Origin: Chloroflexota bacterium
Lineage (GTDB): Bacteria > Chloroflexota > Anaerolineae > J102
Assembly (NCBI GenBank): GCA_013152585.1
Contig: JAADGC010000019.1
Location: 1-45,033, forward strand
Length of the DNA stretch: 45,033 nt
Direction: 5' to 3'
Shown here: in pieces, positions 1 through 45,033 of the stretch
Position numbering within the stretch: the first letter of the stretch is position 1
Layout: the number at the start of each line of letters is the position of its first letter
Notes under the pieces: generated by a model
Database searches by the model: none
Told to the model about the DNA's origin: nothing
What the model saw: only the letters and a program-made list of their open reading frames with translations
Made by a program: the position numbers and the translations under genes

Positions 1-1243
1 AAGGGCAAGGATCGTTTCGGCCAACGCTGGCAAAGCTCTGTTCCAGAATGGCCATGACTTCAGGTGCGGGATGATGGCGACGCAGTAATTGCATCATGAT
101 CTTCATGGCAAAATCGATGTGATGAAAGGCGGTCTTGTACCCAGCGCACAAATAATTCAACCCTGGCTCCCCATCGGGCGTCTCGGTAAAGCGATTTTTG
201 GGACAGCCGCCATGACAGGCGAAGCGGACATCGCATTCCCAGCAATACCGAGGCAAGGCATTCCGTTTATCCTGGCCAAATTTGATCTGCCGGGGCGAAG
301 CCACCAGCTCGATCATGTGTTTTTCCTGAATATTGCCCAGAAGATAATGGGGTTCGACAAAATGATCGCACGAGTACACGTCCCCATTGTGCTCCATGAC
401 CAGAGCCAGACCGCAGGTCTCGTCAAATATGCAGATGCCCGATGACGGCGCTCCCAGCCAGTTGGCAAGCGCCGCTTCGAAGGCCTGTATAAAAATCCTG
501 CCGACATCATTTTGCACCCATTCATCAAAAATGACGCTGAGGAAGCGGCCAAGTTGCTCCGGCAACACCGAGCGCTCCGAAACCGTCGTCCCCTGCTGGT
601 AGAGCGTTCGTCCATCCGGATTGATGCGTTCGACGATGGGAATGAACTGCATCCAGGGTGTTTTAGCTTCATCTCGCAGGAAGCGATAGACCTCCAGGGG
701 GTAATCGGCGTTGACTCGGTTGACAGCCGTGAGGACGTTGTAGGCCACGCCGTGCTTCTGTAGACATCGCAGGCCACGCATGACTTGGTCGAAGGTGGGC
801 CCGGCTCCCTTATCCCGCCGGTAGGTGTCGTGCAGCTTGCGTGGGCCGTCGATACTGATGCCAATAAGGAAATCATGCGTCTTAAAGAATTCGCACCATT
901 CGTCGGTCAGCAAAGTGCCGTTGGTCTGAATGGTGTGGTGAAAGGTCACCCCGGGCCTCCGGTATTTTTCGGCCAACGCCACTGCCCGGCGATAGAAATC
1001 CAGGCCCATCAGGGCAGGCTCGCCCCCCTGCCAGGCGATGGTGATTTCATTCGTCTGCTGAGCTGCCATGAGCTGGCGAATGTATAATTCCAGCAGCTCA
1101 TCGCTCATGCGAAACTTGCTATCCGGATAAAGGAGGGCCTTGTCCAGATAGAAACAATAAGCGCAATCGAGATTGCAGGCGGCTCCGGTTGGTTTTACAA
1201 GCAGGTGAAAGGCTGCCGGGGCGTTGGGCGAGGTGGGCGGCAT
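1..1243 (-). CDS. Anaerobic sulfatase-maturating enzyme (radical SAM/SPASM), 3' end cut by window edge
   Basis: Own translation of the minus strand from ATG at 1243: MPPTSPNAPAAFHLLVKPTGAACNLDCAYCFYLDKAL (CxxxCxxC radical SAM motif), HDFLIGISIDGPRKLHDTYRRDKGAGPTFDQVMRGLRCLQ, CWECDVRFACHGGCPKNRF..DGEPGLNYLCAGYK (SPASM-like), and ...GRNDPCP (start of a SEC-C motif) at the edge. Not in the supplied ORF track because the stop lies outside the window. Confidence 0.93.
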   Translation of the reverse strand, partial: MPPTSPNAPAAFHLLVKPTGAACNLDCAYCFYLDKALLYPDSKFRMSDELLELYIRQLMAAQQTNEITIAWQGGEPALMGLDFYRRAVALAEKYRRPGVTFHHTIQTNGTLLTDEWCEFFKTHDFLIGISIDGPRKLHDTYRRDKGAGPTFDQVMRGLRCLQKHGVAYNVLTAVNRVNADYPLEVYRFLRDEAKTPWMQFIPIVERINPDGRTLYQQGTTVSERSVLPEQLGRFLSVIFDEWVQNDVGRIFIQAFEAALANWLGAPSSGICIFDETCGLALVMEHNGDVYSCDHFVEPHYLLGNIQEKHMIELVASPRQIKFGQDKRNALPRYCWECDVRFACHGGCPKNRFTETPDGEPGLNYLCAGYKTAFHHIDFAMKIMMQLLRRHHPAPEVMAILEQSFASVGRNDPCP

Positions 1244-1468
1244 GAGGGGAGCTACAGATGACGTTTTCACAGTCACGCTATTTTACTTGTTTTCGATCGC
1301 CTTGGCCAGCGCCACGCCGACCGAAAAGGAATGGCCGTTCATCCATTCCGGCCATGCGTCTAAGTAACCGTCTAGAAATAACTTTCCTTTTTTGGACTCA
1401 CGCTGGCCGAGGTTACCCTTCACTGCGCTCGAGGGCAGGCTGGGGCTCTTTAGGTGCTTTGCGCCGGA

Positions 1469-1522
1469 AGTCGGCCTTCGCCGTCCGATCTTCACCCCAC
1501 GGAGAGTCGGCGAAGGCCGACT
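1469..1522. repeat. Perfect 15-bp inverted repeat (AGTCGGCCTTCGCCG / CGGCGAAGGCCGACT), 24-nt loop
   Basis: Read directly: arms 1469-1483 and 1508-1522 in the gap between the maturase and sulfatase genes. Confidence 0.85.
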
Positions 1523-1647
1523 CCTGGCCGCAGGCCTGAAGAGCCTGACTTCAGTCAGCTAGTCAGGCGGGCCGCCGCCCTTTTCCCTCAAAGAAGACTG
1601 GGCTAAGTACTAGCATGGACATGGGGCTTTCCGGGTATTCAAGGACG

Positions 1648-3165
1648 TCATCCCTCACGCCAATACTGTTTGGTGGCGTCGAAGAACGGTTGATAATCCC
1701 ACTTGGGCAAAGCTGTAATCTGCATGGCTTTCTGGATGATATTACGATGAATGATGCTTGTGCTCACCCGCTGTTCGATATCTGCCGGATCGAATATTTC
1801 CATCAGGCGGGCGTGCAAGGTTTTCTGCAACTCAGCATATTCTGGCTGGCCAGCCAGATTTTGCCACTCTTGCGGGTCTTCCACCACATTATAAAGTTGT
1901 GGTTCATAATCGGTGACGTGGATATACTTATAATCTCCTTGCCTCACCATGAAGCAGGTCGTGTTGACTCCCTCATTATGCAGCTCAGAGTAGACGGTAC
2001 GATCTGGTTCTTCGTTTTGCAACAGAGGTAACACGCTGTGGCCGTCGATGGGGGCGATATCCTCCGCCGGGTAGCCGATATAATCGAGGAGGGTGGGCAT
2101 GAGATCAACCAGCGAGATCGCCGATTGTACGGTAGCACCGTTGACGCCCAGGTTGGGGTGGGACATAATCCAGGGAACCTGGGAGGAGTATTCGTAGAAG
2201 GAGCGTTTTTGCACCATGCGCCGCTCGCCCAGCATGTCTCCGTGATCGCCGGTGAACACGACCAGGGTGTTTTCTCTGAGGCCGTAGTCCTGCAGTGCCT
2301 GTAATAGCTCGCCCACCTTCCGATCGACGTAGGTGATGAGCCCATAGTAGGCTCGTCTCATGTTGTATAGTGCCTCTTTATCTTCAAGATCAACCCGGTG
2401 CGTGCCGTGGAAGGTGTTGAGCATTTGGTCCATGGCATGCTCACGTTCGGCCAAATCCTCCGGCCACTCCGGCAGGTCGATGACCTCGTCCTCGTACAGA
2501 TCCCAAAGTTCTTGTGTGACATGGAATGGTTCGTGCGGGTGGCAATAGGAGACACAAAGAAAGAAGGGGCGCTCATCGCGATGCGGAAGGTCTTTTTGCA
2601 GGGTGCCTGTGTATTGGCTCCGTTTCGAGCGTAGATATTCAAGTGTCCGAAAATGCACTTCTTCGTCGTAGTCGAGTTGCATGCTCCACTGGTGAACGCC
2701 GGCGGTGGTGTAGTCGACGGCGATAGGCTGTTCATGGAACTGGGCATAATCGTCGATCACCCCCGTTTGCGGTCGCTGGGAGAGGAAGCTAAAGTCGGCA
2801 GGAAATACTTCGGTCGTCAGACGTTTTTCGAAGCCATGAAGTTGGTCGGGGCCAATAAAGTGCATTTTACCGGAAAGTACAGTGTCGTAACCGGCGATGG
2901 AGAGATAATGGTTAAGGGTGGGCACATCTGACGCCAAAATGGAGGCGTTGTCGAAGCAGTTGATATTGGAGGCATAGGTACCCGTGATTAGCGACTGGCG
3001 GGCGGGGGAGCAGATGGGCGAGGGTGAGTAAGCGCTATCGAATCTCACCCCCTCGGCGGCCAACCGATCCAGGTTTGGGGTTTTAACGACGGGATGACCA
3101 TAAGTTCCCATCAGCCGAGCGACCATTTGATCGGAGATAATCAAGAGAATGTTTTGTTTTTCCAT
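1648..3165 (-). CDS. Sulfatase, choline-sulfatase-like (Cys-type), apparently cytoplasmic
   Basis: MEKQNILLIISDQM..., active-site CSPAR (C-x-P-x-R formylglycine motif), LSGKMHFIGPDQLHGFEKRLTTEVFPADF resembling BetC-type sulfatases, VVFTGDHGDMLGERR. Start chosen at 3165 (internal Met) rather than 3219. No N-terminal signal peptide visible. Confidence 0.92.
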   Translation of the reverse strand: MEKQNILLIISDQMVARLMGTYGHPVVKTPNLDRLAAEGVRFDSAYSPSPICSPARQSLITGTYASNINCFDNASILASDVPTLNHYLSIAGYDTVLSGKMHFIGPDQLHGFEKRLTTEVFPADFSFLSQRPQTGVIDDYAQFHEQPIAVDYTTAGVHQWSMQLDYDEEVHFRTLEYLRSKRSQYTGTLQKDLPHRDERPFFLCVSYCHPHEPFHVTQELWDLYEDEVIDLPEWPEDLAEREHAMDQMLNTFHGTHRVDLEDKEALYNMRRAYYGLITYVDRKVGELLQALQDYGLRENTLVVFTGDHGDMLGERRMVQKRSFYEYSSQVPWIMSHPNLGVNGATVQSAISLVDLMPTLLDYIGYPAEDIAPIDGHSVLPLLQNEEPDRTVYSELHNEGVNTTCFMVRQGDYKYIHVTDYEPQLYNVVEDPQEWQNLAGQPEYAELQKTLHARLMEIFDPADIEQRVSTSIIHRNIIQKAMQITALPKWDYQPFFDATKQYWREG

Positions 3166-3224
3166 GATTGCGTAATCCTTACCAGCGATTTGATTCCCTG
3201 ATGTGAATGATTTGAGCATTTAAA

Positions 3225-4229
3225 CTATTTCGTAACACCAGCCATCATGCCGGTAATAAATATTCTATTCATAAAGAGGTAGATAATCAGCATCGGCAAC
3301 GAGGCGATGAATACGCCGGCGAAAATTGGGCCGAAGAACCATGTCTGTGCGCCCACAAATCGTGCAAGCGCCACCTGAACTGTCGTCCACACCGGATCAG
3401 TCATAAATAGCAGTGGCGTCATGTAATCATTGAACACATAGGTGCCACTAATGACGAAAGTTGTCAGAATAGGTATTTTGGACAGAGGCAGGAGGATGTG
3501 GAAGAAATAGCCAAAGCGGGATGTTCCGTCGATTTTGGAAGCATCTTCCAGTTCAGACGGTATTGTACTGTAGAAGGCAAGAAAGATCAGGATCGTCATT
3601 GGCATGCGCACGCCGGAATAGATCAAAATCAGGGCGATGGGATTCCCCAACATGCCGGTCTTGTCAAGCATAATGTAGAGAGGAAGCAGGCCCAGCATGA
3701 GTGGCAGCGTCAGACCCACGATGAAGATGAGTAAAATATAATGGAAGAGGCGATAACGCATAAGCGACAAGGGATAAGCCGCCATGCCGGCCGCGATAGA
3801 GAGAATCACCACGCTGCCAAACACGACGAAAAACGTAACTGACAGTGCTTGTAACAAACGTCCTCGTTGCCACACCAACTTGATGCTTGCCAGGCGTAAT
3901 GTTCCTCCCACATATTCTTTTATCTCTTCCAGTTGTTCTGGACTACGAGCGATTTCCGATATCTTTTGATACGAGGCCGGTCGTTTTTTCAATCCAAATT
4001 TCTGCAAGAAATCCTGCACATCTATTGGCGTCTGATCCATGATGTACTGCCAACGGATGTTCGGGCTCACCTCCACTTCGCCGGGTAGGCCGAGTGGCTT
4101 ACTATTGATTTCCTGTTGCGTTTTGAATGCCCCCACTACCATGATGTAGAAGGGAAACAGAGTCACAATGACGAGCATCACCATGAATAGATAGAATAAA
4201 ATGAAGACTCGACTGCGAGGATGAAGCAT
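3225..4229 (-). CDS. Carbohydrate ABC transporter permease (MalG-like)
   Basis: Multiple TM segments and EAA-like loop SELEDASKIDGTSRFGYFFHILLPLSKIPIL. Confidence 0.92.
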   Translation of the reverse strand: MLHPRSRVFILFYLFMVMLVIVTLFPFYIMVVGAFKTQQEINSKPLGLPGEVEVSPNIRWQYIMDQTPIDVQDFLQKFGLKKRPASYQKISEIARSPEQLEEIKEYVGGTLRLASIKLVWQRGRLLQALSVTFFVVFGSVVILSIAAGMAAYPLSLMRYRLFHYILLIFIVGLTLPLMLGLLPLYIMLDKTGMLGNPIALILIYSGVRMPMTILIFLAFYSTIPSELEDASKIDGTSRFGYFFHILLPLSKIPILTTFVISGTYVFNDYMTPLLFMTDPVWTTVQVALARFVGAQTWFFGPIFAGVFIASLPMLIIYLFMNRIFITGMMAGVTK

Positions 4230-4241
4230 GAGTAATGTTCC

Positions 4242-5198
4242 TTAGTACTCGACGGAGGTTCTCTGTAGCACCGCCACTTGAATGAGAGAGCCGAAGAACA
4301 AAATGAGACCGACGATCGCCATCATTGCCGACGCATAACCAAATCCGACCGTCGAAAAGGCCCAGCGATAGAATACCACAGCCAGGACATCCAGGCTCTT
4401 GATGCCCCCGGCGGTGCTGCCGGCCAAGGCTACGGGGATATCGAAAAGACGCCACGTTCCCGTAAAGGTAATGACGCTGGCGGTGATAATCGTTGGCCAC
4501 ATTTGTGGAAGCATTATTCTAAAAAGCGTCTGGAAATAGTTGGCGCCGTCGACCTTGGCCGATTCGATGGTATCTGTAGGAACTGCGACCAAGCCGGCAA
4601 GAAATATCGCTGCGTTGAAGCCGGCGAACTTCCATCCAGTCAACAAGATCATCGTCAGACTGGCTGGCCATCCTTCCCCCAGGAAGGTGATCGGCTTGGC
4701 GATGATCCCAGACTGCAACAATAACCAATTGAGGGGACCAATCGTGGGATCGAGGATCATCCGCATAAGGAACCCCAGAGCCAGATTACTGATCACGTAC
4801 GGCAGAAACACCACGACAAGAAAAGCGTACTTAAACTTGATTTTCTCGTAAAGAATCAGAGCAGGAATAAAGCCCAACAAGAAGATCATCACCCAGTTGC
4901 CCAGCCAGTAGATCGCCGTCCACATCAGGGCCTCATAGAATTTAGCCGAGTTCGGGCCGCCTCCGAATAGCAAATCGGTGATGTTGGCTAGCCCGACGAA
5001 ATGATACGATGTCCCGACGACTAACATGTCCGTCATCGCCACTTGCAAACCGCTGATAACAGGATATATCGAAAAGATGATGTAGATCACCAATGCCGGC
5101 AGAGCCATCAGAAAATACTGCCAGACATCTCCTTGTAGTCGGTACTTCAGCCGCTGCAACCGCGATGGCGACGAGGCGAACTGCTGAGCATTTTGCAT
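4242..5198 (-). CDS. Carbohydrate ABC transporter permease (MalF-like)
   Basis: TM-rich with ESAKVDGANYFQTLFRIMLPQMWPTI (EAA motif). ORF track starts at GTG 5225; ATG 5198 preceded by GGAG looks better. Confidence 0.9.
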   Translation of the reverse strand: MQNAQQFASSPSRLQRLKYRLQGDVWQYFLMALPALVIYIIFSIYPVISGLQVAMTDMLVVGTSYHFVGLANITDLLFGGGPNSAKFYEALMWTAIYWLGNWVMIFLLGFIPALILYEKIKFKYAFLVVVFLPYVISNLALGFLMRMILDPTIGPLNWLLLQSGIIAKPITFLGEGWPASLTMILLTGWKFAGFNAAIFLAGLVAVPTDTIESAKVDGANYFQTLFRIMLPQMWPTIITASVITFTGTWRLFDIPVALAGSTAGGIKSLDVLAVVFYRWAFSTVGFGYASAMMAIVGLILFFGSLIQVAVLQRTSVEY

Positions 5199-5229
5199 GG
5201 TGCGCTCCAGAATAGATGTCGACACGATG

Positions 5230-5269
5230 CGCCCCCTCTCTTTCGGATAGTGAAGTGAGAGAGGGGGCG
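5230..5269 (-). terminator. 12-bp stem-loop between binding-protein and permease genes (intra-operon hairpin/attenuator)
   Basis: cgccccctctct (5230-5241) / agagagggggcg (5258-5269), 16-nt loop. Confidence 0.7.
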
Positions 5270-5301
5270 TATGTGAGAGAAATAATGAGTGAAAAATGCT
5301 G

Positions 5302-6669
5302 CTACGTCGGTCGGAATGCCTTGTAGTAATCTTCGAACATCGTGCCGTACTCGGCCGCTGTCAATTCGCCGCTGGTCAGTTTGGGCAGGTTCTCGAAACC
5401 GAACTGATAGAATCCCTGTTTGCCCGGAGGCACAAAGAGGTTGGCGGTGTCGTTGGCCTGCGATGCTATCGGGAAGCCCTGTGCGTCCATGTACTTGATT
5501 ACGGGCGAATCACCCTTGTATTTTTTCTCGTACATGGGCATGATGCCGGCGTCTTCGAGCTGGTGGTCGGCGTATGATTCGCTGGTGATCCATTCCATCG
5601 CCCGCACCTGGACATCCCGGTCGGGATAAATCTTCGGCATCCACCAATTGCGGTCTTCAAGGAAGCCGACCCAGGCGCGGTTGTTACCATCTTTGGTGGG
5701 GAAGGGGAATGGTCGCAGTTCCACTTCGGGGTTAATCTTGGTATACGAACCAAACACCCACGGCCCCTGTAAGATGACGCCGTATTTCCAGTTGGCGAAA
5801 TTCGACTCGGTGATGCCCCATTCGTTAGACATCCAGTCCTTATCGGCGTAGCCGTTCTGGGCGATTTTCTCGTAGTATTGCCATACCTCGGTCATCTCGT
5901 CGCTGTCGAGTTTATACTTGCCCGTCAATATGCCTTCGCCGACGTCGTGGCCGATCAGTGCATTCGCTATCTGCCAGAAGTTGTTGAAAAACATCCAGCG
6001 GTGGTTGCCCCAGGCTACAGCATGCTGGAATTTGCCGGAGTCTTCGAGTGCAGCCAGCAAGTCCCAATACTCATCGTAGGTCGTGGCCGGGCCAAGACCG
6101 AGTTCGTCAAAGCGATTCTTGTCATAAAAGACGCCGGTCATGACCTTCATGGTGGGCGTCCCCCAGATACCGGAGCGTTCATGACCGGAGATTTCACGCA
6201 CCATGCGAGTGAATTGCCATGCGCTTTCCGGGAAATGGTTTAAATTTTCTTTCAGTTCGGGGAATTGCGACAAATCGACCAGGAGATCGTCTTTGAGCCA
6301 TTGAATGGCCGGGCCGCCGATGTTCACGAACAGTGTGGGCGGATTTCCGGCTGCCATGCGATTGGCGAGAACCGTCTCGTTCTCCGGATCGTTGACGAAG
6401 GTCCAGGTGAGTTCGAGATCAGGATTTTGTTCTTCGAAGAGGGGCTTCATGATGTCATTGGCCCAGCCTTCATATTCCGTCATGTGCCAAAAGAGTTCGA
6501 CCTGTTTCTTTGCAGCAGGCGGGGCGGTTGCTTTCGGCGCCGGTGTTGTGACAGATTCGCCTCCGGTTGCAGGTGCTGCTGGCGCGCACGCCACAACGAC
6601 AAGCCCGGCAGTTCCTACGCCGATAGCACGTAAAAACTCTCGGCGCGACATCGTTTTTTTAGTACCCAT
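5302..6669 (-). CDS. ABC transporter extracellular solute-binding protein (Tat/lipoprotein-type signal)
   Basis: MGTKKTMSRREFLRAIGVGTAGLVVVACAPAAP (RR motif plus lipobox-like VVAC), periplasmic sugar-binding protein style. Start ATG 6669 with AAGGAAG upstream. Confidence 0.92.
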   Translation of the reverse strand: MGTKKTMSRREFLRAIGVGTAGLVVVACAPAAPATGGESVTTPAPKATAPPAAKKQVELFWHMTEYEGWANDIMKPLFEEQNPDLELTWTFVNDPENETVLANRMAAGNPPTLFVNIGGPAIQWLKDDLLVDLSQFPELKENLNHFPESAWQFTRMVREISGHERSGIWGTPTMKVMTGVFYDKNRFDELGLGPATTYDEYWDLLAALEDSGKFQHAVAWGNHRWMFFNNFWQIANALIGHDVGEGILTGKYKLDSDEMTEVWQYYEKIAQNGYADKDWMSNEWGITESNFANWKYGVILQGPWVFGSYTKINPEVELRPFPFPTKDGNNRAWVGFLEDRNWWMPKIYPDRDVQVRAMEWITSESYADHQLEDAGIMPMYEKKYKGDSPVIKYMDAQGFPIASQANDTANLFVPPGKQGFYQFGFENLPKLTSGELTAAEYGTMFEDYYKAFRPT

Positions 6670-6725
6670 GATTGCTTCCTTTGTAGAGGTTTGAGTAGGT
6701 TGGAAAGAGATTTTACTGTGTCTTT

Positions 6726-6740
6726 CAGTCAAAATGACTG
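6726..6740. promoter_or_regulatory. Inverted repeat CAGTCA-AAA-TGACTG upstream of the binding-protein gene; candidate operator
   Basis: Perfect 6-bp arms; the half site AGTCATTT recurs at 6771-6778. Confidence 0.5.
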
Positions 6741-6827
6741 GTCTGGACTTCAATACATCGCACCTCCTTGAGTCATTTCGGCAGGTGGTGGAGAGGATAT
6801 AGAGATCTGAGAGCCAGATCGCATCTT

Positions 6828-7841
6828 TCACGCCGAATCACGCACGATGATACGATGCGGCAATATTTCCACACGCGCCGGCAACGGTTCCTCGCTCTCA
6901 AGCCGTTCAATCAACATCCTGACGGCGGTGGCGCCGATCATTTCTACATCTTTGCGGACGGTGGTTAACCGTGGCCGTACAATGATAGCTTCGGGAATAT
7001 CATCGAAACCGACGATGGCGACATCGTCAGGAATCTTCAGTCCCGCATCCACCGCGTACAGCAAGGCGTCGACGGCCAAAAAGTCGTTGGCTGCGAAGAC
7101 GGCGGTGGGAGGGCGGTCCAGTTCGAGCAGCGATTGCATGGCTCTGGCCCCAAAGCCCCGCCGGTATTTTGCCGTGATGATCAACGACTCGTCGATGGGG
7201 ATGCCATGTGCCCGCAGCGTTGTCAGATACGCGTCCTTGCGCAATCGCCCGGCCCAGGTTTCTTCCGGCCCGGCGATGGTGGCGATACGCCGATGCCCTT
7301 TTTGGATGAGATAGGTCACCAATTCCTGAACCGCCCGGGCCTCGTCCATCACGATGTTGTCGACAAAAGGATGCGTGGGCGTTTCACCATGTATAACGAC
7401 AGAGACGTTGGCCGAAACCAACGTCTCCAGATCATCGCTGTGCAATTGATAGGTTTGCATGACCACGCCATCGATGCCCCGGCTGAGGATGACGTTCATG
7501 AATTTCTTTTCCCGGGCCAATTCGTTGTTCGTGCTGTAAATAATGGCCTCAAAACCTGCTTGCTCCGCCGCATCTTGTATGGCCCGGGCGAAGTGAGGAT
7601 AGAAAGGATTCTCAACCCTTGGCACCATGACCGCCAGCATGTTTGAGCGATTTGTACGCAGCATCTGCGCCGCCACAATAGGATGGTATTGGAGTTGTTC
7701 GGCGGCCGACCATACTTTCGCGCGTGTTTCCTCACTGATGCGAATATTCCCCCCCGATTTGTTATTGAGGACATAAGAAACCGTCGTCCTCGATACCCCG
7801 GCTAATTCGGCTACTTCTTTGCTGGTCGGCCTGGTTTTCAT
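6828..7841 (-). CDS. LacI family transcriptional regulator
   Basis: MKTRPTSKEVAELAGVSRTTVSYVLNN HTH followed by a periplasmic-binding-like sugar domain (FDDIPEAIIVRPRLTTV). Confidence 0.95.
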   Translation of the reverse strand: MKTRPTSKEVAELAGVSRTTVSYVLNNKSGGNIRISEETRAKVWSAAEQLQYHPIVAAQMLRTNRSNMLAVMVPRVENPFYPHFARAIQDAAEQAGFEAIIYSTNNELAREKKFMNVILSRGIDGVVMQTYQLHSDDLETLVSANVSVVIHGETPTHPFVDNIVMDEARAVQELVTYLIQKGHRRIATIAGPEETWAGRLRKDAYLTTLRAHGIPIDESLIITAKYRRGFGARAMQSLLELDRPPTAVFAANDFLAVDALLYAVDAGLKIPDDVAIVGFDDIPEAIIVRPRLTTVRKDVEMIGATAVRMLIERLESEEPLPARVEILPHRIIVRDSA

Positions 7842-7908
7842 GTGAATTGAAACCTTTTCTCAAGAGAAGATCGGTCATGTTTTAGGGGCTAAACGGTGAC
7901 ACGTAAAA

Positions 7909-7924
7909 GGTGACACGTGTCACC
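7909..7924. promoter_or_regulatory. Perfect 16-bp palindrome GGTGACACGTGTCACC, candidate LacI operator, with an extra half site GGTGACACGT at 7895-7904
   Basis: Read directly; central CG as in many LacI-family operators; abuts the predicted -10 of lacI. Confidence 0.7.
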
Positions 7925-7953
7925 AGTGTAGCACAACTTGTCGATGATGTCAA
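7925..7953 (-). promoter_or_regulatory. Sigma70-like promoter for the lacI gene (TTGACA-N17-TACACT)
   Basis: Minus strand: TTGACA (7953-7948), 17-nt spacer, TACACT (7930-7925). Confidence 0.65.
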
Positions 7954-7986
7954 GACCAAATTGAACATATGTACAGTAGTGAACAT

Positions 7987-8015
7987 TTGACAAATATTCG
8001 CCAGAGAGGTATGAT
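7987..8015 (+). promoter_or_regulatory. Sigma70-like promoter for the sorC-FGGY-AKR operon (TTGACA-N17-TATGAT)
   Basis: TTGACA 7987-7992, 17-nt spacer, TATGAT 8010-8015. Confidence 0.7.
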
Positions 8016-8021
8016 CTCTGG
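8001..8021. promoter_or_regulatory. Inverted repeat CCAGAGA-ggtatga-TCTCTGG overlapping the -10; candidate operator
   Basis: Perfect 7-bp arms, 21 bp total, centred on the predicted -10. Confidence 0.6.
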
Positions 8022-8064
8022 CAACAATTGTTCATCTCCGTTCATTTGCTCAGTGAGGCTGTAA

Positions 8065-9075
8065 ATGGCAGCAGATTCCGAGCGGCGAAAAATCCTATAC
8101 AAAGTTGCCCACGCCTACTACGAGGATGGGCTGACCCAACGTGAGATCGGTCAACGCCTGGGGCTTTCCCGTATCAAAGTCTCGCGCCTTTTGCAGCAGG
8201 CGCGGGATGAGAGAATCGTTCAGATTACGATTGTGCCCTCAGTCGACTCCAACGCCGACTTGGAACGAGCGCTGGAGAAGCATTATGATTTGCTGGAAGC
8301 CGTGATCGTGACCCCTGACCGGTATGATCAGGCCAGCGTCGTTTCGGCATTGGGCGTCGCCGCAGCAGCAAACCTGGTGCGTTGTCTGGAAGGAAACGAG
8401 ATCGTGGGGTTAAGCTGGGGCACAACGCTTCGTGCCGTTATTGATGCATTGCCCGTAATGAACTGGCCCGATTTAACCGTCGTCCAGCTTTTGGGCGGCC
8501 TGGGACGGCCAGAGGCGGAAGTACACGGCACAGACCTGGCGCGGCGCATGGCACAGACATTCAATGCCAAACTGCGGTTGCTCCCGGCCCCTGGTGTGGT
8601 CAGCAGCAAGTTAGTGCGTGATGCCCTCATGGAGGATCCTCAGATTGGGGGCACGTTGGCCCTGGGGGAACAGGCAGATGTTGCTTTGCTCGGCATGGGC
8701 ATCCCCCTACATGGCTCGGTCGTGGCGCAATCGGATATTCTCAGCAAGGAAGAGATAGTCCAGTTTATGAACGATGGCGCCGTGGGCGACCTGGCCCTGC
8801 GCTTTTTCGACCGCAATGGTCGTCCCATGGAGCACGAAGTCAACGACCGTACAATCGGCCTCAGCTTGCAGCAACTACAAAAGATTCCGCGTCGTATTGG
8901 GGTTGCCGGCGGGGACGGCAAGTTTGATGTGATTCGGGGCGCCCTGCTGGGAAAGCACATCGACGTGCTGGTTACTGACGATCGTACCGCTGCCCAGTTG
9001 CTCGGCAGCGAGACACATTCTCCTGTTCTCTCAACCGATCTTACTGCAAACGGAAGGATTGATCATCATGTCTGA
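8065..9075 (+). CDS. SorC/DeoR-type sugar-binding transcriptional regulator
   Basis: [47 protein letters not shown], then a sugar-binding domain ([40 protein letters not shown]). Confidence 0.93.
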
Positions 9076-10624
9076 TACTCTTTTAGGAATCGATTATGGT
9101 ACGGGGGGCGCTAAGGCCGCCATCATCAATGTCAATGGTGATGTTTTAGGGTTCGCTTTTCGTGAATATCCCTTTTTTCACGAAAAACCTGGTTGGTCGG
9201 AGCATGAGGCGATGGGCTATTGGTCGGTCTGTTGCGAAATGATTCAGGAGTGCCTGGCTAAAGCGAGGATCGACTCCAGGGATATTCGCGGTATGGCCGT
9301 GTCATCCGCCTTGCCTTCGATGGTCATGGTTGACAAACAGGGCGCTCCCATTCATCGGGCGTATAATTTGATGGATCGTCGGGCCACCCGCGAGGTGGCG
9401 TGGTTGAAGGAACATATTGGCGAAGAGCGCATCAAGCGCATCACCGCCAATCGTATCGAGGACCACCCCGCCATCGTGAATCTGCTGTGGGAAAAGCGCA
9501 ACCGGCCCGATTCCTTCGCCCGCATCGATAAAGCCCTCACCATCGATGGTTTTATCACCATGATGCTGACGGGCAAGCGGGTGAGTACTTACAGCGCTGC
9601 CCCCTTTTACGGCGTGGCCTATCATCTGGCTGAGGAGCGTTTTGATGCCGGCCTGCTGGACGAAATCGGCATCAGTCCCGATCTGATTCCCGCGCTCCAT
9701 CGCTGCGAAGATATCATCGGTGAGGTGACGTCGGAAGCCGCCGCAGCGACGGGGTTGGCAGCAGGCACGCCGGTAGCAGCCGGGCAGGTGGACTTCAATG
9801 CCAGTTGCATTGCCGCCGGCATCATCGAAGAGGGCGACATCATGAGCAATCTGGGGACGGTGGGTAATTTCGGGGTGATCTTCAAGAATATCGACTTTGC
9901 CTATTCCGACGTCGGTCTCTCGATGATCAACTTGCCCTTCACCATCGACTCACAACACACCTACATGACCATCCCCTCCACCACCACCGGCGGGCAATCG
10001 ATTCGTTACCTGCGCGACCAGTTTTCACAGTATGAAATCGAAGTAGAACGGGTATTGGGAATCAGTTCGTATGACCTGCTGAACATGGAAGCGGCCAAAA
10101 TTCCTGTGGGCAGTGATGGGTTGGTGATTCTACCGTATTTGATGGGAGAGCGTACCCCCATTTGGGATACCACTGCCCGCGGCGTGATCTTTGGCCTCTC
10201 CTTGAACCATGGCAAAGGTCACCTTGTGCGGGCCATGATGGAGGCTGTGGCCTACGCCCTGTATGATTCCTACCGACTGATCGAACAATCGGGTCTCAGG
10301 CTGAGCACGCCCATCGTCCTCAACGAAGGCGGGGCTGTGAGTACCTTGTGGCGCCAGATCATCACCGACGTGTTCAATGTGCCGACGGTGCTCGTCAAGC
10401 GGCGCACGGGCGCTCCCTTCGGCGATGCCGTTTTGGCGGGCGTGGCCACGGGCATTTTCGAGGATTATGCCGGGGCCAAAGAATGGGCGGAGACCATCGA
10501 TCGTATGGAGCCCATTCCCGGCCATCATGAGCAGTACATGGAATACTTCGCGATTTACAAGAGCATTTACGAGCACGTCAAGCCCGATTTCCAGACACTT
10601 GCCAGGTTGAGAGGGCAACTGTGA
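9068..10624 (+). CDS. FGGY-family carbohydrate kinase
   Basis: [75 protein letters not shown]. Confidence 0.92.
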
Positions 10625-11436
10625 TCCGAAGTATAACGGATGCAGCAGTTTTACATAACGGAACCAAAATGCCCTGGTTGGGCCTGGGCGTGCTGTATCT
10701 GGCTGAAGGCGGCGCCGTCGAGAATGCTGGGCGCTGGGCTCTGGAAGCAGGCTACCGGCATATCGACACGGCCTCGATTTATGGCAACGAAAGCGGCGTG
10801 GGGCGGGCCATCAGGCACAGCGGCGTGCCCCGGGAAGAAATCTTTGTCACGACCAAGGTCTGGAATGGGGATCAGGGCTATGATACGACCCTGAAAGCCT
10901 TCGATGCCAGTCTCGGGCGTTTGCAGATGGACTACGTGGACCTCTATCTCGTGCATTGGCCGGTGCCGGGCCGGTACAAGGAAAGCTGGCGAGCCCTGGA
11001 AACGATCTATGAGAGTGGCCGGGCCCGGGCCATCGGCGTCAGCAATTTCTTGGTGCATCATCTGGAAGACCTGCTGGCAGGGGCTCGTATCGTCCCCATG
11101 GTGGATCAGGTCGAGTTTCATCCTTATTTGCAGCAACCTGAGCTGCAAGCTTTCTGCCGGGAGCACAACATCCAATTGGAGGCCTGGCGTCCTCTCATGA
11201 AAGGGCGCGTGCTGGAGGTGCCAGAGCTGGTCGAACTGGGGCGGAAATATGACAAGAATCCGGTTCAGATCACCTTGCGTTGGATGATGCAGCGGGGCAT
11301 CGTGACGATCCCCAAGTCCGCCAATAAAGACCGTATTTGCAGCAATGCCGACATCTTCGATTTTGAGATCGCAGAGGGAGATATGGCATTGATCGACAGC
11401 CTGGACCGCCATGAGCGCCTGGGGGAAAGATCCTGA
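10621..11436 (+). CDS. Aldo/keto reductase
   Basis: [60 protein letters not shown]. Confidence 0.95.
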
Positions 11437-11461
11437 TCGTTTCCATTTCGACATCTGAAAC

Positions 11462-11631
11462 TGTCATGCTGAGTGGGTCGAAACCGCAATCCTCTTTTAC
11501 GACGCCAACCCACGCAGCACCTGAACGCATATCCCACCAACCAACACCAGCGAAGCCTGCCCTGAGAGCAGCCGAAGGGCATCTCATCGTTCCATGTACC
11601 GCCAGACCCTTCGCTTCACTCAGGGTGACAA
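11462..11631. repeat. Putative dispersed intergenic repeat / MITE-like element with imperfect terminal inverted repeats
   Basis: Left end TGTCATGCTGAGTG...; reverse complement of right end TGTCACCCTGAGTGAAGCGAAGGGTCT. The 12-mer TGTCATGCTGAG recurs at 26074-26085. Confidence 0.5.
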
Positions 11632-11920
11632 GGCTCCGCCAGGGTGACACAATAGAAAAATGTGGTTCAACCGCATCTCCCGGAGGTCTGAATTGAGTAC
11701 CCCCTGAGTCCCAAAAGAGCCAAAAGTACCCGATAGCGTTTTTCATATTTGAAATTGCTGGGTTTGCCCGGCCCAAGTTGCCGTTCGCTGCTGTTTTCTT
11801 TTACAATGAGAGCGTGCGCTCTGGGCAAGAGTCAACAACGCAACCCCTTCGTGCCTGGCGTGTTATTATCTTTGTTCTCTATTTTATCAACCCACCACAC
11901 ACCTCCCAGGTAATGCTATT

Positions 11921-12763
11921 ATGTCTATTCGTATTCTTGCCGATTCAAGTTGTAATGTGCCCGAGTCCTACCAAAAAAACCTGGGCATTATCATTGTGCC
12001 TGCCTGGGTGAATTTTGCCGACGGTACGTCTCTGCGCAATGGTGTCGATATCACGGATGCCGAATTCTATCGCCGCCTGGAATCGGAAAAACACCTGCCC
12101 ACCACCTCCCAACCCACGCCTCAGGACTTCGCCGATGCTGTGAATGCAGTGCCCGAAGACGAGATCATCATCGCAGCCGTCTCATCGAAGTTAAGCGGCA
12201 CGTACAGTAGTGCGGTGCAGACTGTGGCTTTGTGCCCCCACAAGAAGATTCACCCTTACGACACGCTGAGTGCCTCGATGGGTTCAGCCTGGCAGATCAT
12301 CGCCGGCGCCGAATTGGCGCAACAAGGTGCGGATGCTGACGCCATTCTGGCCGAAATGCAGCGCGCCGGCGCGGCCACCAGAATCATCCTTGTCATCGAT
12401 ACGCTCAAATATCTGGCCGCCAGTGGCCGCGCTCCTGTTCTCAGCGCCATGGTGGGCAGTCTGCTCAGCATCAAACCGCTGCTGGAGTTCGTGGATGGTG
12501 TGTTGGAGTTGGCTGGCCGCGTGCGCAGCCGCAAGCGCTCCAAACGTGAGTTGCTGAATCGTATGGCCGACTGGGCCCAAGACCGTCCCCTGCGAGTCGC
12601 GGTGATCAATGCCAATGTTCCTCACGAAGCTGAGCTTTTTGCCGAAGACGTGCAACAGCGTCTCAACGTCAAAGAATTGCAAATCGTTGAACTCGGGCCG
12701 GTTCTGGGTTCGCTGGCCGGACCCGGAACCCTGGCTATCGCAGCTTATGCTGTAAGTGATTGA
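11921..12763 (+). CDS. DegV family (fatty-acid-binding) protein
   Basis: MSIRILADSSCNVPESYQK, TTSQPTPQDF, ISSKLSGTYSSA-type motif (VSSKLSGTYSSAVQT), SIKPLLEFVDGVLELAGRVRSRKRS. Confidence 0.93.
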   Translation: MSIRILADSSCNVPESYQKNLGIIIVPAWVNFADGTSLRNGVDITDAEFYRRLESEKHLPTTSQPTPQDFADAVNAVPEDEIIIAAVSSKLSGTYSSAVQTVALCPHKKIHPYDTLSASMGSAWQIIAGAELAQQGADADAILAEMQRAGAATRIILVIDTLKYLAASGRAPVLSAMVGSLLSIKPLLEFVDGVLELAGRVRSRKRSKRELLNRMADWAQDRPLRVAVINANVPHEAELFAEDVQQRLNVKELQIVELGPVLGSLAGPGTLAIAAYAVSD

Positions 12764-12769
12764 CCCGTT

Positions 12770-13771
12770 ATGAAACTCGTTCTTGATGCCATGGGAGGCG
12801 ATCATGCTCCCACCGAAACCGTAGCCGGGGCCGTCGATTATGCCCGTCGCAGCGGACATACGGTTATTTTGACCGGTCTGGAAGACATCATCCAGGCCGA
12901 ATTGGCTCAGCACGACATTGCTGGCCTCGATCTGGTGGTGGTCCACGCCTCCGAAAGCATTGGCATGGATGAAAAACCAGCCATGGCCGCTCGTCGCAAA
13001 CGCGATAATTCGATGGCGGTGGGTATGCGCCTGGTGAAGGCGGGCGAGGCGGATGCGTTTTGCACCGTCGGACATACCGGCGGCGCCCTCACGGCCGGGC
13101 ACATGGTTTTTCGCCGCATCCCCGGCGTACACCGGGCTGTGTTGACAACACCCTTCCCCTGCGCCAAGGGGCTTTTTATCCTGGGCGACATCGGCGCCAA
13201 TCCTGATTGTAAACCGGAATGGCTGGCGCAGTGGGGGCAAATGCTCGCCATTTATGCGCAGGCCCGGCTGGGAAAAGAACAGCCCAAAGTGGCACTGCTT
13301 TCGAATGGTGAAGAAGAAGGCAAGGGGAAAGAACTCACCCGGGCCACAGAGCCTTTGTTGGCTGAGTTGCTGGGGGAAGCATACATCGGAGTCGTCGAGC
13401 CCAAAGAGATGATCGCCGGCGCCGCCGATGTGATCGTTACGGATGGCTTCACCGGCAATATTGTGATCAAGTTGGCGGAAGCGATTGCCAGCTATTTGAT
13501 GCAGGTGATCAAAGCTGAAATTATGGCCCGGCCTGTAGCCAAGATCGGAGCCGCCCTGGCCCGGCCCGCGTTTAAGGCCGCCGGCGCCAGACTCGATGAT
13601 CGCGAATATGGCGCCGGGCTGCTTTTAGGCCTGAACGGCATTGTCACGGTCGGGCATGGCCGCTCGCGTCGTGATCGCGTGTATTTTGCCCTGCGCAACA
13701 CCGCCCAACTGGTCGAAGCCAACATGCTGGAACGCGTGCGAACCGAAGTGGCAGCCAGCGTTCGTCGCTAG
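12770..13771 (+). CDS. plsX: Phosphate acyltransferase PlsX
   Basis: MKLVLDAMGGDHAPTETVAGAVDYAR, GHTGGALTAG, LSNGEEEGKGKELTRATEPLL, VIVTDGFTGNIVIKLAE. Confidence 0.96.
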   Translation: MKLVLDAMGGDHAPTETVAGAVDYARRSGHTVILTGLEDIIQAELAQHDIAGLDLVVVHASESIGMDEKPAMAARRKRDNSMAVGMRLVKAGEADAFCTVGHTGGALTAGHMVFRRIPGVHRAVLTTPFPCAKGLFILGDIGANPDCKPEWLAQWGQMLAIYAQARLGKEQPKVALLSNGEEEGKGKELTRATEPLLAELLGEAYIGVVEPKEMIAGAADVIVTDGFTGNIVIKLAEAIASYLMQVIKAEIMARPVAKIGAALARPAFKAAGARLDDREYGAGLLLGLNGIVTVGHGRSRRDRVYFALRNTAQLVEANMLERVRTEVAASVRR

Positions 13772-13891
13772 CGAGGTGCCGATGCTTGTTTTTTCTATCC
13801 ATCTTCGTCATATTCCCCACCACCACCCTCAGCGAGAACTGCTGGGCACGTGGAGAATTATGACCTGTTTTTATGCAGCAAAAGGAGCGCT

Positions 13892-15148
13892 ATGAATCCA
13901 ACCAATCACCGTCGTCGCGTGGTCATCACCGGCATGGGAGCCATCACTGCAGTAGGCGCCAACGCCGACGAAACCTGGCAAAATTTACTGGCCGGACACT
14001 CCGGCATCGACTATGTCACCTTGTTCGACGCCAGCCCTTACCCCACCCGCATTGCCGCCGAAGTCAAAAACTGGGATCCCTCGCTTTATATCGAGCGCAA
14101 GGAAATCCGCCGCATGGCCCGCTGTTCGCAATTTGCCGTGGGCGCTGCCACGCAGGCCCTGCAGGATGCCGGGCTGCTTACGGATGCCCCCCTGGGGGAA
14201 CGCACAGCCGTGATCATTGGCACCGGTCTGGGCGGTTTTGAGCTTTATCAGGATGCGGTGGAAGCTGCGGTCAAACGCGGCGCCTACCGCGTGCGGCCCA
14301 TGACCGCGGTGGGTGGCCTGCCGAATATGCCGGCCTTCCACATCAGCCGTCGTTTCGGGGCGCTGGGCCCTCTGAACACGGTTGTCACAGCGTGTGCTGC
14401 TGGCACGCAGGCTTTGGGCGAAGGCGCCGAGTGGATTCGCCGCGGGGCCGCGGATCAGGTGTTGGCGGGCGGGGTCGAGGCATTGATTGGGGATATGTTT
14501 TTCGCCGGTTTCACAGCCATGAAAGCGATTTCCACCAGCAACGATCCCCCACACAAGGCCAGCAGGCCTTTCGATGCTAAGCGCAACGGTTTCATCATCG
14601 GCGAAGGTGCGGCTGTGTTCGTGTTGGAAGAACTTGAGCATGCCCGTGCGCGCGGGGCCACGATCTACGCCGAGATCTTGGGACATTCGGCATCAGCCGA
14701 TGCTTACCATGTGGCTGCCCCCGAACCCCATGGCCTGGGGGCGCAGCGGGCTATGCGCTGGGCATTGCAAGATGCCGATATTCAACCCGGTGATGTCGAT
14801 TACATCAACTCCCACGGCACCAGCACGATCCTGAATGATAAAACAGAAACCTACGCCATCAAACAGGTCTTCGGTGCACATGCCTACAAGCTGGCCATCA
14901 ATTCTACCAAATCGATGATCGGCCACTCATTTGGCGGCGCTGGCGCCATCGAGGCGCTGGTGGTGACCATGAGCGTGAAGGAAGACCGTCTGCACCCCAC
15001 CATCAACTACGAAAACCCCGATCCCGACTGCGATTTAGATTATGTTCCCAATGTCAGCCGCGAACAGCCGGTCAACATTGCCCTTTCCAATTCGTTTGGC
15101 CTGGGCGGGCAAAATGCCTGTCTGGTCGTAGCTAAATATCGCCAATAA
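13892..15148 (+). CDS. fabF: Beta-ketoacyl-ACP synthase II
   Basis: RRVVITGMGAITAVG, VVTACAAGTQALGEG (Cys), NSHGTSTILND (His), STKSMIGHSFGGAGAIE (Lys/His). Start at ATG 13892 after AAAGGAG. Confidence 0.95.
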   Translation: MNPTNHRRRVVITGMGAITAVGANADETWQNLLAGHSGIDYVTLFDASPYPTRIAAEVKNWDPSLYIERKEIRRMARCSQFAVGAATQALQDAGLLTDAPLGERTAVIIGTGLGGFELYQDAVEAAVKRGAYRVRPMTAVGGLPNMPAFHISRRFGALGPLNTVVTACAAGTQALGEGAEWIRRGAADQVLAGGVEALIGDMFFAGFTAMKAISTSNDPPHKASRPFDAKRNGFIIGEGAAVFVLEELEHARARGATIYAEILGHSASADAYHVAAPEPHGLGAQRAMRWALQDADIQPGDVDYINSHGTSTILNDKTETYAIKQVFGAHAYKLAINSTKSMIGHSFGGAGAIEALVVTMSVKEDRLHPTINYENPDPDCDLDYVPNVSREQPVNIALSNSFGLGGQNACLVVAKYRQ

Positions 15149-15178
15149 ATTCACCCCACCCCTCTTACTAGGATACTC

Positions 15179-15967
15179 ATGCGTAATTACGTTAACACCA
15201 AATACATCACCCGCCGGGCAACCTTTGGGCGCCGGGCTAGTTTTGTCGGTTTGCTCATCCTCATGATGGGCATGCTGGCTTCGTTTTCACCCGGTTTGAT
15301 CGCCGGTTGGGTTAAAAGTGGCAACCCCCTCGGCACTTCGGCCCTGGCGCAATGGCTGTTGGGGGGAGGATGGCTGATTGTGTCGATGGTGAGCCTGTTG
15401 ATAGGTTTTCTGCTGGGTCAGATTGGCAATCACAACATCCGTCGTTATCAGCGTTCGCCCCGGCCCGATGAATCGGTGGCCAAAGCGCTCAAGGGCTTCG
15501 ATGACCGCAACCATCTTTTTGCCTGGAGCACACCGGTTGATCTGGTTTTTGCCGGCCCGGCGGGGGTCTATACGCTGGTGACCCGCGATATGGATGGCAA
15601 TCTCTCGATAATCGATGACAGGGTCAAGCAGCCGTTTAGCTGGCGCCGCGTGATTTTTGCCTTTGGTCAGGAGACGCCGGGCATGCCGATTCAGGAGGCG
15701 ACTGACATGGCGCAGAAGCTGGAAGTCTGGCTGAATGAAGGCGAGACATCCAGCCCGGCAGTCGAGGTGCATCCGCTGGTGGTATTCACGCACGAAAAGG
15801 CCGACCTGGACGTGCAGAGTGCTTCGGTACCCGTGCTACACATCAAACAACTCAAGCAGTATCTGCGCAACCAGCTCCGCAGCGCTGGTCTGCCCAAAGA
15901 TGTGATGAAGGCGGTGCTCGATAAATTAACGGCCGAGGCGGAGCGTCGCGGCGCTCTCAGCGAGTAA
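15179..15967 (+). CDS. Membrane protein with NERD-like domain
   Basis: Two N-terminal TM segments, then LFAWSTPVDLVFAGPAGVYTLVTRDMDGNLSI, which has NERD-like shape; family assignment tentative. Confidence 0.6.
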   Translation: MRNYVNTKYITRRATFGRRASFVGLLILMMGMLASFSPGLIAGWVKSGNPLGTSALAQWLLGGGWLIVSMVSLLIGFLLGQIGNHNIRRYQRSPRPDESVAKALKGFDDRNHLFAWSTPVDLVFAGPAGVYTLVTRDMDGNLSIIDDRVKQPFSWRRVIFAFGQETPGMPIQEATDMAQKLEVWLNEGETSSPAVEVHPLVVFTHEKADLDVQSASVPVLHIKQLKQYLRNQLRSAGLPKDVMKAVLDKLTAEAERRGALSE

Positions 15968-16003
15968 ACGCTCCCGGGCCCGGTTCTGATCCCCCACCCA
16001 ATA

Positions 16004-16038
16004 AAAGACCCCGACCGCTATACAGCGCCGGGGTCTTT
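16004..16038. terminator. Bidirectional hairpin terminator between convergent genes
   Basis: aaagaccccg (16004-16013) / cggggtcttt (16029-16038); gccggggtctt repeated at 16050-16060. Confidence 0.75.
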
Positions 16039-16060
16039 GCTTGGCAGAGGCCGGGGTCTT

Positions 16061-18724
16061 CTAGTAGTTCTTCTGGAAGACAACTTCGAATGAATTGTGG
16101 AACAGGGTGTTGCCACCACCGCCCTGGGCGCATTGCGCTTCGTCGGTGAAGTTGGTGTGCAACGGTAAGGCAATATCGGTGCTGGCAGGGTTGGCGCCGT
16201 CGTTCGAGACGTAGACCATGTATTCGGCGTGTTTGTACATGCCAAAGTCAGCCCGGCCATCCTCTCGTTGCAGGATCCAGTAGTCTTTGTTTTCGGTCTG
16301 CTTCTTATCCAGGATTTGGCCGGCGTTGTTGGCCGGGGCCTGGATCAACCACACACCATTGACGCCGTTCCCGGCAGCGTCGACAACCCGGGCGTAGATA
16401 TCATGTTTGCCCCGATTTTCGCAGGGATCGAGACGCCGCATCTTGATGAGGCTGTATTGCACGGCGGGTTTGGGGATGGCCGTGGGCGCCACAGCTTTCA
16501 CACGCGGGCGGGGTGTCGCGGTGGGCGGCACGGGGGTGTTGGTGGGTGTGGCTGTGAGGGTGGGAGATGGTGTATTGGTGGGGGTATCCGTAGGGGTGGG
16601 GGTATCAGTGGGGGTGAACGTCGGCGTGGGGGTGTCGGTGGGAATGGGGGTATTGGTGGGCACGGGGGTGTAGGTGGCCGTGGGCGCCAGGCCTTGCTGA
16701 TTGACAGAGCGGTTGGCCAGTGCTACGGCTACCGGAGCCAGGCTATTGTCGGCCGAAGCCACAGCCAGATGCGGAATCTGCATGACGCTATTCCCGGCCG
16801 CTGAGTTTTGCAAAGCTTTGACAACCGTGGCCGGCAAGGCTACACCGATGAGCCAGGCCAGCAACAAGGTGACCAGCACTAGCCGGGCTTTGGCGCCCCG
16901 AGAGAGACCACGATACCACAGTCCCAACGAGGCGAGCAGGCCCGGACGGGGACCGGCGACGGGGACGGCCCGGGGACGGACGGCAATCCGCTGTGTGGGC
17001 GAGGCGCTGACCGGCGCCGGAGGTACGGGCAGCGGGGCCGGCGGGGTGATCTGAGGCGCTGCGACCCGTGTGGTTTCGGCCTCCGCGGGGCGAGTACGAT
17101 AGAGCCGGCGGCTGAGTTCGCGGCTGAGGTTGAACCCCATGATGGGGTACTTCAACATCAGGCTTTCGAAGTTGTCGCGACTCAGTTGCCACAGTTCTAC
17201 GTCATGCAGGGCACGGGCGCTGTCTTGATAGGCCTCGCCGCTGAGCAGGGCCGATTCCCCGAAGAAGTCGCCGTCGTTGAGTGTCACCATCTGCCCCTGG
17301 GGGCCAATCAGTTCGACTTCGCCTTTTTCGATCAAGTGCAGACGATCGCCAGGGCTGCCGGTGGTGTAGATGACTTCGCCACTGCGATACCGTGCAGGCA
17401 GGAGTTGTTCGGCGACCTCTTCGAGTTGTTCTTTGTCGAAGCCATTGAAGAGGTTGAGGGGGCGCAGATGCTTTTCGGCAAAGCTATCCCCTACTTCTGC
17501 CAGCCGATCCTTGAGAATGTGGCTCAGAGCCTGCCCCAACGCCGGATACGCCGACACGAGTTGATCGAAATCGCGGCGATACAGCGCCCAGAGGTTGGTG
17601 TTTTCGACAGCACGGGCGCCAGTGGTGCGACTGCGGCCCGTGAGCAGTGCCATCTCGCCAAAGAAGCCGCCAGCGCCGATGCGAGCCAAGACTTCGCCGT
17701 TGCGGGCGGCGCTGCTGACAATTTCGACGCGGCCGGAGTCGACCAGATACAGGGCATCGCCCATATCGCCTTCCCGATACACGATCTGGGAGGCGGGCAC
17801 GTGCTTGAGCAACAGGCGCTCGGCGGTTTTCTGCATGATCTCGTCATTGGCATCGGCGAAAAGAGGCAGGGCACGCAGACGTTCGAGCGCCAATTTGCGA
17901 TCGGCAGCGGTGAGGGGCGAGTACTGAGTCTGGCTGAGGCGGGCACGCAAGTCGGGATCCGTGCTGACCAGGCTATCGAAATCAGGGCGGGAAAGTTCCC
18001 AGGCCAGGGTTTCGCTGACAGCGCGAGCACTGTCGAAATGGCCTTTATCGGCCAGCAGGGCCATGAGGCCCAACAGTTCTCCCGGTCCGATTTCGATGTA
18101 GTGGTCTTGTTTTTGAATACGAACAAGACCCTCTTCGATCATAAAAAGAGCTTCCACCGGATCACCGACCTCGAACAGAGGTTGGTCGGGGTGGAAGGAT
18201 ACCAGGGAGAGTTGGTTGGCGATGTGCGTGAGTTCGTCATCGGTGAGCGACTCAAATTCGACGACCTGGCGTAAACGTACATCCCGCAGATAGGAGAGCA
18301 TCTGCACGATGCGTTCGCCAAAGCGTCGCGAGAGTTTGACGCCGATGGCCGGGTTTTCTTGTACAAGCTGTTCCAGATCGTGCTTTGACAGGGTCAACAG
18401 GCTGGTGTCGCTTGTGGTATGGGCGCTAATGTTGTGTTCGCGCCCCTGGAACAGGTCTGCCTCACCAAAAATGGCGCCGATGCCTAAGGTGGCCAGTGCG
18501 ATTGGTCCTGCACTCAGACGCACACCACCGTGCTCGATCATGTAAAGAGCCTGACTGGCGGTGCCCTCACTGAAGATGGATTCGCGAGCAACAAATTGTT
18601 GCCGGTGCAGATGCTTCGCCAGGGATGTCAGTTCTTCGGTGGTGAAATCGGCAAAAAGAGAGGCACGTTCCAAAAGGTCCGTGTTCACTGAGATGGTACC
18701 TCCGTACTTCGTGGTGCCTGCCAC
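16061..18724 (-). CDS. Large protein with four cyclic-nucleotide-binding (CRP-like) domains, a TM helix, a Pro/Thr linker and a C-terminal domain
   Basis: Four repeats of the type LFxxFxxEELxxLAxxL...GExIFxEGxxxxALYxIExGxVxL...GxxFGExALL; TM ARLVLVTLLLAWLIGVALPATVV; TPTPTFTPTDTPTPTDTPTNTPSPT; C-terminal domain LIKMRRLDPCENRGKHDIYARVVDAAGNGVNGVWL. Confidence 0.85.
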   Translation of the reverse strand: MAGTTKYGGTISVNTDLLERASLFADFTTEELTSLAKHLHRQQFVARESIFSEGTASQALYMIEHGGVRLSAGPIALATLGIGAIFGEADLFQGREHNISAHTTSDTSLLTLSKHDLEQLVQENPAIGVKLSRRFGERIVQMLSYLRDVRLRQVVEFESLTDDELTHIANQLSLVSFHPDQPLFEVGDPVEALFMIEEGLVRIQKQDHYIEIGPGELLGLMALLADKGHFDSARAVSETLAWELSRPDFDSLVSTDPDLRARLSQTQYSPLTAADRKLALERLRALPLFADANDEIMQKTAERLLLKHVPASQIVYREGDMGDALYLVDSGRVEIVSSAARNGEVLARIGAGGFFGEMALLTGRSRTTGARAVENTNLWALYRRDFDQLVSAYPALGQALSHILKDRLAEVGDSFAEKHLRPLNLFNGFDKEQLEEVAEQLLPARYRSGEVIYTTGSPGDRLHLIEKGEVELIGPQGQMVTLNDGDFFGESALLSGEAYQDSARALHDVELWQLSRDNFESLMLKYPIMGFNLSRELSRRLYRTRPAEAETTRVAAPQITPPAPLPVPPAPVSASPTQRIAVRPRAVPVAGPRPGLLASLGLWYRGLSRGAKARLVLVTLLLAWLIGVALPATVVKALQNSAAGNSVMQIPHLAVASADNSLAPVAVALANRSVNQQGLAPTATYTPVPTNTPIPTDTPTPTFTPTDTPTPTDTPTNTPSPTLTATPTNTPVPPTATPRPRVKAVAPTAIPKPAVQYSLIKMRRLDPCENRGKHDIYARVVDAAGNGVNGVWLIQAPANNAGQILDKKQTENKDYWILQREDGRADFGMYKHAEYMVYVSNDGANPASTDIALPLHTNFTDEAQCAQGGGGNTLFHNSFEVVFQKNY

Positions 18725-18752
18725 AGCAGGGCTGCAGTAAGAACCAGGATCA

Positions 18753-18795
18753 AATGCCCCTTAAGGGGCATTCAAAAAGCGTTTAAACGCTTTTT
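18753..18795. repeat. Two adjacent perfect palindromes (20 bp and 22 bp) separated by 1 nt
   Basis: AATGCCCCTTAAGGGGCATT (18753-18772) and AAAAAGCGTTTAAACGCTTTTT (18774-18795). Confidence 0.9.
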
Positions 18796-18873
18796 TAGAA
18801 TCAAAACCAGATAAGCATACCCTAAAACCGAGTGATCTTCCAAAATCGCATACAAAACACACCGGCCCAACAC

Positions 18874-19644
18874 TCAGACCGGCGCATTCATCTCCCAGAT
18901 CAAACGCAGACCTGTCAGCGTCAACCACGGCTCCAGCGCATCGAACACATCCGTCTCCGCCACGATCAGTTGCGCCTGCGGTCCTGTGGCAATCACTTGC
19001 ATCGGGGTCTCCTGTTCCGCCTGCAAACGGCTTACGACGCCTTCCACCAGCCCCACAAACCCAAACACCAGGCCCGATTGTATGCTTTCGATGGTATTGC
19101 GACCGATCACCCGCGGCGGCCGCTGTAACACTGCCACCGGCAACTGCGCCGTATCCCGGCTCAGTGCGGCCGCCGACATCGCCAGCCCCGGCGCGATCAC
19201 GTGCCCCAGATACGCCCCGTCTGTCCCCAACACATCAAACGTCGTCGTAGAACCAAAATCGACCACCACCAGCGGGCAGGGGTGCAGCGCCCTGGCCGCC
19301 ACCGCATTGGCCACTCGATCCGCCCCCAACTGCCGTGGCGCCTCCCGCCGTATCTGCAAGCCCGTCTTGATCCCGGCCCCCACCACCAGGGGCGACTTCC
19401 CCAGCAGCCGCTCTCCCAACGCCGTCCACACCGGTGTCAGTGCCGGCACCACACTGGCCAGCACCATGCCGTCGATCTCTTGCGCGGCGATGCGCTGCTG
19501 TGCCAGTAACAGGTGAAGTTGCAAGCTATATTCATCGGATGTGCGGCCCCCATGTGATTCCAGGCGCCAGTGCGCCACCACCTTCTCCTGCCGCAACAAA
19601 CCTACAGAAATATCCGCATTCGAAATATCGATACACAATAACAT
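18874..19644 (-). CDS. coaX: Type III pantothenate kinase
   Basis: GLQIRREAPRQLGADRVANAVAA, VVVDFGSTTTFDVL, LGHVIAPGLAMSAAALSRDTAQLP, RVIGRNTIESIQSGLVFGFVGLVEG. Confidence 0.92.
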   Translation of the reverse strand: MLLCIDISNADISVGLLRQEKVVAHWRLESHGGRTSDEYSLQLHLLLAQQRIAAQEIDGMVLASVVPALTPVWTALGERLLGKSPLVVGAGIKTGLQIRREAPRQLGADRVANAVAARALHPCPLVVVDFGSTTTFDVLGTDGAYLGHVIAPGLAMSAAALSRDTAQLPVAVLQRPPRVIGRNTIESIQSGLVFGFVGLVEGVVSRLQAEQETPMQVIATGPQAQLIVAETDVFDALEPWLTLTGLRLIWEMNAPV

Positions 19645-19656
19645 AAGCCACTCTCC

Positions 19657-22101
19657 TCAGTGCAAATGGGGATACAACCGTCGATACAACTCGGCCTGCC
19701 ACAGCACCAGTCGCACATACGACTGGGTTTCATCAAAACTAATCAACTCGATAAACAGATCATCATCCGGGCCCGACTGCCGACGCCAAAAGGCCGCATT
19801 GCCCGGGCCTCCATTATAGCCTGCCAGCGCCTGCATCACACTACCATCTGCCTGCTCAATCCCCTGCGCCAGATAATAAGCGCCGAACTCAACACTCACA
19901 TACGGCCGGTATAGCAGGGATTCGTTGTAATCGGCAAAATTCAATTGCTGGGCAATCGCCCGTCCGGTGCTGGGGATCACCTGGGTGAGACCGCTGGCCG
20001 CCGCCAGACTGGTCGCCGTGGTGCCAAAATGCGACTCCTGCCGCACCAGCGCCAGCAACACCGCCTCATCCAGATCATAGCGCCGGGCAGCAGCGGCGAT
20101 CAGATCAGGAAAGTACACAGGATAGATCAAACGCTGTAACTCGCCCGGCAGCGCCGTCAGGGGCATGCCCGACAGGAATGCCACCCGCGCCGCCGCCCGA
20201 ATCGAGATATCATAATAGCCCAGGTCGCGGGACTGCAGGGCCAGGCTCAAGCTGTACACCGGATCATCTCGCCACGCCTGACGGTACGACCTGAAAACGG
20301 CATAAGCGGCCTGCAGCTCGCCCGCACGATACATGGCTATGGGGCGCTCCATTTCGGGGCGAGGCGCCGAAAGATCGATTGGCGTCGCAGAGGCCACCCA
20401 TGTCGTCAGCCAGGCCGGCAAATCCGATGGGGGGGGAGTGGGGGTGGGGCTGGGAATCGGAGTCGGGCCGAGGCGCCGCAGCCACTGCGTGGCACGGACG
20501 CCATAATAATTCTCAATCCCCCAGCGGTCTTCCGTTCCCCGCCAATGCGCCCGCGCTGCGGCCTCGCCTTCCTGTTGCAGCAACAAACGACCCAGCCAAA
20601 AATCGGCGGCAGCGCTCCACAAACCTGCATCGGCCACTGCCACCTCTTGCCAGACTGCCTGTGCTTCCGGCAGGCGCTGCAGCCGCCAAAACGCCAGCCC
20701 CGTCCGGAACCCCGCCCGGCCGGCCTCTCGGCTCTGCGGGTAGCGGCGCCACAATCGTTCAAAATCACGGACGGCCTCGGCCAAGTTGTCCTCATCCCTT
20801 TCCGCCAGCACACCGGCCCACCACAGGGCTTTGGCGGCGGTGGCGGGGTCGTCAACCGTATTCGCGGCAGCCAGATAGACTTCTCGGGCCGCCGTCACAT
20901 CGCCCAAACGCCACAAATCCCGGGCTCGTCCCAACCAGGCTTCGCCCAGGCGTTGATCCGCAGGATGCGTCTCGATCAGCATTTGCCAGGCCGTCGTGGC
21001 CAGTGCATATTGCCCCAACTGCTCATATGCCTGCGCCATCAGGGCGTGCGCCTCACCACTATGCCCTTCATCTTCGGCAAGATAGGTGCGTAACACCGTC
21101 AGGGCCGGAATCACCGCCCCCGCTGCCACATCGATGCGGGCCCGCAACAAAGCATCAACCGGTTCTTCAGCATCCACCAGGACAATCAACGCCAGATAAG
21201 CAAAAGCGTTATCGGGGGCCGTGATGGTTGCCTGGTGAAAACTCAGCATGGCCGCATGATCCTGGCTGGCGATCAGTTGGGCCTGCCCGAGACGATAGAA
21301 AATCTCCGTACGGTAGGCCGGATTGCGAGCCTGATTGAGAATCGCCCGATACTGGGCAATGGCGTCCGCAGCGTCATCCATTTGCAGGCTGGCCTGGGCC
21401 ATCTTCTCGCGGATGCGCAGCTCGGCCACCAGCCCGACGCCGCTTTTCAGCGCCACCTCATAATGCGCCAGTGCCGACACCGGCTGTGCCTGCGCTGCGT
21501 AGGCGTCACCCGCCCGTTCATAGGCTAATCCGCCCAGGATGGGTTGTTGCTCGGCGTAAATGCGCCAGGCTTCAGCCGCCAGCTCAGGTTGATTCCCGGC
21601 CGCATACGCTCGCCCCAGCCAATAATACACCTGCGGATGCTGCTGTCTGAAAGCGGTATCCGCGGCCAGGGCCACGAAATTTTGCAGAGCGGCCTCTTCC
21701 TGTCCATCGTACCACCGCGCCTGCCCCTGCTGCCACTGCGCCAACGCCTTCAATGCCGGCGATGGTTCTGCGGCCACCACTTGGTCGTAAAGAGCAATGG
21801 CAGCAGCGTAGTCGCCATTGTGCAGTGCAGTCTCTGCCTGTTCACGCAATGCGGCTGGCCGGGGAGTGGGTGTGGATGTGGGTGTGGCGCTGGGCGTAGC
21901 GCTGGGCGTGGGTGAAGCGGTGAGGGTAGGCGTACGCGTGGCCCGGATGGTCGGCGTTGGCGATGCTGTGGGGGTGTGCGAGGGCGCGAGGGTACTGACG
22001 GCTGTGGCCGGGGGGGCAGGAACAGGTGGCGCCCCCGTCTGGCAGCCAGCCAGCAGCAGCAACAACAGGCCCAACCAGGGACGCAACAAAGAATCTAACA
22101 T
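19657..22101 (-). CDS. Lytic transglycosylase (SLT domain) lipoprotein with TPR-like repeats and Pro/Thr linker
   Basis: LLLLLAGCQTG lipobox, TPR-like helices, C-terminal ESHFGTTATSLAAASGLTQVIPSTGRAIA...GAYYLAQGI...ALAGYNGGPGNAAFW. Confidence 0.92.
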   Translation of the reverse strand: MLDSLLRPWLGLLLLLLAGCQTGAPPVPAPPATAVSTLAPSHTPTASPTPTIRATRTPTLTASPTPSATPSATPTSTPTPRPAALREQAETALHNGDYAAAIALYDQVVAAEPSPALKALAQWQQGQARWYDGQEEAALQNFVALAADTAFRQQHPQVYYWLGRAYAAGNQPELAAEAWRIYAEQQPILGGLAYERAGDAYAAQAQPVSALAHYEVALKSGVGLVAELRIREKMAQASLQMDDAADAIAQYRAILNQARNPAYRTEIFYRLGQAQLIASQDHAAMLSFHQATITAPDNAFAYLALIVLVDAEEPVDALLRARIDVAAGAVIPALTVLRTYLAEDEGHSGEAHALMAQAYEQLGQYALATTAWQMLIETHPADQRLGEAWLGRARDLWRLGDVTAAREVYLAAANTVDDPATAAKALWWAGVLAERDEDNLAEAVRDFERLWRRYPQSREAGRAGFRTGLAFWRLQRLPEAQAVWQEVAVADAGLWSAAADFWLGRLLLQQEGEAAARAHWRGTEDRWGIENYYGVRATQWLRRLGPTPIPSPTPTPPPSDLPAWLTTWVASATPIDLSAPRPEMERPIAMYRAGELQAAYAVFRSYRQAWRDDPVYSLSLALQSRDLGYYDISIRAAARVAFLSGMPLTALPGELQRLIYPVYFPDLIAAAARRYDLDEAVLLALVRQESHFGTTATSLAAASGLTQVIPSTGRAIAQQLNFADYNESLLYRPYVSVEFGAYYLAQGIEQADGSVMQALAGYNGGPGNAAFWRRQSGPDDDLFIELISFDETQSYVRLVLWQAELYRRLYPHLH

Positions 22102-22110
22102 AGCAATGGC

Positions 22111-24183
22111 TCAGGGCACCTGCACGTGCAGCCACAGCGGTAAAAAGCTCTGCCTGGCCACCTGCCCCGAACGCTCCAGGGTGGAGAGCTGCGTTTGCAC
22201 GCTGAGCGTGAAAACCGCTCCTGCCTGCACGGGCGCAGCCGCTATCAGTGGGGTCACGAACTTGCCGCTGGGGTCCAGAAAAGCCAGGGCCATGCTTTGG
22301 CTCTGATCCGCAAAAATCGCCGCGCCCGCCAGTTGCAGCCGCAATTGGTCCGGTGTGTTCTGATTTCCCCACTCGATCTGCACGGCCAGCGGCTGCTGCG
22401 GATGCAGGAATAAAGTGGCCGGGACCAGGTTCAGCCAGGGGCTGATGGGTGTCGCCGTGGGCGTGAGAGTGGGAGTGGCCGTGGCGGCGGCAGTTGGGGT
22501 GGGGGATGGGCTGGGGCTGGGTGTGGCCGTGGGCATGGGGATGGCGGTGGGCGTGCGGGTGGACGTGGGCGTGGTGGTCGGCACCGGCGTGGCCGTGGGC
22601 GTGGCCACCGGCAAAACCAGGCGGCCCGCACCGTACGTGTTATCGGGGCCGGGCAACCCCAGATCAATACTGGCCGCGAGCAACGTGTCACGCAACTGCG
22701 AGACCGTCAAGGCAGGATAGCGCTGTCGTAACACCGCTGCCGCCCCGGCCACATGCGGCGCCGCCGCCGAAGTGCCAAAGAATCCGCTGCCCCCCGCGGC
22801 CAGGGGACGGCCATCACTGACGCCATAAGTCTGCGTGCTCACACCATCATAGCCCATGATGTCCGGCTTCACCCGGCCATCGCTGGTGGGCCCACGGCTG
22901 CTAAAGAACTCGGCCGCGAAACCGGCATTGGCATTCCAGAACACAGCCCCCGCAGCCACAGCGTCGGCCGCATCCGCGGGTTGAGCAAGCGACCAGGCCG
23001 GGGTGGCGTACTGCAGGCTGGCACCCGAAGTGAAAAGATCGAGGGTATGCACATTCCCTGCGACCAGGCGTATCGCCAACTCATACGTGCCGCCGGTCGT
23101 CGCCTGGTAGCACAACGCTTCGGTGGGCGCTTGGGAGCCGTCTTGCACGTTTTCACTCAGCGCCACCAGATTAGCCCCATGATACAGCAACAGATCGTAG
23201 TCATCCGTGGTCACGGGCCAGGCATCCCAACTCAGATACGCACATAACCAATCGCCGGTGTTCAAGGTCACATCGTTGGTCTCATCCGCCGCCGTAAAAT
23301 TATGGAAAAGATCGCCATCGCCCAAAAAACGACCGCGATAATGGCTTTGGGCCTGATTCCCGGCCGAATTCACCCACAAAATACCCGCTGCCGTCGCCGT
23401 ATGCACGATATCGGCCAATGCCCCTGTACCATCACCGGGACCGGTGTTGAACCAGCTAATGGAATGCACAATCACGTCGACTCCGGCCTGGATGGCGGCA
23501 TCGACCGCATTGGCCAGTTCTACATCCGTATCAAAAGCATAGAGATGCAACGTCGCCCCGGGAGCGGCATCGTACAGTATTTCGGCCACGGCACTGCCGT
23601 GCTCCCCATCGTCCCAGCGCCCGTCGGCCCGGAAACTGCGCCCCACCACTACCGGCAATTCCCCCCGGGCTACCAAGGCCTCATATCCGGCAAATCCGCT
23701 GTCGATGACAGCCACGTCAACGCCTTGCCCGGTCCAGCCGGCAGCATGCCAGGGGAAAAGTCCGGCGGGAAACAGGCCTTCGGAGATGAACCCGGCCGGC
23801 TGATGGGGGTAGCTGGGGCGAAGGCGTTGCACGCCGGGCAGGCGGGCGAGCATGGGTATCTGCGCCGCATCGACCCGCACCTGCACCTGCCCGGCGCTTT
23901 GCGCTTCCACCGCCACGCCTGCCGGCAACCGCAGGTCCCCAGTGTATTCGATGATCAGGCGCAGCCGTTGCGCATCGTCCCCCAGCCCCATGCGTTGCCC
24001 CCAGGCCGGGCGCTGCCCCGGCGCCAAAGCCTGCCACTGCTTGATGCTGGCGTCGATGGCCGCGGTCGGCGGCGGCGACCCGTTGGCAGGAATGGGGAGG
24101 GCGCGGGAGGAAGAGAGTGTGGTGATCAGCAAGAGCAGCACTGTTGCCAGCACCCTTGCCAAATTCCTGAAGTGACGCATCAT
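22111..24183 (-). CDS. S8 (subtilisin-like) secreted serine protease with Pro/Thr linker
   Basis: VDVAVIDSGFAG (Asp), GEHGSAVAEILYDAAPG (His), GTSAAAPHVAGAAAVL (Ser), TPTSTRTPTAIPMPTATPSPSPSPT. Confidence 0.93.
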   Translation of the reverse strand: MMRHFRNLARVLATVLLLLITTLSSSRALPIPANGSPPPTAAIDASIKQWQALAPGQRPAWGQRMGLGDDAQRLRLIIEYTGDLRLPAGVAVEAQSAGQVQVRVDAAQIPMLARLPGVQRLRPSYPHQPAGFISEGLFPAGLFPWHAAGWTGQGVDVAVIDSGFAGYEALVARGELPVVVGRSFRADGRWDDGEHGSAVAEILYDAAPGATLHLYAFDTDVELANAVDAAIQAGVDVIVHSISWFNTGPGDGTGALADIVHTATAAGILWVNSAGNQAQSHYRGRFLGDGDLFHNFTAADETNDVTLNTGDWLCAYLSWDAWPVTTDDYDLLLYHGANLVALSENVQDGSQAPTEALCYQATTGGTYELAIRLVAGNVHTLDLFTSGASLQYATPAWSLAQPADAADAVAAGAVFWNANAGFAAEFFSSRGPTSDGRVKPDIMGYDGVSTQTYGVSDGRPLAAGGSGFFGTSAAAPHVAGAAAVLRQRYPALTVSQLRDTLLAASIDLGLPGPDNTYGAGRLVLPVATPTATPVPTTTPTSTRTPTAIPMPTATPSPSPSPTPTAAATATPTLTPTATPISPWLNLVPATLFLHPQQPLAVQIEWGNQNTPDQLRLQLAGAAIFADQSQSMALAFLDPSGKFVTPLIAAAPVQAGAVFTLSVQTQLSTLERSGQVARQSFLPLWLHVQVP

Positions 24184-25037
24184 GAGGGCACGGTTTCGGC
24201 AGCACGTATGTAGGCCAGGCCAAACGCCCCCGGGCCGGCGTGCACAGCCAGGGCCGGTCCTGCCTCGGCCAGGAGGATATCAGCAGGATCGCAGGGGATG
24301 GCGGCAGACACTTTGGCCACCAGCATGTTGGCTGCTGCGGATGCCCGCGTATGAGCCACGGCTACCGCCCACACGTTTTCATCCTGAATCTGAGCCACGG
24401 CCCGGGCAATGCCTTTTTTCAGCGTGCGCACCGTGCCTGCTAAGCCCAAAACACCCTCTTCCATGTTGAGCAGGGGCTTGATAGATAGAATAGCCGACAT
24501 GCGTTTGATCAGCACCATGAGCGGCGCCAGCCGGCCCCCGCGCTGCACGGCCTCGACCGTATCCAGAAAGATGATGATGCGCAGGCGCTGGCGCCAGTCG
24601 TGCAGGGCCGAGAGAATCGCCTGGGCCGCGGCCCCTTGCGCCGCCATCTCGGCGGCCTTCAGGGTGAGCAATCCTTCGCCCAGCGAAAGCGACCATGAAT
24701 CGAACACATGCACGCGGTCGCCGAACTCCTGCGCCGCCACCATGGCGGCGTTGTACGTGCCGCTGTGTTTGCTGGTGATGGTGATGGCGATCACCTCCGA
24801 GGCTGTCTGCAAAGCCCTGGTAAATACCTCGGCCCAGTCTCCTACCGATGGCCCCGAACTTTGCGGCGGCTGGCTGATATCATAACGCTGCCAGAATTCG
24901 GCGCGGGTATCGGGTGAGTCACGCAGTTCGTATTCGCCAAAGCGGGCTATCAGGGACGCCTGCTGAATCTGATATTTTGCCGCCAGAGCTGGCGGCAGGT
25001 CGCAGCCGCTATCGGCAACTATGGCTATTGGGGGCAT
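24180..25037 (-). CDS. DegV family protein (second copy in window)
   Basis: MPPIAIVADSGCDLPPALAAKYQ, TSKHSGTYNAAMVAA, FLDTVEAVQRGGRLAPL, ILSIKPLLNMEEGVLGLAGTVRTLKKG. Start ATG 25037. Confidence 0.92.
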   Translation of the reverse strand: MPPIAIVADSGCDLPPALAAKYQIQQASLIARFGEYELRDSPDTRAEFWQRYDISQPPQSSGPSVGDWAEVFTRALQTASEVIAITITSKHSGTYNAAMVAAQEFGDRVHVFDSWSLSLGEGLLTLKAAEMAAQGAAAQAILSALHDWRQRLRIIIFLDTVEAVQRGGRLAPLMVLIKRMSAILSIKPLLNMEEGVLGLAGTVRTLKKGIARAVAQIQDENVWAVAVAHTRASAAANMLVAKVSAAIPCDPADILLAEAGPALAVHAGPGAFGLAYIRAAETVPS

Positions 25038-25109
25038 TTTATGTTCCTGTCGCAGGGTTGGCATAGATGCCCAATTATCGCATGATCCTTCTGATTTGTT
25101 CAAGGATTC

Positions 25110-25256
25110 AGCACAGAGTCAGTTATCGGGCAGCGGGGGAGTCGTGTCAGCTATAATCCAGGCCTCATACAACGGCTGCGGATCATAGCCACTGACCTCG
25201 GTCACGACCTGCAGAAAATCCTCCGGGGTAGGCCGGCGGAAGCGGTAGCGGTCGAT
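25110..25256 (-). pseudogene. Truncated duplicate of the 3' end of the M1 peptidase gene (homologous to 26164-26310)
   Basis: 147-bp ungapped alignment with 5 differences; includes the same stop codon at 25119-25121. Confidence 0.92.
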
Positions 25257-25333
25257 GGTCGGACGGATTGGACGCCGCTGCGAATAACTGGCTAAGCCGT
25301 CAGACTGATCCCGAACTGCTCGGAGGACGCTAA

Positions 25334-25570
25334 TTATCGTTCGTCCCCCGGTAAGGGCGGACGATCCGGAACGCTATCCAGGATATTTCTGAATGCTTCT
25401 CTGTCGGCCCTGGTGGCTCTTTGGATCAAATAATCTTCAGTCATAATTGCCGAAATCTTTTCAGCTACAGCAGCCGAAATGAACTGATTGATAGAAACGC
25501 CTTCCTGCGAAGCAATTTCTTTTATATGACGATGAATTGAGTTCGGCAATCTCAAACTTAATGCACTCAT
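25334..25570 (-). CDS. Ribbon-helix-helix-type antitoxin
   Basis: MSALSLRLPNSIHRHIKEIASQEGVSINQFISAAVAEKISA; overlaps the toxin gene by 4 bp. Confidence 0.82.
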   Translation of the reverse strand: MSALSLRLPNSIHRHIKEIASQEGVSINQFISAAVAEKISAIMTEDYLIQRATRADREAFRNILDSVPDRPPLPGDER

Positions 25571-25986
25571 CTTGTCATCTCCAGTAATTTTCTTGGCGGA
25601 ATTGCCTGGATTCCGAACTTTTCGGAGCCTTCGAAATCCTTCAGGTTGTGGGTAATAATTCTTTGGGTTTGGGATGCCACTGCAACTTCAAGAATATGGT
25701 CATCTTTGGGGTCTTTCAGGTACGGTCGCCATAGGAAATAGATTTTTTGAAAATCACTAAGAGCGCACAAGTTATCGAGGATGACATCAATTTGCCTATC
25801 GGATATTTGTAGTTTTTTGCAGTTTCGTCTTAAAACATCCTCATATTCAAATAGCAAAGTCACTGATATGACAGGCTTTATTTTGCCACTATCGATGAGC
25901 CGAAGCACCTGATGCGAGGCCCCTGTCGAAGAATAAAGTCCGGCAAATAGTATATTGGTATCCATGATGATTTTGTAATCATTCAT
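25567..25986 (-). CDS. PIN-domain toxin of a type II toxin-antitoxin system
   Basis: MNDYKIIMDTNILFAGLYSSTGASHQVLRLIDSGKIKPVISVTLLFEYEDVL..., DPKDDHILEVAVASQTQRIITHNLKDF. Start ATG 25986. Confidence 0.88.
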   Translation of the reverse strand: MNDYKIIMDTNILFAGLYSSTGASHQVLRLIDSGKIKPVISVTLLFEYEDVLRRNCKKLQISDRQIDVILDNLCALSDFQKIYFLWRPYLKDPKDDHILEVAVASQTQRIITHNLKDFEGSEKFGIQAIPPRKLLEMTR

Positions 25987-25994
25987 AACAAAAT

Positions 25995-26012
25995 GATACC
26001 ATATTCGGTATC
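25995..26012. promoter_or_regulatory. Inverted repeat GATACC-atattc-GGTATC upstream of the TA operon, candidate autoregulatory operator
   Basis: Perfect 6-bp arms, 9 nt upstream of the toxin ATG. Confidence 0.6.
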
Positions 26013-26172
26013 TTGTTGTCAAGCTGTTTTTCCCCAGTTCTATCGGATTCTGTGGACACAGCCTGGCCCCGCCTGTCATGCTGAGGATGCGCAGGGGTGC
26101 TGCATCCCCGGCCTGGCGTGATGGGCTGGGACAACATCCGTGCAATTCCGGGCCTATTGACGAAGCACAGAG

Positions 26173-27696
26173 TCAGTTGTCGGGCAGCGGGGGGGTCGTG
26201 TCAGCTATAATCCAGGCCTCATACAACGGCTGCGGATCATAGCCGCTGACCTCGGTCACGACCTGCAGAAAATCCTCCGGGGTGGGCCGGCGGAAGCGAT
26301 AGCGGTCGATAAATGTTTGCAACACATGCAGATACGTCTCGCGGCCGAGTGTCTGATACAGGGCATCAAAAAACAAGGCCGCCTTGGCGTAGACCAGCGT
26401 TTCGTAATTGTCTGGCTGGAAGGTGGACACCGGCTGCCCCACGGCCTGGTCCAGGCCATGATCCACCGCCCACTGCACCGGAATCTGCCAGCGCAGGGTG
26501 CGGATGCGGTCGGCGGCCTGCGGGCCGTAGATCGTCTCGGCATAAATGAGGGTGCTCTGCTCGGCCAGGCCTTCATCAAACCAGGGATAACGATACGGAT
26601 CGGAGCCGATGAGATTGTACCACCATTGATGAGATATCTCGTGGGCCACCAGTAGTTCCTGGCTGTCATCGTTTGTGCGATAGGTATCGAGGCCAATATA
26701 ATTCAGGCCCGGATACTCCATGCCCAGATAGCGCGTGGGGGTTTCTACAATATCCAGCTCGGTAAACGGATACTGCCGGAACAGACGGTCGTATACACGT
26801 AGCACGGCCGCAGCCTGCGCCAAGGCCTTTTGCCCCGCCCGTTCATCGATTGGGAGATAATAGCTGTTCAACCGCACGCCATCCACGGTGGCTTGGGCCA
26901 CGTCGAATTCTTTGCTCAGAGTCATGCCCCACTCCGGCACCAAACCGGTCACCACCACATGATCAGTCCATCCTGGGGTCGTGGTGGTGTGTGTGATCTC
27001 CACGCCCGTGGTCACCAGGCGATACTCGCTGGGCACCGTGGCCGTCACCCAATACAAGGCCGGGTCGGTGATAGCAATATCGCCAAATGAGGGGGGGATG
27101 TCCAGCCGCCAGGGCTGCGTGGGCAGGCCGGTCTGAGCCGGTAGCATGGGATAGGCGTATGGCAGGTTGAGGATACCTTCGCTTTCGCCAAAGAGCACGT
27201 AGCCAGAATGATCGGGTTTGGGGGCACTGAGTTTGTATTTGATCTCCAGATCAATGCTTTTGTCCGGAAGCAAGGGCTCGGTCAGGGTGATGCGCGCCGC
27301 ACTGTCGTTCACGGCGAAAGCGAACCCTACGACAAAGTGCTCGGGCAGGGTCGTGACCCCGGTCAGCGTCATGCTCCCCACCAACTGAGGCAGATTGGGG
27401 TACAGGCGCACGAACACATCGTTCATCGGTGCACCGCTGCGATTACGAAAATGAATACGCGCCACGCCCTCTACCTGCCGCTGCTCGGGGTCCACCTTGA
27501 GCTCGATGGCATAGCGCGGGGTAGCGTCGAAGTCGAAATCGGCGGGCAGAGCCGCGTCGGTAAAGGCGGGGCGGTAGGGGGCCAGGGGATCAGGGGAAAG
27601 CTGGGATGAGGAGAGGAACGGGAGATCGATATGGCTGCAGGCGCCCAGCAGCAGCGCCAACAGCAAAATGCCGGGAACAGAGCGATAAACATGCAT
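26173..27696 (-). CDS. M1-family metallopeptidase-like lipoprotein
   Basis: LLALLLGACSHID lipobox, LLVAHEISHQWWYNLIGSDPYRYPWFDEGLAEQ (HExxH...E). Confidence 0.93.
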   Translation of the reverse strand: MHVYRSVPGILLLALLLGACSHIDLPFLSSSQLSPDPLAPYRPAFTDAALPADFDFDATPRYAIELKVDPEQRQVEGVARIHFRNRSGAPMNDVFVRLYPNLPQLVGSMTLTGVTTLPEHFVVGFAFAVNDSAARITLTEPLLPDKSIDLEIKYKLSAPKPDHSGYVLFGESEGILNLPYAYPMLPAQTGLPTQPWRLDIPPSFGDIAITDPALYWVTATVPSEYRLVTTGVEITHTTTTPGWTDHVVVTGLVPEWGMTLSKEFDVAQATVDGVRLNSYYLPIDERAGQKALAQAAAVLRVYDRLFRQYPFTELDIVETPTRYLGMEYPGLNYIGLDTYRTNDDSQELLVAHEISHQWWYNLIGSDPYRYPWFDEGLAEQSTLIYAETIYGPQAADRIRTLRWQIPVQWAVDHGLDQAVGQPVSTFQPDNYETLVYAKAALFFDALYQTLGRETYLHVLQTFIDRYRFRRPTPEDFLQVVTEVSGYDPQPLYEAWIIADTTPPLPDN

Positions 27697-27831
27697 GGGA
27701 ACGTTTCGCCTTCAGGTCGAACCTTGGTTATAATGATACGTTGCAGGTTGCGAATCCTGCCTCCCATTATCAGCGATTCTGCCCTCGCAGGCAAGGCTCT
27801 GTCATCCCCTCATCCCCCAGGAGCATTATTG

Positions 27832-29259
27832 ATGTATCGCAAAGCCAAAATCATCATCAGCGACACCCATGTCGGCGCCGGTGGCCATGCCGAAGGCAAC
27901 AAGCTGGAAGACTTTATTTCGGATGCCAAATTCGTGGCCTGGATTCATGACCTGGTGAATGAGTCCAACCAGCAGGGCATCGAGATGGAATTCATCATCA
28001 ATGGCGACTGGATCGAATTCTTGCAGGTTCCGGAAGTCGCCGTGTTCCAGCCTCGCCAACGCTACGAGACGTCCGCTTATACCGATGTCTCGGAAGCAGC
28101 GGCCCTGCAACGCCTGGAGATTGTGCACAAATGGCACCCCGGTGTTTTTCAGGCCTTGTCCGACTTTCTCAATCCCGGCCTGCCCCGACGCACAGTGACC
28201 ATCCTTTTCGGCAATCACGATCCCGAGCTTGCCTATGCGGCCGTGCAGGAACGGCTGCGCCAAATACTGAATGCCACCAGTGCCGAGGCCGATCTGGTGC
28301 AGTTTGGCCCCCGCATCTATTTCAAGGATGGTGTCTATGCCGAGCACGGCAACGCCTATGTCGAATCGGTCAATCAGTTTACGGATCCCGACCATCCTTT
28401 CGACCCCAAGCATCCAGAGCAAATCGAACGTCCCAGCGGTTCCCATTTCGTCACCCACTTCTTTAACAAACTGGAGTGGGAACGCCCCTGGGTCGATGGC
28501 GTGCATCCGCTGACCTCCCTCATCTTTTATGCTCTGGCTTTCGAGCCCGACTTTGCCCTGCGCGTGCTCAAGGCCTTTCTGCAGGTGGCCCCCGGCATCT
28601 TCATCGAGATCAGCGGCGCCCCTGGCCCCGGAGAAGTCAGTGTTAGCGAACAGTTGCTGGCGCAAATAACCACCCCCGAGCAAGAAGCCGCGGTGGCCGC
28701 TCGACTACAAACAGATCCCGATTTTGCCCGTGCGTTTCGGGCGCAGGTGCAACAGGCCCTGCGCGAAAAAGGAGTGGCTCCCACGCCGCCGCCCACGATT
28801 GCCGCTGCCCCCTCCGACACCCCCCCCGAACTGCGAGCCCGCGAAATTACCGAGCACTACTGGCAATTGCTGGAAGAAGCCGCGGACAAAATCGCCGTGG
28901 AACATAGCGCCCAGGTGGTGCTGTTCGGACACATTCACGAACGGGTGCAGAAACAATTGCCTTCCGGCGCCACCTATCTCAATACTGGCACCTGGGTGTG
29001 GAATGGAAACTTCAGCACCGCTCCCGATCAGGTGTGGCAAGAGCTGTTGCTGCGCCCTGACAAATACAGCCATTTCCGCGACCTCAGCTACGCCCGTATC
29101 GATCACGATGAAGCTGGCGCCATCACCGAAGCCCGGCTGCTGCGCGTGGGCGAAGCCCCACCTCTGCCGCCCAAACCCGGCCCCCTGCCTGATCCCAGCC
29201 CCTGGGCCCAACTCATGCTATGGCTGCGTGTCTCCTGGCGCCGATTCTTCAGTGCTTAG
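27832..29259 (+). CDS. Metallophosphoesterase
   Basis: MYRKAKIIISDTHVGAGG, NGDWIEF, ILFGNHDPEL, VVLFGHIHERVQKQL. Start ATG 27832. Confidence 0.9.
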   Translation: MYRKAKIIISDTHVGAGGHAEGNKLEDFISDAKFVAWIHDLVNESNQQGIEMEFIINGDWIEFLQVPEVAVFQPRQRYETSAYTDVSEAAALQRLEIVHKWHPGVFQALSDFLNPGLPRRTVTILFGNHDPELAYAAVQERLRQILNATSAEADLVQFGPRIYFKDGVYAEHGNAYVESVNQFTDPDHPFDPKHPEQIERPSGSHFVTHFFNKLEWERPWVDGVHPLTSLIFYALAFEPDFALRVLKAFLQVAPGIFIEISGAPGPGEVSVSEQLLAQITTPEQEAAVAARLQTDPDFARAFRAQVQQALREKGVAPTPPPTIAAAPSDTPPELRAREITEHYWQLLEEAADKIAVEHSAQVVLFGHIHERVQKQLPSGATYLNTGTWVWNGNFSTAPDQVWQELLLRPDKYSHFRDLSYARIDHDEAGAITEARLLRVGEAPPLPPKPGPLPDPSPWAQLMLWLRVSWRRFFSA

Positions 29260-29291
29260 GAAGCGTGCAAAAATGAGTTCCCGTTTTCGAC

Positions 29292-29350
29292 CTCCGGGAG
29301 GTGGTCACCGATATTTCGGTGCTGGCAGCACTTCTGACCACCTGCCGGAG
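29292..29350. repeat. 16-bp (one mismatch) inverted repeat enclosing two smaller hairpins
   Basis: ctccgggaggtggtca (29292-29307) / tgaccacctgccggag (29335-29350); inside CCGA-tatt-TCGG and GTGCT-ggc-AGCAC. Confidence 0.85.
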
Positions 29351-29395
29351 CTTACTTCTGGACAAACACTGAGCCCCACGCCTCACGTACCACAC

Positions 29396-30172
29396 ATGAG
29401 AAAAAGTTACCGTTACTTCGACATCGTCATGGCTGCATTCGTGACTGTCCTCCTGCTGAGTAACATTGCCAGCGCTGCCAAGCTCATCGACCTCAAAACC
29501 AGCCTGTTTGGCCTGCGTCTGGCCTTCGATGGCGGCACCTTACTCTTCCCTCTGGCTTACATCTTCGGCGACGTCCTCACCGAAGTCTACGGCTATGCCC
29601 GCAGTCGTAAAGTCATCTGGACGGGTTTTGCCATGGCGCTGCTGATGTCCGTCACCTTTTGGGTGCTGGGTAGGCTGCCCGGCGATCCCCTGTGGGGGGA
29701 ATTCATCCACGAAGGCATGGCCGCGACGGTGCCTGGCCTGCCCGCGGCTGCCGATCCCAGTGCCTTCGGTCAGGCTGCCTATGATGCGATCTTGGGCGGC
29801 GTCAGCAGTGGCGCCATCATCATCGCCAGTCTGGTCGCCTACTTTGCCGGCGAATTCAGTAATTCGTACGTGTTGGCCAAAATGAAACTGCTCACGCAAG
29901 GACGCTGGCTGTGGATGCGAACCATCGGCTCCACGCTTGTCGGTGAAGGCGTTGACACCATCTTGTTTATTTTTACCGCCACCCTGCTGGGCGTCTTCCC
30001 CTGGGCGATCGCCCTCAGCCTCATCGTAGCCAACTACCTCTTCAAAGTCAGCATCGAAGTCCTATTCACACCCATTACCTACACCATCATCAACACCCTC
30101 AAGCGTGTCGAAAACGAAGACTATTTCGACTACGACACCGACTTCAACCCCTTCCGTCTGGCCGAAATTTGA
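29396..30172 (+). CDS. VUT/YhhQ family queuosine-precursor transporter
   Basis: RYFDIVMAAFVTVLLLSNIASAAKLIDL..., GGTLLFPLAYIFGDVLTEVYGYARSRKVIW. Start could also be ATG 29273 in the same frame. Confidence 0.9.
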   Translation: MRKSYRYFDIVMAAFVTVLLLSNIASAAKLIDLKTSLFGLRLAFDGGTLLFPLAYIFGDVLTEVYGYARSRKVIWTGFAMALLMSVTFWVLGRLPGDPLWGEFIHEGMAATVPGLPAAADPSAFGQAAYDAILGGVSSGAIIIASLVAYFAGEFSNSYVLAKMKLLTQGRWLWMRTIGSTLVGEGVDTILFIFTATLLGVFPWAIALSLIVANYLFKVSIEVLFTPITYTIINTLKRVENEDYFDYDTDFNPFRLAEI

Positions 30173-30175
30173 TCT

Positions 30176-31132
30176 ATGCGCCGTTTTATTATCGATACAG
30201 ATACCGCCTCAGATGACGCCATTGCCATCCTTATGGCGCTGCAATGGCCCGATGTCGAAGTCGAAGCCATCACCATCGTTTCCGGCAACATGCCGGTGGC
30301 ACAGGGGAGCCGTAACGCTCGTTACACGGTGGAGCTATGCGCTAAAGAAACGCCTGTCTACGAAGGCTGCACGCGACCCTTGCTGCGTGCGCCCGCACAC
30401 GCTTACTGGTTCCACGGCCCCGACGGCATGGGGGGCATGGACTATCCCTCGCCCCAGCGGCCTCCTGCCCCCGGCCATGCCGTGACCGAACTCATCCGTC
30501 GCTTTGGCCAGGCGCCGGGGGAGATTACCCTCGTCACCCTGGGCCCGCTGACCAACATCGCCACCGCCCTGCAAATCGAACCGCGGCTGGCGCAGTGGGT
30601 GCGCCAGTGTGTGGTCATGGGGGGCGCCGCCTGCACCGTGGGCAATGTCACCCCCGCCGCCGAATATAACATCTGGTGCGATCCCGAGGCCGCCCGCATC
30701 GTCTTCCATTCTGGCATGCCCCTGCTGATGGTGGGGTGGGAACTCTGTCGGGGAGAAGCCAATCTCAGCCAGGCCGAGATGGACGCTGTGCTGGCGCTGG
30801 GCAGCGAACGCGCCCGCTTTGCCATCGAGAGCAACAAACATGCCCTGGCCGCCAGCGTCGACCTGCAGGGGGACCCCGGCCTGGGCCTGCCCGACCCCAT
30901 CGCCATGGCTGTGGCCCTCGATCCCAGTGTCTGTAGCCAGCGCAGCCGCCACTTCGTGGAAGTCTCGTGCGATGACCTCACCCGCGGCATGACCATTGTC
31001 GATCAGTTGCACGTCTCCAGCACCCCTCCGCTACGCGATCCGACCTGGGCCGATAAACAACCCAACATCGATGTCTGCTGGCAGATCGACATCCACCGCT
31101 GGAAGGAAATGCTGACTCAGACCCTGCGCTGA
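30176..31132 (+). CDS. Nucleoside hydrolase (inosine-uridine preferring family)
   Basis: [59 protein letters not shown]. Confidence 0.94.
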
Positions 31133-31174
31133 AAAACGATTCCAGGGGAAGTGCGATCGCCGGCCGGGGGAAAC

Positions 31175-32146
31175 TTAGAAACCACCCAACACATGCTCGG
31201 TGCGCAGCACGCGGCGCGTATGCGTCTCGGAGCGCAGCACCAGCGAGTGCGTGCTGGCATGATTGCGGGTGTAACGCACCCCATCCAGCAGCGGGCCATC
31301 TGTGATGCCCGTGGCCGCAAAAAAGATGTGCTTGCCAGTGACCAAATCGTCCTGGCAGAAGATACGCTGCATATCCAGACCTGCCAGCAACACCCCGTCC
31401 TGTTCCGGCAACGACTGGGGAGCCAGACGCCCCAACATGTGTCCTCCCAGCGCCTTCACCGCACAGGCCGCGGTGATGCCTTCAGCCACGCCGCCCGCCC
31501 CCAGCAACACATCGATATTATTGTTGGGGATGGCGGCCAGAATGGCGCCGGCGATATCCCCTTCGTTATGCAGCGACACGCGAGCTCCGGCCAGACGAAT
31601 CTCCTCGATCAAATTCGCATGACGGGGCCGATCCAGCATGAACACCACCATATCCCGCAGGTCCTTATGTTTGATGCGGGCGATCAGGGCCAGCGTCCAG
31701 GCCGCGGGGGCATCCAAACATTCGGGCACCAGCGCTTTGCCCACGGTGCGGTCCACGACGATCTTCTCCATATAAGCAGCCGGCGCCAGGGCTTGCATCG
31801 TTCCTCGCGGCGACACGCCCACCACTGAGATCGCCCCGGCCCGGCCCTCGATCAATAAATTAGTGCCGTCGATGGGATCCACAACCACATCCATCTCCGG
31901 ACCCAGCCCATTCCCCACCCGGTTGCCGGTATCCAAAGGCGAATGCACGCCGCTTTTGGCCTCCTCGCCGACCACGATAGTGCCTTGCATGTTCAACGCG
32001 TTCAGGGCCGCCAGCATCGCCTGCGTGGCGGCGATATCAGCTTCGGCGCGTTGGCCCAAACCCATCCAGCGTCCGGCTGCCAACGCCGCCTCTTCGGTCA
32101 CACGGGCCAAATCCAGATGCAGATTACGTTCCAGAGATGTGCGCAT
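31175..32146 (-). CDS. glpX: Class II fructose-1,6-bisphosphatase
   Basis: VTEEAALAAGRWMGLG, VVVDPIDGTNLLIEGRAGAISVVGVSPRG, DVLLGAGGVAEGITAACAVKALGG. ATG 32146 preferred over TTG 32149. Confidence 0.93.
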   Translation of the reverse strand: MRTSLERNLHLDLARVTEEAALAAGRWMGLGQRAEADIAATQAMLAALNALNMQGTIVVGEEAKSGVHSPLDTGNRVGNGLGPEMDVVVDPIDGTNLLIEGRAGAISVVGVSPRGTMQALAPAAYMEKIVVDRTVGKALVPECLDAPAAWTLALIARIKHKDLRDMVVFMLDRPRHANLIEEIRLAGARVSLHNEGDIAGAILAAIPNNNIDVLLGAGGVAEGITAACAVKALGGHMLGRLAPQSLPEQDGVLLAGLDMQRIFCQDDLVTGKHIFFAATGITDGPLLDGVRYTRNHASTHSLVLRSETHTRRVLRTEHVLGGF

Positions 32147-34335
32147 CAACTTTCCTCCTTGCCCTGGGGCGGCTGAGAACCACGGTGGTCGAAATCATCG
32201 ATAGCCTGCAAATACTGCTCGGCTCCCCACCGGGTCATGCCCCCATCCAGGATGTGCACGTGCTGATAGCCTTGTTGTCTCAGCGCCGCTGCCGCCCGCC
32301 GGCTGCGCCGCGCCGTGCGACAGACCAGAACGATCTCGCTATCAGGGGGAAGCTGCGCCTGGCCCCTCAGCACACGGGGCAAAGGCACATTTTGGGCCTG
32401 GGGGATGTGCCCGCTGCGAAACTCATGGGGCTCGCGCACATCGATGATCAGCGGTGGGGAAGGAGAATGTAGTTCGGCTGTGAGCTGGCTCGGGCTCACC
32501 ATGGCAAAGGTCTCCGACTCCATCCCCGTCGGCGTCGGCAATGCCAGATGATCATCGGGGCGGGGCAGGTTCTGGCATTCGGCGAATGCCCGCACCTCAC
32601 ATTCATAAATGCACACCGCCGGATCCATGACATGATAGAAAATGGTGGAGATCGCCTCATCTTCTTCCAGAAAATGATCTTCCCCCACCCCTTGCTCAAA
32701 CCCCAACGTTTGCATACGCTCCAACACCTGTCCCCGCACTTTCACAAAAAACACATCGCCCCCTCGCTCCCGATAGGTGCGCAACACCGACTCCAGCATG
32801 TGGATGCCGCTGATATCGATGAGCTGCACATTTTGCATGCGCAACAGCAGGTAGCTTTGCTCGGGATGCCGCTGCAAATTGGCCAGGATGACCTCCTCCA
32901 CATGGTTCGCCGCCCCAAAATAAAGATCGCCCTGGATCTCGAGCACGCCTAACTGCGGGCATTGGGGCCGATGGCCGCTGGGGAGAAAATGACGATAGGT
33001 CTCATCGGGCAGCACAGTCAGCACCCGCGGCATGCTCGTGCGCATGATATAGCGTCCAAACGACATGAGAATGCCCGTAAGCACCGCAAATTCGAGCGGC
33101 AGGAACAGGGTCGCCAGCAGCGTGGAGATCATGATCACCGCATCGCCACGGCTGCCGCGAAACAGCCGCTTCATTTCTTTGCGGTCCACCATGCGAAAGC
33201 CAATCCACAGCAACATGCCTGCCAGGGCAGCCCGGGGAATAAACACGGCCAGTGGGCCGAGAGCGATCATGATCAACAAGACAAACACCCCCGCCAACGC
33301 CGCCGCCAAGGGCGTGCGCGCCCCGGCTTCGAGATTGACGACCGAGCGGTTGAAGGAAGACGAGGCCACGAAACCAGAAAAGAATCCGCTGGCGATATTG
33401 GCCAGACCCTGGCCCACAAACTCCTGATTGGTGTCAAGTCGCTGTCCGGTCTGGGCTGCCAGCGAACGGGTGATGGAAGTCGTCTGCACCAGGCCGATGG
33501 CGCCAATCGCCAGGGCGCCGGTCGACAAGCGTCCGATCAAGGTAAAATCGGAAAAACGCAGCGACGCCAGCGGCGGCAGAACACGCGGCAATTCACCGAT
33601 CACCTGCACACCCCGCTGGTCCAGGCCCCACACGGCAACGGCTATCAAAGCCGCGACTATTCCCAGGAGCGGGCCCGGCGCCTTGGGCGCCCACCGCCGC
33701 AACAGAATAATGATGATCATCGTGCCCACGCCCAGCCCCAAGCTCAGCAAATGCGTCTGAGGCAGGTGCAGTGCGACGGCCCATAAGGTAGCCAGGGGGC
33801 TGGCAGCAGCGATTTGCAGGCGCAAAAGATGCGAGAGCTGGTTGATAATGATGAGAATACCAGCCCCGCCGGCAAAGCCCACCACCACGGCGTCCGATAC
33901 AAAGTTGGCCAACATCCCCAAACGCGTAAAGCCCACTATCAGCCGGAACAAGCCCACCATGATGGCCAACATGCCGGCAGCAGCCACGTATTCGGGCGAA
34001 CCGGGGCTGGCAATGGTAATCAGGACCGAAAATGTGAGCAGGCTGTGGGTGTTGGTGGGGCCGGAATGGGCTTGATTGGAGGAACCCCACAGGGCGGCGA
34101 CAATCGAAGCGACCACAGCCGTGTACAGGCCCATCGCCGGGGGCAGCCCGGCAATCAGGGCATAGGCAATGGCCTGGGGCAGTGCTATGACGGCGACCGT
34201 CAGTCCGGCCACAGCGTCGAAGCGTAAAAAGCTTCGATTATAATGGCGCAGAAAATCAAGTGGCCGCGCAAAATAACTGAAGGAACTCAGTAGCAGTTGG
34301 GAGAAAGGTTGCTCTGTCAGGTCCAGGGTAGACAT
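32146..34335 (-). CDS. SulP-family anion transporter with STAS and C-terminal rhodanese domain
   Basis: FDAVAGLTVAVIALPQAIAYALIAGLPPAMGLYTAVV, STAS-like LIDISGIHMLESVLRTYRERGGDVFFV, rhodanese IIDVREPHEFRSGHIPQAQNVPL...VLVCRTARRSRRAA. Start ATG 34335. Confidence 0.92.
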   Translation of the reverse strand: MSTLDLTEQPFSQLLLSSFSYFARPLDFLRHYNRSFLRFDAVAGLTVAVIALPQAIAYALIAGLPPAMGLYTAVVASIVAALWGSSNQAHSGPTNTHSLLTFSVLITIASPGSPEYVAAAGMLAIMVGLFRLIVGFTRLGMLANFVSDAVVVGFAGGAGILIIINQLSHLLRLQIAAASPLATLWAVALHLPQTHLLSLGLGVGTMIIIILLRRWAPKAPGPLLGIVAALIAVAVWGLDQRGVQVIGELPRVLPPLASLRFSDFTLIGRLSTGALAIGAIGLVQTTSITRSLAAQTGQRLDTNQEFVGQGLANIASGFFSGFVASSSFNRSVVNLEAGARTPLAAALAGVFVLLIMIALGPLAVFIPRAALAGMLLWIGFRMVDRKEMKRLFRGSRGDAVIMISTLLATLFLPLEFAVLTGILMSFGRYIMRTSMPRVLTVLPDETYRHFLPSGHRPQCPQLGVLEIQGDLYFGAANHVEEVILANLQRHPEQSYLLLRMQNVQLIDISGIHMLESVLRTYRERGGDVFFVKVRGQVLERMQTLGFEQGVGEDHFLEEDEAISTIFYHVMDPAVCIYECEVRAFAECQNLPRPDDHLALPTPTGMESETFAMVSPSQLTAELHSPSPPLIIDVREPHEFRSGHIPQAQNVPLPRVLRGQAQLPPDSEIVLVCRTARRSRRAAAALRQQGYQHVHILDGGMTRWGAEQYLQAIDDFDHRGSQPPQGKEES

Positions 34336-34727
34336 CAGAATACATCGATCAACGGGAGCACATGGGGGACAAACAGGCACAAGCCCACGAGTACAGCAAT
34401 GAGGGCCGCCAGCAACACGCCGGCCGCAGCCACATCTTTGGCGATTTTCGCCTGGGGATGATAATCGGGTTGCACCAGATCGACCACCGCCTCGATGGCT
34501 GTGTTCAGGGCTTCGACTGCCAGCACAAAGCCGATGGTCAGGATCAGCAGGGCCCACTCGATGCGATCAAAACCCAACCACCCTCCCAACCCGCCCGCCA
34601 GCACCGCAATTGCCCCATGAATACGCATGTTTCGCTGGCTGCGGAAGAGATGCTGCCACCCGGCGCCAGCGTTGGCAAAAGCGCGGGCCAGGGCTTGCCG
34701 TGAGGAGGGGGGGGCGTTACCCTTCAT
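34335..34727 (-). CDS. Diacylglycerol/undecaprenol kinase (DgkA family)
   Basis: SQRNMRIHGAIAVLA, EWALLILTIGFVLAVEALNTAIEAVVDLV, AKIAKDVAAAGVLLAA. Confidence 0.92.
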   Translation of the reverse strand: MKGNAPPSSRQALARAFANAGAGWQHLFRSQRNMRIHGAIAVLAGGLGGWLGFDRIEWALLILTIGFVLAVEALNTAIEAVVDLVQPDYHPQAKIAKDVAAAGVLLAALIAVLVGLCLFVPHVLPLIDVF

Positions 34728-35169
34728 CGTGCAGCGAACCGACAATCTGATCCTGAAGTGCCCACATCTCGGCCTTTCCCGTAGCGGTGTCGTGATCATA
34801 GCCGAGCAAGTGCAGGGTGCCATGCACGACCAGTAGATCGAGCTCGGCCGCGAGACTGTTGTCGTGGGCTGCGGCCTGACGGGCAGTAAAGGGGAAGGCG
34901 ATGACAATATCTCCTAAATAGGGATCAGTATCCGGGGGGAGGACAAAGTACTCGTTGCCAGACGTAGCCGGGAAGCTGAGCACATCGGTGGGGCCGTCGT
35001 GCCCCCTGTAGCGCTGATTCAGGGCCGCGACTTCGTCATCGTCGGTGATCAGCACGGTGACATCGCCTTGTGCGCCTTGCTGCTGCAACACGGCCGCCAC
35101 GGCTTGACGGATGCGATCTGCGACGACCTGCGTCTGGTAGGGTTCGCGAATCTGAGTTTCGATAGTCAT
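34717..35169 (-). CDS. ybeY: Endoribonuclease YbeY
   Basis: ALNQRYRGHDGPTDVLSFP, VVHGTLHLLGYDHD metal-binding motif. Confidence 0.95.
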   Translation of the reverse strand: MTIETQIREPYQTQVVADRIRQAVAAVLQQQGAQGDVTVLITDDDEVAALNQRYRGHDGPTDVLSFPATSGNEYFVLPPDTDPYLGDIVIAFPFTARQAAAHDNSLAAELDLLVVHGTLHLLGYDHDTATGKAEMWALQDQIVGSLHDEG

Positions 35170-35178
35170 GAAAAAAAC

Positions 35179-37368
35179 TTAAGGATTCAGGACGGGTTGC
35201 GCTTGGGGGTAGGCGTTCGTGGCGAGGCTTTCGGGCGCCGGGTCGCCAGGATAACGGATGCGGGGATGGTGAATGCCCTGCAATACACGGGCAAACGCCT
35301 CGGCTGCTAAGTCCAGGTCTTGCAGCGTAATGGGGCTGTCGTCCAGTTGGCCCGAAAGTAAGCGGCGATTGATGGTGCTGTGGATCAATTCCAGTATCTC
35401 TGCGTGCGTGGCGGGATTGATGGCCCGAACGATGGCCTCGCTGGCATCGGCCAGCATTAAAATGGCGGTTTCCCGCGAGCGGGGGCGCGGCCCACCGTAG
35501 CGAAACTGGCTTTCGTCCACCTCTTCCAGTGTATTTTGCTCCTGGCAGGCTTGATGATAGAAATATTCGACCCGCGAGGTGCCATGGTGCTCGCGGATGA
35601 AGTCGATGATGGGTTCGGGCAGACGGTATTTACGGGCCAGATCCACACCATCACTGACATGGCTGATGATGATGCGAGCGCTGGTGTAGGGATCGAGCCG
35701 ATCATGAGGATTGACGCCTTCGATGTTGTTTTCGATGAAGAAATAGGGGCGTACGGTCTTGCCGATATCGTGATAATACGTGCCCACTCGCGCCAGCAGG
35801 GCATCGGCGCCGATGGCTGTCGCCGCTTCTTCGGCCATATTGCTGACCAGCAAGGTATGATGGTAGGTCCCCGGCGCCTTGAGCAGCAGTTGGCGCAACA
35901 GGGGATGGGTGGGGCGCGAGAGTTCGAGCAATTGCAGGCTGGTGGTAAGCCCGAAGAGTTGGCCCATCAAGTAAAATGACACCAGTGTAAAACTGCTGGC
36001 CAGCACCGCGTTCACCATCACAGCCGTTACCAGCTCCAGGATGGCACGGTCATCCATGATGCCTGTTTGCGGCAGGCGGAAGATGAGCAATGCCACCAGA
36101 TTGGTAAGCATAAGCCAGACGCCGGCCCGCACAAAGCTGTTCATGCGCTCGGCCCGGCCCAGGGCCATAGCCCCGGCCAAAGCACTCAACATGGGGGTGA
36201 CGGTCAGTTCGACATTGCCATCAGTGAGCAGGGCGATGATCACCCCAATCAGGATCACGGCCATCATGGCAATCGGCAGATCGATCAGGGCGCCGATGAG
36301 CATGGCCATGGCTGCCAGCGGGTAAAGATACGGCAGCACCGTGTGCATGGGTATCATCATCTTGGCCACCAGGATAAAGGTGACGATGATGAACAGCAAG
36401 ATCAGGGTTTTGAGGTTGTCGTTCCACAGATGCGGGCGCCGGTAAGAAATAAAACTAACAAAGAGGCTGGTGAGAACCAGTCCCAGCAGGAGGGCGGCGA
36501 CATAATCGCGCCACGTGCGCTGTAAACTCAGTAATCCCAGCGCATCCAGGGCCTCGATATCGAGTGCTTCCACGCGATCCCCTGCCCGCACGATGATCTC
36601 ACCCGAAGAGATCGTGCGGTCGACCGGCTTGATCTGTGCGGCGGCCGCGGCGCGGGCGGCATTCGTGCGCTCGGCATTGAAGAAGGTGTTGGGGCGCAGG
36701 AGCCCTTGCACGAGCACGCTGACCACTTTGGCCTCGTCGTCGTTGAGGCCGAAGCCAATCAGGCTGGGCACTGCCCGCTGAGCATCGGGGAGCTCGCCTT
36801 CACGGATGATCTTCCGCATGGCGAGAGCCAGTACCCGCGTGGTTTCGGAGCTGATGATCTGCCAGCGCTCGGCATCGATTGCCAGGATGAGTTTGGCGAC
36901 GTCGGGGCTGAGCTTCAGGTCGGATATCTGGCCCAGCCAGGAAATTTTCTGGCTGGCGGAGGCGTAGGGGTCCAGGCGAACGACGTCGATGAACTGCTGG
37001 ATGAGCTCGGCACGGGCGATTTGCTGGCGGGCGACGCGCGTTTGTGGCGGATCGAAAACTTTGGGCACGGCGTTGCTGGCGCGCTGCCGGGCTTCGGTGG
37101 TGAGGATTTCGCTCTGGTAGGTAAGGGTGCGGGGCGCCCGAATGTCGACCTGGCTGATGTCGTCGGCCTGTAGTTGCAGGTTACTCGTTGCCGGCCATTC
37201 CACGATCTGGGTGGCGACGATGGCAGCGCAGGTGGCGATGAAAAAGAGTACGAGATTGAAACGCGCCCGCCAGTAGCTGGGATCGCGGGTCCAGCGAGAG
37301 GGGGGGTCGTTTTCAGTTTCGCCGTCGCGTTGCGAGGGCGCCATCAAGGTACGAATTTCTTCGGTCAC
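35179..37368 (-). CDS. 7TM-HD family HDIG phosphohydrolase (PgpH-like)
   Basis: 7TM-HD extracellular region, TM block, LLKAPGTYHHTLLVSNMAEEAATAIGADALLARVGTYYHDIGKTVRPYFFIEN; sits upstream of ybeY-dgkA as commonly seen. Confidence 0.93.
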   Translation of the reverse strand: MTEEIRTLMAPSQRDGETENDPPSRWTRDPSYWRARFNLVLFFIATCAAIVATQIVEWPATSNLQLQADDISQVDIRAPRTLTYQSEILTTEARQRASNAVPKVFDPPQTRVARQQIARAELIQQFIDVVRLDPYASASQKISWLGQISDLKLSPDVAKLILAIDAERWQIISSETTRVLALAMRKIIREGELPDAQRAVPSLIGFGLNDDEAKVVSVLVQGLLRPNTFFNAERTNAARAAAAAQIKPVDRTISSGEIIVRAGDRVEALDIEALDALGLLSLQRTWRDYVAALLLGLVLTSLFVSFISYRRPHLWNDNLKTLILLFIIVTFILVAKMMIPMHTVLPYLYPLAAMAMLIGALIDLPIAMMAVILIGVIIALLTDGNVELTVTPMLSALAGAMALGRAERMNSFVRAGVWLMLTNLVALLIFRLPQTGIMDDRAILELVTAVMVNAVLASSFTLVSFYLMGQLFGLTTSLQLLELSRPTHPLLRQLLLKAPGTYHHTLLVSNMAEEAATAIGADALLARVGTYYHDIGKTVRPYFFIENNIEGVNPHDRLDPYTSARIIISHVSDGVDLARKYRLPEPIIDFIREHHGTSRVEYFYHQACQEQNTLEEVDESQFRYGGPRPRSRETAILMLADASEAIVRAINPATHAEILELIHSTINRRLLSGQLDDSPITLQDLDLAAEAFARVLQGIHHPRIRYPGDPAPESLATNAYPQAQPVLNP

Positions 37369-37390
37369 AGTGCTGCTCGTTGCGGGGTGC

Positions 37391-37840
37391 TTATTGCCCG
37401 CTCAGAAGATGGCGCACAATTTGGTTGATGACCCGGCCATCTGCCTGATTTTTGAATTGGGCCATGAGTTTGCTCATAACCCTACCCATGTCGCGCATCG
37501 ACGTGGCGCCCACGTCGGCGATGACCTGTTTGGCGGCAGCGCGCAGGATCTCGGCATCTATCTGGGGGGGCAGATAGCCTTCGAGGATGGCCAGCTCGGC
37601 CTGTTCGGCAGCGACGAGGTCGGGACGACCGCCCTGCTGGTAGGCGGCGATGCTGTCGTGGCGTTGTTTGGCCTGACGGCGGATGACAGCCAGGATGTCG
37701 TCATCGCTGAGTGGCTGACCGGTGTCTTTTTCGACGCGGGTGATGGCAGTTTTGAGTATACGCAGGGTGCGTTTGCGGGTATCGTCGCCCGCTTTCATGG
37801 CGGTTTTGAGGTCCTGGTTGAGGGTGTCGAGCAGAGGCAT
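37391..37840 (-). CDS. GatB/YqeY domain protein
   Basis: MPLLDTLNQDLKTAMKAGDDTRKRTLRILKTAITRVEKDTGQPLSDDDILAVIRRQAKQRHDSI. Start ATG 37840; the upstream part of the ORF-track protein is the wrong frame of the next gene. Confidence 0.93.
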   Translation of the reverse strand: MPLLDTLNQDLKTAMKAGDDTRKRTLRILKTAITRVEKDTGQPLSDDDILAVIRRQAKQRHDSIAAYQQGGRPDLVAAEQAELAILEGYLPPQIDAEILRAAAKQVIADVGATSMRDMGRVMSKLMAQFKNQADGRVINQIVRHLLSGQ

Positions 37841-37892
37841 GGTTTTCTCTTTCTGGAGTCTGGCAAAATCGAAAAACGCCAGGGGCAGTTTC

Positions 37893-39293
37893 TTATTTGA
37901 GGACGTAGTAGGTGGCCCGTTTTTCGCCAATTTTGAGGAGGATGCCGCGATCAACGAGACCGGCGAAGTCGCGGCGCAGGGTCTCGGGGCTGGCGTCGGG
38001 GCACAGTTTTTGATAGTCGCGGTTGGTGATGCGGCGGTTGTTTTGTAAAAAGGTGAGGGCTTGTTCCTGGCGGGGATTGAGATGCAGGTGGGCGTAGAGG
38101 CTGGCAGGGGGACCGGCGCCGATGAGTTCGGGGCCGGCGCCGGTGAGGGCGATGCGAAAACCAGCGCTGGTTTCGGTAAATTGGGGCGGGGGCAAGCCTT
38201 CTTGCCCACACACATGGATAATGCGATCGATGCCATAGCCCAGGCGCTCGATGAAACCCATTTCGGCCAGGACCTGGACGATGGCTTCGTTACGGCTGAA
38301 GCGTTCATCGACCAGATTGTCGAGGGTGACGTGGCCGGGCAGGCGGCCGGGAGAGCTGACTTCGAGGCGGTCGCTGAACATGAGCACGCGGATGTTGTCC
38401 CCGCGGATGCTGTAATCGCGGTGGGCGACGGCGTTGACAATCGCTTCGCGCACGATGGAAATGGGGTATTCGGGGGTTTCCTGGCGAGTCAGGCCGCGGA
38501 TGCGCATGCCGCGGCGCATGTTGCTGACGACAAAGGCTTCGGCGCGACGGATTTGGTCGGGGAGAACGCCACGGATGTCTTCGCGCACGAAGTCATCGCT
38601 CATGCTGCTGCCGGCGTAGCGCACGCAGGTAATCTCGGCACTGCGCAGCCAGCGCTGGGGCTGGATGCCGAAGAGGAGGATACCGGCGATGGTGGGGCGG
38701 GGGCCCTGGGAGCTGTTGCTGAGGCATCCGCGGTTGATCAGCAGCTCGGTGCCATCCGCGGTAGGGGGGCCGATGAGCTGTTGTTGGTAGGACTGAATGC
38801 GCTGGGGATCAAGATCGGCGAGGGTGGCATCGGGAATAACCTGGGATTCGAAACCGGCTTCGCTGCGGTTTAGCATGAGGCGACGAAGTTCGGGGGGGGA
38901 GAGAGGCCGGTTATGCTGCCCGTCACGGATGAGGTATCGGCCGCGCAGGCTGTAAACGTGGGGCAATCCGGGGGGCACTTGCAGCGCACACAGGTGATGC
39001 TGACCCACGCGGATGAGTTCGGGCAGGGGGATGATGAGCGGGGGATCGCTGATGAGGGTGGCCGCAATGAGGCGCTGGCGCGTCTGCTCGGGCTGAGGCA
39101 AGCCGCTGATTTTACCGGAGGCTGTGGCGCCGATGATGAGCTGCCCCCCATGGGCGTTGGCCAGTGCCACCAGGCTTTCGGCTATGTGGCGCTCGGAGGC
39201 TTGTGCACTGAGACACACCAGGCGATCACCGGCACCGGCAGCCAGGGCTTGTTGGAGGCTGGGGAGGGAGGGCAGGGATGAGCGATTCATCAT
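37893..39293 (-). CDS. AlbA_2/Schlafen-AAA-like domain protein with ATP-binding and wHTH regions
   Basis: SLVALANAHGGQLIIGATASGKISGL, REAIVNAVAHRDYSIRGDNIRVLMFSDRLEVSSPGRLPG, C-terminal wHTH (NRDYQKLCPDASPETLRRDFAGLVDRGIL). Confidence 0.9.
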   Translation of the reverse strand: MMNRSSLPSLPSLQQALAAGAGDRLVCLSAQASERHIAESLVALANAHGGQLIIGATASGKISGLPQPEQTRQRLIAATLISDPPLIIPLPELIRVGQHHLCALQVPPGLPHVYSLRGRYLIRDGQHNRPLSPPELRRLMLNRSEAGFESQVIPDATLADLDPQRIQSYQQQLIGPPTADGTELLINRGCLSNSSQGPRPTIAGILLFGIQPQRWLRSAEITCVRYAGSSMSDDFVREDIRGVLPDQIRRAEAFVVSNMRRGMRIRGLTRQETPEYPISIVREAIVNAVAHRDYSIRGDNIRVLMFSDRLEVSSPGRLPGHVTLDNLVDERFSRNEAIVQVLAEMGFIERLGYGIDRIIHVCGQEGLPPPQFTETSAGFRIALTGAGPELIGAGPPASLYAHLHLNPRQEQALTFLQNNRRITNRDYQKLCPDASPETLRRDFAGLVDRGILLKIGEKRATYYVLK

Positions 39294-39297
39294 CAGC

Positions 39298-40401
39298 TCA
39301 GCGCAATTTGACGTTGACGATACGCCAGTGAATGGTCTCTTTGATGGTGGCGGGCCGGATCATGGCCACGGTCCAGCGGGTGAGGAAGAGGTCGCCGTCC
39401 ATCGTAAAATCGACATCGACTTCGACTTGTATGGTGGGCTGGCTGTTGCCGGCATCGGTGCTGGCGATATCGAGACGCAGGGGGGCAACGATTTGATCGA
39501 TAATGGCGTGGGGATAGCGGGGAAACCGGTTGTTATCGGACTGTAACAGGCGTTTGCCATTGCCATCCTGCAAGTAGGCCAGTACTTGCGCTTCGGGGAA
39601 GGCGGGTTCCTGGGGTGTTTGCCCGTTGCAAAATGTGATGTCGGTGGCAGGGCCTTTTTGGAAATGGCGGTTAATGGCGTCGTTTTCGTTCTCTTCGATC
39701 AGTTGCCATTTGACGCGCCGGCAGAGATTAGAGCGGTCGTGTAGGGGTTCCCAGGCCCACAGGGTGGTGATATCGGCGGTTTTGTTTTTCCACAGCAGCC
39801 AGTCGTGGGGATCGTCATGCGAGAGGCTAAGCCAGCCCGATGTGGAGACGTGGCTGCCGCCGTAGCCATAGATTTCGTTGATCCACCAAAAGGAGGAGAA
39901 GCGGGTGATACGTTTGTTTTCGAAGCCACGCACCAGCAGGCGATCGATCTTCGGGGGATCGTAGTTCGGCAGGGCGATGGCGGTGCGATAGTCGATGTCA
40001 TCGTCGCCCAGATAGCCGGTGGTTTTATTGAATTGGTAGTCGGGCAGGAGCCGGTAGGGGACGAGGAAGGTGGCGGATTGGTCGGGGATGGGTACTTTTT
40101 CGTTGCCCAGGGGCGTGGTCTGCGGATCGTAGATGACGCCGCCGATGTTGTGTCCTTCGTACAAATAGAACATGATCCATTCGCTGTCTTCGTCGTCATC
40201 GATGCTGAGTGGGATCAGTTTTTTGTTGAAGGCCTGCCAGGTGGCGGGTTTGATCTGGTTGAGATCGATGTTGAGGGAGCTCTTGGCGCCAGACAATCCG
40301 GGTACAGAGGGAAGTTTGCGAGACCCCAAAATGCCGCGGGCACTGAAGGCAATGATGCCAACGATAAAAAGAATACCGATGAGAACGATTATCTTTTTCA
40401 T
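39298..40401 (-). CDS. Membrane-anchored/secreted protein of unknown function
   Basis: 367-aa ORF with N-terminal TM (KKIIVLIGILFIVGIIAFSARGIL); abuts lon with 4-bp overlap; no family recognised. Confidence 0.8.
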   Translation of the reverse strand: MKKIIVLIGILFIVGIIAFSARGILGSRKLPSVPGLSGAKSSLNIDLNQIKPATWQAFNKKLIPLSIDDDEDSEWIMFYLYEGHNIGGVIYDPQTTPLGNEKVPIPDQSATFLVPYRLLPDYQFNKTTGYLGDDDIDYRTAIALPNYDPPKIDRLLVRGFENKRITRFSSFWWINEIYGYGGSHVSTSGWLSLSHDDPHDWLLWKNKTADITTLWAWEPLHDRSNLCRRVKWQLIEENENDAINRHFQKGPATDITFCNGQTPQEPAFPEAQVLAYLQDGNGKRLLQSDNNRFPRYPHAIIDQIVAPLRLDIASTDAGNSQPTIQVEVDVDFTMDGDLFLTRWTVAMIRPATIKETIHWRIVNVKLR

Positions 40402-42875
40402 TCTGGGGGAGAAGCGGAATTTTCCTTGTTTTCTGACGGCAGCGGATCCAGCAAAGCGATGGCCAGCACCTGCTCGATATGGCTGACGAGCTTGATGTCG
40501 AGATGGCGACGGATGTGCCGGGGAACGTCGCTGAGGTCGTTTTCGTTGCGTTGGGGAATGACGATGGTGGTGAGTCCGGCGCGATGGGCGGCGAGCAGTT
40601 TTTCTTTGAGCCCACCGATGGCGAGAACACGGCCGCGCAGGGTGATCTCACCGGTCATGCCCACGTCACGACGCACGGGTCGCTTGGTGAGGGCCGAGAT
40701 CAGGGCTGTGGCCAGCGTGATGCCGGCGGAGGGACCGTCTTTGGGGATGGCGCCTTCGGGCAAATGAATGTGGATGTCGACTTTGTCGAAGTCGAAGTCA
40801 CCAAAACCCAGTACCTCGGCATGGGAGCGGGCATAGGACAATGCCGCCTGAGCAGATTCCTGCATGATTTCGCCGAGCTGACCGGTCATGGTGAGACTGC
40901 CCTTGCCGGGCATGAGGATGACTTCGATTTGGGTGATGTCGCCGCCGGCCGGGGTCCAGGCCAGGCTGGTGGAAACGCCGACGAGATCGTCGTCTTCGAT
41001 TTTGCTTTGGATAAAACGCTGAGGGCCCAGGAAGCGGTGGATGTTGGTGGGGTTGATGCGTTTGGGGCTTTTTTTGTCTTCGGCGACGCGGCGGGCGACT
41101 TTGCGGCAAATGGTGGCCAGCCCGCGCTCGAGATTGCGTACCCCGGCTTCGTAGGTGTAGTTCTGAATGATTTCGCTGATGGCTTCGTCGCTAAAATTCA
41201 GGCCTACTTGTTCGAGTCCGTGTTCACGCAGGAGGCGGGGGATGAGAAATTGACGGGCGATGAGTGTTTTTTCGAAATCAGCATAGCCGGGGAATTCGAT
41301 CACTTCCATGCGATCGAGCAGGGCGGAGGGGATATCGTAGGGATTATTGGCGGTGGTGATGAAGAAGACTTTGCTGAGATCGTAGGGGACGTCGAGATAG
41401 TGGTCGCTGAAGGCGTAGTTCTGCTCGGGATCGAGCACCTCGAGCAGGGCGGAGGAGGGATCTCCACGGAAATCGTACCCCATTTTATCGACTTCGTCCA
41501 GCATGAAGACGGGGTTGACGACGTCGGCATTGCGCATGGTTTGGATGATGCGACCGGGCATGGCGCCGATGTAGGTGCGACGATGGCCGCGAATTTCGGC
41601 TTCGTCACGCACGCCGCCCAGCGAGATACGCACGAAAGTACGGCCCAGGGCTTCGGCAACGGATTTGCCCATGGAGGTTTTGCCGGTACCGGGTGGGCCG
41701 GCAAAGCACAAGATGGGGGTGCGCATTTTATCGGCAGCCAGTTTGCGCACGGCGATATGTTCGAGAATGCGCTCTTTGGCCTTGTCGAGGCCGTAGTGAT
41801 AGGTATCGAGCACGCGTTCGGCGGTGGCGATGTCGGTGTTGTCGACAGAGGGGTGGTTCCACGGCAGATCGAGCAACCATTCGATGTAGGTGCGCACCAC
41901 GCCGGTTTCGGGGGCCATGGCCGGCATGAGCCGCAGGCGCCTCAGTTCTTTCTCGGCCTTGTCCCGTACCACAGAGGGCATGGCGGATTCGTGGATACGC
42001 CCGTCGATTTCCCTCATGTCGTGCTGGAATTCGTCGCCTTCGCCCAATTCTTCCTGAATGGCACGGATTTGCTCGCGCAGGAAGTATTCGCGCTGGGAGT
42101 CATCTATCTGGCGCTGCACTTGTTCGTGTATCTGATTTTCGAGTTCGAGCACACCCAGTTCTTCGGCCAGAATGGTGCTGAGCCTTTGCAGGCGCTGGAC
42201 GGGATCAAGGATTTCCAGCAGTTGCTGGCGTTTGTCGAGGCTGATGCTGAGTGTAGAGGCGATAAGATCGGCCAGCCAACCGGGTTCCTCCAGGTTTACG
42301 GCGGCGACCATGGCCTCTTCGGGGATGTTTGGGTTGAGCAGCAGCACTTTTTCGTACATGGCCAGAACAGCGCGCTTGAGGATGTCGATGTTTTCGGGGA
42401 TGTCGGGGGCGTCGGCGAGAACGCGGCCACGCACGCGCAGGTACGGGCGTTCCTGCAAGACTTCGATGATCTCGACACGGTGTTCACCATGGCAAAGCAA
42501 GCTGAGGGTGGCGTCGGGGAGGCGCAACACGCGCCCGATGCTGACTGCGGTGCCGATGCTGTAGAGGTCGTCGCTGGTGGGGTACTCGATGGATTGGTCT
42601 TTTTGGCCTACGACCAGGAGGGGAGCATCTTCGTCCTGGGCGGCCTCGAGGGCGCGACGAGATAGTTCGCGGGTGATGAAGAGGGGAGCCGCCAGTCGGG
42701 GATAGATAATGGTTTCGGCGGTGGGAATGACCGGGAATTCGGAGACCTCGCCTCCCTTCTCATATGCGTCGGCGTCGTTATCGGTCGAGGACACAGGTCC
42801 CGCCAGGATGTCGCTGAAAAATGAGAATTCATTATTGATTTCTTGGTGAAGGCGTAGGAGATTTTTGGGTTGCAT
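40398..42875 (-). CDS. lon: ATP-dependent Lon protease
   Basis: CFAGPPGTGKTSMGKSVAEALGR, FMLDEVDKMGYDFRGDPSSALLEVLDPEQN, PKDGPSAGITLATALISALT (Ser), AIGGLKEKLLAAHRAG (Lys). Start ATG 42875. Confidence 0.97.
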   Translation of the reverse strand: MQPKNLLRLHQEINNEFSFFSDILAGPVSSTDNDADAYEKGGEVSEFPVIPTAETIIYPRLAAPLFITRELSRRALEAAQDEDAPLLVVGQKDQSIEYPTSDDLYSIGTAVSIGRVLRLPDATLSLLCHGEHRVEIIEVLQERPYLRVRGRVLADAPDIPENIDILKRAVLAMYEKVLLLNPNIPEEAMVAAVNLEEPGWLADLIASTLSISLDKRQQLLEILDPVQRLQRLSTILAEELGVLELENQIHEQVQRQIDDSQREYFLREQIRAIQEELGEGDEFQHDMREIDGRIHESAMPSVVRDKAEKELRRLRLMPAMAPETGVVRTYIEWLLDLPWNHPSVDNTDIATAERVLDTYHYGLDKAKERILEHIAVRKLAADKMRTPILCFAGPPGTGKTSMGKSVAEALGRTFVRISLGGVRDEAEIRGHRRTYIGAMPGRIIQTMRNADVVNPVFMLDEVDKMGYDFRGDPSSALLEVLDPEQNYAFSDHYLDVPYDLSKVFFITTANNPYDIPSALLDRMEVIEFPGYADFEKTLIARQFLIPRLLREHGLEQVGLNFSDEAISEIIQNYTYEAGVRNLERGLATICRKVARRVAEDKKSPKRINPTNIHRFLGPQRFIQSKIEDDDLVGVSTSLAWTPAGGDITQIEVILMPGKGSLTMTGQLGEIMQESAQAALSYARSHAEVLGFGDFDFDKVDIHIHLPEGAIPKDGPSAGITLATALISALTKRPVRRDVGMTGEITLRGRVLAIGGLKEKLLAAHRAGLTTIVIPQRNENDLSDVPRHIRRHLDIKLVSHIEQVLAIALLDPLPSENKENSASPPE

Positions 42876-42885
42876 AGGTTCGGTG

Positions 42886-44328
42886 CTAAGGATAGGTTGA
42901 ACGCGAGAATGCTGCAAGATCTGGATTTTGTTTCTGGCTTTCGAGCATGGGACTGAAGTTCCCCTGGATGGGTTCAGCGACTCGGGCCCAATCGTGGTCG
43001 GCGAAGTCGTGGGGGTTTCGGGCCAGCCAGGCTTCGCGGACGCCGGCCACAACAAAGATGGAACCGGTGACCAGGATGAGATCGTCATCTCCAGCCAGAG
43101 AAAGCGTATAATCTAAGGCCTGATCGATGTCTCTAGTAATAGAGACGAGTTTCGAGGGAACAATGTCGCGGGCGAGTTTGGCCATTGTCTCGGGATCGGC
43201 AGCGCGGGGGTGGGTGCTGCAGGTGACGACAATCTCGTCGGCGCGGTTTCCCAGGATGTGCAACATGCCATCGATATCTTTATCGGAAGAGGCTCCGAAC
43301 AGCAGAATCAAGCGTTTGTGGGGGTAGAATTCGAGGGCGGCAGCCAGGCGCTCGGCGCTCTGCCGGGTGTGAGCGCTATCGGTGAGCAGGTGGGGATGTT
43401 GGCTCAGCAGTTCCAGGCGGCCCGGCCAGTAGGTGTTGGCAAGACCACGACGCAGGGCTTCTTCGCTGATGTCGAGGCCACGACGGCGCATACTTTCGAT
43501 CAGTCCCACGGCTACGGTCGCATTGGCAGCTTGATGCAAGCCGCTGAGGGCGACGGTGAGATCCATGAAATCGACATCGGGCCCATGAACATCGATGCGC
43601 AATCCGTGCTGGTCTGCGTGGCGCACGTGGTAGTGCCATTCGCGACCGACTTGCCAGGTTTGGGCGCCGGTTTCATGGGCGACATCGTTGATGACGGCGA
43701 GGGCTTCCGGCTCCTGGGGCCCGACGATGACCGAAACGCCGGGCTTGATAATACCGGCTTTTTCGAAGGCGATGAGACTGAGGGTATGCCCCAGCAGGTC
43801 GGTGTGTTCGTAACTGAGGCTGGTGATGGCACAGGCCCGGGGATGCACAACGTTGGTGGCGTCCAGACGCCCACCCAGCCCGACTTCGAGCACACCCCAA
43901 TCTATCTGTGCCCGGGCAAAGGCCATGAAAGCCAGGGCCGTAATGATTTCGAAGGTGGTGGTGTGGGGCAGGGCTTCGGCATGGGGCCGCAGTTCGGCCC
44001 ACAGGTCGACCAGTTGCTGCCGGGGGATGAGTTCGGCATCGACGCGAATGCGCTCGCGAAAGGTGTGCATGTGAGGCGATGTGTAAATGCCAGTGCGGTA
44101 TCCGGCAGCCCGCAAGACGGATTCGGTCATGGCCGCGGTGGACCCTTTGCCCTTGCTGCCAGCAATATGAAAGGAAGGGAACTGGTCCTGCGGATTGCCA
44201 ATGCGGGCGCAAAGCTCACGCATCCGCTGTAGATTGTAAGTGTTGGCGTTGTAAGGGATCTGACGGGTGCGACTATAATCGACATGGGAAAAGATGTCGG
44301 TGAGGGTTTGGGCAAATGTCAGGGGCAT
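42886..44328 (-). CDS. folC: Bifunctional folylpolyglutamate/dihydrofolate synthase
   Basis: FHIAGSKGKGSTAAMTESVLRAAGYRTGIYTSPHMHTFRERI, VLEVGLGGRLDATNVV, ITSLSYEHTDLLGHT. Confidence 0.95.
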   Translation of the reverse strand: MPLTFAQTLTDIFSHVDYSRTRQIPYNANTYNLQRMRELCARIGNPQDQFPSFHIAGSKGKGSTAAMTESVLRAAGYRTGIYTSPHMHTFRERIRVDAELIPRQQLVDLWAELRPHAEALPHTTTFEIITALAFMAFARAQIDWGVLEVGLGGRLDATNVVHPRACAITSLSYEHTDLLGHTLSLIAFEKAGIIKPGVSVIVGPQEPEALAVINDVAHETGAQTWQVGREWHYHVRHADQHGLRIDVHGPDVDFMDLTVALSGLHQAANATVAVGLIESMRRRGLDISEEALRRGLANTYWPGRLELLSQHPHLLTDSAHTRQSAERLAAALEFYPHKRLILLFGASSDKDIDGMLHILGNRADEIVVTCSTHPRAADPETMAKLARDIVPSKLVSITRDIDQALDYTLSLAGDDDLILVTGSIFVVAGVREAWLARNPHDFADHDWARVAEPIQGNFSPMLESQKQNPDLAAFSRSTYP

Positions 44329-44484
44329 GTTGGCCTCGAAAGAGAGGGATCTGGTTCGTCAATGGGTGTGAGAGCGTTGGAGAAGTGAAGAGTGATCAGT
44401 CATGGCTGATACATGCTTTTTTTGTGTTAGATAGCGAAGCCATTCTAGCCTAAGGCGAGGCAAAAGTAAATAGCGATGATCAAA

Positions 44485-44516
44485 AACAGCCCCATCCGCG
44501 CACGGACAGGGCTGTT
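44485..44516 (-). terminator. Rho-independent terminator on the minus strand
   Basis: AACAGCCC...GGGCTGTT (44485-44492/44509-44516) with inner TCCG-cgca-CGGA, followed on the minus strand by a T run. Confidence 0.8.
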
Positions 44517-44537
44517 AGAGGAGTTGAAGGGGCGAAG

Positions 44538-45033
44538 TTAGCGAATCATCAGGGGGATGAAGAGGATCTGGCCCCCGTCGCCGGGCTGCGGTTGCACGGA
44601 TACGGGCCCGAACAGGGCGCCATCGGGCACGCTTTCGATCTTGTACCAGGCGGGGGTGCGGGCGTCGATCAGGGTGTCGAGCCACTGATAGCTGGCGCCT
44701 TCAGGTCGGTTGGTGGCCGAAATCAAGCCAGAAACCGCTTTGTAGGTGCCGTTTTCAGCCGACGAGCGCCAGATGACAAAGCCGGTTTGATCGAGTTCGG
44801 ACGCTGTCTGCCATTGTACCAGATTGCCCTGGCCGGTATGGCTGGCGCTGAAATCAGCAAGCGCCACAGCGGTGGGAGCGATGTAGCCGAAGTCGGCATC
44901 CACATAATCCTCGCCCACGCCCAGGGTGTAGTCCTTGGGGGCAGTGGTGGTGCGCTGCAGACCAGGCAGGCTGGCGGGCACGTCAATCTGATAAGTGCCT
45001 GAGGGCAGGCTGCCCACGGTGTAGGCACCGTTT
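44538..45033 (-). CDS. C-terminal part of a secreted/surface protein with SdrD_B-like repeat (5' end beyond window)
   Basis: Frame open to the window edge: NGAYTVGSLPSGTYQIDVPASLPGLQ... then ADFSASHTGQGNLVQWQTASELDQTGFVIWRSS... ending FIPLMIR. Confidence 0.75.
   Translation of the reverse strand, partial: NGAYTVGSLPSGTYQIDVPASLPGLQRTTTAPKDYTLGVGEDYVDADFGYIAPTAVALADFSASHTGQGNLVQWQTASELDQTGFVIWRSSAENGTYKAVSGLISATNRPEGASYQWLDTLIDARTPAWYKIESVPDGALFGPVSVQPQPGDGGQILFIPLMIR

Follow-up and report, generated by a model that had tools for sequence, protein, structure and literature searches.

The window, that is, the whole 45,033-bp stretch of DNA that was analysed, contained on its minus strand a gene for an M1-family metallopeptidase, a toxin–antitoxin (TA) module, a detached copy of the 3' end of the peptidase gene (hereafter the remnant) and a degV-family gene, in that order (Table 1). 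A repeat search returned the remnant and the end of the intact gene as one 147-nt pair with 97% identity and a spacing of 1054 bp. No third match to this pair was found in a search of the own genome, a draft of 251 contigs. The sequence contexts diverged immediately outside the repeat on both sides, and both copies encoded the same peptide (IDRYRF...PPLPDN*). Alignment on the coding strand revealed five differences, given here as remnant/intact codons: TAC/TAT at 25245/26299, CCT/CCC at 25230/26284, AGT/AGC at 25191/26245, ACT/ACC at 25140/26194 and GAT/GAC at 25125/26179. All were T/C transitions at codon position 3 and synonymous, exactly as described in an earlier note on this DNA.

Table 1. 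Positions of features in the window and of the repeat copies at two further TA loci
Feature	Position	Strand	Sequence	Evidence and remarks
degV-family gene, ancestral downstream neighbour of M1	24180..25103	-	window	PF02645 E=8.1e-61; M1-adjacent in nine relatives
Promoter-like TTGAAC-18-GATAAT, 5' of degV	25074..25103	-	window	promoter scan; within stretch conserved in G001
Remnant, displaced native M1 3' end	25110..25256	-	window	five synonymous differences; upstream start codon absent; degV-proximal position from synteny
Inserted segment, 907 bp	25257..26163	-	window	TA promoter, toxin, antitoxin, 77 bp 3' flank; from comparing repeat contexts
Antitoxin, ribbon-helix-helix (RHH), HicB/TacA1-like	25334..25570	-	window	4-bp overlap with toxin stop; PF05534 and PF08681 above cut-off
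Toxin, PIN-domain RNase, TIGR00305/PF13470 family	25567..25986	-	window	PIN_3 E=1.7e-20; TIGR00305 45.1 bits vs cut-off 29.15
Predicted TA promoter TTGACA-18-TATCAT	25993..26022	-	window	11/12 matches (promoter scan); holds palindrome GATACCGAATATGGTATC at 25995-26012
Repeat copy within intact M1 gene	26164..26310	-	window	final 46 codons with stop and 9 bp 3' flank; common codons at variant sites
Intact M1-family metallopeptidase gene, insertion target	26173..27696	-	window	HEISH zinc motif; PF01433 E=1.9e-15; family orthologues 58-74% identical
Repeat copies at L188	5440-5569 and 6640-6769		G078:C37	
Repeat copies at L242	893-1106 and 1902-2115		G066:C285	

The 907-bp insert consisted of a promoter, a toxin gene and an antitoxin gene and had no other recognisable content; no recombinase, transposase or integrase was found in it. 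The G+C content of its core was 38–46%, against approximately 60% around it. The module itself was ordinary: the toxin exceeded the NCBIfam cut-off for TIGR00305/PIN_3 ("putative toxin-antitoxin system toxin component, PIN family"), and its gene overlapped that of an RHH antitoxin. The same order of toxin, then antitoxin, with homologous antitoxins, occurred at three further loci (L173, L175 and L231). The pair would be active as toxin and antitoxin, and the palindrome GATACCGAATATGGTATC is probably an operator for autoregulation. PADLOC left the TA unmatched, and Rfam had no match in the window. Plasmid-borne homologues of the toxin exist at <60% identity, the toxin was unmatched in the phage collection, and no carrier of the TA was identified in the plasmid and phage searches. 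Inside the insert, a GC-rich hairpin-like sequence GATGCGCAGGGGTGCTGCATC (26073–26110) was preceded by TGTCATGCTGAGG and had partial matches elsewhere in the genome; it is possibly a REP-like fragment carried in the insert.

In nine relatives of the same family, M1 was followed directly by degV, with a single gene end and 2–199 bp separating the stop of M1 from the degV alignment. These relatives were distant family members, compared as one genome per species, and the TA was absent between M1 and degV in all nine. A 38-bp stretch 5' of degV (25070–25107) was 82% conserved in G001, the sole same-genus genome (74% protein identity), and this conservation stopped at the edge of the remnant. Because M1 and degV are adjacent in the relatives and the conserved degV upstream element abuts the remnant, the remnant is the native degV-side gene end, displaced by the insert. 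The earlier note had proposed that the remnant was brought in together with the TA, which reverses this polarity: with a native remnant, if a gene end was imported at all, it would have to be the tail that the intact gene carries today. The note's second proposal, that the remnant was left by a deleted full-length paralogue, was needless, because the genome contained no second close M1 copy and the next homologue was only ~30% identical. Tandem, diverged M1 homologues do occur in other families of the class (G025:C157, G031:C719 and G036:C33). However, these tandem copies were 34–47% identical to the query, as opposed to 97% at the DNA level for the remnant, a close second copy was absent from the family as well as the genome, and the remnant occupied the expected place of the single native gene end. 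A leftover of a tandem paralogue is accordingly hardly credible.

The reading frame of the remnant had no ATG, GTG or TTG 5' of the homologous part, so the remnant no longer works as a gene. Elsewhere in the M1 gene, CCC/CCT, AGC/AGT and ACC/ACT were used 19/2, 10/2 and 20/2 times, respectively. At three of the five variant sites the remnant had the rare codon (CCT, AGT, ACT) and the intact copy the common one, a hint that the changes occurred on the remnant side, consistent with C-to-T changes on a freed copy. G001 matched the intact copy at two variant sites (TAT, AGC) and was uninformative at the other three, and farther relatives were saturated, which made the polarisation weak. The remnant allele was not found in viral contigs in one exact 30-base scan, and a contig scan of other genomes returned relatives at ≤65% protein identity.

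Some of the further loci were collected across the class as close homologues of the window TA. In the same genome (G000), a second TA, of the YafQ type, surfaced by chance in an own-genome search with the left flank of the insert. It was bracketed on contig C172 by a 31-bp perfect direct repeat (14400–14430 and 15123–15153, corresponding to 779–809 and 1502–1532 of L165) derived from the 5' end of a glycosyltransferase gene. At L173 (G068), a TA of the same family as in the window lay between the 3' end of an acyl-CoA synthetase gene and a 58-bp displaced copy of that end, which was followed by a terminator-like hairpin. At L188 (G078:C37), a DUF433/DUF5615 pair was located between an intact aldehyde dehydrogenase gene and its 130-bp displaced 3' end, again followed by a terminator-like hairpin. 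In the YafQ family, which was chosen independently, a RelB/YafQ pair at L242 separated an intact gene 3' end from a 214-bp displaced copy with 91% identity. L218 (G658:C223) had a 45-bp repeat close to where a gene for a MoeA-PBP fusion ends (3' side). There, the gene that looked intact seemed to gain a short tail from the insert (EVKALSSLA), and the displaced copy continued differently; the insertion may have replaced the C-terminus of the host gene. At L175 (G078:C100), 117-bp repeats (3712–3828 and 4713–4829) enclosed the TA, and our reading of their translation is that of a Vsr-like fragment. All eight differences between them fell inside one 45-bp end, with the remaining 72 bp identical, which suggests gene conversion or a mosaic origin at that locus.

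Gene 5' ends were duplicated at L210, L258 and L271: the 47-bp repeat at L210 (G491) came from the beginning of an enoyl-CoA hydratase gene, and L258 (G010), with a YafQ module, repeated 130 bp from the start of a glycosyltransferase gene. Displaced copies with a stop or frameshift were found at L258 (a stop) and L261. Across the other TA loci the direct repeats measured 31–214 bp, and the gene ends duplicated beside TAs came from acyl-CoA synthetase, MoeA fusion, enoyl-CoA hydratase, glycosyltransferase and aldehyde dehydrogenase genes. Since the repeated gene differed by locus (M1, acyl-CoA synthetase, MoeA fusion, enoyl-CoA hydratase), the repeats represent target sequence and not part of an element. 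The insert termini of the window, L173 and L175 had no sequence in common, which makes the work of a transposon or site-specific recombinase less likely.

These observations bear on the possibility that the insert is the relic of a site-specific integrative element that targeted and restored a gene 3' end and was later reduced to its TA cargo. Phage 21 or e14 integration into icd restores the gene end on one side and displaces it on the other, with synonymous differences between the two. The intact and displaced 3' ends in the window resemble such gene-end-targeting integration, and synonymous differences between restored and displaced ends would be expected from it. Unlike in icd integration, an integrase was absent here, the target was not fixed and the repeat length was variable. 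The targets were unrelated genes and included 5' ends, the inserts lacked common termini, and the toxin found no counterpart in the phage collection, so we regard such a relic as very improbable. An assembly chimera of two strains would fit the draft state of the genome and the strain-like divergence between the copies. However, the junction at 25256/25257 joined the TA flank to mid-gene sequence, which repeat collapse leaves unexplained, and the architecture recurred in independent genomes; a chimera is therefore scarcely to be expected.

The frequency of flanking repeats was surveyed with a uniform geometry for all sets (800-bp flanks, matches of ≥40 bits), the threshold having been set after first looks. 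Flanking direct repeats were present at 21 of 110 TA loci in the class (VapC-like 9/54, YafQ 8/27, ParE 4/29), drawn from genomes that were not mutually independent; the window locus was the starting point for the VapC set but not for the YafQ and ParE sets. Among controls, repeats flanked 0 of 30 glyoxalase loci (p=0.007 vs TA) and 11 of 540 positions picked at random in related genomes (p=3e-10 vs TA), and none of 320 mismatched TA flanks had them. Several of the hits at random positions were paralogues of M1 in tandem (L022). The strongest such hit, L188, proved to be a TA locus; it was kept among the random hits in the counts reported here and is treated as positive in the discussion only. 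Approximately half of the repeats at TA loci were REP-like or hairpin sequences and not gene ends, and two loci in the first pass (L149 and L162) had dispersed repeats alone. The 407-bp repeat at L301 was a tandem TA duplication and was left out of the gene-end duplications.

The synonymous nature of the differences in the window was then less surprising than the earlier note had held. Its estimate of 1 in 243 assumes that each difference fell on an unconstrained copy, which is too strong because either branch may change and the intact gene is filtered to synonymous changes. With the actual codons, the synonymous share of possible mutations was 0.24–0.34. The probability of five synonymous differences out of five was 0.0007–0.005 if neutral change fell on the remnant alone, 0.008–0.034 if the intact copy also changed after duplication, synonymously only, and 0.25–0.41 for two functional alleles (omega 0.1). 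The differences were thus more synonymous than chance, and the likelihood at this locus favoured functional-allele divergence ~10–30 fold before priors, which is not decisive. At eight other TA-flanking gene-end duplications, 34 of 64 differences were synonymous (28/55 plus 6/9 at L188). Pooling all nine, including the window, gave 39/69 (33/60 plus 6/9 at L188), near the share of 0.38–0.51 expected from post-duplication divergence. At the pooled rate of the other loci, five out of five had a probability of ~0.03–0.06, and an all-synonymous locus with at least five differences was expected in 16% of such eight-locus sets. Eight loci including the window fitted one common rate (permutation homogeneity p = 0.08), so the window was not a clear outlier among TA-flanking duplications; L264 likewise had four synonymous differences out of four. 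The synonymous bias carries less evidential weight than had been assumed. Of the idea that the remnant diverged within a working gene, the synonymous excess and the higher likelihood of functional alleles at this locus stood, set against a remnant that is now startless. The exclusion of a decaying local duplication did not hold, given the missing start, the rare codons on the remnant side and the mixed differences at the other loci.

Divergence before insertion would be explained by import, in which a fragment or circle from a diverged strain, carrying an M1 3' end and the TA, recombined homologously in the M1 end, either by a Campbell-like single crossover or with one junction homologous and the other illegitimate. 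The differences would then be older than the insertion, the intact tail being the donor's and the remnant the recipient's. The five synonymous differences fit functional alleles, as do the four at L264. Additionally, a related YafQ TA was located directly 5' of an orthologous glycosyltransferase gene in another genome (G006:C66 5701–7143; L233 and L262), with no flanking gene-end repeat, and this gene is the one part-duplicated beside the YafQ TA of the genome studied here. The G006 arrangement is possibly an older insertion or a donor-like one; as a donor-like pair, it makes import possible at the C172 locus. In contrast, about half of the differences at other TA-flanking duplications were non-synonymous, the stop or frameshift in some remnants (L258, L261) fits decay, the codons unusual for the M1 gene sat in the remnant and not in the intact tail, and this TA was found beside M1 in no relative. 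Homology-facilitated illegitimate recombination could bring foreign DNA next to a homologous gene end through a single illegitimate junction. It predicts prior allelic divergence, which most of the other TA loci lacked. Import is thus an unlikely explanation, though one that deserves weight.

Given the observed architecture, insert content, ancestral synteny and recurrence, we consider it likely that a solitary type II TA module inserted into the 3' end of M1 with a 147-bp direct target duplication ("insertion with long target duplication"). During insertion, the target stretch from the insertion point to past the stop codon would have been doubled. One copy would complete the intact M1 gene; the other, the native end, would have been pushed to the degV side, where it is untranslatable. 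With the doubled stretch reaching from the insertion point beyond the stop, the host gene would survive. The duplication may have formed through two illegitimate junctions at staggered positions, either on sister molecules or via template switching. After insertion the remnant would drift freely and the intact copy would be limited to synonymous change. Most likely, the five differences arose after the insertion, with prior allelic divergence as the main alternative; a probability of only 1–3% for five synonymous differences out of five tells against post-insertion divergence alone. The flanking repeats would permit RecA-dependent excision or tandem amplification, and an addictive TA would select against its own loss.

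Insertion with long target duplication has been described for restriction–modification (RM) systems (Nobusato 2000; Furuta 2010), as summarised in PMC3874152 and PMC3031569. According to these two summaries, an addictive pair without a linked mobile element is flanked by long, variable direct target repeats (~100 bp), which allow later unequal crossing-over. TA and RM systems have been said to have addiction and apparent mobility in common (PMC2654758). The loci described here resembled the RM insertions in the addictive pair, the absence of a mobile element and the long, variable direct repeats. They differed in their cargo, a type II TA of <1.1 kb (PIN/RHH, RelB/YafQ or DUF433/DUF5615) instead of an RM system, and in that the duplicated stretch was repeatedly the terminus of a neighbouring gene. 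The literature searched contained no statement on long target duplication for TA modules, which is not proof of novelty. The best reading is that of a variant: long target duplication, known for RM systems, here seen with solitary type II TAs.

The pattern bears on how lone chromosomal TA pairs spread when neither plasmid, phage nor transposon carries them. Its sharing by unrelated TA pairs in related bacteria suggests that such small modules are mobile independently of any known mobile element. We put forward, tentatively and short of calling it probable, that solitary chromosomal type II TAs of several unrelated families are minimal mobile units, which insert at gene termini with a long, variable target duplication, keep the host gene whole, require no recombinase of their own and leave behind a footprint that can be dated and is still visible in a substantial minority (of the order of 10–20%) of such modules in the class. 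This would carry over to TAs the mobility inferred for RM systems, other addictive gene pairs. As a footprint, the target duplication is searchable, can be dated by divergence and is a guide to empty sites. Elsewhere in the window, a second DegV-family gene was present (11918–12748), 33% identical to the one adjoining the remnant (24180–25103).
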